From Streptomyces sp. V1I1 (GTDB lineage Bacteria > Actinomycetota > Actinomycetes > Streptomycetales > Streptomycetaceae): DNA of 64,000 nt. Position 1 is the first letter of the stretch; the number at the start of each line of letters is the position of its first letter. Below, piece after piece: positions 1 to 64,000 of the stretch. The DNA is taken from NCBI RefSeq assembly GCF_030817355.1, contig NZ_JAUSZH010000001.1:4311001-4375000 (forward strand). Direction: 5' to 3'. Under the pieces are notes generated by a model, which did not search any database, had not been told where the DNA came from, and worked only from the letters and a program-made list of their open reading frames with translations. A program made the translations under genes and the position numbers.

Positions 1-1881
1 CAGCGAGGTGTGGACGGACTGCTCGGGAGCGGCTGCCTCCGCCGAGGGCTCCTCGAGATGCATGCCCATCTGCTTGGCGACCGTACGCAGCTGCGCGTAG
101 ATGTCCTGCCACTCGCGGATGCGCAGGAAGTTCAGATACTCCTGCTTGCACATCCGGCGGAAGCTGGAGGAGCCGCGCTCCTTCTGCTGCTCGCGGATGT
201 AGCGCCAGAGATTGAGGTAGGCGAGGAAGTCGGAGGTCTCGTCCTTGAAGCGGGCGTGCTGCTGGTCGGCCTGCGTCTGCTTGTCGGCGGGCCGCTCGCG
301 CGGGTCCTGGATGGAGAGCGCGGCAGCGATCACCATGACCTCGCGTACGCAGCCGTTCTTGTCGGCCTCGATGACCATACGGGCCAGGCGCGGGTCGACC
401 GGGAGCTGGGCGAGCTTGCGGCCGAGTTGCGTGAGCTTCTTCTTGGGGTCCTTCTGGGCCGGGTCGAACGCGCCCAGTTCCTGGAGGAGTTGGACGCCGT
501 CGCGGATATTGCGGTGGTCCGGCGGGTCGATGAAGGGGAACTTCTCGATGTCGCCGAGGCCGGCGGCGGTCATCTGGAGGATGACGGAGGCGAGGTTCGT
601 ACGCAGGATCTCGGCGTCCGTGAACTCGGGACGGGAGTCGAAGTCGTCCTCGGAGTAGAGGCGGACGCAGATGCCGTCGGAGGTACGGCCGCAGCGGCCC
701 TTGCGCTGGTTGGCGCTGGCCTGGCTGATCCGCTCGATGGGGAGGCGCTGGACCTTGGTGCGGTGGCTGTAGCGGGAGATACGGGCGGTGCCCGGATCGA
801 TCACGTACTTGATGCCGGGCACGGTCAGCGAGGTCTCGGCGACGTTCGTGGCGAGGACGATGCGGCGGCCGGTGTGCGGCTGGAAGACGCGGTGCTGCTC
901 GGCGTGCGAAAGCCGTGCGTAGAGGGGGAGCACCTCTGTGAAGCGGTACTGCTTCTTGTTGAGCGCGTCCGCGGTGTCGCGGATCTCGCGCTCGCCGGAG
1001 AGGAAGACGAGGATGTCGCCCTTGCCCTCGCCCTGGAGCTCCTCGACGGCGTCGCAGATGGCGGTGATCTGGTCGCGGTCGCTGTCCTCGCTGTCGTCCT
1101 CGAGGAGGGGGCGGTAGCGCACCTCTACGGGGTACGTACGGCCGCTGACCTCGACGATCGGGGCGTCGCCGAAGTGGCGTGAGAAGCGCTCCGGGTCGAT
1201 CGTCGCGGAGGTGATGATCACCTTGAGGTCGGGGCGTCTGGGCAGCAGCTGGGCGAGATAGCCGAGCAGGAAGTCGATGTTGAGGGAACGCTCGTGGGCC
1301 TCGTCGATGATGATCGTGTCGTACGCGCGCAGCTCGCGGTCCGTCTGGATCTCGGCGAGGAGGATGCCGTCCGTCATCAGCTTGACGAAGGTGTCGCCGC
1401 CGACCTGGTCCGTGAACCGGACCTTCCAGCCGACCGCTTCGCCGAGGGGGGTGCGGAGCTCCTCCGCGACACGTTCGGCGACGGTGCGGGCGGCGATCCT
1501 TCGCGGCTGCGTATGGCCGATCATGCCGCGTACGCCGCGGCCCAGCTCCAGGCAGATCTTCGGGATCTGGGTGGTCTTGCCCGAGCCGGTCTCGCCCGCG
1601 ACGATCACGACCTGGTGGTCCCGTATCGCCTCGAGGATCTCGTCCCTCCGCTGGCTGACCGGCAGCTGCTCGGGGTACGTGACCCCGGGCACCCGGCCGG
1701 CCCGCCGGGCCGTGCGGGCCGCGGACTGCTCGGCCTCGGCGGCGATGTCCTCAAGCACGGCCTGCCGCGCCTCGGGCTTACGGATACGGCGGGCGCCATC
1801 GAGACGGCGGCCGAGCCGGTGGGCGTCGCGCAGGGACGCCCCGGCCAGCAGGGTCTGAAGGTCGGCGAAGGAAGTAGACAT
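1..1881 (-). CDS. hrpA: ATP-dependent RNA helicase HrpA, 5' part
   Basis: DEAH-box (SF2) RNA helicase; the gene runs off the left edge, so about 627 N-terminal residues of a roughly 1300-residue family are visible. The start is ATG at 1879-1881 (MSTSFADLQTLL). About 90 residues in lies the Walker A motif GETGSGKTT, then the DEAH box in IIIDEAHERSLN, the SAT motif in VIITSATIDPERF, and motif VI-like QRKGRCGRTSDG. The central helicase and early HA2 region are intact with no stops. HrpA-type enzymes act on RNA in the cytoplasm; the exact substrate in Streptomyces is not known. The gene is transcribed away from the tRNA cluster, separated by about 160 bases. Confidence 0.95.
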   Translation of the reverse strand, partial: MSTSFADLQTLLAGASLRDAHRLGRRLDGARRIRKPEARQAVLEDIAAEAEQSAARTARRAGRVPGVTYPEQLPVSQRRDEILEAIRDHQVVIVAGETGSGKTTQIPKICLELGRGVRGMIGHTQPRRIAARTVAERVAEELRTPLGEAVGWKVRFTDQVGGDTFVKLMTDGILLAEIQTDRELRAYDTIIIDEAHERSLNIDFLLGYLAQLLPRRPDLKVIITSATIDPERFSRHFGDAPIVEVSGRTYPVEVRYRPLLEDDSEDSDRDQITAICDAVEELQGEGKGDILVFLSGEREIRDTADALNKKQYRFTEVLPLYARLSHAEQHRVFQPHTGRRIVLATNVAETSLTVPGIKYVIDPGTARISRYSHRTKVQRLPIERISQASANQRKGRCGRTSDGICVRLYSEDDFDSRPEFTDAEILRTNLASVILQMTAAGLGDIEKFPFIDPPDHRNIRDGVQLLQELGAFDPAQKDPKKKLTQLGRKLAQLPVDPRLARMVIEADKNGCVREVMVIAAALSIQDPRERPADKQTQADQQHARFKDETSDFLAYLNLWRYIREQQKERGSSSFRRMCKQEYLNFLRIREWQDIYAQLRTVAKQMGMHLEEPSAEAAAPEQSVHTSL

Positions 1882-2051
1882 ACGGATCCCAGGATCGCAC
1901 CCCCGGGAAAGCGCTGGCGAACACATTTCCACCACAAGCCGGTGGAGGACGGAGCGCATCCGTCCGGTTCCGCGGGAAGTAAGAGCGCGTCCACGCCGCT
2001 CAGCCGGGACCGAACGGGCCCCGCTGGGCGTCGGCGACCTGTGGGTATGGC

Positions 2052-2083
2052 GAAAGCCCCGGTCCGTGGGGGCCGGGGCTTTC
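2052..2083 (-). terminator. Hairpin terminator, duplicated copy
   Basis: Inverted repeat gaaagccccgg / ccggggctttc, identical to the one at 2282-2313. It was duplicated together with the tRNA segment. Confidence 0.6.
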
Positions 2084-2089
2084 GGGTTG

Positions 2090-2163
2090 TGGCTGGGGCC
2101 GGGGTCGAACCGGCGACCTGTCGCTTTTCGGGCGATGGCTCGTACTGGCTGGGCTGACCGGCG
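2090..2163 (-). pseudogene. tRNA-Phe pseudogene
   Basis: Aligned base for base with the intact tRNA-Phe at 2320-2393, offset 230. The T arm and 3' acceptor strand are unchanged. The anticodon region differs (tttcg in place of tttca on the plus strand), and the D arm and 5' acceptor strand are replaced by an unrelated run, so the cloverleaf cannot close. It is unlikely to give a working tRNA. Confidence 0.75.
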
Positions 2164-2185
2164 ACGCGGCCTTCGACAGCCGCAG

Positions 2186-2257
2186 CGGTCCTGACGGGAT
2201 TTGCTGTACCCGATTGCGGCTGCGCCGCGGGCGCGGCCTCCACCTTGACAGGGTGGC
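2186..2257 (-). pseudogene. tRNA-Asp pseudogene fragment
   Basis: Matches the 3' acceptor strand and part of the T arm of the tRNA-Asp at 2416-2490. It is then interrupted by about 24 bases and resumes with the anticodon-stem sequence (cctccaccttgacagggtgg). The D arm and 5' acceptor strand are missing. Confidence 0.7.
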
Positions 2258-2281
2258 TCGCTGGGCGGTGGTGGGTATGGC

Positions 2282-2313
2282 GAAAGCCCCGGTCCGTGGG
2301 GGCCGGGGCTTTC
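2282..2313 (-). terminator. Terminator of the tRNA-Glu-Asp-Phe cluster
   Basis: Perfect 11-base arms (gaaagccccgg / ccggggctttc) just past the 3' end of tRNA-Phe. They are placed to end transcription of the minus-strand tRNA cluster. Confidence 0.75.
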
Positions 2314-2319
2314 GGGTTG

Positions 2320-2393
2320 TGGCTGGGGCCGGGGTCGAACCGGCGACCTATCGCTTTTCAGGCGATCGCTCGTACCAACTGAGCTACCCAGCC
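2320..2393 (-). tRNA. tRNA-Phe(GAA)
   Basis: A complete cloverleaf reads on the minus strand: acceptor GGCTGGG/CCCAGCC, D arm, anticodon loop CTGAAAA (GAA) and a T arm with GGTTCGACCCC. CCA is not encoded. It is the last gene of a three-tRNA minus-strand cluster. Confidence 0.95.
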
Positions 2394-2415
2394 ACGCGGC
2401 CTTCGACAGCCGCAG

Positions 2416-2490
2416 CGGTCCTGACGGGATTTGAACCCGCGGCCTCCACCTTGACAGGGTGGCGAGCACTCCAAACTGCTCCACAGGACC
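2416..2490 (-). tRNA. tRNA-Asp(GTC)
   Basis: Cloverleaf with acceptor GGTCCTG/CAGGACC, anticodon loop CTGTCAA (GTC) and T arm GCGGGTTCAAATCCCGT. It lies 22 bases upstream of tRNA-Phe in transcription order. Confidence 0.95.
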
Positions 2491-2529
2491 AAGCAATGTG
2501 CGAGCACAAGTCTCGCACATGGTGATGCG

Positions 2530-2602
2530 TGCCCCCAACGGGATTCGAACCCGTGCTACCGCCTTGAAAGGGCGGCGTCCTGGGCCACTAGACGATGAGG
2601 GC
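2530..2602 (-). tRNA. tRNA-Glu(TTC)
   Basis: Cloverleaf with acceptor GCCCTCA/TGGGGGC (one G-U pair), anticodon loop CTTTCAA (TTC) and T arm CGGGTTCGAATCCCG. First tRNA of the cluster. Confidence 0.95.
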
Positions 2603-2682
2603 TAAGGGCCCACCTGGGCGCTTCGCAGCGCGTCGGGGACGTGAGAAGCATATGGGATGTGGGGAGCTATCGCCAAAACGGT

Positions 2683-4236
2683 TTACCGGCGGTGGGAGGG
2701 GGTGCCGGAGGGAGCACTCGGGGACGGGGTCGCCCCGGGTACGTTCTCGTCCGGGAGGTGGCGGCTGACCTCGGCCGTCGTCAGGCCCAGGCCGCCCAGC
2801 GTGATCTCGTCCCACGCCTGCAGCCGTCTGGTCGTACGGTCCAGATAGAGGACCGACGCCCGCACCTTCTCCGGCTTCTGATTCTGCAGCGCGCGCAGGC
2901 CCCCGCCGCCCGTCGAGCCCTCGACCTTCAGGCGCGTGCCCTGTCCGAGCACCTCCGTCTGGCGCTGATGGACATGGCCCGCCAGGACCAGCGGGACCTC
3001 GCCGTCCGTCTCGCGCGCCGCGACCGGGTTGTGGGCGATCGCGATGTCGACGGGCGTGCCCGCGCGGGTCTGGTCGCGCAGGGCGGAGGCGAGGCGGATG
3101 CCCGCCATGCGTTCGGCCGGGTCGCCCTGGGCGACGACCGAGCGGTCGGGGGTGAACTGGGGGTCGCCGATGCCCGCGATGCGCAGGCCGGCGACGGTGA
3201 CGGCCCGGCCGTCGTCCAGGACGTGCACGTTCTTCAGGCGGGAGAGATACGCCTGGGTGGTGCCGGAGTCGTGATTGCCGCGGACCCAGACGTAGGGCGC
3301 GCCGAGGTCGGGGATCGGGTCGAGGAAGCCGTTCTCGGCGGCGGTGCCGTGGTCCATCGTGTCGCCGGAGTCGATGATCACGTCGATTCCGTACTGCTCG
3401 ACGAGCGAGCCGATGATGTGCCACGACGCCGGGTTGAGGTGGATGTCGGAGACGTGCAGCACGCGCATCGTGCGGGGGTCCGGCTGGTAGGTGGGGAGGG
3501 TCGAGGTCGCCTCGTACAGCTTGGTGACATTGGTGACCAGGCGCGCCAACTCCTGTTGGTAGACGTCGAATTCGGTGACGATGGAGCGCGCGTTGCCGAC
3601 GACCGAGGGGGCGCTGGAGAGCAGTCCGGAGAACTTCGGCTCCAGGACGGACTTCGGGTTCCACGTCGCGTACGCGGAGATGCCGGAGGCGGTCAGGAGG
3701 GCCAGCGCGAGGCCGCCCGCCGCGAGGGCGCGGCGCGGGCGGCGGTAGACGGCGAGGCCGAGGGCGGTCGCGCCGGAGACGACGGCGACGCAGGAGCGTA
3801 CGGCCAGCTCCGTGGTCCCGTCCGTCACGTCGTGGGCGACCTCGTCCTGGAGGCCGGAGAGGCGTTCGGGGTGCTCGACCAGGGCCTGGGAGCGGACCGG
3901 GTCGAGCTGGTCGACGTCGACGTCGAGTCGGATGGGTGCGACATGGGAGTCGAGCTCCAGGGCGCCCAGCGGCGAGACGTTGATCTTTGTGCCGCCGGAC
4001 AGGGACGGGCGCAGGGTCATGCTCGTGTCCATCGGGCCGACCGGCGTACGGACGCTGCCGACGATCAGCAGGCCGAGCCAGGCGCCGAGGAGGACCACGG
4101 CGGCAAGGCCCAGCGCGCGGGCCCAGGGGTGCGGGGTGTGGACGAGGGTGCTGGTGGGGCTGGTGTTGCGTGAGCGGTAGTGGTGCTGGAGCCGGGTGAG
4201 CGCGGCTCGGATCCGTTCCGGGGCTTCGCGGGCCAT
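2683..4236 (-). CDS. Membrane-anchored metallophosphoesterase
   Basis: Calcineurin-like phosphoesterase. The metal-binding motifs appear in order in the second half: VSDIHLNP, DSGDTMDHG, VRGNHDSG, then AHNP and GHVHQRQ. The N-terminal third has hydrophobic segments (around LGLAAVVLLGAWLGLLIVG and ALAAGGLALALLTASG), so the catalytic domain probably faces outside the membrane. The start is taken at ATG 4234-4236 (MAREAPERIRAAL); an upstream in-frame ATG at 4269 would add 11 residues. It is divergent from the metallopeptidase gene 74 bases away. The substrate cannot be read from the sequence. Confidence 0.85.
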   Translation of the reverse strand: MAREAPERIRAALTRLQHHYRSRNTSPTSTLVHTPHPWARALGLAAVVLLGAWLGLLIVGSVRTPVGPMDTSMTLRPSLSGGTKINVSPLGALELDSHVAPIRLDVDVDQLDPVRSQALVEHPERLSGLQDEVAHDVTDGTTELAVRSCVAVVSGATALGLAVYRRPRRALAAGGLALALLTASGISAYATWNPKSVLEPKFSGLLSSAPSVVGNARSIVTEFDVYQQELARLVTNVTKLYEATSTLPTYQPDPRTMRVLHVSDIHLNPASWHIIGSLVEQYGIDVIIDSGDTMDHGTAAENGFLDPIPDLGAPYVWVRGNHDSGTTQAYLSRLKNVHVLDDGRAVTVAGLRIAGIGDPQFTPDRSVVAQGDPAERMAGIRLASALRDQTRAGTPVDIAIAHNPVAARETDGEVPLVLAGHVHQRQTEVLGQGTRLKVEGSTGGGGLRALQNQKPEKVRASVLYLDRTTRRLQAWDEITLGGLGLTTAEVSRHLPDENVPGATPSPSAPSGTPSHRR

Positions 4237-4310
4237 TGGTCCCGTATGCCCAGCCCGGCGGGCGGCCATGCCGGGGCGACCGGTCGGGCGCCGTACGTGA
4301 CAATGGCCGG

Positions 4311-4661
4311 GTGCTGGAGATGACGCGCGAGGAGTTCGAGGAACTGGTCGCCGAAGCGCTGGACAGGATCCCGCCGGAGCTGACGCGGCTGATGGACAAC
4401 GTCGCGGTGTTCGTCGAGGACGAGCCCACCGCCGACGACCCCGAGCTGCTCGGGCTCTACGAGGGGACTCCGCTCACCGACCGAGGCGAGTGGTACGCGG
4501 GCGTGCTGCCGGACCGGATCACCATCTACCGCGGGCCGACGCTGCGGATGTGCGAGACCCGCGAGGACGTGGTCGCGGAGACCGAGATCACCGTGGTGCA
4601 CGAGATCGCCCATCACTTCGGGATCGACGACGAGCGGCTGCACGCGCTGGGATACGGGTGA
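4311..4661 (+). CDS. Zincin-like metallopeptidase family protein
   Basis: A small (116 aa) protein of the PF06262-type zincin family. The C-terminus holds the zinc-binding signature HEIAHHFGIDDERL (HExxHxxG with downstream Asp/Glu), as expected for that family. The start is taken at GTG 4311, giving VLEMTREEFEEL as in relatives; ATG 4320 is an alternative. No signal peptide or membrane segment is seen. The stop overlaps the GTG start of the following crcB gene (GTGA), so the three genes 4311-5505 are probably co-transcribed. Natural substrates of this family are poorly known. Confidence 0.8.
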   Translation: MLEMTREEFEELVAEALDRIPPELTRLMDNVAVFVEDEPTADDPELLGLYEGTPLTDRGEWYAGVLPDRITIYRGPTLRMCETREDVVAETEITVVHEIAHHFGIDDERLHALGYG

Positions 4662-5146
4662 CAAGTCCGGGCCCGCCGCCGGAGGCGATCGATCCGGATG
4701 TCGATCTGCATGTGCCCGCGCAGCGCGCCGAGACCGCGGGCAGCCACAAGTGGCCGGTGCTCGCGGCGATCTCGACGGGCGGAGCGGTGGGGGCGACGGC
4801 CCGGTACGCCGCCTTGGTGCTGTGGCCCGCGGCGCCGGGCGCGTTCCCGTGGGCGACCTTCTGGGTCAATGTGCTGGGCTGCGCGCTGATCGGGGTGCTG
4901 ATGGTGCTGGTCAGCGAGGGCGGCCGGAGCGCGCATCCGCTGGTGCGGCCGTTCCTGGGAGTCGGGGTGCTCGGCGGGTTCACGACCTTCTCGACGTACG
5001 CGCTCGACTTCTCCGAGCTCCTCGAGCGTGAGGAGGCGGACACCGCGATGGTCTACGCGGCCGGGACCGTCGCGGGCGCGATGGCCGCGGTGTGGCTGGC
5101 CGCCTCGGTGACCAGGACGGTCCTGACCAGAGGGGCCGCTAGGTGA
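4658..5146 (+). CDS. crcB: Fluoride channel CrcB/FluC, first subunit
   Basis: A 162-residue membrane protein with four hydrophobic segments. It carries the family signature GGFTTFSTYALD, the polar track that lines the fluoride pore, plus the conserved Asn in FWVNVLGC. An extended hydrophilic N-terminus of about 35 residues precedes the first helix. FluC proteins export fluoride as dual-topology dimers; paired genes such as this one and the next often form heterodimers of opposite orientation (family knowledge). The start GTG 4658 overlaps the upstream stop and the gene overlaps the next start by four bases. Confidence 0.9.
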   Translation: MTSPGPPPEAIDPDVDLHVPAQRAETAGSHKWPVLAAISTGGAVGATARYAALVLWPAAPGAFPWATFWVNVLGCALIGVLMVLVSEGGRSAHPLVRPFLGVGVLGGFTTFSTYALDFSELLEREEADTAMVYAAGTVAGAMAAVWLAASVTRTVLTRGAAR

Positions 5147-5505
5147 ACTGGCTGCTGGTGGTGGTGGGCGCGGCGGTCGGCGCGCCCCTGCGGTATCTGA
5201 CGGACCGTGCGGTGCAGGCGCGCCACGACTCGGTGTTCCCGTGGGGGACCTTCGTCGTCAACGCGGCCGGGAGTCTGGTGCTGGGCGCGCTCTCGGGGGC
5301 GGCGGTGACCTCGGGGACGTACGCCCTCCTCGGTACGGGTCTGTGCGGGGCGCTCACCACGTACTCGACGTTTTCGTACGAGACGCTGCGGCTGGCCGAG
5401 CGCGGGTGGATATTCCTGGCGGCGGCAAATGTGGGCGCGTCGCTGCTGGTGGGGCTCGGATCGGTGTTCCTGGGCGCGGAGTTGGCGCGCGGGCTCGTGG
5501 CGTAG
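5143..5505 (+). CDS. crcB: Fluoride channel CrcB/FluC, second subunit
   Basis: A 120-residue four-helix membrane protein. It has the conserved FVVNAAGSLVLG segment (pore Asn) and GALTTYSTFSYET (the variant of GGxTTFSTF). The GTG start overlaps the TGA stop of the first crcB (GTGA), a sign of translational coupling. Its N-terminus is short compared with its partner. Together the pair should form the fluoride efflux channel. No fluoride riboswitch was recognised upstream. Confidence 0.9.
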   Translation: MNWLLVVVGAAVGAPLRYLTDRAVQARHDSVFPWGTFVVNAAGSLVLGALSGAAVTSGTYALLGTGLCGALTTYSTFSYETLRLAERGWIFLAAANVGASLLVGLGSVFLGAELARGLVA

Positions 5506-5612
5506 GGGGAAGTACAAGGGCGCGTTCCTTGTGCGGCGCGGGGGCGTGTCCCTTGTGGGGCACAGGGAGTTGGGTAGTGAAACCCGAGTCCTGTGCCCTG
5601 GAGGTGCCGCCC

Positions 5613-6161
5613 GTGCGCCAGCTGTCCGCACCCGGCCGTTTGGCTGTCGCGATCGCCGCTTCGCTGGCGATCGCGGCCTCGGCAGGCTGTATGAGCGTGA
5701 GCGACGACGAGGGCGGGAAACCGCCACCCCGTACGGCCACGGACCGGCGTGGTGCGGTGGCCGAGCCGGACGGCGGGCGGGCGGCGCCGGGCGGGCACCG
5801 GGCGCGCGGCGAGCACGGCGAGCCGGACAAGGCCGGCAAGGAGGGTGCGGACGGCAAGGGCGCGTCACCGAGCCCGAGCGGTACCGCGAAGCCCGCGGCG
5901 AAGCCCGCGCGGGGCGGGCAGAAGCCGCAGCCGCCGCGGGATCCCCAGCCGACCGGAGGCGGAGCGTCCCCGTCCGAACTGCCGCCGCAGCCGACGCCGT
6001 CCGAGCCGCCACCGGTGAGTCCAACGCCACAGCCGAGCGAGCCGTCCGATCCGCCGCCGCCGTCGTCCGCTCCTGAGGTGCACGCGGGGGCAATACAAGG
6101 GGCCGACGGGCAGGGCATGTATACGGAACCGTCGGCGTCACCGCAGGTGGGACCCATGTAA
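5613..6161 (+). CDS. Proline-rich lipoprotein
   Basis: A secreted lipoprotein of 182 residues. From the GTG at 5613 the signal peptide runs MRQLSAPGRLAVAIAASLAI to a lipobox ASAGC, with the lipidated Cys at about residue 25. A GGAGG ribosome site lies 8 bases ahead. The mature part is low complexity: charged Gly/Lys/Asp stretches followed by Pro/Ser/Glu repeats (PPQPTPSEPPP type), probably an extended spacer in the cell wall. No enzymatic domain is seen. An in-frame GTG at 5577 could add 12 residues. Function unknown. Confidence 0.7.
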   Translation: MRQLSAPGRLAVAIAASLAIAASAGCMSVSDDEGGKPPPRTATDRRGAVAEPDGGRAAPGGHRARGEHGEPDKAGKEGADGKGASPSPSGTAKPAAKPARGGQKPQPPRDPQPTGGGASPSELPPQPTPSEPPPVSPTPQPSEPSDPPPPSSAPEVHAGAIQGADGQGMYTEPSASPQVGPM

Positions 6162-6366
6162 CGGGGGTCACTTGAGCCGGGTTTGCCTTTAGTGGGGGAG
6201 GGTGCGTATGGTGGTAGATCGTTTGATCCCATTGCCCGGCGCCGACACAGAAGAGCGCCGCGTGGCGCGTACTCTCCCTAGCCGTGGCTGACCGCATTGA
6301 GGCGGTCGAATTGCGAATCACGGAGTTTGGGCGCGTGCCGAGACTCCGGAAGGTTTCGCATTTCGC

Positions 6367-8589
6367 ATGTCCACTTTCAGTACTGATCACGCCGTCATGC
6401 CCGAGAACGACGAGGCCGTGGCGGCTTCCGCTGCCGAGGCCCTCGACGCCGTCGAGGCTGTCGAGTCCGCTGTCGAGGCCGACGAGGTCGCTGACACCGA
6501 GGCCGCTGAGCCGACTGTCACCTTCGCCGACCTGGGCCTGCCCGAGGGCGTCGTCCGCAAGCTCACGCAGAACGGCGTCACCACACCCTTCCCGATCCAG
6601 GCCGCGACCATCCCGGACGCCCTGGCCGGCAAGGACATCCTGGGCCGCGGCCGCACCGGCTCCGGCAAGACCCTCTCCTTCGGCCTCCCGCTGCTCGCCA
6701 CCCTGGCCGGCGGCCACACCGACAAGAAGAAGCCCCGCGGCATCATCCTCACCCCGACCCGTGAGCTCGCGATGCAGGTCGCGGACGCTCTCCAGCCGTA
6801 CGGCGACGTGCTCGGCCTGAAGATGAAGGTCGTCTGTGGCGGTACGTCCATGGGCAACCAGATCTACGCGCTCGAGCGCGGCGTCGATGTACTCGTCGCC
6901 ACCCCGGGCCGACTGCGCGACATCATCAACCGCGGGGCCTGCTCGCTCGAGAACGTCCAGGTCGCGATCCTCGACGAGGCCGACCAGATGTCCGACCTGG
7001 GCTTCCTGCCCGAGGTCACCGAGCTGTTCGACCAGATCCCGGCCGGCGGCCAGCGGATGCTCTTCTCCGCCACCATGGAGAACGAGATCGGCACGCTTGT
7101 CCGCCGCTACCTGGTCAACCCGGTCAGCCACGAGGTCGACAGCGCCCAGGGCAACGTCACGACCATGACGCACCACGTGCTCGTCGTGAAGCCGAAGGAC
7201 AAGGCGCCGGTCACCGCTGCGATCGCCGCACGCAAGGGCCGCACCATCATCTTCGTACGCACCCAGCTGGGCGCGGACCGCATCGCGGAGCAGCTGTGCG
7301 ACTCGGGCGTCAAGGCCGACGCGCTTCACGGCGGCATGACGCAGGGTGCCCGTACCCGCGTCCTCGAGGACTTCAAGAAGGGCTACGTCAACGCGCTCGT
7401 CGCGACCGACGTCGCCGCCCGCGGTATCCACGTCGACGGCATCGACCTGGTCCTGAACGTGGACCCGGCCGGCGACCACAAGGACTACCTGCACCGTTCG
7501 GGCCGTACGGCTCGCGCCGGCCGGTCCGGTGTTGTCGTCTCCCTCTCGCTGCCGCACCAGCGCCGCCAGATCTTCCGTCTGATGGAGGACGCGGGCGTCG
7601 ACGCCTCGCGCCACATCGTGGCCGGAGCGGGCGCGTTCGACCCGGAGGTCGCCGAGATCACCGGCGCGCGTTCGCTGACCGAGGTCCAGGCCGACTCCGC
7701 GAACAACGCAGCCAAGCAGGCGGAGCGCGAGGTCGTCGACCTGACCAAGCAGCTCGAGCGCGTGCAGCGCCGTGCGGCCGAACTCCGCGAGGAGGCCGAC
7801 CGCCTGGTGGCGCGCGCGGCGCGCGAGCGGGGCGACGACCCGGAGACCGCGGTTGCCGAGGCGACGGCTGTCGCCGAGGCCGAGGTGGAGGCCGCGGCTG
7901 CCGCGGCGTCCGTGCCGGAGCAGGCGTCGGAGCGTCGCGAGGAGCGTCGTGACGACCGGGGCAACTTCGAGCGCCGGGGTGGCGACCGGGGTGACCGCGG
8001 CGACCGCGGCGGTTTCCGTCGTGACAACGACCGTCCGTCCTCGGGTGGCTTCCGCCGCGACAATGACCGTCGTGACGGCGACCGTGGTGGCCGTTCGTTC
8101 GAGCGTCGTGACGACCGCGGCGGTTTCCGTCGTGACAACGACCGTCCGTCCTCGGGTGGCTTCCGCCGCGACAATGACCGTCGTGACGGCGACCGTGGTG
8201 GCCGTTCGTTCGAGCGTCGTGACGACCGCGGTGGCTTCCGTCGTGACAACGACCGTCCGTCGTCCGGCGGCTTCCGCCGCGACGACCGCCCCACGGGTGG
8301 CTTCAACCGTGACCGTGACGACCGTGGCGGCCGTTCCTTCGAGCGCCGTGACGACCGTTCCTCGGGCGGCTTCCGCCGTGACGACCGCCCGACCGGCGGC
8401 CACCGTGGCAGCGACCGCCCGTTCAACCGCGACCGCCGCGACGACCGCCCCGCGGGCGGCTTCCGCTCTGGTGGCAATGACCGTCCGTACGGCCGCCGCG
8501 ACGACCACCGCGGAGGTACCGGTACCGGCACGAACACCGGCTCCTTCGGGCGCCGTGACGACAAGCCGCGCTGGAAGCGCAACGGCTGA
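6367..8589 (+). CDS. DEAD-box ATP-dependent RNA helicase with repetitive RGG-type tail
   Basis: A 740-residue DEAD-box helicase. The core spans about residues 55-430: Q motif region FPIQAATIP, Walker A GRGRTGSGKT, PTRELA, TPGR, DEAD in AILDEADQMSDLGF, SAT, and HRSGRTARAGR (motif VI). An Ala/Glu-rich helical linker follows, then a tail of about 200 residues rich in Arg, Asp and Gly with GGFRRDNDR and RRDDRGG repeats. Such basic tails bind RNA nonspecifically and favour condensates in other helicases (family knowledge). The start ATG 6367 is preceded by CGGAAGG. A strong hairpin terminator follows. RNA remodelling, for example at low temperature or in ribosome assembly, is the likely role. Confidence 0.92.
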   Translation: MSTFSTDHAVMPENDEAVAASAAEALDAVEAVESAVEADEVADTEAAEPTVTFADLGLPEGVVRKLTQNGVTTPFPIQAATIPDALAGKDILGRGRTGSGKTLSFGLPLLATLAGGHTDKKKPRGIILTPTRELAMQVADALQPYGDVLGLKMKVVCGGTSMGNQIYALERGVDVLVATPGRLRDIINRGACSLENVQVAILDEADQMSDLGFLPEVTELFDQIPAGGQRMLFSATMENEIGTLVRRYLVNPVSHEVDSAQGNVTTMTHHVLVVKPKDKAPVTAAIAARKGRTIIFVRTQLGADRIAEQLCDSGVKADALHGGMTQGARTRVLEDFKKGYVNALVATDVAARGIHVDGIDLVLNVDPAGDHKDYLHRSGRTARAGRSGVVVSLSLPHQRRQIFRLMEDAGVDASRHIVAGAGAFDPEVAEITGARSLTEVQADSANNAAKQAEREVVDLTKQLERVQRRAAELREEADRLVARAARERGDDPETAVAEATAVAEAEVEAAAAAASVPEQASERREERRDDRGNFERRGGDRGDRGDRGGFRRDNDRPSSGGFRRDNDRRDGDRGGRSFERRDDRGGFRRDNDRPSSGGFRRDNDRRDGDRGGRSFERRDDRGGFRRDNDRPSSGGFRRDDRPTGGFNRDRDDRGGRSFERRDDRSSGGFRRDDRPTGGHRGSDRPFNRDRRDDRPAGGFRSGGNDRPYGRRDDHRGGTGTGTNTGSFGRRDDKPRWKRNG
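8002..8334 (+). repeat. 111-bp in-frame tandem repeats in the helicase tail
   Basis: Two almost identical 111-base units (8002-8112 and 8113-8223) and a third, partly diverged one from 8224. Each encodes 37 residues beginning DRGGFRRDNDRPSSGG. Because the period is a multiple of three, copy-number change keeps the frame. Confidence 0.85.
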
Positions 8590-8621
8590 TCCGATCTGGT
8601 CTGACCAGACGGTCTGACTGG

Positions 8622-8659
8622 CAGGGCCCGTACGGCACTTCGGTGTTGTACGGGCCCTG
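8622..8659 (+). terminator. Terminator after the helicase gene
   Basis: Inverted repeat cagggcccgtac / gtacgggccctg (12-base arms) followed by a short T run. A closely similar hairpin and flanking sequence recurs at 12004-12041. Confidence 0.85.
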
Positions 8660-8802
8660 TTTGCGTCTGTGAGGCGGCTGTTGCTGCTGTTACGATCCGT
8701 CCACTCGCGTGGGGGTTCTGCCGGGGGGCAGTTTCACAAGATTCCGGTGCCGGACAGGCACTTGGTCCCCCATGCCATCTTCTTGTCCTGGGGAGGGACT
8801 GA

Positions 8803-11800
8803 GTGGCCCATCGTGCCCTCATGCGCGGCGCCGTAGCCGCGACCATCTCGCTTTCGCTCGCGGCCGGACTCGGTTCTGCGGCCGCGCAGGCCGAGGCGGG
8901 CGTTGCCTCCGTATCGCCGGAGGACGCCGTGGAGATCCCGGCCACCTTCACGACACAGAAAGGATCGATGCACCTGGTGGACACCGGTAACCCGCTCTAC
9001 GGGGACGGGGCGGGCCGGCTCGGGTTCTTCCACCGCCACAGCGGCACCGGCCACTACTTCTGGACGCGCTACTCGGACGGGCAGTCGGTCCCCGCGAATC
9101 CGACCGGAACCGGCTGGGGATCCGCACGAGGCACCGGCACGGACACCATCGTGTACTTCGGGAACGGGTCGATCCAGCTGCGCGACATGGCGGCCGGGAC
9201 GACCCGGTTCATAACCGTGCCGCAAGGTTTCGTCTTCGGCGGGGCGTACGGCAACACCATCCTCGCCGTGAAGACCGTGACCGAGGAGTCCGGCGGTACG
9301 ACCACCACCAAGGCCGTGGAGCCCCAGCTGCTGGACGTCGCCGAGGATGGTGTCGTACGCAGGCGGCCGGTCGAAGGGCTGCCCGACGGCGCCGAAATGC
9401 TCTGGCCCGGTGCGGCCGCCGGTGGTGACTCGCAGTCCGTCCTCCTCCGGCTGAAGGTGGACGGAATCCCACGGCTGGCGAACATCGATGTCGCGACCGC
9501 CCGGATGACCGGCCACACCCAGCTGCTCGACCGGCCCGCCGTACTTCTGTCGCCCCGTCATGTCGCCTGGTACACGGTCGGGACCGGGCAGAGCGAGATC
9601 AGGGTGGTTCCCAGGTCCGATCTCGGCGCGGAGCCGACGGCGCTCCCGGCTCCCCTTGGATTGGACCGCTACAGCTACGAGATCGCCATCGTCGGCGACT
9701 GGGTGATCCACTTCAAGGGCCCCGGCCAGCCGGTCATGGCGACGCCCATGAAGGGTGGTGAACCGCGCCGGCTGTTGAAGGACAGCGCACTGCGCCTCGC
9801 CTCGGCGGAGGACGGCTCCGCCACGATCGTGGGCGGTGTCACGGGCACCGCGGACTGGGGCGCGTACCGCATCACCGAGGGCGAGGACGGCACGCCCGTC
9901 GTGACCCGGGTGGTGGACCTGTCGCCGGTGCCGGCCACAGTCCAGGGCCTCGCAGTGGGCGGTGGCACCCTTTTCGTCGGGGACAACAGCAGCGGCAAGC
10001 GCCACGCGTATACACGGGAACTCCGTGTGCAGGGGGCGCCCGAATACGGTCAGCGCAGCCCGGTCATGGCACTCGGCGGAGACTGCCTGCCGTCCGCCCC
10101 CGACTGCCACCAGCTGTACTCCGACGGCGGGGACATGGTCAGCCTCACCCAAAGGACGGACGGAGACGACCAGATCACTACGCGCTACGCCGGCGTCGTG
10201 GCCACTGGCCTGTCCGGCGGGACCATCACCGACGCGGCCGACCACTATGTCGTCTACACCCACAAGGGCACGAACCAGCAGATCGTCTACAACACCCGGA
10301 CCACCGGCGAGAAGAAGGTTCTGACGCGCACTCCGGTGGCCTCCGCCCTGTGGGCCGACACGCTGTGGAGTGCGACGGGGGGCACGGGCACCGGCTCCGG
10401 CACCGTGACCGCGTACGACCTGGCGGCCAAGAAGCCCGCGGGCGAGATCGACACCGGCTCGGGCTGCACCCCCGAGGAGCTTCAGGCGCTCGGCCGCTGG
10501 CTGTACTGGTCCCTGCGGCACCCGAGCCGGTGTGTACGACCGTACGGCGAAGAAGTCCGTCCCCGTACCGGCCGACGAGGCCCTGCTGGGCGACGGCTAT
10601 CTCGTACGGCACAACAGGCCCGACGGCAAACTCGAGCTGACCGACTTCTCCTCCGGCACGGCGGTCAGCCGCCCGCTGGCCGACTTCCCCGCCACGCAGC
10701 GGCCGCAGCGCCGGGTGACCTGGACGGTCGACAAGTTCGGCGGTCATGTTGCGTACGCGGATGCCGCTCAGCGCGTGCATGTGGTGCCGGTAGGAGTCGC
10801 CACACAGCCGCTCAGCGGGTGGAAGACGGTGTACCAGCACTGGGGGACTGGCGCGGAAGGCAGCGACGGCCGGACGGTCTATACCGACACCGGGAAGTTC
10901 CAGGTGCGTCTGTCCAAGCCGGTGGTTGACTGGACCCTGACCCTCAAGGACCCCCGCACAGGGAAGACGGTCCGCACGCGGACGGGCGGCGAGGCGAGGC
11001 ACACTCTCTCTGCTGAATGGACCGGAGTCTCGGACGATTACGCCCAGCTGCCCAACGGCCGTTACACCTGGACCGTGACCGCGAGGCCCGCCGACGGCCA
11101 TGGTGCCCCCGGAGTCTGGAGCGGCACCTTCCAGCAGGTGTATGGGACGCCGGCGTGGCGTGACCTCGATGGGCGGGACACGATCGGCGACCTGATCACC
11201 CTCAGCAAGGGCAACCCGGTCATGTCCATCAGGCCGGGCCGGAGCAACGGAACGATCGGCGGATACGAGGGCGGACCTGCCCTCGACGACCGGGCGAAGA
11301 TCGTTCCGATGGGCGATCTGAACGGGGACCGGTGCAACGACTTCCTGGTCCGCCGCTGGCCCGGTCGGCTGTACCTGATGGACGGAGGCTGCTCCAGGGA
11401 GCCCTGGCCCGAGGTGCCGGACAAGCTGGTCGGCAGCAGCGGCTGGAACCAGTTCGACGTCATGGTCTCCCCGGGGGACCTCACCGGCGACGGCCGCCCC
11501 GACATGCTGGCCCGCCAGACGACCACGGGCGATCTCTTCCTGTACGCGGCCAATGCGACCGGCGGCGGTGTGCGCGCGGGCGTCCGCATCGGCAAGGGCT
11601 GGAAGGGCCTCATGACTGTGGGCGCAGGCGACCTGAACGGCGACGGCAAGGGAGATGTTCTGACGCGCGATGCCTCCGGGACACTGTGGCGGTACAACGG
11701 CACCGGTGGTGGCACCCTCACGAACCGTGTCAAGGTCGGCAGCGGCTGGCAGATCTACAACGCGGTCGTCGGCATCGGTGACCTCAGCGGCGACGGTAAG

Positions 11801-11923
11801 GCCGATCTGGTGGCTCGTGACACCGCGGGCGTTCTGTGGCGCTACAACGGCACGGGACAGGGCACCTTCACGGCCAGGACGAAGATCGGGACCGGCTGGC
11901 AGAAGTACGCCGCGCTGTTCTGA
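8803..11923 (+). pseudogene. Secreted FG-GAP repeat protein, frameshifted
   Basis: The reading frame begins at GTG 8803 (ribosome site GGGGAGGGACTGA) with a clear signal peptide ending near AAAQAEA. It encodes a long secreted protein. The frame breaks at the CCC of 10511-10513: removing one C restores continuous sense, YWS then CGTRAGVYDRTAKKS, in the frame that runs to 11923. The whole product would be about 1040 residues. The last 220 residues hold FG-GAP/VCBS-type calcium-binding repeats (GDLNGDRCNDFLVRR, GDLTGDGRPDMLARQ, GDLNGDGKGDVLTRD, GDLSGDGKADLVARD), usually a beta-propeller. The frameshift may be a real mutation or a sequence error. Function unknown; probably extracellular binding. 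Confidence 0.8.
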
Positions 11924-12003
11924 CCGTTCCCGGCGCCTTTACGCCAACGAATGTGCCGGCGTGGCGCCTTGGAACGATCGAGTCCTGCCGTGAGCGACTG
12001 ACA

Positions 12004-12041
12004 CAGGGCCCGTACGGCAGTCGGATGCCGTACGGGCCCTG
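12004..12041 (+). terminator. Terminator after the FG-GAP gene
   Basis: Perfect 16-base arms cagggcccgtacggca / tgccgtacgggccctg with a 6-base loop. The hairpin and the following tgctgctgtgaggcgacagt resemble the terminator region at 8622-8690, pointing to duplication of the whole gene unit. Confidence 0.85.
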
Positions 12042-12050
12042 TCTGCTGCT

Positions 12051-12762
12051 GTGAGGCGACAGTTGTGCCCCGTCCGCTGCATGTGCGGCTTGCCCCTCCC
12101 ACCTGCGGCGGGAGATGCCACCACCGCTCCCGCACCCCCCGCGCCCCTGCCCAAGTGGCGCGACTTCAGCGGCGACGGCAGGGGCGACCTGCTCGCGCTC
12201 ACGTCGGGCGGGACGTTGGCCGTATGCACGGGCACGGGCACTGGCGGCCTCGGGACCGGCGTGTCGGCGACCGGCTGGCCGTCGTCGTCGCTCGTCGTCC
12301 CGTTCGGCGATCTGTCCGGGGGACAAGTGCAACGACCTCCTCGTACGGAACTCCTCGGGCGCGCTGACGCGGTACGACGGCAGCTGCGGCAAGGCGTTCT
12401 CGCCGAGCGGCCCCAAGCTGGCGCTCGGCACCGGCTGGAACATCTACAACACGCTGACCTCGCCCGGCGATCTGACGGGCGACGCTCGGGCCGACCTGCT
12501 GGCGCGTACATCGGCCGGTGAGCTGTACCTGTACGCGGACGGTGGCGCGGGCAAGCTGAAGGCCAGGGTGAAGATCGGCACGGGCCGGCAGATCTACAAC
12601 TCGGTTGCCGGTGTCGGCGACATCACCGGCGACGGCGGGGCGGACGTGGTCGCCCGCGACACGGCCGGTGTGCTGTGGCGCTACAACGGCACGGGTACGG
12701 GCACGCTGAGCGCCCGCGTGAAGATCGGCTCCGGCTGGCAGACGTACAAGGCGCTGTCCTAG
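12051..12762 (+). pseudogene. Truncated, frameshifted FG-GAP repeat paralogue
   Basis: A paralogue of the C-terminal part of the preceding gene. It starts near WRDFSGDGRGDLLAL and ends with RVKIGSGWQTYKALS, matching the end of the first protein. The signal peptide and the N-terminal 750 or so residues are absent. The frame changes at the GGGGG of 12318-12322: with one G fewer the sequence reads GDLSGDKCNDLLVRN without a break. FG-GAP motifs GDLTGDARADLLART and GDITGDGGADVVARD follow. Probably a decayed duplicate; a short secreted protein cannot be made because no export signal is seen. Confidence 0.75.
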
Positions 12763-12882
12763 CCTCCCGGGCGAGGTCACTGGGCCTGGCCTGCCCCATC
12801 TTGTGACCGGTGACGGGCCGGTGATCCGATACCCGATCGGCTCACCGGTTCCGTCCGGCTATGCTCGGGGGTGTTGTGCCGA

Positions 12883-12958
12883 GGGCCGTTAGCTCAATTG
12901 GCAGAGCAGCGGACTTTTAATCCGTTGGTTGTGGGTTCGAGTCCCACACGGCCTACCA
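12883..12958 (+). tRNA. tRNA-Lys(TTT)
   Basis: Complete cloverleaf: acceptor GGGCCGT/ACGGCCT, D arm GCTCAATTGGCAGAGC, anticodon loop CTTTTAA (TTT), T arm GTGGGTTCGAGTCCCAC, with CCA encoded at 12956-12958. Its 3' half is also the left copy of a 66-bp direct repeat, so it served as the attachment site of the element to its right. Confidence 0.96.
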
Positions 12959-12976
12959 CTCAGCCCCAGGTCAGAG
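12911..12976 (+). repeat. Attachment-site copy 1 (3' half of tRNA-Lys)
   Basis: A 66-base stretch from the anticodon stem of tRNA-Lys through CCA and into the terminator stem, identical to 23666-23731. Integration into a tRNA 3' end that rebuilds the tRNA is typical of tyrosine-recombinase elements. Similarity continues weakly past the identical core on the right side of both copies. Confidence 0.9.
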
Positions 12977-12995
12977 CGCATCTGATCTGGGGCTG
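12961..12995 (+). terminator. Terminator of tRNA-Lys
   Basis: Inverted repeat cagccccaggtcaga / tctgatctggggctg directly after the tRNA; a related hairpin follows the second repeat copy near 23715-23750. Confidence 0.7.
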
Positions 12996-13070
12996 AAGGC
13001 GTTTCGGGGGCCGTTCGGGTCGATTGCTCCACCGATGCTCAATCGAAGTGCAAACGATCAAGACATGAAG

Positions 13071-13115
13071 GAGCCCCGGCCCGTCCGCGCGGGGGATGCG
13101 GGCAGACCGGGGCTC
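13071..13115 (-). terminator. Terminator for the minus-strand gene group
   Basis: Arms gagccccgg / ccggggctc downstream of the minus-strand genes at 13124-14279. A similar hairpin (gagccccgg...ccggggc) lies at about 23815-23858 after the homologous minus-strand genes of the second element. Confidence 0.65.
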
Positions 13116-13123
13116 GCTGGGTG

Positions 13124-13252
13124 TCAGGCCTTGGGCGGGGTAACGAATCCCCTCCGGGGCCTGGGCTGCGGATCACGAGAGTCCGGCTGCTGCGCGCGCT
13201 TCCACGCTGCGACCAGATTGGCGTACCGCGGGTCAATCCATTCCTTCGCCAT
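13124..13252 (-). CDS. Small basic hypothetical protein (42 aa)
   Basis: ATG at 13250-13252 opens a 42-codon frame, MAKEWIDPRYANLVAAWKRA and so on, ending in a Pro/Arg-rich tail. It sits 18 bases downstream of the 170-aa gene on the same strand and ahead of a terminator, so it fits as the last gene of that small operon. It has no recognised domain. Codon use is GC-rich at third positions, which supports translation, but at this length the call is tentative. Confidence 0.45.
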   Translation of the reverse strand: MAKEWIDPRYANLVAAWKRAQQPDSRDPQPRPRRGFVTPPKA

Positions 13253-13270
13253 GGCCGAGAGCCTAGGCCG

Positions 13271-13783
13271 TCAGCCCTTGGGCTTGGGGATGATGACGAT
13301 CGGACCACTGTCGTCCGAGTGCTGGCACGACGCAGCCACAGATACCAGCGTGTCCTCCGGTCCCCGCCACAGATCGCGGTCCACCGCGTAGCCGGCCGCC
13401 TCGATCAGTGCGATCGTGCGGTCGATGAGCGCCTGATCGAACCGACCAGGGTCGGGCTGCTCGGGCACGTGGTGCACGAAATTGCCGAACCTCGCGCACA
13501 GGTTGTAGTAGAGGCCGGTGTGCAGGATGAGCGTGTGCCATCCCTCGTCGACCACACGGCTCGGTGTCATGGCGCGGCCAGGCCGAGCCGCCGCGGTCGC
13601 CACGAACGCGAGGGCCTCCGTGATGATCCGGCCGCCCATCTCGATCGCCATGCCGGGGTTGTTGGTGAGGATCGTGCCGAGCACCGAGTTGAACTCGGCG
13701 TCGGACAGTAACGACCGGGCCGACACGGCGGGGATGGGGCTGCCCGGCGGGTCCGGTACCGGCGGGGTCTGGGGTGTGCTCAC
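13271..13783 (-). CDS. Glycine-rich-domain-like hypothetical protein
   Basis: A 170-residue soluble protein starting at GTG 13781-13783 with ribosome site AGGAG. The central segment VDEGWHTLILHTGLYYNLCARF resembles the conserved VDxxWHxxLLHT core of glycine-rich-domain (DUF1399-like) proteins common in Streptomyces regulatory islands. It ends with a Pro/Lys tail (IVIIPKPKG). No signal peptide or membrane segment is present. It lies between the resolvase-like gene and the 42-aa ORF, all on the minus strand. Role unknown. Confidence 0.55.
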   Translation of the reverse strand: MSTPQTPPVPDPPGSPIPAVSARSLLSDAEFNSVLGTILTNNPGMAIEMGGRIITEALAFVATAAARPGRAMTPSRVVDEGWHTLILHTGLYYNLCARFGNFVHHVPEQPDPGRFDQALIDRTIALIEAAGYAVDRDLWRGPEDTLVSVAASCQHSDDSGPIVIIPKPKG

Positions 13784-13856
13784 GGTTCTCTCCTCTGCTC
13801 GATGGGGCGGGGCCCACCCCGGCCGGGCCGGGACGGGGCGTCGGCCGGGGCGGGGA

Positions 13857-14279
13857 TCAGTGGGGTGTACGCAGTCGGCCGCGCGCCTTCTCTGCGGCCG
13901 AGTCGTTCTCGCCTTCGGCGGTCTCGCAATGGCCGCCGGCCTGCTCGACACGGCGCCGCATGGCGGCACCCCGAGCGGTGTCCCGGGTGAGGCGGTCCCA
14001 GTCGTCGATGAGGCAGGCCACGGGGCCCGGTGTGCCGTCCATGGCCACACACAGCGCCTCGAACTGCGGCCGGTAGTGGCTCAGTGCGTGGTCGCCGAGG
14101 TCGAGCCAGATGCCCGCGATCTCCCAACCGCGGGACTCGGCGTAGGCGCGGCACCGGTCGAGGCGGATGTCGAGGATGACCGTGGAAGCCGTCGCGTGCC
14201 GGTCGTAGATGAAGGCGCGTGTCTTCGCCTCGACTGCCGCGTCCTGGGTTCTCGAGTGGGTCGGCTCTACGGCATCCAC
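13857..14279 (-). CDS. Resolvase-like protein lacking the catalytic serine
   Basis: A 140-residue protein matching the N-terminal domain of serine recombinases: AFIYDRHATAST at the YxRxS position, RLDRCRAYAESRGWEI, YRPQFEALC, and CLIDDWDRLTRD at the RLxRD position. The serine nucleophile in YxRxS reads as Ala (YDRHA), and the DNA-binding C-terminal part is absent, so strand exchange is not expected. Such single-domain relatives recur next to XRE regulators in Streptomyces mobile regions. Start GTG 14277-14279 with GGAAGGG upstream. A decayed copy of its C-terminus occurs at 24497-24609. Confidence 0.65.
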   Translation of the reverse strand: MDAVEPTHSRTQDAAVEAKTRAFIYDRHATASTVILDIRLDRCRAYAESRGWEIAGIWLDLGDHALSHYRPQFEALCVAMDGTPGPVACLIDDWDRLTRDTARGAAMRRRVEQAGGHCETAEGENDSAAEKARGRLRTPH

Positions 14280-14410
14280 GATGACGCCCTTCCTACTACG
14301 CTGAGTTGCCCGGTCATCACTCCGGTTACGACACTAGAAAGCGCAGATCACCGCTTGAAGTGACCGTAGGTACGGGTAACCGGCCGCCGTGTACGGGCAA
14401 AGGGGATGCC

Positions 14411-15526
14411 ATGGACAGCCGCTCGAGATCCACCCCGACCACCGGTCAGGGAACCGCTCAGCGTGGCCGCGGCGGCACAGTCTCCGGGTACGTCTTCCGC
14501 CTGATTCGCGAGCAGTTGGGGCACACGCAGGATGCCCTCGCCGAGCAGTTCCGAGTGTCGCCCGACACCATCGCGGGATGGGAGTGCGGCCGACGCCCGC
14601 TCACCGCCGTACCCGTCGGCCAGATGCTCGTACACCGCCACCGGCTCATGCAGCTGGGTACCAGTCCGTCGCTGCTCTTAGCTCTCGAACGAGCCATGGG
14701 AGCCGACGTGTTGCTGGCGAGCGCCCTGGACGAAGACGTCTCCGCCACCGACAGCCCGATCGGTGCGTGGGTCATGCAGCGCGATCTGGTCGAGGTTCTC
14801 TCCTGGCCCCTCAACGGCGTCGCACCCACTCCGCTTCGGGATCTGCCTGCCCCGCCTCGCCCTCGCCGCGGCCCCGTTCCGGACGGTCCGGAGCTGCCGG
14901 CCGACGACCGCAGACGCTTCTTCTCCCGCATGCGCCGCACCGCCGAACAGGCTCGCGGTGGCGAGCACTTCCTCCTTCGCCGCCAGGCTCTCTATCTGGC
15001 CGGCTACGACGAGGAGCCGGACACCTCCGAGTGGCTGACTCAGCAGCAGCGCACGGAGCGCCCCGACGACTGGCTGACCAGGTGGCTCAACGCCCGCTCC
15101 GTCGCCGCGGTGGCAGCACGGCAGGGCGACCGTGACCGGATGGGGCACTTCATCACCACGACACTCGCAGACGATGACGCGGGCGAGGCCGCCAACCTCA
15201 ACTACTGGGCCTACTGGATCGGTGAGGCTCCGCACATCCAGCTGTCCGACGACTTCATTGCCGCGTCCGAAGCGGGTCCCTGGCAAGGCGACAGGCTGAT
15301 GCGCCACCTGGTACGCGGTCTCACGCCACACCACGGGTTCTTCGACCTCAACGTGCACACCCTGTGGACGCTCCTCGCTGCACGCCCGAGCCTCCTGCGT
15401 CCTTCTCCTGTAGGCCGCGCGCTGCGCGAACGGCTCCCCGTGATGTTGGATAGCCCAGAGCTGTCGACGCGTGCGCGCCGAGAGCTCGAGGGCATCCGGT
15501 ACGCAATCCGCCTCGCCGAGGCGTGA
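14411..15526 (+). CDS. XRE-family helix-turn-helix regulator
   Basis: A 371-residue protein with an N-terminal HTH (about residues 28-80): [33 protein letters not shown] reads as a standard Cro/CI-type fold. The rest is an alpha-helical ligand or partner-binding region of Streptomyces XRE proteins, with [16 protein letters not shown] and [20 protein letters not shown]. The start is taken at ATG 14411; the longer frame from 14306 has no good ribosome site. The gene is 13 bases upstream of the HD-domain gene on the same strand, so the two form an operon, divergent from the resolvase-like gene. It probably controls its neighbours. Confidence 0.75.
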
Positions 15527-15539
15527 GAGGAGACGGACG

Positions 15540-16121
15540 GTGGCTGACGACCTGTCCGCGGTGGCGCACTTCCTGTACGAGGCGGGCACACTCAAGCACG
15601 CGCGGCGCACGGGATGGTGGATGGCGGGCGTCCGCGACCCGGAGAGCGTCGCCGAGCACGCGTGGCGCACGTCGCTGATCGCCTCGATCATCGCGAAGCT
15701 TGAGGGCGCCGACCCCTCGAGGGCAGCGTTTCTCGCGGTGTGGCACGACTCGCAGGAGACCCGCACCGGAGACGTGAACTACCTCGGCAAGAAGTACTCG
15801 TCAGAGGCCAACCCGGAGGACGTGACCGCGGACCAGACGGCCGGCATGCCCGAGGTGCTGGCCTCGACCGTGCGGGACCTGGTGGCCGAGTATGAGGCGA
15901 AGGAGACCCCGGAAGCGATCTGCGCCCGGGACGCGGACAAGCTCGAGTGCATGCTGCAGGGCATCGAGTACAAGGCGCAGGGATACGAGAACGCGCAGCG
16001 GTGGATCGACAACAGTCGCGGCCGGCTCGTCACCGAAACCGGGCAGCGTCTCGCCGACGAGCTTCTCTCGCACGGGTCGCTGGATTGGTTGCGTGCCGCC
16101 CTGGGCGAGAAGCCAGCCTGA
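15540..16121 (+). CDS. HD-domain phosphohydrolase
   Basis: A 193-residue HD-superfamily protein of the YfbR/YGK1 (5'-deoxynucleotidase-like) type. Metal ligands are visible: His in VAEHAWRTS, the HD pair in AVWHDSQET, and a later Asp in ARDADKLECMLQ. The GTG start at 15540 has the ribosome site GAGAGGAGACGG. By family this enzyme removes phosphate from deoxynucleoside monophosphates or related nucleotides. Pairing with the XRE regulator is conserved in Streptomyces, to my recollection, but the physiological role of the pair is not known. Confidence 0.8.
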   Translation: MADDLSAVAHFLYEAGTLKHARRTGWWMAGVRDPESVAEHAWRTSLIASIIAKLEGADPSRAAFLAVWHDSQETRTGDVNYLGKKYSSEANPEDVTADQTAGMPEVLASTVRDLVAEYEAKETPEAICARDADKLECMLQGIEYKAQGYENAQRWIDNSRGRLVTETGQRLADELLSHGSLDWLRAALGEKPA

Positions 16122-16200
16122 CCCCGGACGCACGAATGCGCCCCTTCCACCCGAAGGTGAGAGGGGCGCATTGCGTCACGCATTTCGTTACGGGTATTGG

Positions 16201-16656
16201 CGGAGGGACGGATCGAGCGCAGCAGACGATCGGCTCGCCATGATCGAGGCGCGGGAGAACGGCCACGACTGGCCCATCCTCCTGAACGAGCGCGGGAAGG
16301 TCAGCGAGGGACCGGGTGCGTGCATCGCCATCGTCCGCGACGGTGTGGTCTCGACGCCCTCCACCACCAGCGGGATCCTTGAGAGCCTGACCCGCGAGAC
16401 CTCGATCACCCTGCTTCGGGAGCTCGGGTACACGGTCGTCGAGCGTGATGTCGATCGCGCCGAGCTGTATCTGGCGGATGAGGTCTTCTTCATGGGCACG
16501 GGCTGGGAGATCCTGCCGGTGACCTGGGTGGACGGCCTCAAGGTGGGGGAGGGGTCCACCGGTCCGGTGACCCGTGCGCTGGATACGGCCTACGCCTCCG
16601 TGGTCCGGGGCGAATCCCCGGAGCATGCAGACTGGTTGACCGAGATTCCCTTCTGA
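16201..16656 (+). pseudogene. C-terminal remnant of a class IV (branched-chain) aminotransferase
   Basis: The frame reads MIEARENGHDWPILLNERGK, SEGPGACIAIVRDGVV, TPSTTSGILESLTRETSI and EVFFMGTGWEILPVTWVDG. These are the C-terminal half of branched-chain or D-amino acid aminotransferases, including the phosphate-binding and cofactor-clamping segments. The N-terminal half with the PLP lysine is missing, and nothing upstream of about 16180 matches. ATG 16241 could still open a 138-codon frame, but the product would lack catalysis. It is a broken gene, perhaps cut during formation of the island. Confidence 0.75.
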
Positions 16657-16806
16657 TCGATCTTCGGGGCCGGGTGCCGCTTCTCGGAGTACGGTCGACC
16701 GCGCCTGAGCGCGGCACCCGCCCCCGGCTGCCGATCCCGGCACTCTGCTGGGATGATGCTCGCCGCCAGCGACCGGCAGCCACACACACGTGCGTAGGAG
16801 ACGGCT

Positions 16807-17652
16807 TTGACCATTACCGATCCCGAGATGTCAGCGCCTTGGGCCGAGGAAGTGCCCGAGGATGCGGCTCGTCGGCCGTCGCCCTCGAGGCTGTCGGTCG
16901 CCGATGTGCTGACTCTGGGCAACGCGGTCTGCGGCTTCTCCTCCATCTACTTCATCACGACGTCCGTCCTGGTTCCCTACCTCACGGACGGCCGGGGCGA
17001 GGGCACTGTGCGCCAGGGTGCCGCCGCCGCGGTCATGCTCATCCTGATGGCCTCGCTCTTCGACTTGTGCGACGGGCTGGTCGCCCGCAGGTTCCGCAGC
17101 TCAGGAATGGGCGCGGAGCTCGACAACCTCTCGGACCTGATCAGCTTCGGTCTTGCGCCCGCTTATTTCGTGGTGGTGTGGGGCCTGGTTAGCGACGACT
17201 CGCATCTGGGCATGGTCGTCGCAGCCGCCGTCGCCGTGCTCCTGGGCGGCCTGCTGCGTCTCGCGCGCTTCTCCGTCACGGAGATGCAGGACGGCATGTT
17301 CCAGGGCATGCCGATCCCGTTCGCCGCGCTCACTGTGGTCTCCGTCGTCCTGCTCGAACTGCCCTTCGTGGTCACCCTGATCGCGGTGCTCGGCGTCGCC
17401 TGGCTCATGGTCAGCCGGGTCGAGTACCCCAAGCCCACGGGCAAGCTGGCGTTCGCCACGATCGGGTGGGCAGCGATCAACATTGGTTGCCTGGTCGCGT
17501 GGGCCGCCGATGCTCCCGGGGCCGAGATCCTTCTGGTCACCGGCTGCACGCTTCAGCTCACCCTGGCGGCAGTGCTTCCGCTCTTCGCCACCGTTCGACG
17601 CATCGGCGTTGCGCGCAACATGCGCTCGGCGCACTCGGCCGGGGCAGCTTGA
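16807..17652 (+). CDS. CDP-alcohol phosphatidyltransferase, PssA-like
   Basis: A 281-residue integral membrane enzyme with about eight hydrophobic segments. It has the CDP-alcohol phosphotransferase signature DG(x2)AR(x8)G(x3)D(x3)D, seen as DGLVARRFRSSGMGAELDNL followed by SD. The opening LSVADVLTLGNAVCGFSSI resembles CDP-diacylglycerol-serine O-phosphatidyltransferase, which makes phosphatidylserine from CDP-DAG and serine. The start is TTG 16807 with AGGAG six bases ahead. As it sits inside the tRNA-Lys island it may be a second copy beside the chromosomal pssA. A GC-rich terminator follows directly. Confidence 0.8.
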   Translation: MTITDPEMSAPWAEEVPEDAARRPSPSRLSVADVLTLGNAVCGFSSIYFITTSVLVPYLTDGRGEGTVRQGAAAAVMLILMASLFDLCDGLVARRFRSSGMGAELDNLSDLISFGLAPAYFVVVWGLVSDDSHLGMVVAAAVAVLLGGLLRLARFSVTEMQDGMFQGMPIPFAALTVVSVVLLELPFVVTLIAVLGVAWLMVSRVEYPKPTGKLAFATIGWAAINIGCLVAWAADAPGAEILLVTGCTLQLTLAAVLPLFATVRRIGVARNMRSAHSAGAA

Positions 17653-17654
17653 CT

Positions 17655-17679
17655 GAGGCGGCCGCTACGGGGCCGCCTC
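17655..17679 (+). terminator. Terminator after the PssA-like gene
   Basis: Perfect arms gaggcggcc / ggccgcctc overlapping the end of the gene region. The 200 bases from here to 17890 contain no convincing gene. Confidence 0.7.
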
Positions 17680-17889
17680 ACGCAGAGGGCTGTTGACCCT
17701 CCACAAGAGGCGGCTTCGATACGGAGGAGTCCACGTTGGACGTTCGGGGTGGCCGAGGGGTGGCCGGACGCCTTTGGACAGTGCAGCACGGGGTACCGCT
17801 CGCAGAGCACGGCGCGTGTGGTCTGATCAGGCAGGACGGCATCCCGCAGCACGAGCCGTCACCAGGCGGCATGATCACTCGTGCCCTCG

Positions 17890-19344
17890 TCATGCGTAGA
17901 TCTTGGGTCGAACCCCGGAGGGGTAGGGGTGTTTCCGGTCCTCCAGTGCCGCCACCGCTGCGTGATACCCGCACATTCCGTGGACTGAGGGGCCGGGCGG
18001 GGTAGCCGACGAACACAGCCAGGTACCAGGAAGGGGTGTCCGGTAGGGATTCCACCGGGCCACGGGGCGGGCCAGTGTTTGCCACAGGCTCATCGCACCG
18101 GAGCCTATGTCGCCGCCCACGTAGTTCGTGTTGTACTCACCGAGTTGGGCCGCCGACAGTCCGCGTTCGGCGACCACGGAGTCGGTGAAGCCCGGTGCGT
18201 GGGCCTCGATGGCGGCACGAATCATCGGCAGGTGATTGCGGGTGTCGCCGTTCGGCACATGCGCGTAGGCCCACACCGGCCTCTTCCCTCGGACGGCCCG
18301 TGCCGGGTCCGCGGCAGCCGGATCGACCAGGATGATGTAGGGGTGCGCCGCCTTGAGGCCCTTGGCGGTCACTGTCTCCGCACGGGCCAGTTCCGCCGCT
18401 GTGCCGTGCGCGCCGGCCAGGTGGACGGTGGCGGCCCTGGAGAGCCGGTGATCGGTCCATGGGATCGTCCCGTCGATGAGGAAGTCCGCCTTCGCGGCCC
18501 CCGGGCCGTACCGGTACCGGGACAGCCGGCGGAGGTAGCCGCGGGGCAGGGGCGCGATGCGGGCCAGCTCGCGGGGCGAGATGTCCAGCATGGTGATGCT
18601 CCGGCCGGCTGGAAGGTCCCGCAGGCTGTTCACTCTGGCGCCGGTGTGGATCCGGCCGCCGAGCTTCTCTATCTGTGCGGCCATGACAGTGGCGATGGAT
18701 CCGGAGCCACCTTGCGCTACGGGCCAGCCCGTGGTGTGGGCCAGGTGTCCGAGTAGCAGCGCGACCGCGGATGACGTCGGTGAGGGGAGCCTGCCGATGC
18801 CATGGGCGGCCACGCCCGCGAGCAGGGCTCGTGCTGTCTCGGTGCGCAGACTGCCGCCCAGGCGGAGGGAGTGAGCAGGCAGACGGGGCGCGAGCACTGT
18901 CAGAGCCCGCAACGGAGGAACCGTTCGCTGCGTGGACAACATCAGGTCCACCACGGCCGAGGAATGCTCCATCAACGGGAGCATGAGACGTCGCCAGCGT
19001 GGCCCGTCGTCTCCCAGCTCGGCGCAGGTGGCGTCGAGGTCACGCCAGGCGACGACCGCCGGCCTGCCCTTGAGGGGGTGGGCGTAGGCGGCGGGCGAGT
19101 GCATGAGGCGGACTCCGTGCTCCTCCAGATCGAGCGACCTCATGAAGGGGGATACCGGAGCCATGGGATGCACCGCCGCGCAGATGTCGTGCACCACCTC
19201 CGAATCGAAGAGCGGCTCCGTGCGCAGGCCGCCGCCGATGCGGTCATGCGCTTCGAACACCTCGACCCCGAGACCTGCCCGGGCGAGGGTGAGTGCGGCA
19301 GCGAGGCCGTTCGGCCCGGAGCCGACGACAACGGCATCCGTCAT
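17890..19344 (-). CDS. FAD-dependent oxidoreductase (phytoene dehydrogenase-like)
   Basis: A 484-residue flavoprotein of the COG1233/CrtI-like family. The N-terminus has the dinucleotide-binding motif VVVGSGPNGLAAALTLARAG followed by VEVFEAHDRIGGGLRT. The C-terminus has CSSATPPGPSVHGMCGYHAA, the usual FAD-contact loop. The ATG start is at 19344. Such proteins oxidise lipids, isoprenoids or small hydrophobic compounds; the substrate is unknown. It is the last gene of a minus-strand run that begins at 22947, with 75 bases to the small membrane gene upstream, so it may be co-expressed with the peptide genes. Confidence 0.85.
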   Translation of the reverse strand: MTDAVVVGSGPNGLAAALTLARAGLGVEVFEAHDRIGGGLRTEPLFDSEVVHDICAAVHPMAPVSPFMRSLDLEEHGVRLMHSPAAYAHPLKGRPAVVAWRDLDATCAELGDDGPRWRRLMLPLMEHSSAVVDLMLSTQRTVPPLRALTVLAPRLPAHSLRLGGSLRTETARALLAGVAAHGIGRLPSPTSSAVALLLGHLAHTTGWPVAQGGSGSIATVMAAQIEKLGGRIHTGARVNSLRDLPAGRSITMLDISPRELARIAPLPRGYLRRLSRYRYGPGAAKADFLIDGTIPWTDHRLSRAATVHLAGAHGTAAELARAETVTAKGLKAAHPYIILVDPAAADPARAVRGKRPVWAYAHVPNGDTRNHLPMIRAAIEAHAPGFTDSVVAERGLSAAQLGEYNTNYVGGDIGSGAMSLWQTLARPVARWNPYRTPLPGTWLCSSATPPGPSVHGMCGYHAAVAALEDRKHPYPSGVRPKIYA

Positions 19345-19419
19345 GTGAGAGCCTCCTGCGGCAGGTCCCGTGCGTCTCCGCGAGCGCCATCGCGTCAGTG
19401 ACGGTGTGTCAGGCCGGAT

Positions 19420-19626
19420 TCAATGGACGGCCAGCCATCCGATACCGGCGGCGCAGGTGACCCCCGCGACGGCGAGGGCGGCCACCCTGTGGCGGCGCAA
19501 CGCGTATCCGAGCAGCAGGGCGGTGAGCAGCACGGCGATCGTGCCGAACGCGCCTCGCAACGGCCCATGGCTGTAGCCGAATTCACCGCAGTGGCGTATG
19601 AACCAAGCAAACCAGGCAAGCCTCAT
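19420..19626 (-). CDS. Small membrane protein (68 aa), possible immunity protein
   Basis: The 68-residue protein has a short aromatic N-terminus (MRLAWFAWFIRH) and two hydrophobic stretches, AFGTIAVLLTALLLGYAL and VAALAVAGVTCAAGIGWLAV, joined by RRHR. It looks like a two-helix hairpin membrane protein. No family was recognised. Its place inside the peptide/HTTM operon makes a role in self-protection or export possible; this is inference from position only. Confidence 0.6.
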   Translation of the reverse strand: MRLAWFAWFIRHCGEFGYSHGPLRGAFGTIAVLLTALLLGYALRRHRVAALAVAGVTCAAGIGWLAVH

Positions 19627-19680
19627 GACGCTCTCTCCGTGATTACTGAGGGCCGGAGCAGTGGCGGAACCATCTGATCC

Positions 19681-20529
19681 TTACCTTCCACGCAGCGAGG
19701 GAGTCGCGGCGAGGGTCTTCACCGCGAGTCGGTCGGTGCGGGCCGGGGTGCCGAGGCGGTGGACGAGGATCCAGCGGCCGTCGTCGTGTGCTGCGGCCAC
19801 GACGGAAGAGCCGCGGGTGGCTCCGTTGTGCCACAAGGTCGACGAGCCCCGGCGCCAGCTGGGTGCCGGGGGGCCCAGCCTGCGGTCGACGAGCAAGCCG
19901 ACGAGGAGGTCGGCCAGGGTCCGGCAGGTGGACCACAGGCCGCCCGCTGGCAGGATCGGTCCGGTCAGAGTCCACAGGGGGCGTGGCCGGCCGAACAGGT
20001 TTCGCGGTATGAGGCGTCGGTCCTCCGGGGGGAGTGCCGTCATCGCGCCTGCTTCCAGCCCCAGGGGGAGGAGGACGTACTCGTCCACCAGTTGCTGGAA
20101 GGTGAGTCCCGTGGTGGTGGTGAGGGCATGCCCGAGAACCGCATAGCCCAAGTTCGAGTACTCCTCCTCGCCCAGTCGTCCACTCGCCAACTGGTCCAGG
20201 CGGCACAGTGATTCACGCAAGGCCGACTCCGTGAAGCCGGCGTACGGGTCGTCGGGAGGACTGGAGAGCCCGGAAGGCAGACGCGGTAGACCTGAGGTGT
20301 GCTCGGCGAGATGCCGGAGGGTGATGGCCGTCCCCTTGGGCACCTCGGTCAGGCATTCCTCCAGCGGTGTGTCGAGGCTGAGGTCTCTCTCCTTCGCCAG
20401 CCGGATCAGGACCGTTCCGGTGAAGACCTTGGTGAGAGAGCCGATCTCGACGAACCGGTCCGCATCGTGGCCATGGGTGAGATGGCCACGAATACCGGCG
20501 CCGCCGAGAAGGCAAGTCGGTGTCAGCAC
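19681..20529 (-). CDS. Beta-lactamase-family serine hydrolase
   Basis: A 282-residue protein of the class C beta-lactamase/penicillin-binding family. SLTK (IGSLTKVFTG) is the SxxK nucleophile motif, YSN is the YxN motif, and HNGATRG stands at the KTG position. It is shorter than usual (350-400 residues): the N-terminal strand region is brief and no signal peptide is seen. GTG 20529 begins 15 bases after the HTTM stop, so the two genes are in one transcript. In this setting the enzyme could act on the secreted peptide or on the cell wall; that is inference. Confidence 0.8.
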   Translation of the reverse strand: MLTPTCLLGGAGIRGHLTHGHDADRFVEIGSLTKVFTGTVLIRLAKERDLSLDTPLEECLTEVPKGTAITLRHLAEHTSGLPRLPSGLSSPPDDPYAGFTESALRESLCRLDQLASGRLGEEEYSNLGYAVLGHALTTTTGLTFQQLVDEYVLLPLGLEAGAMTALPPEDRRLIPRNLFGRPRPLWTLTGPILPAGGLWSTCRTLADLLVGLLVDRRLGPPAPSWRRGSSTLWHNGATRGSSVVAAAHDDGRWILVHRLGTPARTDRLAVKTLAATPSLRGR

Positions 20530-20544
20530 TTTCCATTGCTCCCG

Positions 20545-21531
20545 TCAGACGAGTTCAGCTTCGGGCACGGCCTCGTTTCGTCCTGCTGCCATCGCCGCCG
20601 CTCCGCCGGCAGGTTCCTGAGGCCGGTTACGGCGGGCACGGAGCCATGCGACCGCGCGGTCGAGAGCACCCGACAGGAAGACGAGATCGCAGGCGATCAT
20701 GGTCAGCGCGAAGCCTGTAAGCCCCATGAAGAACGCGATCGACACGTGGAAGCCGATGGACATGGCAGCCGCCCAGGGGCGCAATGCCGGGACGAGGACG
20801 CCCAGCGGGAAGTAGACCAGGAAGGCGACTGTCCCGTAGGTCCCCAGAACGACCAGGAAGTCGCTCTCGTACACCAGGTTCGACCAGCCGGGCAGTTCGA
20901 ACTCCGGCACCCGCATCACGTAGAAGAGGGCCGTGCCGTCCTGCCATTCCTCGCCCATGACTTTGTAGAGACCCGAGACGACGTAGACGAGACAGATCTG
21001 CGTCGCGACCATGAGGACGCCAAGGTTGTGGAACGGCACGGAAACCGCTCGCACATGCCCCGGCACCCGCCCGGCGAAGCGCTTGGCGAGACCGACGGGA
21101 AGGGCGAACCGGTCATAGCAATGCGTCAGGAGCAGGAACGGAAGGACGACGTAGGCAAGGTTGTCCCCACCGTCCAAGAGGGCGGGTTGCCGCTGATAGA
21201 GGGACCACAGCAGGACCCAGTGGAACGCAAGGCCCGGTCGACCTCCGATACCGAGCATGACGGCCAAGGCCGCGAACAACCCGACGTGGAAGACCACCTC
21301 GAACCAGACGGGGGACGCGGACAGCGCATAGAGGCTGAATCCCGTCAGCTGTTCCTTGAACTCGTCGTGAGGCAACACTCCGTCGGGACCGAACAGGTAG
21401 TTCCGCTCCCGGTACTGGCTCACGTAGTACATGAGGCCGACGAACCCCAGGAGCATGCGGGTTCCCGAGATCCCGGTGACGGCAACCGCATGCAGCGACC
21501 AGGCGTCCAGGCGGGCACCGAAGTTCTTCAT
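20545..21531 (-). CDS. HTTM-domain membrane protein (SdpB-like)
   Basis: A 328-residue polytopic membrane protein. It has segments typical of the HTTM (horizontally transferred transmembrane; vitamin K-dependent carboxylase-like) family: ISGTRMLLGFVGLMYYVSQY, the GPDGVLP motif, the histidine-containing VWFEVVFHVGLF, LLDGGDNLAYVVLPF, and GLYKVMGEEWQDGTALFY. SdpB, which helps mature the Bacillus SDP toxin, belongs to this family. The ATG at 21529-21531 overlaps the stop of the DUF5819 gene (ATGA), giving translational coupling. The start at 21531 is preferred over the longer upstream frame. It probably works with the DUF5819 protein on the neighbouring peptide. Confidence 0.85.
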   Translation of the reverse strand: MKNFGARLDAWSLHAVAVTGISGTRMLLGFVGLMYYVSQYRERNYLFGPDGVLPHDEFKEQLTGFSLYALSASPVWFEVVFHVGLFAALAVMLGIGGRPGLAFHWVLLWSLYQRQPALLDGGDNLAYVVLPFLLLTHCYDRFALPVGLAKRFAGRVPGHVRAVSVPFHNLGVLMVATQICLVYVVSGLYKVMGEEWQDGTALFYVMRVPEFELPGWSNLVYESDFLVVLGTYGTVAFLVYFPLGVLVPALRPWAAAMSIGFHVSIAFFMGLTGFALTMIACDLVFLSGALDRAVAWLRARRNRPQEPAGGAAAMAAGRNEAVPEAELV

Positions 21532-22169
21532 CGCAGATCCTTGGTGGGGGTCCAGGCGAAGTCCTTCACCAGAACCTTGCCTTCGGCTGAGGAGTCGTTC
21601 CGTTTGGACCAGGGCGGCAACTCGTGCACATACATGCGGACTTGCAGTTTCACTGCCTTTCCGTTGCACGCGGTCGGCATCTGGTCGTACGCGTAGCGGG
21701 AAAGGGACTTCACAGCCTCCGCCTCCGTGACCTTCTCGTAGGGCAGCGGGGGCAACATGGGTTTCTTGTCGTTGGTCTGCTTCTCCCTCAGCCTCCTGAG
21801 GATCTCCTCGCTGCTGGTGACGTTCTGGAGGCCGGCAGAGACGATGCGCACTTCACGCGACGGGAAGAGACGGGAACTCTGGGCCTTTTCAAGTCCGCGC
21901 GCCGAGACATCGAAGTATTCCGAGACCGATCCGTCCGCGCAGGCGGCCCTCGCCAGAATGCCGCGGTCGTCGGATACGGGCGTCGGAGCGAAGAGCTGCC
22001 AGTTTTGCGAGAAGTAGGGATCCAGATATTCCGCGACCCGGTCTCCGTATACGAGTTTCGCCGGGCTGAGCGGTGCCTGGGACAATGCGGCCATGGTCAT
22101 GTGCGCGCCCAGGAGGGCGCCGCCGATGAGCAGCGCCGCCCTCCTGGTTGTGCGGTACGTCTTCGTCAC
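21528..22169 (-). CDS. DUF5819 family protein (SdpA-like partner)
   Basis: A 213-residue protein with one N-terminal membrane anchor (RRAALLIGGALLGAHMTMAAL) and an extracytoplasmic domain. The hallmark segment is YFSQNWQLFAPTPVSDDRG, the QNWxLFAPxP signature of DUF5819 proteins, which parallels the W/FF motif of SdpA-type proteins. The start is GTG 22167-22169, only 7 bases after the peptide gene stop; its own stop overlaps the HTTM start. DUF5819 and HTTM genes are commonly paired in actinobacteria (recollection). A role in maturation or export of the small peptide is inferred. Confidence 0.8.
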   Translation of the reverse strand: MTKTYRTTRRAALLIGGALLGAHMTMAALSQAPLSPAKLVYGDRVAEYLDPYFSQNWQLFAPTPVSDDRGILARAACADGSVSEYFDVSARGLEKAQSSRLFPSREVRIVSAGLQNVTSSEEILRRLREKQTNDKKPMLPPLPYEKVTEAEAVKSLSRYAYDQMPTACNGKAVKLQVRMYVHELPPWSKRNDSSAEGKVLVKDFAWTPTKDLR

Positions 22170-22176
22170 GTGGTGA

Positions 22177-22527
22177 TTACCGGTCGAAGACCGTGTCGGC
22201 CGAGACACCCTGCGGCAGTTCGGCAGGGGCAGCGAAGAGGCTGCCGTGCGACAGCATGTTGTCGGCATTGCTCTTCGCCACCACGGACATACCCTTGCCG
22301 ACGGCCGTGGCCTTGTGCGCTCCCTTGGTGGCAGCCTTGCCGACGGACTTGGCGGCCTTTCCCAGCATGGAGCCGATGGCCTGCGGGGCAGGCTGCGACG
22401 ACTCGACGGCGGCGACAGGCGCGGCCGGCTGGGCCGGGGCGGCCTGAGCGCTGCCCTGAGCCGCGACGAAGAGAGCGACCCCGGCAGTGGCGACGCCGGC
22501 AGCGGTGGCAATCTTCTTGATATTCAT
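22177..22527 (-). CDS. Secreted Lys/Gly-rich peptide precursor (candidate antimicrobial peptide)
   Basis: A 116-residue precursor with ATG 22525-22527 and ribosome site GGAAGG. Residues 1-30 are a Sec signal peptide (MNIKKIATAAGVATAGVALF, cleavage near AQAA). An Ala/Pro spacer follows to about residue 50. Residues 51-86 form an unusual stretch free of acidic residues with Lys about every four positions (IGSMLGKAAKSVGKAATKGA, then HKATAVGKGMSVVAKS). This would be a cationic amphipathic helix, like magainin-type peptides. The tail (ADNMLSHGSLFAAPAELPQG and on) holds most of the acidic residues and may be removed. There are no cysteines in the mature part. It is the first gene of the DUF5819-HTTM operon. 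Confidence 0.75.
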   Translation of the reverse strand: MNIKKIATAAGVATAGVALFVAAQGSAQAAPAQPAAPVAAVESSQPAPQAIGSMLGKAAKSVGKAATKGAHKATAVGKGMSVVAKSNADNMLSHGSLFAAPAELPQGVSADTVFDR

Positions 22528-22651
22528 TGAAATTTCCTTCCCCGATTTGGACGATCCAGGTGTGGCCATGCTTCGACCACCCCAACAAGGCGTGCCGGGA
22601 TGGTGCGCAGCGGACAACACCCTTGAGCCTGCCGCTTTGACGCCGGTCTCT

Positions 22652-22688
22652 CCATTGCCTCTTGAGGCATTGCCTCAAGAGGCAATGG
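22652..22688 (-). terminator. Perfect 17-bp inverted repeat between luxR and the peptide gene
   Basis: Arms ccattgcctcttgaggc / gcctcaagaggcaatgg with a 3-base loop, overlapping the stop of the LuxR gene (22675-22677). It can act as a terminator for that gene or as an operator ahead of the peptide operon, whose start is 125 bases further on. Its AT content is high for this genome. Confidence 0.6.
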
Positions 22689-22947
22689 CGTCCTCGGTCA
22701 AAGTTTCCCGATAATGGAGCGCCACCAGACTCGCCTCGAATCTGGATCCGACACCCAGCTTGCGCACGATGCTGGTGATGTGGGCCCTGACGGTTCGTTC
22801 TGCGACTCCGAGCCGCCGAGCGAGAAGGCGATTCGACTCACCCTTGGCAAGGTTGCGCAGCACCTCGCGCTCCCGGCCGGTCAGCTTCGCCAGCCTCGCC
22901 GCATCCACGGAAACGGGAAACGCGCGGATCTCTGCACCCGTGGTCAT
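22675..22947 (-). CDS. Stand-alone LuxR-type HTH regulator
   Basis: A 90-residue protein that is essentially only the LuxR/NarL DNA-binding domain: LAKLTGREREVLRNLAKGES, NRLLARRLGVAERTVRAHIT and SIVRKLGVGSRFEASLVALH. No receiver or sensor domain precedes it. It lies directly upstream of the peptide operon on the same strand, separated by a perfect inverted repeat, and is the likely activator of that operon. The start at ATG 22947 leaves about 20 residues before the HTH. Confidence 0.8.
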   Translation of the reverse strand: MTTGAEIRAFPVSVDAARLAKLTGREREVLRNLAKGESNRLLARRLGVAERTVRAHITSIVRKLGVGSRFEASLVALHYRETLTEDAIAS

Positions 22948-23665
22948 CGTGATCTCTCCCCCTGACTACGTTCACCTGTTGGCCCCGGGCAGAGCGGCGC
23001 AACAGGGTCAGCGGGGTGGAGTTGTTCAAGAGGCAGTGGTCAGTTGCCTACACGTCAACCACCCGGCTGGACTGTACTGTTGGAGCTTACAGGGCGCTCC
23101 GAGGAGATGACCTTGGGCGAGCGAGGTCGCGGACGGTCCCTCGCTGTCCCCGTACTCGCCCAGGTGCTTGGCGCGTACCAACGACCCGCTGCTCGGCCGC
23201 CCTCCGGTAGAGCATGAGGGCCATGAGCGGCGTGAACGGCGCCCCTTCGAAGAAGTCGGATCCTGACCGGCCACACTGAGGAGATCGCCGAAGCCCTGCA
23301 ACAGCACGTCGACGCCACGAACTGGTAGCGCCCCTGGCGGCGGCTTGACCAGGCAGAAAGTACCCGCGCCGTGGTCTCAGTCTCGGTCTCGTTCACCAGC
23401 GTCCATGGGCGTTCGTCACACCCCCTCCCGTCTGCTCCGCCGCAGGTCAGAACACCCCCGCCCGCCCCCGAACGCCCAGACGAAGACTTGGAAAGCGTGT
23501 TGGGCCGCAACGGTCGTCGCGGAGCCCTGGATGCGTGAGCGATGCGTGAGCGGACGTACTGGGATGACGCCTCCAGATTTGGACTGGACGTCAAGCTCCA
23601 GCTCGCTGACCAGGCCGTTCTGGACGAGGGGGGTGCACGGCGGAAGCCCCGGCAGGATCCCGCCG
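22948..23665. other. No intact gene; junction region before the second att copy
   Basis: About 720 bases without a convincing gene. One readable plus-strand tail is RILTGHTEEIAEALQQHVDA TNW with a stop near 23328, which looks like the end of a lost regulatory or enzyme gene but was not identified. An integrase is usually expected beside such a site, but none could be read here. The region is probably made of remnants. Confidence 0.4.
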
Positions 23666-23731
23666 GGACTTTTAATCCGTTGGTTGTGGGTTCGAGTCCC
23701 ACACGGCCTACCACTCAGCCCCAGGTCAGAG
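23666..23731 (+). repeat. Attachment-site copy 2 (tRNA-Lys 3' end)
   Basis: 66 bases identical to 12911-12976, starting in the tRNA-Lys anticodon stem and including the encoded CCA. The 5' half of the tRNA is missing, so this copy is not a gene. The two copies are 10,755 bases apart and define one element; related genes beyond this copy suggest a second element in tandem. Confidence 0.9.
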
Positions 23732-23870
23732 ACTCTCTGGCTTGGGGCTGATCTTGTTTCCGGGGGCGCCCGGGTCGATTGCCGGCCCGATCGGCAAACG
23801 ATCAAGACATGAAAGAGCCCCGGTCTGTCCGCGACGGGGGACGCAGACAGGCCGGGGCAGTTGGAGGGGG

Positions 23871-24059
23871 CTAGGCGGTGGCTGGCGCGCTACCGGAGAG
23901 GCGACCCTTCGGCGTGGCTCCTCCGCAGTTCTCGCAAGAGACGACGACCAGGCCCTGATAGATCAGCGGGACCGTCTGCCGACTCCGGCACTCCCGGCAC
24001 GGGGTGTGGCGGAACTGCTCGATGCACCTTTGTGCCTGAACCACCTGGCTCGCGTCCAT
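23871..24059 (-). CDS. Small zinc-ribbon-like protein (62 aa)
   Basis: A 62-residue protein beginning MDASQVVQAQRCIEQF. It has two Cys pairs, CRECRSRQ and SCENCGG, spaced as in a small zinc ribbon. The ATG lies 2 bases after the stop of the DUF397-like gene, so the two are co-translated. It is followed by a hairpin (gagccccgg type) near 23815-23858. No family was identified. Small zinc ribbons of this size often accompany DUF397/XRE modules in Streptomyces islands. Confidence 0.6.
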   Translation of the reverse strand: MDASQVVQAQRCIEQFRHTPCRECRSRQTVPLIYQGLVVVSCENCGGATPKGRLSGSAPATA

Positions 24060-24061
24060 GG

Positions 24062-24406
24062 TCAGACAGCCGCGGCGAGCTCCAGAGCGGCCGCCAGCTC
24101 CTCCTCGCTCGCCCGGAGGTGGTCGAATTCGCCCGCGAGCACTCCGTCGAAGAACTTGCTGATCTCCACACGGCTCATGAACAGGACCGGACCGTCCGTG
24201 TCCTTGTCGTCGGAGATCGCCACCATGCGGGTGCCGTCCGGGATGCGGTCGTGCGGATGGTCCTTGGCGTCCGGCGCCGCGGCCAGAATCACGCAGTCCT
24301 TCACGATCGGGTCGAGGTCGGTCCGCCCTGCCTTGTGCCAGTCCAGCCCGGGGGCGTTCGCGTTCTCGAAAGCGACCGTTCCGCGGCCATTGCTGAGTGT
24401 GCCCAT
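24062..24406 (-). CDS. DUF397-like protein
   Basis: A 114-residue soluble protein. The C-terminal half, MVAISDDKDTDGPVLFMSRV followed by EISKFFDGVLAGEFDHL, matches the end of DUF397 domains (VAVRDSKDPxGPxLxFxxxEWxxFxxGxxxGEFD). The N-terminal part is longer than in standalone DUF397 proteins. ATG 24404-24406 has GAGAGGAC upstream. DUF397 proteins typically pair with XRE regulators and are sometimes their inhibitors; no intact XRE gene adjoins here. Confidence 0.6.
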   Translation of the reverse strand: MGTLSNGRGTVAFENANAPGLDWHKAGRTDLDPIVKDCVILAAAPDAKDHPHDRIPDGTRMVAISDDKDTDGPVLFMSRVEISKFFDGVLAGEFDHLRASEEELAAALELAAAV

Positions 24407-24496
24407 GAGTGGTGTCCTCTCTCGTGGATGTGCGCTGTCCGTGCAACCCGCCCCGGCCGGGGTTTCCTGGCCGGAGTCATCCGGTCGGGGCGGGCG

Positions 24497-24609
24497 TCAG
24501 TGGGGTGTACGCAGCCGGCCGCGCGCCTTCTCAGCGGGCTCGTCGCTCTCACCTTCGGCGGTCTCGCAGTGCCCGCCGGCCTAAGCGATGCGGCGGCGCA
24601 TGACGGCGC
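24497..24609 (-). pseudogene. C-terminal remnant of a resolvase-like gene
   Basis: On the minus strand the sequence reads MRRRIA, a TAG stop, then AGGHCETAEGESDEPAEKAR and GRLRTPH with the natural stop. The intact gene at 13857-14279 ends AGGHCETAEGENDSAAEKAR plus the same GRLRTPH. So this is a decayed homologue of that gene with an internal stop and no N-terminal part. It supports common ancestry of the two elements. Confidence 0.8.
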
Positions 24610-24672
24610 TGTGCAGACGGCGCTAGCGGCGCCCGTTGCGCGGGTTGTCGGCCACGGGCGCTCACCTCCCTT

Positions 24673-24918
24673 GGTCGCTACTTCACGTTGCCAGTGAAGA
24701 ATGCGGCCTCCGACCTCCTTGGTGGCGCGCTTCACGCCCGCGTCCTCAAGCTCCTTGGCGAGGCGTTCGGCGTCCCAGTCGCCGTAGTCCTCGTCGAGGT
24801 TCTCCAGCCGGGCGAGCAGGTCGACGGTGTGCATCTTGGGGCTGTGCCGCATGACGGTGAGGCAGTCGGACAGTACGGGGGCCATGGTGACGCCTGCAGC
24901 CTCGGCGGCGGCCGTCAT
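24673..24918 (-). pseudogene. Remnant of a conjugal FtsK-like or related mobile-element protein
   Basis: A frame of about 80 residues reads VLSDCLTVMRHSPKMHTVDL, LARLENLDEDYGDWDAERLA and KELEDAGVKRATKEVGGRIL. It resembles the winged-helix tail found at the C-terminus of FtsK/SpoIIIE-type translocases or DUF3631-type proteins in actinomycete integrative elements. No ATPase motifs are nearby, and the frame runs on without a matching end, so it is a remnant. Assignment is tentative. Confidence 0.4.
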
Positions 24919-24971
24919 GTCGCCTGTGGCGTCGCCGGTGAGCTGGCCGGCGTCTTGGCGCAGGTGATGCA

Positions 24972-25550
24972 CGCCTGCTGCGGATTGCCGTCGTGCACCA
25001 GCGACTCATGGGCGCCGACATCGTCGAAGGCGAAGGCGTACGCCTTGCCGTCCGCCATCTGCGCGTGGATCTTCCGCGCGAAATGGTTGGTCACCAGGTC
25101 CTTGTAGAAGCCCGCTGAACTCGCGTCCGGCTGGTTGGGGTTACTCAGCAGCGTGGGGCGGTTGTAGCCCGCGCACAGCGTGCGGGAGATCGGGCCGCGC
25201 ACCTGGTCGTTCGGGGCGTCGAGCAGCTTGCAGCAACCGAAGATGCTGTCCGAGTCCGGCTTCTGGAAGGAGGTGACGACCGCCCCGGAGCTGTTGGTGA
25301 AGTTCATGGTGTTGCCGGAGACCCAGCCGTAGTACTTGACGTTGGGCTGGTCGGCGAACGGAGTGACCGTCAGCGTCGAGGTGGAGTACTTGCTCCACAC
25401 ACGGTTCAGGTAGTCGTTCATGACGCTCGCGGGCAGAGCGCCCGACGCGATCCCGTGGCCGGGCGCCGGCGCGCGCAGCACGGTGCCGTCGGAGCGGGTC
25501 TGGATCAGACCGGCCCAGCCGCCCGGCTGGCCCCGGAGCGCGTTGAAGAA
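24972..25550 (-). pseudogene. Fragment of a GH64 beta-1,3-glucanase
   Basis: The frame contains WAGLIQTRSDGTVLRAPAPG, VTPFADQPNVKYYGWVSGNT, DSIFGCCKLLDAPNDQVRGP and YAFAFDDVGAHESLVHDGNP. This is the C-terminal half of family 64 glucan endo-1,3-beta-glucosidases (laminarinase-type). The N-terminal catalytic half and signal peptide are missing, and the end diverges after DGNPQQA. It is therefore a piece of a secreted glucanase gene cut at both ends, lying beside other remnants of the second element. Confidence 0.75.
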
Positions 25551-25779
25551 GCCGTTGCAGCCGCCCGGCCTAGGCCTGAATCCACCGACGAAACCGGGGT
25601 CCGTGCAGCCTTCGTCCAGGTCAGCGGCCCAATCGAGCCGTTCCGCGTCTTCACCGCCCGGGTGAAGATCGATTACCACCCGAAGTGCTGGTTGACCTGG
25701 GAAGACATGGGACGCCCATTACCTGTCGTACAGCAACATGCCGGTGGCCCGTCCCGCACTAGCGGGAGTGAACTGATAG

Positions 25780-25826
25780 ACGGCTTCGGCCCCGCACCCA
25801 GTCGTAGGGTGCGGGGCCGAAGCCGT
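25780..25826 (-). terminator. Strong terminator of the sortase-anchored protein gene
   Basis: Perfect 20-base arms acggcttcggccccgcaccc / gggtgcggggccgaagccgt with a 7-base loop, 22 bases past the stop of the 771-residue gene. Confidence 0.85.
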
Positions 25827-25847
25827 TATGAGAGAGCTGTGGTCAGG

Positions 25848-28163
25848 CTACTCCTGGTCGGCGGTGCGGCGGCGCTTCCACCACACCAGGCCGCCGCCGA
25901 TGGCCGCGAGGGCTGCGGCGAGTCCGGCGATCAGTCCGACCGGCGTGCTGGAGCCGGTGTCGGCGAGGTCGCCTTCCGGGTCCTTCCCGCCCGTGCCGCC
26001 GCTGCTGCCGGTAGCCGGGGGCGTGGTGGGGTCGGTGGGCTTGTCCGTCGGCTCACCCGGCTTGGTCGGCGTCGGCGTGGGAGTCGGCGTCGGGTCGGGG
26101 GTGTCACCGCCGCCAGAGACGTCGGAGGAGACGGTGTTGCCGCCCAAGAGCAGAAGGTTCGCGTCGCCGTCCTTGGCGTTGTCCGTCAGCGTGCGCACCG
26201 ATGACTTCGTCTCGCGAGGGAGGTAGCGGTGCTCGGTGTCGAAGCGGAGCTTGGTCATGTTCCGCTTGGGCTGCTTGGAGAAGTCCACTCCACCCACGCT
26301 CATGGTGTAGGGGCCGCCGCCGGCGTCGTGCTCCCACTGCTGTTCGCCCTCACGCAGCGACTTCAGGTACGCCTGGAACACGCTCTCCCGCGTCCAGTCC
26401 TTGTTCTCGCCGCGCAGCGGCCACGAGGAGACGTCGTTGCTGTTGATGACCTTGTGGTAGTCGGTGGGGGTCTTGGCGTCCTGCTGGCGGATGAACTCCG
26501 CCGCTACACGGGCCGTGTAGGCGCGGCGCAGGTCGGCGTAGCGCGGGTCGTTGTTCACGCGCTTTTCGACCTCGGGCATGATCAGCCGGTTCATGCGGTC
26601 TTCGGTGGCCTTCTTCTCGGCCTCGTTGAACTCGCACAGGTACGGGTCGCCGGGCATGTTGTCGATCTTCAGGTACTGGGCCTTGACCTTCAGCGGCGTG
26701 TCCAGGATGTGGATGCCGCCGTTCTCCTCGCGGACGACCGCGGTGTCCGGCTCGATCCAGTTGCGGACCTGGAACCAGCAGGGGATGCCCTCAGCGTTGC
26801 GGGGCAGCGACTTCCAGTACTGGTCGGCCTCCGGGCGCTTCTTCGGGTTCATCGCGTCGGCGAAGTCCTTCTTCAGCTCCAGGTCGGCTTCCAGCAGGAT
26901 CCGTCCGGCGTCGGTCTTCCCGAACGCGCTGTCCATGATCTTGTCGGGCTGGTCCGGGTTGAGGTTGACCCAGAACTTCTCCGGGCTCAGGGCGAGCCAG
27001 GTGAAGAAAGCGTCGTTGATGAGCTGCGCCTTTTCCTTGCCTCCCCAGCCCGCGGTGTCCTCGGTGACTTCCTTGGCGGAGAAGCTGTAGTCGACGCCTT
27101 TGCCCTTGACCGGCTTGCCGATGTACCGCAGGTCCAGGGTGGTGAAGTCCACCCCGCCGGGCCCCTTGGGCTGGAGCCGGTTGGGGTCGGCTGCGTTCTT
27201 ACGGTCCAGGAACTCCTTCATGTCCTTCGGGTTCGGCCGCGACTCACGGATCAGATCCTGCGCGCCGCCGCCGGTCACCCCTTTGGATCCGGGGGGCTGC
27301 ATGGTGGTCGACTTGTCCCGCACGCCGCCGCCCGGGGCCAGCTCGACCTTGCGGGAGCGGTAGTTGTACTCGGTGACCTTGCCCGGAGCGTTCTTCTTCA
27401 GCTCGTTCAGGTGGTCCTTGGCGGACTTCTCCTGCGGCTCGGCGAAGATGTACTTCAGCGACTTGACCGGGGATTCCTTCTGCTTCGACCAGGCGATGTC
27501 GCCCGGCTTCTGCTTCGGCTCCGGATGCCCGTTGGACTTGATCTCCAGCGCCTGCCCGGTGCTCTTGTTCCACGCATCCGCCTGACGCCGGTGAGTCTTG
27601 CCGGTATCGGGGTCGGTGTAGTCGAACTCCTTCTGGCAGATCCAGTCGTCACCGACGAGACCGTGTTCCTTGATGATCTTCTTCTCGAACGCCTTGCCGC
27701 GCGGGTCGTTCCCGGCGTTCTTGATCAGGATGATGTCGCGCCAGTAGGTGAAGTCCCCGAACGCGTTCGGGTTCTTCTTGCTGGCCCGGATCCACTTCCA
27801 CCAGACTCGGTCGACCGGCCGGGACTTCGGAGGCTCCTTGGTCTCCTTCTCCAGGCGCTTGTAGTCCGCCTCGGACGGCCCCTGAAGACCGTCCCACTTC
27901 TTGCCCGGATTCTCGTACTCGTAGGTGTCCCACTGGGACTTCGCCCGTGACGCATCCCCGTCGGGCACCTCCACGATGGCAACGAGGTCTTCCGCGAGAT
28001 CGAAGTAGTCGCGGCAGAGCATGCCCGGGTTCGGCGGCTTCCCCGGTGCGGCATCCGCGCTGGAGGTCAGGCCCGGAAGGCCGGTGAACGCGAGGGTTGC
28101 CGCGGCGGCGACCGCGACAGCGGATGCCAGGCGTGCCCTCACGCGTGAACGTATGGTTTTCAA
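25848..28163 (-). CDS. Sortase-anchored surface protein with a restriction-endonuclease-like segment
   Basis: A 771-residue secreted protein starting at TTG 28161-28163. It has a signal peptide to about residue 39 (ending SSADA). Near residues 155-260, GKAFEKKIIKEHG, then RRQADAWNKSTGQALEIKSN and KYIFAEPQEKS fit the D...ExK core of PD-(D/E)xK nucleases, as in toxin REase domains. A long unassigned middle follows, then a Pro/Thr wall-spanning stretch. The end LADTGSSTPVGLIAG, hydrophobic helix and KRRR tail form a class E (LAxTG) sortase sorting signal. The protein should be fixed to the cell wall. Nuclease activity is inferred, not shown. Confidence 0.75.
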   Translation of the reverse strand: MKTIRSRVRARLASAVAVAAAATLAFTGLPGLTSSADAAPGKPPNPGMLCRDYFDLAEDLVAIVEVPDGDASRAKSQWDTYEYENPGKKWDGLQGPSEADYKRLEKETKEPPKSRPVDRVWWKWIRASKKNPNAFGDFTYWRDIILIKNAGNDPRGKAFEKKIIKEHGLVGDDWICQKEFDYTDPDTGKTHRRQADAWNKSTGQALEIKSNGHPEPKQKPGDIAWSKQKESPVKSLKYIFAEPQEKSAKDHLNELKKNAPGKVTEYNYRSRKVELAPGGGVRDKSTTMQPPGSKGVTGGGAQDLIRESRPNPKDMKEFLDRKNAADPNRLQPKGPGGVDFTTLDLRYIGKPVKGKGVDYSFSAKEVTEDTAGWGGKEKAQLINDAFFTWLALSPEKFWVNLNPDQPDKIMDSAFGKTDAGRILLEADLELKKDFADAMNPKKRPEADQYWKSLPRNAEGIPCWFQVRNWIEPDTAVVREENGGIHILDTPLKVKAQYLKIDNMPGDPYLCEFNEAEKKATEDRMNRLIMPEVEKRVNNDPRYADLRRAYTARVAAEFIRQQDAKTPTDYHKVINSNDVSSWPLRGENKDWTRESVFQAYLKSLREGEQQWEHDAGGGPYTMSVGGVDFSKQPKRNMTKLRFDTEHRYLPRETKSSVRTLTDNAKDGDANLLLLGGNTVSSDVSGGGDTPDPTPTPTPTPTKPGEPTDKPTDPTTPPATGSSGGTGGKDPEGDLADTGSSTPVGLIAGLAAALAAIGGGLVWWKRRRTADQE

Positions 28164-28343
28164 GTGCTTTGTCCCTTACCTGCGGGGGCCTGGGGACATG
28201 TGAGAGAGCGGTGTGAGCCCCCGTGACATGACACCGCCAACGAGGCAGCCTAGTACCTGAACTCTTTGTGAATGCAACCCTATTGGGGCGCGTCGTACGT
28301 GCCGCCGCCGCTCTGTCAGAGGTGCCGGGTAGGGTCGGCCGGT

Positions 28344-28847
28344 ATGGAGATGACCGACGACGAATACCAGGAACTGGCCGAGCTGGACCGCATACGCTCC
28401 AGCAACCCCGTCCTGGACGCCTGGCTTCAGATCCAGCAGCAAGAGTTCCCCGCATGGGCCCAGCGGTACGACGGGGACTGGGACTTCACCCCCGGCTCCC
28501 TTGAGCGCCTGGAGGCCCTCGTTCGCTCCCGCTACACCAGCAGCGACCAGGCATGGGAGGAACGCGGCAGCGACTTCCTCCAGACTGCCGCCTGGTATGT
28601 CGGCGAGGTCCACAACCGCACCTGCGGCACCCAGTGGCAGTACCACCCTGACTCCGCCGACGCCGACCCGGCCGTGTGGCCGTTCGTCACCGTGCCGTTC
28701 GACCGGCTCTTCGACTTCGAAGACGAAGACGGCATCGAATCCGACGCCAGGCCCCTGTACACGCCGGTCAACCGCCTGTGCGGAATCCTCGACGCGGACG
28801 GCGGGAGCCTCATCACCGACATCGACATCCACACACCCCCGCAGTAG
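28344..28847 (+). CDS. Acidic cytosolic hypothetical protein, possible immunity protein
   Basis: A 167-residue, strongly acidic soluble protein with no signal peptide. The segment SDFLQTAAWYVGEVHNRTCG followed by TQWQYHPD and VTVPFDRLFDF resembles the GEVxxxxxGxxW layout of several cytoplasmic immunity-type families. The start ATG 28344 (MEMTDDEYQEL) is preceded by a weak ribosome site; longer frames upstream lack sense. It is divergent from the surface protein gene, whose nuclease-like segment would give such an immunity protein a purpose. This link rests on position and pattern only. Confidence 0.6.
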   Translation: MEMTDDEYQELAELDRIRSSNPVLDAWLQIQQQEFPAWAQRYDGDWDFTPGSLERLEALVRSRYTSSDQAWEERGSDFLQTAAWYVGEVHNRTCGTQWQYHPDSADADPAVWPFVTVPFDRLFDFEDEDGIESDARPLYTPVNRLCGILDADGGSLITDIDIHTPPQ

Positions 28848-28950
28848 TTTTCAGGATTACCTCAACACACCCTGGGGGAAGGCCGGTTAGGTCACGATGG
28901 TCCGACCGGTGCCGCGCATCCGCGCGCCCGACCGTGGAGAGGAACCCCTC

Positions 28951-29970
28951 TTGGCCACACCACGGCGATCCGCCCGCACAAAGCCCACGCTGGCCCGCGC
29001 CGCGGCCATCGCCCTCGCGGCCGTCGCCGCCCTGACCGTGCAGACGCCTCCGGCCGCCGCCGACGACATCTGCGGCCACCAGGTCGGCGGCGACATCCTG
29101 AAGAAGTACCGCGACATCGGCGGCGAGAACTCCCCCCTCGGATGCCCCACATCCGACGAGCTGACCACCCCCAACGGGCGAGGCAAGTACAACACCTTCA
29201 CCGGCGGCTCGATCTACTGGACCCCCGAGCACGGCGCCCACCCCGTATGGGGAGCCATCCGCGACAAGTGGGCAGGCATCGGCTGGGAGGCCGGGAAGCT
29301 CGGCTTCCCCGTCGGCGACGAGCTGACCAACACCGACGGCCAGGGCAAACGACAGCAGTTCGAAGGCGGCACCGTCTACTGGCACCCCACCCTCTCCCAC
29401 GGCGCCCACCCCGTGTGGGGAAGGATCGGCGAGCTGTGGGGCGAACACGGATGGGAAGGCGGAGAGTTCGGCTACCCCACCAGCGACGAAACCCCCGTCG
29501 ACAGAATCAACGGCGTCACCCAGTCCTTCTCCGGCCGCCAGGCCACCCTGTACTGGTCCGCCTCCATGGGCCCCAAGCAGGGCGTCTGCGAAGGCGAATG
29601 TGTCGGCTACCAGGCCCACACCAACGCGGAATGGATCAGCAAGACACGCGTGGCGCGCGGCATCGACAACGGCAACGTCGATGTCGAGATCTTCCCCACC
29701 GACGCTGGCTTCGAAGACGCCGACCGCGACTACGACCGCCTGTGGGACCAGGCATGGAGCGCGGTCCCCTACCCGAAGAAGCTCACCGACGCCCAAGGGT
29801 CGTCGATGTACAAGCAGCTCGCCTGCCACGCCCGCTACTCCTACCCACTCCCCGGAGGCGGTCACAACGGAGGCGACACCTGGCAGTTGGAGTCGTGGCG
29901 GCCGGATGTGTCCTGGGACTACGCCATGAATCCCATCCCCGTCGGCCTCCACGGCTGCAACTGGACCTGA
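28951..29970 (+). CDS. Secreted LGFP-repeat protein with DUF2599-like end
   Basis: Starting at TTG 28951 (GGAGAGG 8 bases ahead), the 339-residue protein has a signal peptide ending near PPAAA; ATG 28897 is an alternative start. Three LGFP-type repeats follow: ENSPLGCPTSDELTT, GKLGFPVGDELTNTDG and GEFGYPTSDETPV, each with a W/Y-rich partner strand (SIYWTPEHGAHPVWG). LGFP modules are thought to bind the envelope. The last 110 residues, with LACHARYSYPLPGG and WQLESWRPDVSWDY, resemble DUF2599. A terminator hairpin follows at 30028-30055. Probably a wall-associated or extracellular protein. Confidence 0.75.
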   Translation: MATPRRSARTKPTLARAAAIALAAVAALTVQTPPAAADDICGHQVGGDILKKYRDIGGENSPLGCPTSDELTTPNGRGKYNTFTGGSIYWTPEHGAHPVWGAIRDKWAGIGWEAGKLGFPVGDELTNTDGQGKRQQFEGGTVYWHPTLSHGAHPVWGRIGELWGEHGWEGGEFGYPTSDETPVDRINGVTQSFSGRQATLYWSASMGPKQGVCEGECVGYQAHTNAEWISKTRVARGIDNGNVDVEIFPTDAGFEDADRDYDRLWDQAWSAVPYPKKLTDAQGSSMYKQLACHARYSYPLPGGGHNGGDTWQLESWRPDVSWDYAMNPIPVGLHGCNWT

Positions 29971-30027
29971 CCATCCACACCCTCGCCGTCGCTGAAACCC
30001 ACGTCGACGAATAGCCGCGCATAGCAA

Positions 30028-30055
30028 AGGGGCCCGTGCCTTCGCGCGGGCCCCT
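30028..30055 (+). terminator. Terminator of the LGFP-repeat gene
   Basis: Arms aggggcccg / cgggcccct with a 10-base loop, 57 bases after the stop. The next 170 bases to 30228 hold no gene. Confidence 0.75.
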
Positions 30056-30227
30056 CGACAGACGTTCAGAGGCCTCGCATTCGGGAGTCCGGTCGCCTGG
30101 CAACCTTCGCCGCGATCACCCGACTGCCAGGCCGCAGGCAACTCCCTTACACGGACTGGGAAAACCTCAACGTCTCGGCGTCCCGTCGACGTATATCCGG
30201 GGTGCCGGAGACCAACTCTGGCTGGTG

Positions 30228-32210
30228 TTACGGCGCTTCCGGGCGACTCTCGCGAAGTTCCTCGGGGATCTGCTGCTCGAACCAGACAACCTTGCCGGTG
30301 CTCAGCCTCCTCGCCCCCCAGCGCCGCGCGAGCTGATCGACCAGGAACAGGCCGCGGCCGCCCTCGTCGCCCGGCTCCGCGTGCCGCATCCTGGGCACTT
30401 GCGGCGAGTCGTCGGCCACCTCGCAGCGGAGCACGTCGGTGCGGAGCAGCCGCAGCGCGACGGGCCGCGAGGCGAAGCGTACGGCGTTCGTCACGACCTC
30501 GCTGACCAGGAGTTCCGTCGAATCGAGCATGGAGTCCAGGCCCCAGCGGTGCAGCGCCCTGCGGGTCAGCCGGCGTGCCCGCCCCGCGGTCAGCGGATGA
30601 GGTTCCAGGAACCAGTACGCGACGCTGTCCGGAGGGAAGCCGTCGAACCGGGCGGTGAGCAGTGCGATGTCGTCGTCCCGGTCACCCGGGCCCAAAGCGT
30701 CCAGCACCTGGTCGCACAACAGCTCCAGCGGTGCGGATACGAGCCTTTGGGCTGCGGCTTGGAGGCGGCCGCGCAGCGACTCAATACCTGTCCACACGTC
30801 TGTGCCGCGGGACTCGACGAGGCCGTCCGTGTAGAGCAACAGGGTCGCTCCGGTGGGTGCGGGCATCTCCACGGATTCGAAGGCGACGCCGCCGACACCG
30901 ATCGGCGCGCCCGGCGGGACGTGCAGCACCTCCCCGCGACCGTCCGGGTGCAGAAGAACCGCGGGCGGATGGCCGGCGTTCGCCACCAGCAGTCGGTGCG
31001 ATATCGGGTCGTAGACCGCGTAGAGGCAGGTCGCTATGTGCTCGCTGCCGAGGCGCTGGGCCTGCTCGTCGAGGTGGTGCAGGACCTCGTCCGGGGGGAG
31101 GTCGAGCCCGGCGAGGGTCTGCACGATGGTGCGCAGCTGGCCCATGATCGCGGCCGACGTCATGGAATGACCCATGACATCGCCGACGATCAGCGCGACG
31201 CGGTTGCCGGGGAGGGGTATCGCGTCGTACCAGTCGCCGCCGACCTGGGCGGTCTCCGAGGCCGGCAGATACCGGCTGGCCAGCTGGACGCCGGTGGGCT
31301 CGGGCAGCGACGACGGGAGCATGGTGCGTTGCAGCGTGTCCGTGACGGAGGCCTCGTGTCCGTACATCACTGCCTTTTGGACGCCGAGAGCGGTGTGCGT
31401 CGCGAGCTGGGAGGCGACGAGCAGGTCGTCACCGGTGAAGGCGGGCCGGTCGGGCCGGCGCAGGAGGACGACGGTGCCCAGGGCGCGGTGGCGGCCGTGC
31501 AACGGGGCGATAATCAGCCTCCGGCCCGGCGGCAGCGTCCCCGGGGCACTCGCCATCCGCCCCAGCAACTCGGCCACCGCGGGCGCGATCCCCGGCGCGT
31601 CGCCGAACGCAGGCCGCCCGGCCCGCAGCAGCCCCGTGAGCTCGGCGACATCCGGGCAGGTGAGAAGGCTGCCCAGCAGGGGCATCCGGGACCAGTCGGC
31701 GTCCCGAGCCTCCGGCGCGATGTCGATGCTGTGCAGCTTCAGGGCGACGGGCGTGGCAGGCTTCTCGTCCCCGACCGGCAGCGGATCGTGCAGGTGGATG
31801 ACTATTGCGTCGGCGAACGCGGGGACGGCTGCCCGGCGCAGTTCCAGGAGCGTCTCGTCCAGGTCCATCCCGCGGGCGATCTGCCGGGTCGCCACGTCGA
31901 GGTATCGAAGCCGGTCCGTCTGCGGCCCGGCATCGTGTGTCGCCGCGTCCCGGGAATGTTCCACTTCGGGACTTTCGGCGCGCGACGCGGTTCGCCCCGC
32001 GTCGCGCGCCGGGGCGAGCGGCCCCCACTCCGGCCGCCCGGACGCGTCCCCGGCGCGGCCACGGCGCGGCGGGGGCGGCCGGGGTGTCCGGGTGACCTGC
32101 GGGTCCATGGGCGCGGTACCCCCCACCTGCGCCAGGGGACCGCCCGCCGGCCGGGCGGCCTCGGCGGACGGCCCGGCTGGGCCTTCATCGGGGATACGGT
32201 GCTCCGTCAC
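30228..32210 (-). CDS. SpoIIE-type PP2C phosphatase with GAF and anti-sigma kinase domains
   Basis: A three-part regulator of about 660 residues. An N-terminal Pro/Arg-rich lead and a GAF-like sensor come first (from TDRLRYLDVATRQIARGMDL). The PP2C/SpoIIE domain has VGGDWYDAIPL, IVGDVMGHS, NAGHPPAVL, LYTDGLVESR and DDDIALL. The C-terminal HATPase_c segment is TELLVSEVVTNAVRFA. Such proteins control partner-switching pathways by dephosphorylating STAS antagonists and phosphorylating others. The start is uncertain: GTG 32210 is taken, while ATG 32108 has a better purine-rich site. The STAS protein at 36355 is a candidate partner. Confidence 0.85.
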   Translation of the reverse strand: MTEHRIPDEGPAGPSAEAARPAGGPLAQVGGTAPMDPQVTRTPRPPPPRRGRAGDASGRPEWGPLAPARDAGRTASRAESPEVEHSRDAATHDAGPQTDRLRYLDVATRQIARGMDLDETLLELRRAAVPAFADAIVIHLHDPLPVGDEKPATPVALKLHSIDIAPEARDADWSRMPLLGSLLTCPDVAELTGLLRAGRPAFGDAPGIAPAVAELLGRMASAPGTLPPGRRLIIAPLHGRHRALGTVVLLRRPDRPAFTGDDLLVASQLATHTALGVQKAVMYGHEASVTDTLQRTMLPSSLPEPTGVQLASRYLPASETAQVGGDWYDAIPLPGNRVALIVGDVMGHSMTSAAIMGQLRTIVQTLAGLDLPPDEVLHHLDEQAQRLGSEHIATCLYAVYDPISHRLLVANAGHPPAVLLHPDGRGEVLHVPPGAPIGVGGVAFESVEMPAPTGATLLLYTDGLVESRGTDVWTGIESLRGRLQAAAQRLVSAPLELLCDQVLDALGPGDRDDDIALLTARFDGFPPDSVAYWFLEPHPLTAGRARRLTRRALHRWGLDSMLDSTELLVSEVVTNAVRFASRPVALRLLRTDVLRCEVADDSPQVPRMRHAEPGDEGGRGLFLVDQLARRWGARRLSTGKVVWFEQQIPEELRESRPEAP

Positions 32211-32268
32211 GCGTTTCGTCCCGTTCGGGGGGTTGGCGCCGCGGACCGCGGCAGACGGATGGCGCGTC

Positions 32269-32949
32269 TCAGCCGCGTCGCCTGCAGCAGAGGAAGAGCT
32301 GCTCCTCTGGCGGCACGTCCGTGATCGCCGGGGCGTAGGTGTAGGAGGACTCCTTGATGATCTCGAAGCCCCCCTCCTCCATGACCTTGTGCAGGTCCTC
32401 ACGCAGGTAGCCGGACACCCGGATGGTGTTTCCGAGGAACGGGATCGAGAAGTTGTCCACATCGGCCTCCACCATCGACATGATGAACAGCCCGCCGGGA
32501 ACCAGCAGCTCGTGGACAGTCCGCAGCGCGAGTGGGATCTCGGCGCGCGGGAGCATCAGCAGGGAGAAGAAGGCCGCGACCGCGTCGAAGCGGCCCAGGT
32601 CCACAGGGCCACCGGGCCGCAGGTCTGCGATGTCCAGCTGGTGGAATGCCGCGCCGGGGACGTACTGCCGGGCGAGTTTCACCATCCCGTCGGACAGGTC
32701 GACGCCCACAACCTCGAACCCTGCGTCCGCCATCTGGCGCGCGGTCGGCATGCCGGTGCCGCAGCCCAAGTCCAGCACCCGGGATCCGGCAGGCAGGGAC
32801 GCGGCCAGCCATTCGCCGGCGGAGAGCTGACCCTCCTTGTGCGGGAAGGCCTCGTCGTAGCGGTCGCCTATGGCATCGAAGGCCTCGGCCTGGCCCCTGC
32901 GGTCGAGCCGAATGCTCTCGTAGCCGGTCCCGCTGTCCCCATTGATCAC
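32269..32949 (-). CDS. SAM-dependent methyltransferase
   Basis: A 226-residue class I methyltransferase. Motif I is VLDLGCGTGMPTARQMADAG, motif II is VVGVDLSDGMVKLAR, then DLGRFDAVAAFFSLLML, and the post-motif segment is LLVPGGLFIMSMVEADVD. The start GTG 32947-32949 has GGAAGGG upstream. No signal or membrane segment. The substrate is unknown. It is on the same strand as the SpoIIE-type gene, 58 bases apart, so they may be co-transcribed. Confidence 0.8.
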   Translation of the reverse strand: MINGDSGTGYESIRLDRRGQAEAFDAIGDRYDEAFPHKEGQLSAGEWLAASLPAGSRVLDLGCGTGMPTARQMADAGFEVVGVDLSDGMVKLARQYVPGAAFHQLDIADLRPGGPVDLGRFDAVAAFFSLLMLPRAEIPLALRTVHELLVPGGLFIMSMVEADVDNFSIPFLGNTIRVSGYLREDLHKVMEEGGFEIIKESSYTYAPAITDVPPEEQLFLCCRRRG

Positions 32950-33007
32950 GAAAGCACCCTTCCGTAAGTCATTTTGAAGTATCCCATAATCGCATTGCCC
33001 GTCCACG

Positions 33008-33109
33008 GCCGTCGATCACGAGCAGGCTCGTGTACGTGTCCGAGGTGAGCGTGATCGTGGAGTGACGCAGGGTCTCCTTGATCGTGTGGAGATCACCACC
33101 GCTTGCGCC
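33008..33109 (-). pseudogene. C-terminal remnant of a phage-type integrase
   Basis: The frame GASGGDLHTIKETLRHSTIT, then LTSDTYTSLLVID matches the end of tyrosine recombinases (GHSSITLTxDTYxxLL), including the catalytic Tyr position in DTYTSLL. Only about 35 codons survive, with no upstream catalytic Arg region. It may be the relic of the integrase of the accessory region to its left. Confidence 0.7.
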
Positions 33110-33327
33110 TTGGTGGCGTCGGTGATGCGTGCGACGGCCGTATCGTGCGCGGGCCGCACTGTGCACGATAGACCTCCCGGCATTCCCTGAGTGGGTGTCA
33201 AGTAGGCGTCTGCGCGGCAGTACGAGTCGACAGGGGGCGCTATCCGCAACTCTTGGGCAGGACTACTCTGTTCAGTGAAGCCCCAGCCCCTGGCAGCCAT
33301 GACCTGTTCTGCTCCGGGAGGCCTGCC

Positions 33328-33597
33328 ATGCTCGTCCTGCTTTTCATCCTCGTCGTGGCTCTGATCGGCTTCGGTTTCCTCAACTCCGTCTGGTGGGTGG
33401 CCGCGGCCGTTTTGCTCTTCGGTCTCGGCCACTACGGCCGCGGTGGTTCCGGGCGCCGCGGCCATGGCGACGATGCCGATTACCGGGATTACCGGGACTA
33501 CCGCGATCAACAGGACCGCTGGGACCGCCGATACAGTCGGCAACACCGGAGCCGCTGGAATCGCCAGGACCGTCGGGACCACGATCATCGCAGGTGA
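33328..33597 (+). CDS. Small membrane protein with charged YRD-repeat tail
   Basis: An 89-residue protein starting at ATG 33328 after GGGAGG. Two adjoining hydrophobic helices (MLVLLFILVVALIGFGFLN and SVWWVAAAVLLFGLGHYG) are followed by a strongly charged tail DADYRDYRDYRDQQDRWDRR with many Arg and Asp. This layout is common in Streptomyces hydrophobic stress-type proteins. No function is assigned. The longer frame back to 33253 was not used because its start lacks a ribosome site. Confidence 0.6.
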   Translation: MLVLLFILVVALIGFGFLNSVWWVAAAVLLFGLGHYGRGGSGRRGHGDDADYRDYRDYRDQQDRWDRRYSRQHRSRWNRQDRRDHDHRR

Positions 33598-33662
33598 GCG
33601 ACGGTCGACGCCGCCTGATAGAGCCGCCCGCGCGGCAGGTCGGCGTGGTGGGTCTTGGATCT

Positions 33663-33700
33663 TGGGGCGTGGGGCGTGGGGCGTGGGGCGTGGGGCGTGG
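33663..33700. repeat. 7-bp tandem repeats (ggggcgt)
   Basis: Five consecutive copies of ggggcgt in the 200-base gap between two membrane-protein genes; no gene was seen there. Confidence 0.7.
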
Positions 33701-33798
33701 CGAGAATGTCGGCGGCCGGCAACGCGCATCAGACCCTCAGCCGGGGGCACTCGGGGACTCAGGACGCGTACCGCGCGCCCACACCCGAGGGAGACATC

Positions 33799-34635
33799 GT
33801 GACGTCGTCCCACACACACGGGCGGGGCCGAGCCTCGAGGTTCACGGCCCGCCGCTCCGCGGAGAAGCAGACGTTGACCGCCGCAGGGCGGGCGGGCTTT
33901 GCCGCCCGGGGTGTCGTGCACATCCTCATCGGCGCGCTGGCCGTCGGGATCGCTCTGGGAAGCGGTGGCGAGGAGGCTGATCGCCAGGGCGCGCTCCGCC
34001 AGGTCGCGGAGCAGCCCTTCGGGAGAATGATGCTGTGGGCGCTTGTCGTCGGCTTCGGCTGTATGGCGCTCTGGCGGGGCGCCCGCGCGGTGATGACCAG
34101 GGGGCCTCGGCGGAAGGCCGGTTCCCGGCTGTTGGACGGTGGCCGGGCGGTCTTCTACGCCGCGGTCTGCTGGGCAACTGCCGCGTTTGCCGCCGGGAGC
34201 GGCCAGGGCTCCAGCGGCGATGCGAAGTCTCAGGACTGGACGGCATCGGCGCTGAAACTGCCGTACGGACGTGTGCTGGTGGGTGTCGTGGGCTGCATCC
34301 TGATCGGCGTCGGCGTGGTGCTCGCCGTACGAGCGGCGCTGCGGCGCTTCCTGCGGCATTTGGACACCGGCGCCATGGGCCGCCGCACGCGGCAGGTCGT
34401 GACGGGGCTGGGCGTGGGCGGCGGAGTGGCGCGTGGCACGGTGTTCGCCGCAGCAGGGATCTTCATCCTGGTGGCGGCCGTCCGCTTCGACCCGAACGAG
34501 GCCAAGGGCGTGGACGAGACGCTCCGCAGCTTCGCGCACACCCCTATGGGGCCGTGGCTTCTGGTCGCCGTCGCGGTCGGACTGATTCTCTTCGGCATCT
34601 TCTCCTTCGCCTCGGCGCGGTGGCGCCGCCTGTGA
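33799..34635 (+). CDS. DUF1206 membrane protein
   Basis: A 278-residue membrane protein with six hydrophobic segments arranged as three similar pairs, typical of DUF1206: AAGRAGFAARGVVHILIGAL, then ARAVFYAAVCWATAAFA-like and GGVARGTVFAAAGIFILVAA. Each pair begins with a G-R-x-(A/G)xG motif and is separated by acidic loops (FDPNEAKGVDETLR). The GTG start is at 33799 with GAGGGAGAC upstream. Function is not known; members are often in stress and envelope regulons. Confidence 0.8.
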   Translation: MTSSHTHGRGRASRFTARRSAEKQTLTAAGRAGFAARGVVHILIGALAVGIALGSGGEEADRQGALRQVAEQPFGRMMLWALVVGFGCMALWRGARAVMTRGPRRKAGSRLLDGGRAVFYAAVCWATAAFAAGSGQGSSGDAKSQDWTASALKLPYGRVLVGVVGCILIGVGVVLAVRAALRRFLRHLDTGAMGRRTRQVVTGLGVGGGVARGTVFAAAGIFILVAAVRFDPNEAKGVDETLRSFAHTPMGPWLLVAVAVGLILFGIFSFASARWRRL

Positions 34636-34725
34636 CCGTTCACCGGCGGCGGTCGTCGAGTCGTGTGGCGTCGAGGCCGGGGGCCAGGGCTGCTTGTTGT
34701 GGTCGTGCAACCGCCGTGGCGAGGG

Positions 34726-35442
34726 TCAGGTGCCCAGGCCGGCGAGGGGTTCGGAGTCGTCGATGAAGGCGCGGGCGAGGTCAGACAGGCGGCGGTTGTG
34801 TGCGCGGGCGTAGCCGCGCAGTGCGGTGAAGGCCTGCTCCATGTCGATGCCCTGGCGTTCGGCGAGTTTGCCTTTGGCCTGTTCGATCAGTACGCGGCTG
34901 TTCAGCGCGGTCTGCAACTGTTCGTTGAGGACGTTGCTGCGGTGGGTGGAGCGTTGTTGCAGGAGGCTGATGGTGGCGACGTCGGCCAGGGCTTGGGCGA
35001 TGGGTGTGCCGACCGGGTCGAAGGGGCCGGGGTGGGTGCGGAAGAGGTTGAGGGCGCCGACGACCTCGTCCCGCAGCCGCATCGGGAGGGCTTGGACTGC
35101 CGTGAACCCGCTGTGCTGGGCGTGTGCGACGAAGCGTGGCCAGCGGTCGGCCTGCGTGCGCAGGTCGGGGACTGTTACGGGTGCGCCGGTGTGGAAGCAT
35201 TCCAGGCAGGGGCCTTCGTCGTTCTGGAGCTGGAAGAGCTCGAGCAGGCGTACTTGTTCGTCGGAGGCGGCCATGACGCGGAGTTCGCCGTCCCGGTCGG
35301 CGAGTAGCACTCCGGCCGCGCTGGCACCGAGCATGCCGACGCACCGGTCGGTCAGCAGGCGCAGGAAGTCGATCAGGTCGAAGTCGGCGACCAGGTTGTC
35401 CGCCAACTCGACGAAAGTTTTGGCGAGGAGCTGCTCATTCAT
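34726..35442 (-). CDS. GAF-ANTAR transcription antitermination regulator
   Basis: A 238-residue two-domain protein. The N-terminal GAF domain spans about residues 15-160 (LLTDRCVGMLGASAAGVLLA, DEGPCLECFHTGAPVTVPDL, ALPMRLRDEVVGALNLFR). The C-terminal ANTAR domain (LNSRVLIEQAKGKLAERQGI, then MEQAFTALRGYARAHNRRL) carries the Ala/Gly/Tyr positions used for RNA binding. ANTAR proteins bind paired hairpins in nascent RNA to prevent termination. The domain order without a receiver suggests sensing of a small molecule or redox signal. A second GAF-ANTAR gene follows upstream, divided by 77 bases. Confidence 0.88.
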   Translation of the reverse strand: MNEQLLAKTFVELADNLVADFDLIDFLRLLTDRCVGMLGASAAGVLLADRDGELRVMAASDEQVRLLELFQLQNDEGPCLECFHTGAPVTVPDLRTQADRWPRFVAHAQHSGFTAVQALPMRLRDEVVGALNLFRTHPGPFDPVGTPIAQALADVATISLLQQRSTHRSNVLNEQLQTALNSRVLIEQAKGKLAERQGIDMEQAFTALRGYARAHNRRLSDLARAFIDDSEPLAGLGT

Positions 35443-35519
35443 CGTGCCACCCTCCGTCGAAACTACTCCCGCCGGGGAGGGGCGGGAAGTGCAGCACGTG
35501 CATCGGTCGGCTCCTTGCC

Positions 35520-36323
35520 TCAGGCATCCTCGTCGGCCTGATCCGCGTCCGTGTCTGTGTCTGTCTCCGGGAGGAATTGGTCTGTCTCCAGGAGGAATTG
35601 GAGTCGGCGGCCCACCACGTCGGCGGCCACGTCGGCGAGCCGGCGTCCGTGGGCATAGGCATGGGCGCGCAGTCGGACGAAGGCCTCCTCGACGCCGACA
35701 CCGAGTTGTACGGTGAGCATGCCGGTGGCCTGGTCGATCTGGGACCGGTACCTGCCCAGGTCTTCGGACGGCCTGTCCAGCGGGATCCCGGCGGGCGGCG
35801 TATGCGGCTCTTCGATCTGCGCATCGAGCAGGACCAGCGTCGCGGTGTCGGCGAAAGCCATGGCATCGGCCAACTCCTCAGCGTTCAGCTCGACGGGCAT
35901 GCTGGAGTAGAGGTCAAGAACTCCCGGACTGATCGCCCCGATCTGTAGAGGGAGCGCGAAGACCGCGCCCGCTCCGGCCTCCAGGGCCGCAGCGGCGAAC
36001 GCAGGCCAGCGGCCCTGTATTTCACCGGTGCGCAGATCGGGCGTCAAAACGGCTGTGCCGAGGGCGAAGGCATCCACGCACGGCCCCTCACCGAGGGTGA
36101 GTTGCAGTTCCTCCAGCTGGTGGCTGATGTCGTCGGTGCTGCACAGCGGATGGCTGGCCGCGGTCCGGGACATCGCGGACACCCCGGCCCCGCCGACCGG
36201 CAGGGCTGCCACCGCGGCGGTGCACACATCCACCACGCCGACGCGGGCGCCCCGTGGGGCCGCCTGCTCGGCCACCAGCACCCGGATCCGCGCCGACCGG
36301 CTTTGGGGCGTCATCCGGGCCAC
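35520..36323 (-). CDS. Second GAF-ANTAR regulator
   Basis: A 267-residue paralogue. The GAF-like region (LEELQLTLGEGPCVDAFALG, TAVLTPDLRTGEIQGRWPAF, VFALPLQIGAISPGVLDLYS) is followed by an ANTAR domain, YRSQIDQATGMLTVQLGVGV, then EEAFVRLRAHAYAHGRRLAD. It ends with an acidic Asp/Thr repeat tail (ETDTDTDADQADEDA). The start at GTG 36323 or ATG 36314 is undecided. It lies in line with the STAS gene (31 bases upstream) and the first GAF-ANTAR gene, so the three probably form one operon. Confidence 0.85.
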   Translation of the reverse strand: MARMTPQSRSARIRVLVAEQAAPRGARVGVVDVCTAAVAALPVGGAGVSAMSRTAASHPLCSTDDISHQLEELQLTLGEGPCVDAFALGTAVLTPDLRTGEIQGRWPAFAAAALEAGAGAVFALPLQIGAISPGVLDLYSSMPVELNAEELADAMAFADTATLVLLDAQIEEPHTPPAGIPLDRPSEDLGRYRSQIDQATGMLTVQLGVGVEEAFVRLRAHAYAHGRRLADVAADVVGRRLQFLLETDQFLPETDTDTDADQADEDA

Positions 36324-36354
36324 TGCTCACACAAGGCCTCGACCTGCCGGCGGT

Positions 36355-36795
36355 TCACCCGGCAGGCCATCCCAGCACACCGCCCAAGAGGGCAGGCACG
36401 ACCGGGGCAGGCCGACGCGGCGAGGCTGAAGCAGTCGGGACGGGTCCGCCCTGGAGAGGAGCGAGCAGGCGTCCGAGCGGGAGGCCGCGGAGCAAGAAGC
36501 CGGAGTCGGTGAGATCGACGAGCCGAGCCACCAGCGGCCGCGGGTAGTGCAGTTGGAGTGATCCACCGGCTGCGGTGGTCCGTTGTGACGCGTGGAGGAA
36601 AGCGTTGAGGCCGCTGCAGTCGCAGAAGGCGACAGCGGTGAGGTCGATGTCGATGGTGCGGATGCCGTCGCGCAGGCACTGCTCAAGCGATTCGCGCACC
36701 AGCGGGGCTGTGTCGATGTCGATTTCACCGGCCAGGGTGAGCAACGCCCGGCTCTCTCTGTCGTGCCGATAGACCTTCAGCTGCGGAATGGGCAT
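36355..36795 (-). CDS. STAS-domain anti-sigma factor antagonist
   Basis: A 146-residue SpoIIAA/RsbV-like protein. Core: LLTLAGEIDIDTAPLVRESL, then IDIDLTAVAFCDCSGLNAFL, where the Ser of CDCSG is the expected phosphorylation site. An extra Pro/Arg C-terminal tail of about 35 residues follows the domain. The start is ATG 36793-36795. In partner switching, the unphosphorylated form releases a sigma factor from its anti-sigma kinase. The SpoIIE-type phosphatase at 30228-32210 or the PP2C at 42806 could act on it; no sigma factor of the SigB type lies in the window. Confidence 0.85.
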   Translation of the reverse strand: MPIPQLKVYRHDRESRALLTLAGEIDIDTAPLVRESLEQCLRDGIRTIDIDLTAVAFCDCSGLNAFLHASQRTTAAGGSLQLHYPRPLVARLVDLTDSGFLLRGLPLGRLLAPLQGGPVPTASASPRRPAPVVPALLGGVLGWPAG

Positions 36796-37241
36796 GACGC
36801 CTCGGTTCAGGAGACCATCAGGACAGCGGATGCGGCGATGCCGGACTTCCGGCTCCTCCTGGCGCGCTGCCGGTCGGGGCATACTTTCGGCGGAGGCAGG
36901 CGAATGACCGGTCCAGCAGCCTGTGTACCAGGACAGGGGACCCACCCAGTTCCCTCCAGGGGGATGCGCCGGGTGACCGGACGGAAGATCCGCTCCCCGC
37001 AGCCATCTGTGTTGAGCAACAACATGCCGCCGGGGTCTGGGACGTCCACGCAGCAGCATAGTCCTCAGTCCGGTCCGATGGGCGACCGAAAGACCTCGTT
37101 CTCAGGGACTGGACACTCTCCTGGAGGCGGCAACGCTGCACATATCCGTTGCGCCGCACGGTACTTGGGGACGTACGAAAAGCCGCGGGGACGTGATCGC
37201 GGCGACGGAACGGACAGCGGGTCTCGAAGTCGTCGTCTCGC
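36796..37241. other. Intergenic region without a convincing gene
   Basis: About 445 bases upstream of the STAS gene. Open frames exist on both strands but lack family resemblance and ribosome sites. It probably contains the promoter of the STAS/GAF-ANTAR group; no promoter could be defined with confidence. Confidence 0.4.
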
Positions 37242-37424
37242 TCAGCGCCGGCGTCCGCGGCCCCTGGGGGACAATCCGGAACCCACGCCCCCCGAGTGCA
37301 GGGCGAGGAGGGCAAGCCCGACGAACATGAGGCTCGTCGGGCTGAAGATCGCCTCGGTCGACGTTTCGGTTACGTGAATGATGAAGGCGATGACGAAGAG
37401 CGCGGCCGCCGCGAATGCCAGCAT
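37242..37424 (-). CDS. Small two-helix membrane protein (60 aa)
   Basis: ATG 37422-37424 with ribosome site AGGAGAA opens a 60-residue protein: MLAFAAAALFVIAFIIHVTE, a short TSTEAIFSP loop, a second helix LMFVGLALLALHSGG, and an Arg-rich C-terminus. This layout is very common in Streptomyces as a conserved small membrane protein. No function is known. Confidence 0.7.
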   Translation of the reverse strand: MLAFAAAALFVIAFIIHVTETSTEAIFSPTSLMFVGLALLALHSGGVGSGLSPRGRGRRR

Positions 37425-37543
37425 CTGACTTCTCCTGCCAGTGGACGGCGAACCACACGTGGTCCCGGTGGTTGCGCCGCTATCGATCGTCTGCCCTGCC
37501 AAAAGCCGAGCATTCGTGCGCGAGCCTCACGCGTGCGCGAGCC

Positions 37544-38047
37544 TCACGCGTGTGCGGACGGCCCGGGGCGTGAGTCGGCCGAGTCGGCGCCGGTGTCGAT
37601 GAGGATCTGTTCGGCCTCGGTGGTGTTGTGTGCCTCGACCGCTCTGGCCATCGCGGCGCGCGCCGCATCGGGTGTTGCCTGCGGCGGCACCACCAGCAGT
37701 GAGAAGTGATCCCCGTCGCCTCGGGTGATGAGGACGGTGTCGTCACCCACGGGGAACGAGTCGATGTGCACGACCCGGTCGTCGATGCTCAGGCGCGTCG
37801 GGAGTCCCTCCCAGGCGCTCGCATCCAGTCCGACGCGGGTTATGGGGCCGAGGTGTTCGGTCAACGCGGAGACAAGACTGGGCAGCTCGGCGCCGACACT
37901 GCGGGAATGCGGCCACCACGCGCCGTCCAGCGTCCCCTCCCGGGCCCGGGTCGTTTCCAGCCGCAAGAGAGCTGTGCCGGGTTTCACGGCGTGGTAAATG
38001 GCGTCCGGCAGGAGCTTGCCAAGGTCGGGGGTGTCGGAGTCGCCCAT
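37544..38047 (-). CDS. DUF5994 family protein A
   Basis: A 167-residue soluble protein. Family landmarks: LDGAWWPHSRSVGAELPSLV, GPITRVGLDASAWEGLPTRL, VVHIDSFPVGDD and FSLLVVPPQATPDAARAAMA. It is a diverged paralogue of the plus-strand protein at 38363-38941, with which it shares the GAWWP(H/R)SR opening. The ATG start is 38045-38047. Function unknown. Members usually lie near stress-type or regulatory genes. Confidence 0.75.
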   Translation of the reverse strand: MGDSDTPDLGKLLPDAIYHAVKPGTALLRLETTRAREGTLDGAWWPHSRSVGAELPSLVSALTEHLGPITRVGLDASAWEGLPTRLSIDDRVVHIDSFPVGDDTVLITRGDGDHFSLLVVPPQATPDAARAAMARAVEAHNTTEAEQILIDTGADSADSRPGPSAHA

Positions 38048-38362
38048 TGCGTGTCCGCCCGTCCGAGACTCCTGTGTCCGCCGGTCGTCAGATGGGATGG
38101 CGGTGTCGGCGTGGCTGCGCGCCAGGGAAGTCTCCTTGGCTCAACCGTACCCCGGGGAGCCGACGGCAGCCTCTGGCCCGAGGCCGGGAGCGGTGCTGAG
38201 AATCAGGAGGAAATGCCTGGTCGCGCCCATGTTTGTGACCCCTGGACCGGAGTACAGTGAAGAGACCGGGGGCATTTCGCGCATCTGCTCCCATGCGGGT
38301 GCCGCTCTCGGAGAGCAGCAACACCGGGCCGTTTTGCGACGGCCCGGGGGCGGGTCCGCATC

Positions 38363-38941
38363 ATGACCGTGACCATCGGCCGTACGACAATCCCCGGGCG
38401 GGTTTCCTCGCCGGGGGCCCGCTTGTCCCTGACGTCGGCGGGCTCGGTTCGGGGCCTGCTGGACGGCGCCTGGTGGCCTCGCTCCCGCGACCTCTCCCGC
38501 GAACTCCCTGCCCTGACGGACGCGCTGGACGGACTCTGGGGCAGGATCACGCGCGTCACGGTGAATCCCGCCTATTGGCCCGTGGTCCCGCGCAAGGTGC
38601 CGGTCACCGGGCGCATGCTGCACGTGGGGTGGTTCAGGGACGAGCAGGACCCGCACAAACTGATCCTGCTTTCCTACACCGTCGGCCGCTGGGACCTGTT
38701 GGTGATTCCACCGGAGACCGATGCGGCTTCCGCCGCGCGGCTCATGGCCGCCGCAGCCACTCCCGGGAGTTTCCGCACCGCCAGCCGTCTGATGGCTGAC
38801 GAGGCCATTGCTCGCGGCGCGACGGATGCCCGGAGCCGGGAAGAGGAATGGGAGACCGACGGCGGCGCCGGGTCCGGCGGGGCCGGGTCCTCACCGCTCG
38901 GGATCCCGAGCGGCCTCCAGCGCTGCGCCCAAGGGATGTGA
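38363..38941 (+). CDS. DUF5994 family protein B
   Basis: A 192-residue protein with the typical DUF5994 order: SVRGLLDGAWWPRSRDLSRE, then LWGRITRVTVNPAYWPVVPR, MLHVGWFRDEQDPHKLILLS and GRWDLLVIPPETDAASAARL. A low-complexity C-terminal tail follows. It is closer to the family pattern than its divergent neighbour. The ATG is at 38363. Its stop overlaps the next start (GTGA), so the small genes to 39440 are probably in its transcript. Confidence 0.75.
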   Translation: MTVTIGRTTIPGRVSSPGARLSLTSAGSVRGLLDGAWWPRSRDLSRELPALTDALDGLWGRITRVTVNPAYWPVVPRKVPVTGRMLHVGWFRDEQDPHKLILLSYTVGRWDLLVIPPETDAASAARLMAAAATPGSFRTASRLMADEAIARGATDARSREEEWETDGGAGSGGAGSSPLGIPSGLQRCAQGM

Positions 38942-39180
38942 GCAATGTGGAGACCGTCATCACCGTGGCAGTGGTTCTCGCCGTGATCGCCATGGGAATC
39001 TTTCTGATCCACCAGCTGAATGCCCAGCACGACGCCCGGATCGCCTCGTTCCACTACGGCGAAGCCATCCAGGGACTGGGCCGCCGCCGGAGGCCGAGGC
39101 GCCGTCGGCCGGCCACCGGGCCCCCCGGACCGCCCGAGGCCGGCACCCACGGCGACCAGCACGATGGAGGCCGCGGATGA
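38938..39180 (+). CDS. Small single-pass membrane protein (80 aa)
   Basis: GTG 38938-38940 overlaps the upstream stop. The protein starts VSNVETVITVAVVLAVIAMG and has one helix (to IFLIHQLNAQ) followed by a basic Arg/Pro-rich cytoplasmic tail. The stop overlaps the next start. No family recognised. Confidence 0.6.
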   Translation: MSNVETVITVAVVLAVIAMGIFLIHQLNAQHDARIASFHYGEAIQGLGRRRRPRRRRPATGPPGPPEAGTHGDQHDGGRG

Positions 39181-39440
39181 GCCCCGCGGAAGGAGTGCCT
39201 GCCGCCGGGCGCGCCGAAGTCGAGATCGTCGCCGCGTCCCCCGGGGCCGCCCGTCAGGTCGCAGAGGTTCTCCGGCGCTGCTTCGCCTCCACCGAACAGC
39301 GCAGCTACCCCGCCGGCCGCGACGGTGGAACCAGACTCCACCTCACCGTGGACACCACGCATGCCGCCGAGCCCGCGCGGTCGTGGCTTGCGGCCAGCCG
39401 GTCAGCGGGCGACGACCCTGCGCAGGCGGACGGCACCTGA
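39177..39440 (+). CDS. Small hypothetical protein (87 aa)
   Basis: ATG 39177 overlaps the preceding stop (ATGA). The 87-residue product (MSPAEGVPAAGRAEVEIVAA, then QVAEVLRRCFASTEQRSYPA, TRLHLTVDTTHAAEPARSWL) reads like a small alpha/beta fold of a type found in Streptomyces stress regions. No known domain. Translational coupling supports that it is a gene. Confidence 0.6.
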   Translation: MSPAEGVPAAGRAEVEIVAASPGAARQVAEVLRRCFASTEQRSYPAGRDGGTRLHLTVDTTHAAEPARSWLAASRSAGDDPAQADGT

Positions 39441-39491
39441 CGCAGCAGGACTCCTGCACCCACGCCGAGCACGAGAGGACGGCAGGCAGTC

Positions 39492-39764
39492 ATGGCAACA
39501 CTGCGCGAGCGGAAGGCCTACCGGGAGCAGGTCATGAAGGCCCTGTACGAAGCCACCGAGGGCAACCGCCTTCTGGGTGTCACCGGGGCGAAGTTGCGCG
39601 ACGACCTCGGTGTCCATGAGGAGGACCTGGCTGCGGCGTGCACGTATCTGGTGGGCGAGGGGCTGATCGCGGTCGACTGGGCGACGGGCAATACGCCCTC
39701 GATGGTCACGCTGACGCATCAAGGAATCCGGCTCATGGAGGCTGAAGAGGAGGAGCAGGGCTGA
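39492..39764 (+). CDS. Winged-helix-like small protein (90 aa)
   Basis: A 90-residue protein starting at ATG 39492: MATLRERKAYREQVMKALYE, then LLGVTGAKLRDDLGVHEEDL, AAACTYLVGEGLIAVDWATG and MVTLTHQGIRLMEAEEEEQG. The order helix, helix-turn-helix (VTGAKLRDDLGVHEEDLAAAC) and a beta wing is that of a small winged-helix protein, so DNA or RNA binding is likely. No signal peptide. It follows the DUF5994 group by 50 bases and may share its transcript. Confidence 0.6.
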   Translation: MATLRERKAYREQVMKALYEATEGNRLLGVTGAKLRDDLGVHEEDLAAACTYLVGEGLIAVDWATGNTPSMVTLTHQGIRLMEAEEEEQG

Positions 39765-39949
39765 GGTGACGCCCGCGGACCGGATAGGCGGCGGCCTGCT
39801 CCCTTGCCTGCTCCCCGAGGAGCCCGCATGCTCCCGGCGAGTGGTTCCGAAAAAATTCTCCGCGCGATGTCGAGAATCCGTCATCGGCTGCGACGTCCCC
39901 TGTGAGAGTTGCCCACCAAGGGTGGCTACGCATCCGAAGGAGCGACGTC

Positions 39950-40363
39950 ATGAAGTATCTGGTGATGGTCCAGGGCTCGCAGGCCGACTACGAAGCGATG
40001 CGCGGGAAGGCGTCCGCCCACAGCCCGGCCTGGAGCGAGAAGGATCTGCAGGCGATGTTCGCCTTCATGGGCGAGGTCAACAACGACCTCTCCGAGTCCG
40101 GCGAGCTCGTGGACGGGCAGGGACTGGCCGAGCCGGCCCTGACCCGCCATGTCACCGTGGACAAGGACGGACGGCCTGTGATCACCGACGGTCCGTACGG
40201 AGAGACCAAGGAGCTGCTCGCCGGGTACTGGGTGCTCGAATGCGAGAGCCTGGAGCGGGTCACCGAGATCGCCGCGCGCGTCGCGCAGTGCCCCATTCCG
40301 GAAGGGGCCACCGACTACCCCGTGGTCATCCGGCCCATCCAAGACGGCGGAGGCGATTGTTGA
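39950..40363 (+). CDS. DGPF/YCII-domain protein
   Basis: A 137-residue protein of the YCII-related DGPF family: MKYLVMVQGSQADYEAMRGK, then VTVDKDGRPVITDGPYGETK (the DGPY/F motif) and LLAGYWVLECESLERVTEIA. The start ATG 39950 has AAGGAG upstream. The stop overlaps the TTG start of the sigma factor gene (TTGA). DGPF proteins are the standard partners of ECF42 sigma factors, although how they signal is unsettled. Confidence 0.88.
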   Translation: MKYLVMVQGSQADYEAMRGKASAHSPAWSEKDLQAMFAFMGEVNNDLSESGELVDGQGLAEPALTRHVTVDKDGRPVITDGPYGETKELLAGYWVLECESLERVTEIAARVAQCPIPEGATDYPVVIRPIQDGGGDC

Positions 40364-41592
40364 GACGTACGACCGAGGTTGAGGACCTGCTGCGCCTGCA
40401 CGCGCCGCAGGTCCTCGGTGCGCTGGTACGGCGGTACGGACACTTCGGCCCGGCCGAGGACTCCGTACAGGAAGCGCTGCTCGCCGCCGCGCAGCAGTGG
40501 CCTGAGCAGGGACTGCCCGACAATCCCCGCGGCTGGCTGATCAAGGTCGCGTCCCGTCGTCTCACGGAGCAGCTGCGCAGCGACGAGGCCCGGCGCAGAC
40601 GCGAGGAGACGGTCGCGGCGCTGACCCCCCGGGACGCGTTCACGGCGCCTGCGCCCGGTGAGAGCCGCGCCCCCTCCGAGGACGACACCCTCACTCTGCT
40701 CTTTCTGTGCTGCCACCCCGAACTCACCCCGGCCGCGCAGGTCGCGCTCACGCTGCGGGCCGTCGGCGGTCTGACCACGGCCGAGATCGCCCGCGCACAT
40801 ATGGTGCCCGAGGCGACGATGGCGCAGCGGATCAGCCGTGCCAAGCAGAAGATCAAGGGCGTGCCCTTTCGGCAGCCGGGGCCCGAGGATCGCGATCGGC
40901 GGCTCGCCGTGGTGCTCCAGGTGCTCTACCTGATCTTCAACGAGGGCTATACGGCCACTTCCGGCAGCGACCTGAACCGTGCCGACCTGGCCGGCGAAGC
41001 GATCCGGCTGACCCGGGCCGTACGCCGGCTGCTGCCCAAGGAGGGTGCGGTGGCCGGGCTGCTGGCGCTGATGCTGCTCACCGACGCCCGCAGCGCGGCG
41101 CGCACCGGCCCGCACGGCGAGCTGATCCCGCTCGACGAGCAGGACCGCACCCGCTGGGACCAGGAGTCGATCGCGGAGGGCACATCCCTGGTGGAGGAGG
41201 CTCTGTCAGAGGGGCCGGCCGGGGTCTACCAGCTGCAGGCGGCGATCGCGGCGCTGCACGACGAGGCGGCGCGCGCCGACGACACGGACTGGCCGCAGAT
41301 CCTGGCCCTGTACGACCTTCTCGTACGCCTCGCTCCCGAGCCGATGGCCGAACTCGGCCGGGCCGTGGCCCTCGCCATGGTGCACGGGCCCGAGGCCGGG
41401 CTCGCCGAAGTCGCCAAGCTGGAGGACCGGTTGGCGGGCCACCACCGGCTCGACGCCGTACGCGCGCACCTGCTGGAGAAGGCGGGAGACGCCGAAGGCG
41501 CACGCGCCGCTTATCAGTTGGCGGCCCGGCGCACCCTCAGCGTCCCGGAGACGCGCTACCTCCAGATGCGGGCGGCCCGGCTGCTGCCCTGA
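40360..41592 (+). CDS. ECF42-type RNA polymerase sigma factor
   Basis: A 410-residue sigma factor. Region 2 is at the N-terminus (LLRLHAPQVLGALVRRYGHF, EDSVQEALLAAAQQWP, NPRGWLIKVASRRLTEQLRS). Region 4 is in the middle (ALTLRAVGGLTTAEIARAHM followed by PEATMAQRISRAKQKI). The C-terminal extension of about 200 residues contains DRLAVVLQVLYLIFNEGYTA-like and TPR-like helices (AYQLAARRTLSVPETRYL). This layout and the overlap with a DGPF gene are hallmarks of group ECF42, which has no classical anti-sigma factor. The start is TTG 40360. Confidence 0.88.
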   Translation: MRRTTEVEDLLRLHAPQVLGALVRRYGHFGPAEDSVQEALLAAAQQWPEQGLPDNPRGWLIKVASRRLTEQLRSDEARRRREETVAALTPRDAFTAPAPGESRAPSEDDTLTLLFLCCHPELTPAAQVALTLRAVGGLTTAEIARAHMVPEATMAQRISRAKQKIKGVPFRQPGPEDRDRRLAVVLQVLYLIFNEGYTATSGSDLNRADLAGEAIRLTRAVRRLLPKEGAVAGLLALMLLTDARSAARTGPHGELIPLDEQDRTRWDQESIAEGTSLVEEALSEGPAGVYQLQAAIAALHDEAARADDTDWPQILALYDLLVRLAPEPMAELGRAVALAMVHGPEAGLAEVAKLEDRLAGHHRLDAVRAHLLEKAGDAEGARAAYQLAARRTLSVPETRYLQMRAARLLP

Positions 41593-42030
41593 CGCGGCCG
41601 GCGCAGCTCGCGGCGGGACCGGCCAACCCCCAGGTCAGCGGCGGGATTTTGGCACGGCGGGCGCTGTTGCGAAGTGGTGACAGTACGGGGATTGTCCGGC
41701 CGATCTTCAGTGGTGAAGGTGAGCACATCGCCGCAAGCCGGGACCGAAAAGAACCGAACGGGCCCGAAGAGGCCCGCGAGGGACCCAGGGGGACCCAGAG
41801 GGACCGAAGAGAACCGGACGGACGGCGATCTCTCATCTCGCTTCACCGTCTGTCGCGGCGCTCTGCCGCGCTGCTCTTTTGTACGGCCAACTGTCGCCCA
41901 TCCAGCGGCAGTTCGGCCCTAGTCGATTCCTTGGGGGGAGTCCACCAGGTCCGCTCGCCTTGCCGCCGCAGCCGCGATCACCGCCACCGCCACCGCCACC
42001 GCCACCCTGTCCCGCTCACCGCCGCCGCCT
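41593..42030. other. Region without an intact gene
   Basis: About 440 bases after the sigma factor. It holds a G/A-rich stretch with repeated gggaccc/aagaggcccg-type words near 41740-41815 and a (ccgccac)-type short repeat near 41980-42015. No gene with family resemblance was seen; part may belong to the decayed surface protein that follows. Confidence 0.4.
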
Positions 42031-42391
42031 ACGCCACCCCGGTGGGCTCCGGCAAGCCGCTCACCATAGAGCTGGGCGCCCCGGCGCCGGGCGGGCCGCT
42101 GACCCGCGGCGGCGCGAGCGAGACCTTCTCCTTCACGGTGAAGAACTCCGCGGACAAGCCGGTGGACTTCCAGCCGTGACTGGTCGGCGAGACGGACGGC
42201 GCGAGCCGTCCGGGACCCCGCCCGCCTCCGCCACTACCTCGGCGGCGGCCGCCGCGAACGACGCCGTCACCACCACCGGGGCCATCGCCAGTACCGGAGC
42301 GTCCAGCTCCACCTGGTACGCGGCGATCACCGCCGCGGTCCTGATCGCGACCGGCGGCGCGCTCACCGCACTCCGCCTGCGCCGCCGCTGA
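42031..42391 (+). pseudogene. Decayed C-terminus of an LPxTG-like surface protein
   Basis: The first frame reads TAAAYATPVGSGKPLTIELG and ASETFSFTVKNSADKPVDFQ before a stop at 42177-42179. A second frame continues with VTTTGAIASTGASSSTWYAA, the hydrophobic ITAAVLIATGGALTALRL and an Arg tail ending at 42391. Together they look like an extracellular domain plus a TG-helix-RRR cell-wall anchor whose gene has lost its frame and signal peptide. Confidence 0.55.
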
Positions 42392-42442
42392 AACAGCGCG
42401 CCCAGGCCGCTGCCCAGCTGGGCGACACATCCCTCTGGAGGG

Positions 42443-42474
42443 GCTCCCGAGCCGCTCCGGAGCGGCTCGGGAGC
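42443..42474 (+). terminator. Perfect 32-bp palindrome
   Basis: gctcccgagccgctcc followed directly by ggagcggctcgggagc. It probably terminates transcription after the decayed gene and insulates the tRNA gene that follows. Confidence 0.6.
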
Positions 42475-42544
42475 GGCTTCAGAGCAGGCGTCTCATAAAA
42501 TGGAGTTGATCTTGCTCCGGATGGCGTAAGGTTGTGTTCACCGA

Positions 42545-42618
42545 CGCGGGGTGGAGCAGCTCGGTAGCTCGCTGGGCTCATAACCCAGAGGTCGCAGGTT
42601 CAAATCCTGTCCCCGCTA
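42545..42618 (+). tRNA. Initiator tRNA-fMet(CAT)
   Basis: Cloverleaf with acceptor CGCGGGG/CCCCGCT, in which the first pair is a C/T mismatch as expected for initiator tRNA. The anticodon stem has three G-C pairs (GGGCTCATAACCC) and loop CTCATAA. CCA is not encoded. Confidence 0.95.
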
Positions 42619-42623
42619 CTGAA

Positions 42624-42664
42624 GGCAGTGGCCCGGCACTCGATGAGAGTGCCGGGCCACTGCC
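42624..42664 (+). terminator. Terminator of tRNA-fMet
   Basis: Perfect 18-base arms ggcagtggcccggcactc / gagtgccgggccactgcc with a 5-base loop, 5 bases after the tRNA. Confidence 0.9.
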
Positions 42665-42805
42665 GTATCCCCTCACTTGTCGTCTCCTCGCTCACGCCCG
42701 CGTCGCCCGGTTGGCCGATGGTGAGTCGCCGCCCGGCGCGGCTACGGCCAGCCTGGGAAGGGCGCGGTACCGTCCGCAGCCAGGCGGACGGGCAGGAGAT
42801 CACAG

Positions 42806-43969
42806 GTGGGGCACCGACAGCAGGCCGGCGGCTACAGCGCTCCTCGTATCGTCCGTGTGCTGCCCACGCTGATGATCGTCGGCGGTCTTGTCTTCGACTA
42901 CTTCACCCCGCCCAGATTCACGGCCGTGCCGTTCTTCGCGGCCGCCCCGCTGATCGCCGCGCCCTTCTCCTCCTGGATCGCCACCCTGCTGACCGGCATC
43001 GCGGCGACCCTGTCCGTGCTCGGTCTGCGCTACTACAACGAGACCGTGTCCGAGGTCACGTCGTTCACCGAGCTGTTCACCGTGCTCACCGTCGCCGGGC
43101 TCGCCCTGCTCATCAACCGCCTCGTAAGACTCAGCCGTGAGCGCCTCGCCTCCGCCCGGGTGATCGCCGAGGCCGCCCAGCGCGCCGTGCTGCCCGCCCC
43201 CGCAGCCCGGATCGCCGGGCTGCACATCGCCGCGCGGTACGAGGCGGCGCAGGCCGACGCCTTCATCGGCGGCGACCTCTTCGCCGTACAGGACACGCCC
43301 TTCGGGGTGCGGCTGGTGGTCGGAGACGTACGGGGCAAGGGGCTGGAGGCGGTCGAAACGGTGGCCGTGATCCTCGGGGCGTTCCGGGAGGCTGCCGAGC
43401 AGGAGGGTTCGCTCGAAGGGGTCGCCGCGCGTCTTGAGCGGGCGCTGGCGCGTGAGGGCACGCGGCGGGACGAACTGGACGCGGTCGAGGGGTTCACCAC
43501 CGCCGTGCTCGCCGAGATCCCGCACGGCGAGGGCGTCTTGCGGGTAGTGAACCGGGGCCATCCGGAACCGCTGGTGCTGTACGCCGACGGGGACGTGGAC
43601 ATCCTGGAGCCGACCCAGGCCGCGCTGCCGCTCGGAATGGGCGAACTGGGGGCGTGGCCGGACCGGTCGGATGCGCATCCGCTGCCCCCCGGGGCCACGT
43701 TGCTCCTCTACACGGACGGTCTCTCCGAGGCGCGCGACGCGAGCGGCGTCTTCTACGACCCCGGCGAGCGGCTTGCGGGCCGGCTCTTTCCAGGGCCCGA
43801 GGAGCTGCTGGACGTGCTCGTCGACGACGTACGACGGCATACGCGCGGTGGGGCCACGGACGACATGGCGCTGCTGGCGGTCAGCCGCCCCACCGAGGGG
43901 CAGCCGGACCGCCGCAGGATCGTGCCGGTGGTCAGAGCCCTTGCAGGTTCGGAGCGCCGGAGCAAGTGA
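42806..43969 (+). CDS. Membrane-bound SpoIIE-type PP2C phosphatase
   Basis: A 387-residue protein starting at GTG 42806 after AGGAG. Residues about 15-110 hold three or four hydrophobic helices (LPTLMIVGGLVFDYFTPP, AAAPLIAAPFSSWIATLLTG, FTVLTVAGLALLINRLVRLS). The rest is a PP2C/SpoIIE phosphatase: GGDLFAVQDTPFGVRLVVGD, GKGLEAVETVAVILGAF, NRGHPEPLVLYADGDV, LLLYTDGLSEARD and GGATDDMALLAVSR. It probably dephosphorylates a STAS antagonist in response to a membrane signal. A terminator follows the stop directly. Confidence 0.9.
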   Translation: MGHRQQAGGYSAPRIVRVLPTLMIVGGLVFDYFTPPRFTAVPFFAAAPLIAAPFSSWIATLLTGIAATLSVLGLRYYNETVSEVTSFTELFTVLTVAGLALLINRLVRLSRERLASARVIAEAAQRAVLPAPAARIAGLHIAARYEAAQADAFIGGDLFAVQDTPFGVRLVVGDVRGKGLEAVETVAVILGAFREAAEQEGSLEGVAARLERALAREGTRRDELDAVEGFTTAVLAEIPHGEGVLRVVNRGHPEPLVLYADGDVDILEPTQAALPLGMGELGAWPDRSDAHPLPPGATLLLYTDGLSEARDASGVFYDPGERLAGRLFPGPEELLDVLVDDVRRHTRGGATDDMALLAVSRPTEGQPDRRRIVPVVRALAGSERRSK

Positions 43970-43970
43970 A

Positions 43971-43993
43971 GGCCCATCGCGCGGCGATGGGCC
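43971..43993 (+). terminator. Terminator after the PP2C gene
   Basis: Perfect 10-base arms ggcccatcgc / gcgatgggcc with a 3-base loop just after the stop. Confidence 0.75.
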
Positions 43994-44250
43994 CGACGCA
44001 GGACGCGGCCACGTGCCCGACGCGTCCGACGCAGGACCCGGCACCGTGCGTAGTCGAAGCACACCCCTCCGCATAACATTTGAAGCACTGTCAGATGAAG
44101 GTCCTGGTCCGAGAGTAGATCAAGTCGCCCGACTCCGGCCGTTTGTGTCCTGGTAAGTCCCTGTCAAAGTCGTTAATGATCAGTCGGAACAGCTTGGAAT
44201 ACGACCCCGGAGTCTATTAACGTTCGATAACGCAGCGCGGTCGTCCCAGT

Positions 44251-44410
44251 CGTCGCTAGAGACGGCACCGTGCGCACGCGCCGAATCCCGCAAGGGAACC
44301 GGGGAACCACCAATTGGGGTGAATCGGGCACCTTTTGCCGCTCTTTCCGCGGTCGAGGCGCTCGTAGGAGACCTTCCTGCTCCGAACCCGTCAGCTAACC
44401 CGGTAGGCGA
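44251..44410 (+). promoter_or_regulatory. c-di-AMP (ydaO/yuaA) riboswitch
   Basis: Conserved blocks occur in order: cgccgaatcccgcaaggg, aaccggggaaccac, ttggggtgaatcgggc, then gaacccgtcagctaacccgg and taggcgag. These match the ydaO consensus (gccgAAu...aACCGGGGaaccac...GGGGUGAAUCG...CCCGUCAGCUAACCuCGUAGGC). It lies directly before the M23 peptidase gene. In Streptomyces such riboswitches control cell-wall hydrolases, turning expression off when c-di-AMP is high (established knowledge). Boundaries are approximate. Confidence 0.92.
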
Positions 44411-44435
44411 GAAGGAAGGAAAGGAGCACGCCTCC

Positions 44436-45500
44436 GTGGCGTCCAACAAGCCTGCCCCCGAAGCACCCTTCGGAACCCTGGAAACTGAATTCTTCGGCGA
44501 CGAACCGGCGGAGCGGGCATGGGAGGAATGGAACCCCACCGAGGACTCCGTCCGTCCGGTGCGCGGCCGGCACCGCGTCATGAAGCAGCGCGGCGGGCTC
44601 GCCCGCAGCTCCACGGTGCTCGGCGTCGGCGTGATCGCCGCGGTAGGCGCGGGCGGCATGGCCACCGCGCAGGCGAAGCCGCCGGTCTCCATATCGCTCC
44701 CCGACTCGATCGCGGACAACCTGCCCGACGCCAAGTCCCTGCCGGGCGTGGGCTCCCTGATGTCCGACGACGCGTCGGACGCCGACGCGGGGAACGTGAA
44801 CGCGGCCCCGCTCACGGCGATGAGCCTCGCCACGGACTCCGGCACCGAGGCCGGAGTCGACAGGGCGGCCGGCGCCGGTGAGGCGCTGCGCGCCCGCATT
44901 CTCCAGCAGGCCGAGCAGCAGCAGGCGGAGGCGGACGCCGAGGCGAAGGCGGCCGCGGAGAAGCTCGCGGCCGAGAAGGCCGCGGCGGAGGCCGCGAAGC
45001 AGCAGACCGCGGCGGAGGCCAAGGCCGAGGCCGAGAAGCTCGCGGCCGAGAAGGCCGCGGCGGCCAAGGCGGAGGCCGAGCGGCTGGCCCAGCTCGCGAA
45101 AAGCTACGCCCTGCCCACCTCCTCGTACACGATCACCTCCACGTTCGGCGAGTCCGGCTCCATGTGGTCCTCGGGCTACCACACCGGCCTGGACTTCGCG
45201 GCTCCGACGGGCACGCCGATCAAGGCGGTGCACAGCGGCACCGTCAAGTCGGCGGGCTGGTCCGGCTCTTACGGCTACCGCACGGTGCTGGAGCTCGAAG
45301 ACGGCACGGAGGTCTGGTACGCCCACCAGTCCTCGATCTCGGTCAGCGCCGGCCAGAAGGTGACGACGGGCGAGACGATCGGCCGCGTCGGCGCGACGGG
45401 CAATGTGACGGGCCCGCACCTGCACCTGGAGGTCCACACGCCGGGCGGGTCGGGGCTCGACCCGATGGCATGGCTGCGTGGCAAGGGTCTCAGCATCTGA
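44436..45500 (+). CDS. M23 (LytM-type) peptidoglycan endopeptidase
   Basis: A 354-residue secreted or membrane-linked cell-wall hydrolase. The N-terminus is long and charged, with a hydrophobic stretch near residue 60 (STVLGVGVIAAVGAGGMATA). A long Ala/Glu/Lys coiled coil follows (about residues 150-215, KLAAEKAAAEAAKQQTAAEA), then the M23 domain: SGYHTGLDFAAPTGTPI (HxxxD), VWYAHQSSI and GPHLHLEVHT (HxH). The zinc ligands are complete. GTG 44436 has AAGGAG ahead. Expression is under the c-di-AMP riboswitch upstream. It should cut peptide cross-links during growth or germination. Confidence 0.92.
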   Translation: MASNKPAPEAPFGTLETEFFGDEPAERAWEEWNPTEDSVRPVRGRHRVMKQRGGLARSSTVLGVGVIAAVGAGGMATAQAKPPVSISLPDSIADNLPDAKSLPGVGSLMSDDASDADAGNVNAAPLTAMSLATDSGTEAGVDRAAGAGEALRARILQQAEQQQAEADAEAKAAAEKLAAEKAAAEAAKQQTAAEAKAEAEKLAAEKAAAAKAEAERLAQLAKSYALPTSSYTITSTFGESGSMWSSGYHTGLDFAAPTGTPIKAVHSGTVKSAGWSGSYGYRTVLELEDGTEVWYAHQSSISVSAGQKVTTGETIGRVGATGNVTGPHLHLEVHTPGGSGLDPMAWLRGKGLSI

Positions 45501-45516
45501 TCGTGCGCCACAGTCC

Positions 45517-45558
45517 CCGGCAGCTCTGGCGCACACCCCCCGACGCCAGAGCTGCCGG
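45517..45558 (+). terminator. Terminator after the M23 gene
   Basis: Perfect 15-base arms ccggcagctctggcg / cgccagagctgccgg with a 12-base loop. Confidence 0.85.
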
Positions 45559-45585
45559 TACAGCGCGTAGACCGTAGACCGGAAG

Positions 45586-45687
45586 AGCGCGTAGACCGGA
45601 AGAGCGCGTGGACCGGAAGAGCGCGTGGACCGGAAGAGCGCGTGGACCGGAAGAGCGCGTGGACCGGAAGAGCGCGTGGACCGGAAT
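45586..45687. repeat. 17-bp tandem repeats (agcgcgtggaccggaag)
   Basis: Six consecutive 17-base units starting at 45586, 45603, 45620, 45637, 45654 and 45671, preceded by a 24-base variant unit at 45562. The first unit has gtaga for gtgga and the last ends in t; the others are identical. They fill the gap between the M23 terminator and the aldo/keto reductase start at 45719. Confidence 0.92.
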
Positions 45688-45718
45688 AGCGCGCGCCACC
45701 ACGGTCGTTGATCAACCC

Positions 45719-46666
45719 ATGACTTCTCTTCGGACCCTCGGTTCGTCCGACATCGCCGTCTCCCCGCTCGCCCTCGGCGGCAATGTCTTCGGCTGGACCG
45801 CCGACCAGGCGCAGTCCTTCGCCGTGCTCGACGCGTACGCCGCCGTCGGCGGCAACTTCGTCGACACTGCCGACGCGTACTCCTCCTGGGCGCCGGGCCA
45901 CGAGGGCGGCGAGTCCGAGACCGTCATCGGCAACTGGCTCGCCGCGCGCGGCAACCGTTCCGACGTCGTCGTCGCGACCAAGGTCGGCGCGCACCCTCAG
46001 TACCGGGGGCTCTCCGCCACTACCATCAGGGCCGCGGCCGAGGAATCCCTGAAGCGGCTGCGTACCGACTACATCGACCTGTACTACACGCACTTCGACG
46101 ACCCGAGGGTCCCCGTCGAGGAGATCATCACCGCCCTCGACCAGCTGGTGCAGGACGGCAAGGTCCGTGCCATCGCCGCCTCCAACCTCAGCGCCGAGCG
46201 GCTCCAGGCGTCCCTGGACTTCTCGGAGCGCGAGGGGCTCGCCCGTTATGTCGCGCTGCAACCGCACTACAACCTCGTCTCCCGCGACACGTACGAAGGC
46301 GGGCTGCGGGACACCGCCGCCCGTGCCGGGCTCGCCGCCGTCCCCTACTCCGCGCTCGCCTCCGGCTTCCTCACCGGCAAGTACCGGCCGGGTGTGCCGG
46401 TGGACAGCGCACGGGCCGCGGGCGCCGGCAAGCATCTGGAGACCGGGCGGGGTTTGGCGGTCCTCGCCGCGCTCGACAAGGTCGCCCGGGCCCGTGGCGC
46501 GCAGGTCGCGACCGTCGCGCTCGCCTGGCTGGCCGCGCAGCCGACAGTCGTCGCGCCGATCGCCTCGGCCCGCACGGTCGAGCAGCTGCCCGCGCTGACC
46601 GCGGTCGCCGAGCTGGAGCTGACGGCCGACGAGCTGGCCGAGCTGACCGCGGCGTCGGCGAGCTAG
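45719..46666 (+). CDS. Aldo/keto reductase
   Basis: A 315-residue NADPH-dependent oxidoreductase of the AKR family (YajO/AKR12-like). Catalytic tetrad residues are visible: Asp in FVDTADAYSSW, Tyr in the same segment (DAY), Lys in VVVATKVG and His in YYTHFDD. Cofactor-binding parts are AIAASNLSAERL and VVAPIASARTVEQL. The start ATG 45719 has no evident ribosome site, and its 5' region consists of 17-bp tandem repeats, so the mRNA may be leaderless. It converges on and overlaps the PrsW gene by four bases. Substrate unknown. Confidence 0.88.
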   Translation: MTSLRTLGSSDIAVSPLALGGNVFGWTADQAQSFAVLDAYAAVGGNFVDTADAYSSWAPGHEGGESETVIGNWLAARGNRSDVVVATKVGAHPQYRGLSATTIRAAAEESLKRLRTDYIDLYYTHFDDPRVPVEEIITALDQLVQDGKVRAIAASNLSAERLQASLDFSEREGLARYVALQPHYNLVSRDTYEGGLRDTAARAGLAAVPYSALASGFLTGKYRPGVPVDSARAAGAGKHLETGRGLAVLAALDKVARARGAQVATVALAWLAAQPTVVAPIASARTVEQLPALTAVAELELTADELAELTAASAS

Positions 46667-48006
46667 CCGCGGTACGGGTTGTAGCCGCCGTAGTCGCGGT
46701 ACGGCGGCGGCGTCCACACCCGGCCCGTCGCCCGTGCCGCGTACGTCAGCGCGGGACCGGCGACGTCCTTGCGCTGCCACAGGTGGTGCAGCAGCTCCTG
46801 CTCGCGCTCCGCGAAGTCCGGGCCCGCCGCGCCGCGGTGGGCCCGGTGGCGCAGAAAGGCCAGGGACGTCGCGAACCGCTGGTACTCCGACACCGCGTGT
46901 GCGGCGGCCGGTCCGTGCGCACGCCGGGCGACGTCGCGGGCCATCGTGCGCGCCCGCATCGAGGAGAGCGCGCGCGGCTCGGCGGCGGTCAGCCAGCCGG
47001 CCGCGGCGTACGCGGGCAGCTCGGTGGATATCGTGCGCAGTTCGCGCTGCCGGGTCCAGACCGTCAGCCAGGTCAGCAGCCCGAAGACAGGGACCATGAA
47101 CGCTCCGTACACGGCGTAGAAGCCCCACGGGCCGAAGAGCGACGACGAGCCGTTCCACAGGGCGTGCATGCCCATGGCGAGGGCGAGGCCGAGCAGCGGC
47201 AGCGCGATCCGGCGGATGCGCTGGCGCTGGGCGGCGAGCGCGGCGATCCCGAAGCCGATGCCGGTCAGCACGGTGAAGAGCGGGTGCGCGAACGGCGACA
47301 TGACGACGCGTACGAAGAAGGTCGCCGCGGTCACCGAGGCGAACCCCGATGTGCCTATCTCCTGGTCCTCGCCGAAGGCGCTGCCCAGGTAGAGGATGTT
47401 CTCGGTGAAGGCGAAGCCGGTCGCGGTGAAACCGGCCACGACCACGCCGTCGACGATCCCGGTGAAGTCCCGTCTGCGGAAGATGAAGATCAGCAGGATC
47501 GCCGTGGCCTTCGCGCTCTCCTCGACGATCGGGGCGATCACCGTCGCGCCGAGCGTGTCCGCGCTCGCCGGATCGGCGGTGGCGGTGGCTATCCAGCGGG
47601 TCGCGAAGGTGTTCGCGATGATCGCGACGAGGGCGGCGGCGAAGGCGCCCCAGGCGAAGGCGAACAGAAGGTTCTTCCAGGGACCCGGCTCGACCCGGTC
47701 CAGCCAGCGGAAGGCCGCGGCGAGGAGCGGGACGGGAAGGGTCGCGAGGCCGAGACCGACCAGGAAGCCCTGGGTGCCGGTCTGTTCGCGTACGAGCGCG
47801 AGGATGACGAGGCCGGAGAGGGCGAGGAGGGTGATCAGCGCCCCCGCCCGTACCGCCCTGTTGCGCCAGAGCTGGGAGGCGCGGCGCGGTTTGTAGCGCC
47901 AGCGGGCACGCTCCGGCACAGCGGCGAGCAGCTCGGCGAGGTGCTGCTGCTCGAACGCCGGGACCGCCGGATGCGGTGCGGGTTCCTGCGGGGGCGACTC
48001 GGACAC
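46663..48006 (-). CDS. PrsW-family intramembrane metalloprotease
   Basis: A 447-residue polytopic membrane protein. The PrsW motifs are IVEESAKATAILLIFI (EExxK, here EESAK), FTENILYLGSAFG (ExxN) and MHALWNG (H), with about eight hydrophobic helices between residues 45 and 300. The N- and C-terminal ends are soluble; the latter has a helical tail with Tyr/Arg at the end (RDYGGYNPYRG). In Bacillus PrsW cleaves the anti-sigma factor RsiW, while targets in Streptomyces are unknown. The start is ATG 48006. Confidence 0.88.
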   Translation of the reverse strand: MSESPPQEPAPHPAVPAFEQQHLAELLAAVPERARWRYKPRRASQLWRNRAVRAGALITLLALSGLVILALVREQTGTQGFLVGLGLATLPVPLLAAAFRWLDRVEPGPWKNLLFAFAWGAFAAALVAIIANTFATRWIATATADPASADTLGATVIAPIVEESAKATAILLIFIFRRRDFTGIVDGVVVAGFTATGFAFTENILYLGSAFGEDQEIGTSGFASVTAATFFVRVVMSPFAHPLFTVLTGIGFGIAALAAQRQRIRRIALPLLGLALAMGMHALWNGSSSLFGPWGFYAVYGAFMVPVFGLLTWLTVWTRQRELRTISTELPAYAAAGWLTAAEPRALSSMRARTMARDVARRAHGPAAAHAVSEYQRFATSLAFLRHRAHRGAAGPDFAEREQELLHHLWQRKDVAGPALTYAARATGRVWTPPPYRDYGGYNPYRG

Positions 48007-48066
48007 CCAATGACCCTAACGAGGGTCACTGACAACTGGCGACGGTGTCCGGGATGCTACTCAGGG

Positions 48067-48858
48067 TTACGCGGGCCCCAACGGGCGGCGGAACAGCAGG
48101 TCGTGCACCTTGTGACCCTTGTCCAGGCCCTGTCCTTCGAATCGGGTGAGCGGGCGGAAGGCGGGGCGCGGGGCGTAGCCGCCGTCCTCCTGGGTGTTCT
48201 CGAAGTCCGGGTGCGCGGAGAGCACCTCGAGCATCTGCACGGCGTACGGCTCCCAGTCGGTCGCGCAGTGCAGGATCGCGCCGGGCTTCATGCAGGTGGC
48301 GGCGAGGGAGAGGAACTCGCGCTGGATCAGCCGCCGCTTGTGGTGCCGCTTCTTGGGCCAGGGGTCGGGGAAGAAGACACGCAGCCCGTCGAGCGAGCGG
48401 GGCGGGAGCATCTCCCGCAGGAGGATGATCGCGTCGCCGTTGGCCACCCGGATGTTGGACAGTCCGTTCCGCTCTGCGAGACCGAGGAGGTTGCCCTGGC
48501 CGGGGGTGTGGACGTCGACGGCGAGAATCCCGGTGCCGGGGTCCGCGGCGGCCATCTGCGCGGTGGCCTCGCCCATCCCGAACCCGATCTCCAGGACTAC
48601 GGGCAGCCCGCCGAACATCTCCTCGAGGTCGAGGACGCGATGCCCGTCGATGTCGAGGCCCCAGACGGGCCACAGCCGCTGAAGCGCATCGCCCTGCCCG
48701 GCGGTCACCCGGCTCCGCCGGGGCTGGAAGCTGCGGATACGCCGCTCATGGTGCGACCCGGCGGGATCGGCGACGGGCCCGCCGGGAAAGCGGGGCTCGC
48801 GGTTGGCGCGGATGGGGGCCGGGGGGCCGTCGGGGGTGTGGTTTCGGAGCTCAGACAC
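48067..48858 (-). CDS. trmB: tRNA (guanine-N7-)-methyltransferase
   Basis: A 263-residue TrmB enzyme that methylates G46 of the variable loop. Motifs: VLEIGFGMGEATAQMAAADP (SAM-binding), GILAVDVHTPGQGNLLGLAE, VANGDAIILLREML, FFPDPWPKKRHHKRRLIQRE (the strongly conserved catalytic block) and HCATDWEPYAVQML. The start GTG 48858 is chosen; a longer frame from TTG 48927 exists. An N-terminal Pro/Arg-rich extension is typical of actinomycete members. It is close behind the PrsW gene on the same strand. Confidence 0.9.
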   Translation of the reverse strand: MSELRNHTPDGPPAPIRANREPRFPGGPVADPAGSHHERRIRSFQPRRSRVTAGQGDALQRLWPVWGLDIDGHRVLDLEEMFGGLPVVLEIGFGMGEATAQMAAADPGTGILAVDVHTPGQGNLLGLAERNGLSNIRVANGDAIILLREMLPPRSLDGLRVFFPDPWPKKRHHKRRLIQREFLSLAATCMKPGAILHCATDWEPYAVQMLEVLSAHPDFENTQEDGGYAPRPAFRPLTRFEGQGLDKGHKVHDLLFRRPLGPA

Positions 48859-49016
48859 AGTGGCGTCAATTCTACGGGGGCGTGGGGGTGGGTCCGGGGC
48901 CGCCCGGCAGTCGGCTTTGTCCGACAACGACCGGACGCTTTGTCCGCCAACGCCGGACGCTTTGAAATTACCGGGCGCCTTGAAATCAAGCGTCGAGCGG
49001 CAGGGCCCGCGCGGGG

Positions 49017-50285
49017 CTAGCGGCGCGACTGGGCCAGGCTGCCGCCCGTCAGCGCGGTCAGGGCCCTGCGCGCCACCTCGCGGCCGATCGGCAGCGACGC
49101 CGTCGCCGCGGGGGACGGCGCGTTCAGCACATGCACCGTCCGCGGGGCCTCGCGGATCAGGAAGTCGTCCACCAGTGTCCCGTCCCGCAGCACCGCCTGT
49201 GCCCGCACCCCCGCGGGGGCCGGGCGCAGATCGTCCTCAGTCACCACCGGGAGCAGCCTCCGCACCGCCGTCGCGAACGCCCGCCTCGAAAGCGAGCGGT
49301 GCAGCTCCCCCGCCCCGTACCGCCAGTGCCTGCGGGCGATCCGCCAGGAACCCGGCCAGGCCAGCGTCTGTGCCATGTCCCGGAGGCGGACCGCCGACCA
49401 GCTGTAGCCCTCGCGGGCCAGCGCCGGGACCGCGTTCGGCCCGACGTGGACGCCGCCGTCGATGCCGCGGGTGAGGTGGACCCCGAGGAACGGGAAGGCC
49501 GGGTCCGGGACGGGGTAGACCAGGCCCCGGACCAGCTCGGGCCGCGTCAGCTCGTAGTACTCGCCCCGGAAGGGGACGATCCGCATCCCTGGCTCGTCGC
49601 CCGCCAGCCGTGCGACCCGGTCGCAGTGCAGTCCCGCGCAATTAACGAGCACCCGCGCCCTGATCACCGCCCCCGATGCCGTACGCACCGCGACGCCCCA
49701 GCTGCGGCGGTCGATCGCGGCGGCCTCCTCGCCGTACCTGATGTCCGCGTCGGACGCGGCCCCCAGCTGCGCCGCCACCGCCCCGAAGTCGCACACTCCG
49801 GTGGTGCCGACCCGGATCGCCGCGAGGCCCCGCACCTGCGGCTCGTACTCCACGATCTGGGCGGGGCCCAGCTCCCGCACCGGAATGCCGTTCTCCCGGC
49901 CGCGCTGGACCAGTGCGTGCAGCCGCGGCAGCTCGTCCCGGCCGGTGGCCACGATCAGCTTTCCGGTGACCTTGTGCTCGATGCCGTACTCCGCGCAGAA
50001 CTTGACCATCTCGGCCGCCCCGCGCACCGCGAACCGAGCCTTGAGCGACCCCGGCCGGTAGTAGATCCCGCTGTGGATCACTCCGCTGTTCCGGCCGGTC
50101 TGGTGCCGCGAGGGACCGGGCTCCTTCTCCAGGACCGTCACCCGGGTGCCGGGAGCCGCGCGCGTGAGCGCATACGCAGTCGACAGGCCGACGATCCCGC
50201 CGCCGATCACCAGCACGTCACAGTCGAAACCATGCCCATGGCTCTGCCCGTAGCCATGCGCGAAGTCCTGCCCGGACGCCGTCAC
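49017..50285 (-). CDS. lhgO: L-2-hydroxyglutarate oxidase
   Basis: A 422-residue FAD-dependent oxidase of the LhgO (YgaF) type. It has CDVLVIGGGIVGLSTAYALT (Rossmann), VLEKEPGPSRHQTGRNSGVI, HSGIYYRPGSLKARFAVRGA (the family-typical HSGIYY), GVCDFGAVAAQL, PFRGEYYEL and FLGVHLTRGIDGGVHVGPNA. The start GTG 50283-50285 has GGGAGG at a spacing of 7. It oxidises L-2-hydroxyglutarate to 2-oxoglutarate, passing electrons to the membrane quinone pool or to oxygen (family knowledge). Confidence 0.88.
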   Translation of the reverse strand: MTASGQDFAHGYGQSHGHGFDCDVLVIGGGIVGLSTAYALTRAAPGTRVTVLEKEPGPSRHQTGRNSGVIHSGIYYRPGSLKARFAVRGAAEMVKFCAEYGIEHKVTGKLIVATGRDELPRLHALVQRGRENGIPVRELGPAQIVEYEPQVRGLAAIRVGTTGVCDFGAVAAQLGAASDADIRYGEEAAAIDRRSWGVAVRTASGAVIRARVLVNCAGLHCDRVARLAGDEPGMRIVPFRGEYYELTRPELVRGLVYPVPDPAFPFLGVHLTRGIDGGVHVGPNAVPALAREGYSWSAVRLRDMAQTLAWPGSWRIARRHWRYGAGELHRSLSRRAFATAVRRLLPVVTEDDLRPAPAGVRAQAVLRDGTLVDDFLIREAPRTVHVLNAPSPAATASLPIGREVARRALTALTGGSLAQSRR

Positions 50286-50374
50286 CGCGTCACCTCCCAC
50301 CCCGATAGTGCACTGGCCCACTGACAATGCCCTTAAACCAGGTGAGCCGGGTTGCGCGCCATCGGCCAGTAGTC

Positions 50375-51793
50375 CTACGCCGGAGCCACCAGCAGCGGCC
50401 GGGCCCGCTCCCGCAGCTCCACCACCCTCGGCTCGTCGCCGTACGGCTCCAGCCGGTGCAGCAGATCCCGTACGTACTCCGTGGTCCGCGCCGAGGAGAT
50501 CCGCCCCGCGACCTCCACCGCGCGCGTGCCCGCCGCGCACGCCGCGTCCAGGTTTCCCGACTCCAGTTCGGCGACGGCCGACACCACGAGCCGCAGCCCG
50601 TGCGAGCGCACGAACTCCTCCGTGGGCCGCGACAGTGCCTGCTCGGTGAAGCGCCGCACCTGGCGCGGCGCCTTCAGATCGCGGTAGCACTCGGCGGCGT
50701 CCGCGGCGAACCTGTCGTACGAGTAGAAGCCCAGCCAGGACGGGTCCGCGTCGCCCTCCCGCGAGCGCTCCAGCCAGCCCTCCGCCGCCTTCAGCGCGGC
50801 CCCCGACGCCGGCGCGTCGCTCGCCTTCGCATGCGCCCGCGCCTCCACCAGCCGGAAGAAGCTCATGGTGCGGGCGGTGGCGAGGCCGCGGTTGCGCTCC
50901 AGGGCCGCCTGCGCCAGGTCCACGCCCTCGTCCGCGAAGCCGCGGTACGTCGCCTGCAGCGACATCGAAGCCAGTACGTAGCCCCCCAACGGCACGTCGG
51001 CCGCCGCGCGGGCCAGCCGCAACGCCTGGATGTAGTACCGCTGCGCCGCCTCCTGCTGACCCGTGTCGAAGGCCATCCACCCGGCCAGCCGGGTCAGTTC
51101 GGCGGCTGCGCCGAACAGCGCGCGGCCGACTTCGTCCGAATACGACCCGAGGAGCAGCGGCGCCGCGTCCACCCGCAGACACTCCGGCACCATCGACGAA
51201 CGCCAGTCCCCACCCCCGTACTTGGAGTCCCAGCGCCGCGCGTCCTCCGCCGCCTCCCTGAGCTTGGCCACGTCGCTGTGACCCACGCGGGCGGGGGTGT
51301 CCTCCGCCGCGTCCACCGACCGCTCGACCGAAGAGTCGGCGGGGGTTATCAGCCATCGGGACGCGGGCGTCGCGTAAGCGCTCACTGCGAAGGAACCGGC
51401 CAGCGACTGCCAGATGCCCCCGCTGCCCGCCCGCCGCCCCGCAAGATCCAGGCGGTACAGCTCGGTGGCCGATTTCACCGCCTCGCCCACATCACGCGGG
51501 AAAGCGAGCCCGACCTCGGGGGCCGGGTCGGCGTCAGCAAGACCGATCTCGTGCAGCGGCACCGGACGGCCCAGTTTGGCGCCGATCGCGGCGGCGATGA
51601 GATGGGGCGCTGCACCCTGCGGCACCATGCCCTTGGACACCCATCTCGCCACGGAGGTCTTGTCGTATCGAAGGGTCAGACCGCGCTGCGTGCCGAGGTC
51701 GTTGACCCGCCGGGCGAGGCCGGCGTTGCTGATTCCCGCGAGGGCGAGAACGGTTCCGAGTTTTTCGTTCGGCCCGCGTTGCTCCCTGGACAT
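50375..51793 (-). CDS. Sporulation-associated XRE/TPR-type regulator
   Basis: A 472-residue protein. It begins [20 protein letters not shown] and has an N-terminal HTH ([20 protein letters not shown] followed by [19 protein letters not shown]) and a long alpha-helical C-terminal part with TPR-like repeats ([60 protein letters not shown]). Position and sequence recall the S. griseus orf1590 / SCO4114 sporulation gene, from memory and not checked. The start ATG 51793 is preceded by CGAGGGGTGGCTC. It is divergent from the asparagine-synthase-like gene. Confidence 0.75.
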
Positions 51794-52557
51794 GAGCCAC
51801 CCCTCGACACACAGACGGCCGCCGCGTCGCTGCCTGGGCGCACGGCATTCGTGCTGTGTCCTCCGCTGGTGAACAGCTCCGAGCAGCACTGGGGTCCCGG
51901 CTGCAAAAGCACCTGGCCGAGCCCCTCGGAATATGCACCCGTGCGGAGAACATCAGTAAACCCAGCGTAGTTCGCCGCATCCCGACCGTTAAGAGGCGGT
52001 GTTCCGTATGGCGAGATTGTTGTGTGTTGGAGGAGACGGTGGGTGGATGGCGGGTCGTCGTCCTGCTCCCTGGCGTGCTCCGGGCGTGTGGCCGTGCGCC
52101 CGTCCGTGCGCTCTGGCCGGGCCGGTGGGCGAGCGCTTCGATGAGTCCTGCGTGGGTCGGCCCGCTGCGTACTGGAACCAGTGGGCTGGGGGACACCGCT
52201 GCCTCAATCCCCGCGGGTGGCGGACCGGTCCGGGAGGCGAACAGCGCCTCCCGGACTGTGTGTGCACCGGTGATGGACGGGTCAGCGATCCGGAGAATGT
52301 CCGCAGAATGGCTGAATGCCGACCGTCCCTTGCGTCCCTTTTGCGCCTTTGCGGGCGTCGGCCGTCCTTACCGTCGTGCCCTGGATGTGTCCTGGAACGT
52401 CGTCAAATCGCCAATGCCAGGGGCGCGTTCGCTTTTTGCGCGTGCGACCCGGAGCCCCTCCTGTGCGCCGCCTTCGTGGCAGCATGTTCCCGAAGCGGCA
52501 TGTCCCCGAACGGCTACGGCCAGGGGCCGGGTTTGTCCACAGCCTGTGGAGGCGGCG
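51794..52557. other. Divergent regulatory region, no convincing gene
   Basis: About 760 bases between the sporulation-type regulator and the asparagine-synthase-like gene. It holds a GC hairpin ccgggaggcg / cgcctcccgg near 52229-52257 that could be a terminator. A plus-strand frame is open through most of it, but the translation has no recognisable family and ends as the N-terminal lead of the 703-residue gene, so no separate gene is claimed. Confidence 0.4.
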
Positions 52558-54669
52558 ATGCGGTGGTTGGTGGGCTGGAGCAGTATCGCCGCGAACTTCG
52601 GTACGGCCGGGGCCGTCGGGGCGTCCGACGAGGGCCGTACCGTCCACCCCGTGGGCGCCCAACTCCTGTGGGGCGACCCGGATCCACTCTGGGCGGTTGG
52701 CGACTGGCGACCGGACGAGGTGCGCATAGTCACCGTCGATTCCATCACCAAGCTCGCCGTCCTCGGCTGCTGCGCGGCCACTGACGAGGAGCTGCGCGTC
52801 GGGCTCTTCGCGGCGCGCGGCGGGGCGCTGCGGCATCTGACCGCGTGGGCCGGCAGCTATACGTGCGTCGTGCAGGTCGGCCGCCGGATCACGATCGTCG
52901 GCGATCTCGCCGGGGCGAGACCCGTCTTCTACACGCCCTGGGCGAACGGCACCGCGTACGCAACCGCCGCGCTGCCGCTCGCCGACCTGATCGAAGCACA
53001 GCTGGACATCGGGCACTTGGCGGCGCTGCTCGCCTGCCCGGAGACGCCGGAGGCGCTGCGCGACTCGACTCCGTACGACGGTGTGAAGCGCATCCCACCG
53101 GGACACGCGCTGATCCTGCGCGAGGGTTCGAGGGAGATCACCGGATACGAGCCGGTGGCCTCGCTCGCCGTGGCCGGGCCGCAGATCGAGGCGGAGCGCG
53201 CGGTGGACGGCGTACGGGACGCGCTGATCGATGCGGTACGGGCCAGGCTCACCGCGCCACGGCACGCGCCCGAGACCCTGCCGTCCGACCCCGGGCCCGT
53301 ACCGGGGATGGGGCCTGCGGATCGGCGCGCCGCGCGCGGGGGTCCGGCTCCGGGGATCGGCGCGGACCTGTCCGGCGGCAGCGCGTCCGGCACGATCGCG
53401 CTGCTGGCGGCGGGGCTGCCGGGACGGCCGGGCACGGTGCTCGGCCATGGCACGGGCGCGGGGGAGCGGCTGCTCGCCGTCACCTTCAACGATCTGGTGA
53501 CGGGCGGGCGCGAGGCGGAAGAAGCAGCCGAGCTGGAACGGGCGCGGGCGATCGCGGCGAATCCGCGGCTGCACCATGTGGTGGTCGCGGCCGGGGAGGA
53601 GAGCCTGCCTTACGCGGGCCTCGACGGGCAGTTGACCGACGAGCCCGCGCCGTCGCTGGTCAGGGCGGAACGTCACCGCAGCCGACTGGCCGCGGGGAGC
53701 GCCGACCACTTCACGGGGGCGGGTGCGCGGCAGGTCCTGGACGCGCATCCGGCGCGGCTGGCGGACCTGCTGCTGGACCGGCGGCGTCGTCATCTGCTGC
53801 GCCCGGCCGCGGCGTTGGCGCGCGCCGAGGGCCCCTCGCCGCAGTCGCTGTTCATCCCGCTGACGGTGTACCGGGCGGCGCGGCGGCTGGCCCGTACGCC
53901 CTACCGCACCGGCCTGGAGACGGCGGCGGACCACCTGCTCGAGGCGAACCGGCCCGGCGGCCTGCGGGGCGGCACCGGGCCGCTGGGTGCGTCGCTCGCC
54001 GCGCTGACCTGGTCCCGGCCGGGGCCTGCCGCGCGCTGGCTGACGGGTGAGGCGCTTGCTGAAGTATCGGTTCGCCTGACGGTGGCGGCGACGCGCCCGA
54101 CGTCGGTCCAGCGCCCCGGCGAGGCCCGCGCCCGGGCGGCGCTGACCCGCCACGCGTCGGACCAGCGGATCCTGGAACAGGCTGCGGAAATCCGCAGCCA
54201 GCGCCTGCATGCGCCCTTTCTGGACAACCAGGTCGTACGGGCCTGCCGCGACCTTCCCGAATCGCTACGGGTCAAGCCGGGCGCCCGCGCTGAAATCCTC
54301 CGCAAGGTCCTCGCCGGCGCGGGCATCCATGACCTGCCCCCCGGCTGGGGCGCGACGACCCACGCCTCGTCCACGGCAGCGGCCCGCACGGGCCTGCGCG
54401 CCTCGCTCCCCCACCTGATCGCCCTCTTCGACGTCCCGCTGCTCGCGGACGCGGGCCTGGTGGAGGCCCGCGTCATCCGCAAGGCCCTGCGCGCGGCGTC
54501 GGAGGGCGAACCGGTCCCGCTGGACGGCCTGGCGGACCTCATCTCGACGGAACTGTGGCTACGGCGGCTGCTCTCGCGCCGGGGCACATGCTGGACGGGC
54601 ACGGCGGCGCCGAGGCAGAGGGCGGTCGCGGGAGGGGTTCCGCCGAGACCGACGCTGCAGTCGGGGTGA
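52558..54669 (+). CDS. Asparagine-synthase-like protein with altered PP-loop
   Basis: A 703-residue protein starting at ATG 52558 after GGAGG. The N-terminal part is a degenerate class II glutamine amidotransferase domain (no Cys at residue 2; GDLAGARPVFYT is kept). The C-terminal part is an AsnB-type ATP-binding domain, but the PP-loop reads DLSGGSASGTIALLAAGLPG, with Ala where AsnB and lasso-cyclases have the Asp of SGGxDS. Later segments LRPAAALARAEGPSPQSLF, RLHAPFLDNQVVRACRDLPE and ILRKVLAGAGIHDLPP match the family. It may be a cyclase-like ligase or a non-catalytic relative. No lasso precursor or B protein was seen beside it. Confidence 0.8.
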   Translation: MRWLVGWSSIAANFGTAGAVGASDEGRTVHPVGAQLLWGDPDPLWAVGDWRPDEVRIVTVDSITKLAVLGCCAATDEELRVGLFAARGGALRHLTAWAGSYTCVVQVGRRITIVGDLAGARPVFYTPWANGTAYATAALPLADLIEAQLDIGHLAALLACPETPEALRDSTPYDGVKRIPPGHALILREGSREITGYEPVASLAVAGPQIEAERAVDGVRDALIDAVRARLTAPRHAPETLPSDPGPVPGMGPADRRAARGGPAPGIGADLSGGSASGTIALLAAGLPGRPGTVLGHGTGAGERLLAVTFNDLVTGGREAEEAAELERARAIAANPRLHHVVVAAGEESLPYAGLDGQLTDEPAPSLVRAERHRSRLAAGSADHFTGAGARQVLDAHPARLADLLLDRRRRHLLRPAAALARAEGPSPQSLFIPLTVYRAARRLARTPYRTGLETAADHLLEANRPGGLRGGTGPLGASLAALTWSRPGPAARWLTGEALAEVSVRLTVAATRPTSVQRPGEARARAALTRHASDQRILEQAAEIRSQRLHAPFLDNQVVRACRDLPESLRVKPGARAEILRKVLAGAGIHDLPPGWGATTHASSTAAARTGLRASLPHLIALFDVPLLADAGLVEARVIRKALRAASEGEPVPLDGLADLISTELWLRRLLSRRGTCWTGTAAPRQRAVAGGVPPRPTLQSG

Positions 54670-54747
54670 CGGCTGCGGGGTGACGGCTTCGGGGTGACGG
54701 CTGCGGGGCGGCCCGGGGCCGTGGGGCCGGGCTGAAGTCGGGCTCGG

Positions 54748-56742
54748 TCAGCGGCAGCTGATCCGGGACTGGGCCCAGTCTCCGAACGCCGCCGAGTCGA
54801 GCGCCTTCTGCGGTTCGACGACCAGCCGGATCGTCTTCAGTCCGGCGAGCGACACATGCACCGGCACGGCCGCGTCCCCACCGCGCATCACCGGGGACCG
54901 CCGCAGCCGCTCGCCGTCGCCGTAGACGGAGAAGCGCATCGCGCCCAGGCCCAGCGTCAGGTCGTCGACCCCGACCAGCGCGTCGTAACTGGCGCACTGC
55001 CGGTTGAGGTCGATGGTGACGGAGGACTTGGCGTGCACGGTCACCCCGTGTCCGTACCGCCTGCCGTCGATCGACATCCCCGAGCGCTGCCAGAGCCAGC
55101 TGCTCCCACGCAGGCGCACCTCGGGCCGGGTGTGGTCGCCCAACAGGCCGTACTCCAGACGGTTGACCTGGTACACCCGCAGGGCCGACGCGGGCGGCGG
55201 GGTGGGCGTCGGCTCAGGCGTGGGCTTGGGGGCGGGCGGGGCCGACGGCTTGGGCTCTGGCTGGGCAGGCGTGGGCTCGGGCGTCGAAGTCGAAGTCGGC
55301 TCGGCGGTCGGCGTGGGCGCCGGCGCGGCCGTGGAATTCTTCGGCGGTGCGGTCGGCTCCGACGGGGTCGGGTCCGCCGCGGACCGCGCCGGGGGCTCCG
55401 GCTTCGATGACGGCGCGGGCTTCTGCGGTACGACGGGTTGCGCGGCCGAGGGCTTCGCCTCGGGCTGCGGCGCGGTCTTGGGGCCGTCGCCCGAGAACGC
55501 CCACACCAGCCCGGCGGCCGCCGCGACGGCCACCGCCGCCGCGATACCGGCCTTCGCCGGTGCGCCCAGTCCCTCCGATGCCGCGGCTCCACCAGCCACA
55601 ACCCCGGAGCCGCCCGACGCACCGCCCGACGCACCGCCCGTGGCAGCGGCGGCCGCACCGGCTCCCGCGGCCCCGCCGGCCACGACCCCGGCGACCTTGA
55701 GGGAGTACCCGGCGGCGAACCAGCCGATGACCGCGACCGGCAGCAGCGCCGGAATCCCGGCGTTGACATGCGCGAGCTCGCGCGCGGCCAGCCGGCACCT
55801 GGGGCATTCGTCCAGGTGCTTGCGCAGCCCCCGCTCGGCCCGCATCCGCAGACCCCCGCGGGCATACGCACCCAGCCGGTCTGCGTACCGGGCGCAGTCG
55901 CCACCGGAGGTGAGCGCGGTGCTCACATGGGCCTGCAAATAGGCCTGCTTGAGGCCCTCGCGGGCCCGGCTGGCCAGCACCGCCGTGGCGTTGGCGGTCA
56001 GCCCGAAGAGCGGCGCGACCTCGCTCGGCGACTCCTCCTCGACGGTGGTGTGCCAGAGCACCGCCTGCCAGCGCTCGGGCAGCGAGCGGAAGGCCCGGAT
56101 GGCCAGCGACTGCTCGGCCTCGTGCATCGCGCGCACATCGGCGCCCAGGTCGAGCGCGGCGTCGCGGGCCGCGTCCGAGCTGCGGACGGCCTCCGCGGCG
56201 AACACCGCGAAGTCCTCGACCAGTTGCTCCCGCTTTGCCGTTTTCATCCAGGTGGCGGCGACTCGCCGGACGGTCGTGAGGAGATACGCCCGCACCGCGT
56301 GCTCGGGCCCCGAGCCCCCGCGTACCGCCTGGAGTGTTCGCGCGAACACCTCGGCCGTCAGATCGTCGGCGGTGTGCGCGTCCCGGCAGCAGGTGCGCGC
56401 ATACCGGCGGACGGCCACCGAGTGGCGGCGGAACAACTCCTCATAGGCGCTGTCGTCGCCGTCCCGCATCCGCTGGATCAACTGGGCGTCGGACGCCGGC
56501 AGTTCGCGCGGCGGAGTTACGGAGTCTAGGTTCCCGCCCTCGCGCTGCGACGGCACGACATGCTCGTGCACGCCACCCACCCCGGAACCGGACGCGCCGG
56601 ACGCGTCGGGGGGACCCGAGGCACCAGGCACCCCGGACGACCCACCGGGCCCGCCCTGGCCCGGCACCTGGCGAGAGGGCAGCGCGGCCCGCTCAGTGCC
56701 GCCCGATCCATCGAGTAACTCGTCCCGACCGTCACCGCTCAT
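54748..56742 (-). CDS. ECF sigma factor fused to membrane and NPCBM domains
   Basis: A 664-residue fusion. After a low-complexity lead, residues about 80-280 form an ECF sigma factor (QLIQRMRDGDDSAYEELFRR, ARTCCRDAHTADDLTAEVFA, SLPERWQAVLWHTTVEEESP, SEVAPLFGLTANATAVLASR). Next is a zinc-finger anti-sigma-like segment with HLDECPRCR, a transmembrane helix (PALLPVAVIGWFAAGYSL) and Gly/Ala- and Pro-rich spacers. The last 140 residues, YQVNRLEYGLLGDHTRPEVR and SIDGRRYGHGVTVHAKSSVT, are an NPCBM (novel putative carbohydrate-binding) domain, outside the cell. It looks like a single-protein transmembrane signal-to-transcription device. The likely ligand is a glycan. Confidence 0.85.
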   Translation of the reverse strand: MSGDGRDELLDGSGGTERAALPSRQVPGQGGPGGSSGVPGASGPPDASGASGSGVGGVHEHVVPSQREGGNLDSVTPPRELPASDAQLIQRMRDGDDSAYEELFRRHSVAVRRYARTCCRDAHTADDLTAEVFARTLQAVRGGSGPEHAVRAYLLTTVRRVAATWMKTAKREQLVEDFAVFAAEAVRSSDAARDAALDLGADVRAMHEAEQSLAIRAFRSLPERWQAVLWHTTVEEESPSEVAPLFGLTANATAVLASRAREGLKQAYLQAHVSTALTSGGDCARYADRLGAYARGGLRMRAERGLRKHLDECPRCRLAARELAHVNAGIPALLPVAVIGWFAAGYSLKVAGVVAGGAAGAGAAAAATGGASGGASGGSGVVAGGAAASEGLGAPAKAGIAAAVAVAAAAGLVWAFSGDGPKTAPQPEAKPSAAQPVVPQKPAPSSKPEPPARSAADPTPSEPTAPPKNSTAAPAPTPTAEPTSTSTPEPTPAQPEPKPSAPPAPKPTPEPTPTPPPASALRVYQVNRLEYGLLGDHTRPEVRLRGSSWLWQRSGMSIDGRRYGHGVTVHAKSSVTIDLNRQCASYDALVGVDDLTLGLGAMRFSVYGDGERLRRSPVMRGGDAAVPVHVSLAGLKTIRLVVEPQKALDSAAFGDWAQSRISCR

Positions 56743-56982
56743 CGCGGAAGCCCCCGTAAAGCACCATCAGACCCGAACACCGGCCAAGAGTGCCACAGAG
56801 CGGCATGAGTCCATACCCTCTGTCACGTCAACCACTCATCCGGGGAGGCTTCCCGAATCCGAGCCACCCCTCACTCGTTCGGGGAAGGCTCAACCGGCCT
56901 TGTGTAAAAGTCAGTTGGCGAGCAGGCCAGGGCAGAGCCGGCGGGCAGAGCCGGCGGATCGCTCACTCACCGCCGGCGCACC

Positions 56983-57741
56983 TCACGCGGATCGCGACCG
57001 CAGGCCCTCCAGCAGGATGTCCAGCAGCCGGGCCGAAGCCGCCGCCTGCTGTGCCGCATCCGGCAGCGAAGGCGCGGCCGTGGCTATCACCAGCAGCACG
57101 TCCGCCACGGTCACATCGTCGCGCAGCTCACCTGCCGCCCGCGCCCGGTCGACCAGCTGCCCCACGACTTCCAGCAGATCCGCCGCGCCCGTGTCGTCCT
57201 GCTCATCGGCCGGCACCGGACGCGGCCCGACCACCCGCAGGCCGGGCTGCGCGCCGACCCGCTGAAGCGGCACCCGCGCCCCGTCCCGTACGCCGGCCGT
57301 CGCCTCGTCTCCGTCCACGCCCACCCGCAGCACCTGCGGCGGCAGCAGCCGTCCCGCGCCAGAAGCCACCGACGTACGCAGGAAACGGGAGAGCGCCGAC
57401 CACGGCTCCTCCTCCTGCCCCAGAGCCGTACGCGCCTGCTCCGTCAGCCGGGAGGTCTCCTCCTCGGCTATCCGCCGCACCAGCACGTCCTTGCTCGGGA
57501 AGCGGCGGTACACCGTCCCGACGCCGACCCTGGCCCGGCGCGCCACGTCCTCCATCGGCGCGCCGTACCCCAGCTCGCCGAACACCTCGCGCGCAGCTCG
57601 CAGTACATGCTCGAGATTGCGCTGTGCGTCCACACGCAGCGGCGCCGAGCGGCTGGCCCCGCCCGATCCCGCCCGTCCGTTCCCGTCGGCCGTCGAACCC
57701 TGTGCGACGGCAGCCTGCCAATGCGAATCCTGAATGGTCAT
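56983..57741 (-). CDS. TetR-family regulator
   Basis: A 252-residue TetR protein. The HTH is VLRAAREVFGELGYGAPMED followed by VARRARVGVGTVYRRFPSKD, the usual TetR pattern. The C-terminal two thirds are helical ligand-binding. The start ATG 57739-57741 is preferred; an upstream in-frame ATG would add six residues. It is divergent from the NDH-2 gene, 260 bases away, and may control it or itself. The preceding region is Gly/Ser-rich. Confidence 0.85.
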   Translation of the reverse strand: MTIQDSHWQAAVAQGSTADGNGRAGSGGASRSAPLRVDAQRNLEHVLRAAREVFGELGYGAPMEDVARRARVGVGTVYRRFPSKDVLVRRIAEEETSRLTEQARTALGQEEEPWSALSRFLRTSVASGAGRLLPPQVLRVGVDGDEATAGVRDGARVPLQRVGAQPGLRVVGPRPVPADEQDDTGAADLLEVVGQLVDRARAAGELRDDVTVADVLLVIATAAPSLPDAAQQAAASARLLDILLEGLRSRSA

Positions 57742-58001
57742 ACACGTTCCCCCGGTCATGATGTCTCCCCCCGGAGACCTCCCCGCCCAGTCTGTCGAGC
57801 GTGCCTTGACCGGACACCCCGACGAGGTACGAACATAGTTGAGCCAGGGTCAATTCAGAAGGGGGTAGTTCCGCACAGAGCGCCCCCCGATCGGAGCAAG
57901 GGCCGGAAGGTTCCTGTTTAGGCCCCCTCCCGCAACCCCCCTCGCAGGGTCTGACCTGCACACCTTCCTCGCCGCCCGGCGGAGCGCCGCCGCAGAGTGG
58001 C

Positions 58002-59591
58002 GTGAAGCCTCCGGTCACACAATTTGCCGAGGCTGTGGACAAACGCCTGAGGTCGTTGCCTCATGGGATGGTGAAGGCTGCTAACTTCCGGGGGACGACC
58101 CCCGGCCCCCCGCAGGGCGCGCGCATTCTCGTCGTCGGCGGCGGCTACGTCGGGATGTACACGGCACTGCGTCTCCAGCGGAAACTGAAGCAGGAGCTGG
58201 CACGTGGCGAGGCGGAGATCATGGTGGTCGCGCCCGAGCCCTACATGACCTATCAGCCCTTCCTCCCGGAAGCGGCCGCCGGTTCCATCTCCCCGCGTCA
58301 TGTCGTGGTCCCCCTGCGCCGCGTGCTCAGCCAGTGCAAGATCGTCATCGGCGAGGCCAAGGCAGTCGACCACGGCAAGCGCACCGCGACCGTCGCCACC
58401 CTCGCCACCTTGGAAGAGGGCACCGGCCCGGTGGAGATCACCTACGACGAACTCGTCATCGCGCCGGGGTCGGTCTCCCGCACCCTCCCGATTCCCGGCC
58501 TCGCCGACTACGCCATCGGCTTCAAGACCGTCGAGGAAGCCATCGGCCTGCGCAACCACGTCATCGAGCAGATGGACATCGCCTCCTCCACCCGCGACCC
58601 CGCGATCCGCGACGCGGCCCTCACCTTCGTCGTCGTCGGCGGTGGCTACGCGGGCGTGGAGGCACTCGCCGAGCTGGAGGACATGGCCCGCTACACCGCG
58701 CGCTACTACCACAACATCAAGCCCGAGGACCTGAAGTGGATCCTCGTCGAGGCCAGCAACCGCATCCTCCCCGAGGTCGGCGAGGAGATGGGCAAGTACG
58801 CCATCCGCGAGTTGCGTTCGCGCAATATCGACGTACGCCTCGAAACCCGCCTGGACTCCTGCGAGGACCGTGTCGCCGTACTCAGCGACGGCACCCGCTT
58901 CCCGACCCGCACGGTCGTCTGGACCGCGGGCGTCAAGCCGGCGCCCGTCCTCGCCGCCACGGACCTGCCGCTCAATGAGCGCGGCCGGCTCGTCTGCACC
59001 GCCAAGCTCACCGTCGCCGGCGTCGACCACGCCTGGGCAGCAGGCGACGCCGCGGCCGTCCCGGACGTCACCGCCGAAGAGCCGGGCAAGGAATGCGCGC
59101 CCAACGCCCAGCACGCAGTGCGCCAGACCAAGGTCCTCGCCGAGAACATCACGGCGTCGCTGCGCGGCGAGCCCTTCAAGGAGTACGCCCACAAGTACGT
59201 CGGATCGGTCGCTTCCCTCGGCCTCCACAAGGGCGTCGCGCATATCTACGGCCGTAAGCTCAAGGGTTATCCGGCCTGGCTGATGCACCGCGTGTATCAC
59301 CTCAGCCGCGTCCCCACCTTCAACCGCAAGGCCCGGGTGCTCGCCGAGTGGACCTTGTCCGGGCTGTTCAAACGCGAGATCGTCTCCCTCGGCTCGCTGG
59401 AACACCCGCGCGCCGAATTCGAACTCGCCGCGGGCGGCAGACGCCCGGGCCACGGGCCGGACAGCGCACCGCACCACGGACCCAAACCGGGGCCCAAACC
59501 CGGCTCCCAGCCCGGCTCCCCGCCCGGACCGAAGGCCGAACCCGAGCCCGGCTCCGACGACGACCCGCAGAGTGGCTCCAGAGGGAACTGA
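58002..59591 (+). CDS. ndh: Type II NADH dehydrogenase-like flavoprotein
   Basis: A 529-residue FAD/NAD-binding protein. Two Rossmann motifs are visible: RILVVGGGYVGMYTALRLQR (FAD) and TFVVVGGGYAGVEALAELED (NAD). Further landmarks are PYMTYQPFLPEAAAGSI, VWTAGVKPAPVLAATDLPLN and HAWAAGDAAAVPDV. It oxidises NADH and reduces quinone at the membrane without pumping protons. The last 60 residues are a Pro/Gly/Lys-rich tail. GTG 58002 is taken as start; ATG 58068 (22 codons later) is possible. A PAS-PP2C gene follows after 116 bases. Confidence 0.85.
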   Translation: MKPPVTQFAEAVDKRLRSLPHGMVKAANFRGTTPGPPQGARILVVGGGYVGMYTALRLQRKLKQELARGEAEIMVVAPEPYMTYQPFLPEAAAGSISPRHVVVPLRRVLSQCKIVIGEAKAVDHGKRTATVATLATLEEGTGPVEITYDELVIAPGSVSRTLPIPGLADYAIGFKTVEEAIGLRNHVIEQMDIASSTRDPAIRDAALTFVVVGGGYAGVEALAELEDMARYTARYYHNIKPEDLKWILVEASNRILPEVGEEMGKYAIRELRSRNIDVRLETRLDSCEDRVAVLSDGTRFPTRTVVWTAGVKPAPVLAATDLPLNERGRLVCTAKLTVAGVDHAWAAGDAAAVPDVTAEEPGKECAPNAQHAVRQTKVLAENITASLRGEPFKEYAHKYVGSVASLGLHKGVAHIYGRKLKGYPAWLMHRVYHLSRVPTFNRKARVLAEWTLSGLFKREIVSLGSLEHPRAEFELAAGGRRPGHGPDSAPHHGPKPGPKPGSQPGSPPGPKAEPEPGSDDDPQSGSRGN

Positions 59592-59707
59592 GGGAACTGG
59601 ACGACGAGGACTGTCAGTCCGGTCGGTCACACTGGACGTGTGACCATAGATGGGCTCACACCTGCACAGAGTGACCCTTGGCGACAACCATTGAGGCTAG
59701 AAAGTCA

Positions 59708-61357
59708 GTGAACTTCACGCGTTGGAGCGCAAGGCTCCCCGGGACGCAGCGCCGCGCCGCAGCGCGGAGGACCGACCGTGGGATCTCCCCCGCTCAGCGA
59801 GGGGAAGGCTCCGTGCCGGCGGCCCGTGTCGAGTACGAACAGCAGCCGGAGCCCCTGTCCGGCGTCCCCGCCCTTGATGACTTCTCCGTGCCCGAGATCC
59901 TCGGCCGCCTGCCCGCCCTGGTCGCCGTGGTGTACGGCACCGAGCACCGCGTCGCGTACGTCAACGACGCGTACGCCTCGGCCTTCGGCCACCGCCAAGC
60001 CGGCGCGGCCGCCGCCGACACCTGCCCCGAGCTCGCCGAACTGGGCCTGCTGCCGCTCATGGACCAGGTGCTGCGCAGCGGCAAGCCCCGCACCGTCAAG
60101 TCCCGCAAGGTTCACGGCCAAGGCTCGTACACCGTCACCTGCCTGCCCGCCGAGAGCCTCAAGGAAGGCGGCGGAGTCCTCGTCTTCGCCGCCGACGTCA
60201 CCGACCACGCCGAGGCAGCCGAGCGGCTGCGCGCCAGCGAGCGCCGCCACCGCGAGACCGCTGTCACCCTCCAGAGATCGCTGCTCCCGCAGGAGCTGGA
60301 GCAGCCCGACGATCTGCGCATCGCCGCGACATATCAACCGGGCGGCACGGACGCCGCGGTCGGCGGCGACTGGTACGACGTCATCACCCTCGGCGCCGGC
60401 CGCACCGCACTAGTCATCGGCGACGTGATGGGCCGCGGCGTGCGCGCGGCCGCCGTCATGGGCCAGCTCCGCACGGCCGTGCGCGCCTACGCCCGCCTCG
60501 ACCTCCCGCCGCACGAGGTGCTTCAGCTGCTCGACGGCCTGGCCTCCGAGATCGACGCCAGCCAGATCGCCACCTGCGTCTACGCCGTCCACGACCCGAA
60601 CGAAGGCCGGCTCGTGTACGCGTCGGCGGGCCATCTCCCGATCCTCGTACGGGACGAGGACGGCACGGTCCGCCGCGCCGAGGAACCGACGGGCCCGCCG
60701 CTCGGCACCGGCGGCTGGCTCCACACGTCCGGCACCATCGCCCTCCCGCCCGGCTCCAGTGCCGTCCTCTATACGGACGGTCTTGTCGAGCGCCGCGGCG
60801 AGGACATCGACGAGGGAGTGGCCGCCCTTGAGCGCGCGCTCCGCGGAGCGACCGGCACGCCGCAGGTCGTCTGCGACCGTCTGATCCGCTCCCTGGGAGT
60901 GACCGCGGAGCACGACGACGACGTGGCCGTACTGGTCGTGCAACACCCCACGCGTACGGGCGTGTCCGCCGAGCTCTTCCACAACGCCGCCCTAGAGCTG
61001 CTCGGCGGCATCGAAGCGGCGCCGCGCGCCCGCGCTTTCGCCTCCGGCGTCCTGGCCTCCTGGCGTTTCTCCCCCGAGCTGCACGATCTGGGGGTGCTGG
61101 CCGCCAGCGAACTGGTCGCCAACTCCCTCCAGCACGGCACCCCGCCCATGCGCCTCAGACTCCGCCGCACCGACCGCCGCCTGATCATCGAAGTGACGGA
61201 CGGCGACGATCACCTGCCGCGCCGCCGCCGCGCGGAAACGGAAGACGAGGCAGGCCGCGGGATTTCCATCGTCGCGACGATCGCCTCGTCCTGGGGGAGC
61301 CGCCGCACTCCTGGCGGCGGCAAAGCGGTGTGGTGCGAGTTCGCCCTGCCCGCGTAG
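59708..61357 (+). CDS. PAS-PP2C phosphatase with anti-sigma kinase domain
   Basis: A regulator of 549 residues from GTG 59708 (TTG 59678 is an alternative). A PAS domain lies at about residues 50-170 (LPALVAVVYGTEHRVAYVND, SYTVTCLPAESLKEGGGVLV). A coiled link EAAERLRASERRHRETAVTL leads to the SpoIIE/PP2C domain (AVGGDWYDVITL, VIGDVMGRG, SAGHLPILVRDEDG, LYTDGLVERRG, HDDDVAVLVV). A C-terminal HATPase_c domain follows (VLAASELVANSLQHGTPPM). By family it senses a small molecule, dephosphorylates a STAS protein and phosphorylates its partner. Confidence 0.88.
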   Translation: MNFTRWSARLPGTQRRAAARRTDRGISPAQRGEGSVPAARVEYEQQPEPLSGVPALDDFSVPEILGRLPALVAVVYGTEHRVAYVNDAYASAFGHRQAGAAAADTCPELAELGLLPLMDQVLRSGKPRTVKSRKVHGQGSYTVTCLPAESLKEGGGVLVFAADVTDHAEAAERLRASERRHRETAVTLQRSLLPQELEQPDDLRIAATYQPGGTDAAVGGDWYDVITLGAGRTALVIGDVMGRGVRAAAVMGQLRTAVRAYARLDLPPHEVLQLLDGLASEIDASQIATCVYAVHDPNEGRLVYASAGHLPILVRDEDGTVRRAEEPTGPPLGTGGWLHTSGTIALPPGSSAVLYTDGLVERRGEDIDEGVAALERALRGATGTPQVVCDRLIRSLGVTAEHDDDVAVLVVQHPTRTGVSAELFHNAALELLGGIEAAPRARAFASGVLASWRFSPELHDLGVLAASELVANSLQHGTPPMRLRLRRTDRRLIIEVTDGDDHLPRRRRAETEDEAGRGISIVATIASSWGSRRTPGGGKAVWCEFALPA

Positions 61358-61375
61358 TCCTTCCCGCGTGCCTCG

Positions 61376-62680
61376 TCAGGCAGCGGGCTCCAGCTGCTCG
61401 GCCGGCTTGTGCGTGGCGACCACCCGCGACCTCGACACGAGCGAGGGCTGGTCCTGTACGGGAGTGAGCCGTCTGCCCAGCCGCAGCGCCAGCACGCTGA
61501 TGCCGAGCGAGAACAGCACGAACGTCACGATGTACGGACCGTGCAGCGCGGCCCCCATCGGGCCGCCCACGGCCGGACCGACCGCCAGCGCGAGCTGCTT
61601 GACCAGGGCGAAAGCGGAGTTGTACTGCCCGACCATCGCCTCCGGCGCCAGATCGGCGACAAGCGGCGCGACGGTCGGCGACAGCATCGCCTCACCGAGC
61701 CCGAAGAGCCCGTACGCGGAGACGAACGCGGCGGTCGCCATCGCCTGGCTGCCGTGCCCGAGCCCTGCGTACCCCGCCGCGATCCACGCGACGGCCCAGA
61801 TCAGCCCGACGGCTGCGATCACCCGGCTGCGCCTGCGCCGCTCGACGAACTTCAGCACGACGAACTGCGCGACCACGATCACCGCGGTGTTGGCGGCCAG
61901 CGCCGTCCCGAGGGTCGCGGGCTCGATCCCGGCGGCCTCGGTCCCGTACGCGGCGAGCCCCGACTCGAACTGTCCGTAGCAGGCGAAGAAGAGGACAAAG
62001 CCCAGCACGCACAGCTGCACCATGGCCCGGTGCCCGAGCAGCGCGCGCATCCCGCCCTTGGCCTTGGCCTCGGTGTTCTCGGGCCGCGCCTCCTGCAGCG
62101 AGAGGGAACGCGGCAGCCGCACACTGATTGCGATCCCCGCGAGCACCAGGAACATCGCGGCCTCGATGCCGAACAGCAGGACGAAGCTGCCCGGCCGGCT
62201 CTCGTCGACGATGTGCCCGCCGATCAGCCCGCCGATGCCGAGCCCGAGGTTCTGCAGAAAGAACTGCGTGGCGAAGGCGCGGGTACGGGTCGAGGCCTCC
62301 GAGCTCCAGACGATCATCGTCGCGAGCGCGGGCTGCATCACGGCCGTACCGGCCCCGAGCAGCGCGGCCGACAGCACGACGGCCGGCACACTCCCCGCGA
62401 GCCCCATCGACGCCGCGCCGACGGACGCGAGCACGGCAGCCCCCACCAGCACGGGCAGCGGCCCGCGCCGGTCGATGACCCGCCCGGTGAAGGGGAGGGC
62501 GACGAGTGCGGCCATCGCGAAGACGGCGAGGACGGCACCGGCCGTCGTCGCGCCCAGGTCCCGCACCTGCGCCACATAGACGTAGAGATACGGAACGGTG
62601 AAGCCGAGTCCGAACGCGCTCAGCGCGTTCCCCGCCTGAATCCGGCGCATCGCTGCACCCGTCGCCCTGGTCACACTCAC
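61376..62680 (-). CDS. MFS transporter
   Basis: A 434-residue Major Facilitator Superfamily protein with twelve hydrophobic segments. Motif A-like GRVIDRRGPLPVLVGAAVLA lies between helices 2 and 3, and a second-half equivalent is KFVERRRRSRVIAAVGLIWA. The gene begins with GTG 62680 and is divergent from the MarR gene across an operator-like palindrome, as in many drug-efflux pairs. Substrate unknown; probably small hydrophobic compounds. Confidence 0.88.
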   Translation of the reverse strand: MSVTRATGAAMRRIQAGNALSAFGLGFTVPYLYVYVAQVRDLGATTAGAVLAVFAMAALVALPFTGRVIDRRGPLPVLVGAAVLASVGAASMGLAGSVPAVVLSAALLGAGTAVMQPALATMIVWSSEASTRTRAFATQFFLQNLGLGIGGLIGGHIVDESRPGSFVLLFGIEAAMFLVLAGIAISVRLPRSLSLQEARPENTEAKAKGGMRALLGHRAMVQLCVLGFVLFFACYGQFESGLAAYGTEAAGIEPATLGTALAANTAVIVVAQFVVLKFVERRRRSRVIAAVGLIWAVAWIAAGYAGLGHGSQAMATAAFVSAYGLFGLGEAMLSPTVAPLVADLAPEAMVGQYNSAFALVKQLALAVGPAVGGPMGAALHGPYIVTFVLFSLGISVLALRLGRRLTPVQDQPSLVSRSRVVATHKPAEQLEPAA

Positions 62681-62702
62681 CTGCCTTGAGGTCTTGAAGG
62701 AC

Positions 62703-62720
62703 TGAAGTCTGAAGACTTCA
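62703..62720. promoter_or_regulatory. Palindromic operator candidate for the MarR regulator
   Basis: tgaagtct ga agacttca (perfect 8-base arms) in the MFS/MarR divergent gap, with further related words cttgaagga and gaacttta on either side. Palindromes of this size are the usual MarR binding sites. Confidence 0.6.
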
Positions 62721-62795
62721 AAACTAAAGTTCGAACCTCAACAGTACACAGTGAAGGACTTCAACGCCAACGCACTCCATGCGATACTTCGGCGC

Positions 62796-63380
62796 ATGCC
62801 AACCGAGAGCCCCGAGGGCCCCGAGTCGCCCGGCAGCCCCGGCCCCGGCCTGCAGGAGCCGAGCCTCGACGAACAGATCGCCGCCTATCAGCGAGAGTTC
62901 GGCGACCTGGACCCCCAGGTCGAAAAGGTCGTCTCGGCCCTGGGCCGCCTCAACCGCCGGATGAACGTCGCATACGGCCGCCAGGTCGCCGAGCTCGGCA
63001 TCAGCAACGCCGAGTGGGAGGTCCTGAAGAGCCTGGTGCTCGCGGGGGCCCCGTACCGGATGGGCCCGGGCGAACTCGCAAAGCGCCTCGGCCTCACCCC
63101 GGCCGCGATGACCCACCGCATCGACCGCATGGCGAACGAGGGCCTGGTCACCCGCGACCGCGACGAGACCAACCGGGTGCGGGTCATCGTGGAACTGACG
63201 GACGAGGGCCGTACGAAGTGGCTCGAGGCGATGCGCATGGCCACGAACTTCGAGGAGGACTTGCTCCAGGACCTCTCGTCGGACGAACGGGCCTTGCTCG
63301 GTGAGCTCCTGATCCGCGTCCTGCGCCGCGTGGAACACGCCCAGCCGGACGCCGGCGGCAGGCTCACCGACCTGGACTAG
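62796..63380 (+). CDS. MarR-family regulator
   Basis: A 194-residue winged-helix protein. Start ATG 62796 (MPTESPEGPESPG). The DNA-binding part is WEVLKSLVLAGAPYRMGPGE, then LAKRLGLTPAAMTHRIDRMA, then NEGLVTRDRDETNRVRVIVE (wing). Helices at both ends form the dimer interface. An acidic, Pro-rich 25-residue lead precedes the domain. It is divergently placed to the MFS gene and probably represses it and itself through the palindrome between them. A longer frame from 62751 was rejected because the gap then shrinks over the operator. Confidence 0.88.
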   Translation: MPTESPEGPESPGSPGPGLQEPSLDEQIAAYQREFGDLDPQVEKVVSALGRLNRRMNVAYGRQVAELGISNAEWEVLKSLVLAGAPYRMGPGELAKRLGLTPAAMTHRIDRMANEGLVTRDRDETNRVRVIVELTDEGRTKWLEAMRMATNFEEDLLQDLSSDERALLGELLIRVLRRVEHAQPDAGGRLTDLD

Positions 63381-63398
63381 GACCCCGGTGGGGCGGAG

Positions 63399-63427
63399 TT
63401 GACACACCCTTCACCCGTACGTAAGGT
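63399..63427 (+). promoter_or_regulatory. Vegetative-type promoter, probably rrn P1
   Basis: ttgaca (63399-63404), a 17-base spacer and taaggt (63422-63427): a strong HrdB-type promoter between the MarR gene and the rRNA leader. Confidence 0.65.
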
Positions 63428-63580
63428 TCTTCGAGTTGTCACGGAGCCGGAACAGTTCCGCGACAGCCACTCCCGCCGCGAATGCGGCAACCAACTCAGC
63501 ACGATCTCCCAGCCGGGATGAATTTCGGCATGCCGTAATTCATTTTGAAGACTCGATTATGAGTCGCCCGGGAAATCCGC

Positions 63581-63745
63581 TAGAGTTTGGACGTCGGAAC
63601 GGCCCAACAGCCGGAAAGGCAACCCGAGTTCGACCGGGAATCAGACCCGAAAGGATCTGATAGAGTCGGCACCGCCGGAAAGCCGAAAGGCCGGAAAGCG
63701 AGCCCCTTCTGACGGGGAATCGGACACGAAAGAGTCTGATAGAGT
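63581..63745 (+). promoter_or_regulatory. Tandem rrn promoters
   Basis: Three tagagt hexamers at 63581, 63661 and 63740. The last two sit in repeated units reading gggaatcagac...ctgatagagtcgg about 79 bases apart. This is the usual layout of multiple promoters ahead of Streptomyces rRNA operons; -35 matches are weak. Confidence 0.6.
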
Positions 63746-63819
63746 CGGAAACGCAAGACCGAAGGGAAGCGCCCGGAGGAAAGCCTCAGAAAATGTTCTG
63801 CGGTGAGTACGAAGGAAGC

Positions 63820-64000
63820 GTCCGTTCCTTGAGAACTCAACAGCGTGCCAAAAGTCAACGCCAGATATGTTGATACCCCGTCCATCTTCGGATGGTCGTG
63901 GTTCCTTTGAAGTCCTACTGGCCCATGTGGCGGGTAGGCATTTACACAGCGAGGATGCTGTGGACGGCAGGCCTTATTCCGGTCTGACCGTTCCGCTCTC
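63820..64000 (+). other. Leader of a ribosomal RNA operon
   Basis: The sequence ccttgagaactcaacagcgt and the following gtgccaaaagtcaacgccag are the usual transcribed leader upstream of 16S in Streptomyces, with processing and antitermination elements. The 16S gene itself is outside the window. Confidence 0.75.

Follow-up and report, generated by a model that had tools for sequence, protein, structure and literature searches.

A compact block of minus-strand genes in Streptomyces sp. V1I1 raises the question of whether it makes a small secreted peptide in the manner of the Bacillus SDP system and, if so, what its membrane proteins would do to that peptide. We analyzed the locus within a 64,000-nucleotide stretch of DNA (hereafter, the window). 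A check of the open reading frames (ORFs), together with profile searches, recovered all six genes that a preliminary description had placed between 19420 and 22947 (Table 1). The tight spacing described for them applies to the 7-base gap between the precursor and DUF5819 genes, the ATGA overlap of DUF5819 with HTTM, and the 15-base gap from HTTM to the hydrolase gene; the luxR gene lies 147 bases from the precursor gene and is not tightly packed. The operon had also very likely been drawn too short. It would extend into a FAD-dependent oxidoreductase gene that was left out and that recurs in the cassette.

Table 1. Features of the cassette, with positions in the window
Feature	Position	Strand	Basis
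LuxR/GerE-type HTH regulator, 90 aa	22675..22947	-	PF00196 E 4e-18
Secreted precursor peptide, 116 aa	22177..22527	-	Family relatives; 5' of DUF5819, same strand, 43/45 tier-1 loci
Precursor signal peptide, residues 1-30 (..QGSAQAA)	22438..22527	-	By inspection
Amphipathic cationic core, precursor residues 51-86	22270..22377	-	7 Lys, 0 Asp/Glu
Conserved C-terminal TVFDR, precursor residues 112-116	22180..22194	-	Family alignment
DUF5819 protein, N-terminal helix, probably SdpA-like	21528..22169	-	PF19136 E 8e-24
HTTM membrane protein, SdpB-related, predicted GGCX fold, invariant Lys190	20545..21531	-	PF05090 E 1.5e-6
Serine hydrolase	19681..20529	-	PF00144 E 2e-31
68-aa protein, two hydrophobic stretches, local accessory	19420..19626	-	6/45 tier-1 loci
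FAD-dependent oxidoreductase, CrtO/phytoene-desaturase-like	17890..19344	-	Pfam/NCBIfam; 23/45 tier-1 loci
Two exact TGCCTCNNGAGGCA dyads, candidate operator	22655..22690 (22656-22669, 22671-22684)		Repeat search

The locus was placed among 45 distinct loci of Streptomyces that carry a close HTTM relative (tier 1), counting loci of at least 5 kb and each identical HTTM core once; genes and their starts were called with a simple codon-usage script, not a published gene finder. DUF5819 lies ahead of HTTM in all 45, and a PF00144 hydrolase gene lies downstream of HTTM in 44. Ahead of DUF5819 and in its orientation, 43 loci encode a small secreted precursor (two broken); the two tier-1 loci in which it is missing are L042 and L045. 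The HTTM score sets this subfamily apart (>400 bits, versus <170 bits), and the proposed tie between a secreted precursor and the DUF5819-HTTM pair was borne out within it. Tier 2 includes L067 and L107, both of them damaged members of tier 1 (the first truncated, the second with HTTM in two frames), as well as a Longimycelium locus (L068) in which the searches used found neither precursor nor hydrolase. The genes are real, and they form a conserved cassette.

The precursor is a genuine gene under selection, as indicated by its relatives in the protein database (at least 50, among the best 8000 candidates scored), a dN/dS of 0.13 to 0.27 against six close relatives, and a helical hydrophobic moment of its middle region that lies above that of shuffled sequences (z 3.9). 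Across 37 precursors, this moment averages z 2.0 and exceeds 1 in 28. The precursor has no Pfam match and no match to SdpC (TIGR04032) in NCBIfam. The acid-free, Lys-rich segment first described was confirmed by counting, and the pattern of a Lys every four residues is shared by the nearest relatives. In the family as a whole, however, the middle of the precursor is rich in Ala and its net charge ranges from 0 to +10; in L061 and L070, the core of 50 residues carries only +1. The precursors are thus not uniformly of the antimicrobial-peptide type, their core being near neutral in some members. What is constant is not the "magainin-like" core but the C terminus: FD[KRQ] ends all 37 aligned precursors, a set picked by HMM match and choice of start that has L042, L045, L050, L058, and some whole-genome loci outside it. 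The alignment also conserves a signal-like N-terminal end. All five precursors extracted from tier 2 end in FD and two Virgibacillus plasmid precursors end in FDL; a Macrococcus precursor has no FD-type end. Between tiers, the precursors are only weakly similar (15.4, versus a shuffled maximum of 11.4; probability, 1.2%).

The parallel drawn between HTTM and SdpB was upheld by a match to the SdpB model TIGR04033 at 84.1 bits (E 1.2e-23), which does not reach the cut-off of 178.4 bits. Three HTTM relatives score 62 to 88 bits, the SdpB of L102 scores 264 bits, and a distant HTTM of ice-binding type also matches, at 46 bits. Judged by these scores, the window's HTTM protein is a relative of SdpB and not a member of its family; because it falls below the cut-off, and because the distant ice-binding-type HTTM matches as well, the SdpB link is a link to HTTM proteins in general. 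The DUF5819 protein matches only PF19136 in Pfam and nothing in NCBIfam, neither SdpA model (TIGR04034 or PF17418) matches it, and its structure model found no match in the PDB. Profile comparisons with SdpA gave probabilities of 44 to 64% (P 6.6e-5 for the comparison at 64%), which suggests that DUF5819 is probably related to SdpA; the parallel proposed between the two proteins is supported by these comparisons and not by the SdpA models.

HTTM also matches GGCX, the human vitamin K-dependent gamma-glutamyl carboxylase, by structure and by sequence profile. The match is confined to roughly the first 330 GGCX residues, at 12 to 17% identity. Lys190 of HTTM is invariant in 17 HTTM proteins from all tiers, one of which is an SdpB, and aligns with chain residue 187 of GGCX, that is, Lys218. 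We take Lys218 to be the catalytic base of GGCX, and PDB titles for GGCX include a K217A/K218A mutant. In these comparisons, HTTM has the GGCX fold, with a lysine equivalent to GGCX Lys218.

Several further genes accompany this core. The hydrolase keeps the Ser-x-x-Lys and Tyr-Ser-Asn motifs; of 38 relatives, 36 have the first as GSx[TSV]K and 37 the second as Y[SAT]N. By eye, it has no obvious signal peptide. The FAD oxidoreductase is found in 23 tier-1 loci (on the HTTM strand in 16 of these and downstream in 13), and a DCC1-like thiol-disulfide oxidoreductase is found in 12. The two enzymes never occur together in tier 1 (0/45; Fisher P 2e-5). With HTTM collapsed at 90 to 75% identity, P for this exclusion is 0.002 to 0.03, and at 70% it is 0.83; on the tree, the pattern requires only three switches, and independent pairs cannot reach significance. 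The 68-aa ORF, which had been suggested to confer immunity, has no significant profile match and is present in only six tier-1 loci, the window included, and in the truncated L067, so that it is no general immunity gene. No family-wide immunity gene appeared among the recurrent neighbors, where the unexplained extras are redox genes and a protein of about 163 aa that recurs in 14 loci.

We consider it reasonably probable that the locus is a maturation cassette for one small secreted, probably antibacterial peptide, built on an SDP-like plan and lying outside the curated SdpA, SdpB, and SdpC families. The SDP-like reading first given to the locus thereby keeps its HTTM-SdpB, DUF5819-SdpA, and precursor links and loses a general immunity ORF, the cationic core as the constant feature, and a general LuxR. 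We infer that the precursor is the substrate, and likewise in what order the steps follow, what each helper does, and how the modification chemistry works. The precursor would be exported via its signal peptide and recognized, probably via its C-terminal FD[K/R] tail, by the membrane pair of DUF5819 (SdpA-like) and HTTM (SdpB-like, with a GGCX fold). The pair would then modify it, cleave it, or both, to give an amphipathic Ala/Lys-rich helix of about 35 to 50 residues that is most likely antibacterial. The serine hydrolase may take part in trimming or release, and the FAD oxidoreductase may supply redox power, a part that would fall to the DCC1-like enzyme in other strains. Where present, the LuxR-type regulator would work at the repeat array ahead of the precursor.

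To our knowledge, how SdpA and SdpB act on the SDP precursor is still open. The curated SdpB model bears the name "export_SdpB," and one survey terms the SdpAB family exporters (PMC3924187). A more speculative proposal, which we regard as doubtful, is that SdpB and the HTTM proteins of this cassette do not export the precursor but chemically modify it, as GGCX-type enzymes driven by menaquinol, the FAD or DCC1 enzyme recycling the quinone. It is hinted at by the distribution of these enzymes (FAD in 23, DCC1 in 12, and both in none of 45 loci), and the modification could plausibly fall on the invariant acidic FD tail, by carboxylation or proton-abstraction chemistry. The comparison is with human vitamin K, which is recycled by FSP1 and VKOR. 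In the open-licence papers searched, SdpB is never mentioned with HTTM or with vitamin K, and DUF5819 is not mentioned.

The DUF5819-HTTM pairs common in actinobacteria consist of the same two neighboring genes in the same order as in the window but are without its type of precursor or hydrolase. An HMM search found the precursor in none of 28 loci with distant pairs (tier 3, which includes the SdpB locus L102). In the 27 that remain without L102, an ice-binding-like secreted protein is encoded at the locus in 17 and a phenylacetate-operon gene in 4. One such ice-binding-like protein was tested and matched PF11999 (E 4e-53), and one in L144 is annotated as ice-binding family. An ice-binding-like gene is also carried by the tier-1 locus L051. 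The condition under which the preliminary description would have its idea fail, namely HTTM-DUF5819 pairs that regularly occur with no small Lys-rich ORF, thus applies to this widespread distant subfamily. The ice-binding-like proteins suggest that the pair may also serve secreted partners that are not toxins, and DUF5819-HTTM could modify exported or surface proteins in general, its client here being a small peptide of the wall or spore and not a toxin. We view this as possible but unlikely, since the window's subfamily stands apart in HTTM score, has its own hydrolase and a variable amphipathic precursor, and is also found on plasmids. Three Streptomyces plasmids carry relatives of the cassette; for the putative mobile island suggested earlier, the flank matches conflict, and no att sites or boundary were established. 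In the relatives compared (e.g., G005, G012, G023, and G024), the strongest matches of the two flanks are on different contigs or far apart, whereas both flanks also have weaker, paralogous matches, spaced by about 17 to 35 kb, at another site in many relatives as well as in the genome from which the window comes.

The position of luxR and a repeat array directly ahead of the precursor could also mean that the product is a peptide for signaling or development that acts back, via the LuxR-type protein, on the expression of its own operon. The two TGCCTCNNGAGGCA dyads, which overlap the 3' end of luxR and are a short form of a 15-bp repeat array, are the only exact matches in the window; matches with up to two mismatches number six, which is not above chance (mean, 4.9). 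Longer arrays are present in L033, with 4.5 copies, and in L034, with 6.7, and a related motif lies upstream of the precursor in all seven loci with the regulator and in L039, L047, and L040, but in none of the 24 other loci counted. The LuxR gene and the repeat array co-occur. We nevertheless find a signaling role improbable: just 7 of the 45 tier-1 loci, counting that of the window, have a LuxR homolog above 90 bits; the 90-aa protein has no recognized domain other than PF00196; and no receptor gene was recognized among the recurrent neighbors.

Like Bacillus SDP and YIT (sdpABC and yitPOM), the cassette combines a secreted precursor, SdpA-like and HTTM SdpB-like proteins, and a variable product region, and a secreted precursor beside A-like and B-like membrane genes forms a conserved unit in 43 of 45 tier-1 loci. 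It differs in the precursor, which has no SdpC match and a constant FD[KRQ] C terminus, in having DUF5819 in place of SdpA, and in the added hydrolase and FAD or DCC1 enzyme. Among the recurrent neighbors, surveyed without an SdpI model, no immunity gene resembling SdpI/YitQ was noticed. A true SdpABC system, belonging to the curated families, would account for the precursor-A-B order, the TIGR04033 match, and the SdpA-like profile, but is very improbable. The NCBIfam cut-offs contradict it, with HTTM at 84 versus 178.4 bits and neither DUF5819 nor the precursor matching SdpA or SdpC, and genuine systems occur separately in Streptomyces: L102, from another Streptomyces, has SdpA and SdpB over the cut-offs, SdpC just below (92.5 of 99.2 bits), and the same precursor, A-like, B-like gene order as the cassette. 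That an unrelated small secreted protein lies beside the membrane pair by chance is scarcely credible, despite the missing precursor in L042 and L045, as conservation of order and strand in 43 of 45 loci, versus 0 of 28 distant pairs, largely excludes it.

In linaridin clusters, too, a small precursor is accompanied by an HTTM protein, a hydrolase, and an oxidoreductase, which in the corynaridin cluster are crdG, crdE, and crdC, respectively; the roles of that HTTM protein and hydrolase are likewise unclear (PMC9927463). Linaridin clusters differ in that their precursors have a PxxxTP cleavage motif and their clusters have LinL (PMC9927463). This motif is absent, by eye, from the window's precursor; in addition, the linaridin hydrolase has an alpha/beta fold whereas that of the cassette belongs to PF00144, and cassette precursors, unlike those of linaridins, have signal-like N termini.

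As a maturation cassette, the locus would represent a second, richer version of SDP, in which the precursor has a constant tail, the HTTM protein retains the lysine of GGCX, and the helper enzymes can be named. The unknown chemistry of the HTTM enzyme family would become testable through it, and many genes now called "hypothetical protein" would become candidate peptide products, the precursor having at least 50 relatives. If HTTM and SdpB do prove to be menaquinol-driven enzymes, the cassette would amount to a bacterial vitamin-K-type cycle for making a peptide antibiotic.

The cassette joins known components in one conserved gene set, and its six minus-strand genes lie where the preliminary description had placed them. 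In the window, luxR and the 116-aa precursor gene are 147 bases apart; 7 bases separate the precursor from the DUF5819 gene, which overlaps the HTTM gene by 4 bases (ATGA), and gaps of 15, 54, and 75 bases follow between the HTTM and hydrolase genes, the hydrolase gene and the 68-aa ORF, and that ORF and the gene for a flavin adenine dinucleotide (FAD) oxidoreductase (17890-19344). The window also encodes a 771-aa secreted-looking protein (25848-28163) with a C-terminal Pro/Thr-rich stretch and a hydrophobic segment, which looks wall anchored. A minus-strand ORF at 23640-23715 starts MVGRVGLEPTTNGLK, as is typical when the 3' end of a tRNA is falsely translated; ARAGORN called no tRNA there, so the site may be a remnant of a tRNA or may resemble an att site.

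To characterize the distribution of the cassette, we scanned a collection of species genomes by pattern using the HTTM alignment, which yielded 39 loci, all from Streptomyces except one (Longimycelium). Within the genus, 94 of 392 genomes had an HTTM match at E <= 1e-30, with scores in three ranges (>500 bits in 20 genomes, 260 to 295 in 7, and <170 in the rest). A phylum-wide sample of 198 genomes gave matches at E <= 1e-45 in two, the window's own and one congener. Loci were grouped by HTTM similarity into close (tier 1), intermediate (tier 2), and distant (tier 3) sets. The 45 tier 1 loci left after removal of duplicates encode DUF5819 (45/45), the precursor (43/45), and the PF00144 hydrolase (44/45), with order and strand kept in every case (45/45, 43/43, and 44/44, respectively). 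The precursor was not found in L042 and L045, and its gene is interrupted in L050 and L058. Other members recur in fewer tier 1 loci: the FAD enzyme (>400 bits) in 23, LuxR (>90 bits) in 7, and the 68-aa ORF in 6. In 14 tier 1 loci, a protein of ~163 aa is encoded between HTTM and the hydrolase, downstream of HTTM; the two tested had no Pfam match. Tier 1 relatives also occur on three Streptomyces plasmids at 64 to 69% identity, two of which (L140 and L141) carry precursor, DUF5819, HTTM, DCC1 (thiol-disulfide oxidoreductase-like), and hydrolase genes, while L142 has a partial cassette adjoined by IS3 elements.

Among the nine tier 2 loci, seven have the precursor and eight the hydrolase; neither was found in the 28 tier 3 loci, which include one true SdpB. 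An ice-binding-like gene is present in 17/27 tier 3 loci versus 1/45 tier 1 loci, and Pfam confirmed the family (PF11999) in one tier 3 case. A PF11999-type secreted protein is possibly another client of the distant DUF5819-HTTM pair. In 4/27 tier 3 loci (L019 from the window's own genome, L025, L026, and L029), the pair lies beside a phenylacetate-operon (paa) catabolic gene; no secreted partner was noticed in L019, L025, and L026. A different small protein precedes the pair in tier 3 loci L126 and L131.

Coordinates of features in the window and in compared loci
Feature	Location	Detail
15-bp repeat array	L033:4781-4861	4.5 copies
15-bp repeat array	L034:4745-4846	6.7 copies
Reduced repeat array	window 22655-22690	two exact dyads
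~163-aa protein, example	L017:3538-4074	
~163-aa protein, example	L107:2505-3008	
~163-aa protein, example	L141:6341-6844	
Tandem precursors, Virgibacillus	L143:2003-2308 and 2556-2861	in front of DUF5819
Tandem precursors, Streptomyces	L047:4571-4939 and 5049-5369	tier 1, in front of DUF5819
Tier 3 pair of the window's own genome with ice-binding-like secreted protein	L020 (G000:C1:3872000-3885000)	

The precursor itself matched nothing in Pfam and nothing of note in NCBIfam (best E, 0.17), and 50 relatives at E <= 0.01 were found among 8000 candidates scored, those named being mostly "hypothetical protein" of Streptomyces. A dN/dS of 0.13 to 0.27 against six close relatives shows that it is a gene under selection. 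Behind a signal-like N terminus, the 37 aligned precursors have a variable spacer and then an Ala-rich middle, and all of them (37/37) terminate in the tripeptide FD[KRQ]. Mean pairwise identity is highest in the final six residues (0.60), followed by the signal (0.54), the core (0.43), the final 24 residues (0.39), and the spacer (0.29), and the helical moment exceeds that of shuffles by z > 1 in 28/37. Net charge between signal and tail ranges from 0 to +10; therefore, the dense Lys pattern of the window's precursor is not a general family trait. An FD ending also occurs in all five extracted tier 2 precursors. On a Virgibacillus plasmid, two tandem precursors ending in FDL precede DUF5819 and a fusion of HTTM with DCC1. 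This arrangement recurs on a Macrococcus plasmid, although the precursor there lacks the FD end.

A repeat with a 15-bp period and varying copy number lies between luxR and the precursor in LuxR-bearing loci and looks like an iterated operator. A related motif lies upstream of the precursor in 7/7 LuxR loci and in L039, L047, and L040, and is absent from the 24 other loci counted. Looser dyads in the window show no excess (6 versus a chance mean of 4.9).

Among 38 hydrolase relatives checked, GSx[TSV]K is kept in 36 and Y[SAT]N in 37. The FAD gene shares the HTTM strand in 16/23 tier 1 loci and lies downstream in 13/23. Copies of >500 bits occur in 19/36 chosen genomes, and coordinate comparison places 13 beside a tier 1 or 2 cassette and 6 elsewhere; the enzyme thus also exists outside the cassette. 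DCC1-like genes occur in 12/45 tier 1 loci (e.g., L044, L046, L061, and L070), never together with the FAD gene (0/45; Fisher P = 2e-5). This exclusion gives P values of 0.002 to 0.03 when HTTM is collapsed at 90 to 75% identity and 0.83 at 70%. Since just three switches on the HTTM tree suffice and a test on independent pairs cannot reach significance, these data hint that the two oxidoreductases are alternative neighbors.

The DUF5819 profile aligns with that of SdpA across the N-terminal helix and the QxW..F...P region, with a probability of 44% for the close set and 64% for all tiers (score, 38.2; P = 6.6e-5), versus a maximum score of 19.7 in 30 column shuffles and 14 to 15 for unrelated control profiles. 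The structure model (pLDDT, 80; pTM, 0.59) had no match in the PDB. DUF5819 is likely, though not proven to be, homologous to SdpA.

In Bacillus subtilis, sdpABC yields the toxin SDP and its paralogue yitPOM yields YIT, and either system has a dedicated immunity protein (PMC6818787); SDP-like genes of Brevibacterium are treated as a RiPP group (PMC5719810); and linaridin clusters also hold HTTM proteins, whose role there is unclear (PMC9927463). We therefore read the present genes, for which no description was found in the open-licence literature searched, as a putative cassette for SDP-like maturation that has another kind of precursor and additional enzymes. The precursor would be the substrate of the cassette enzymes, HTTM would contribute chemistry, and the mature product would presumably be antibacterial. 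A bolder reading, in which HTTM would modify peptides in the manner of GGCX and be driven by a quinone, lends itself to direct testing.
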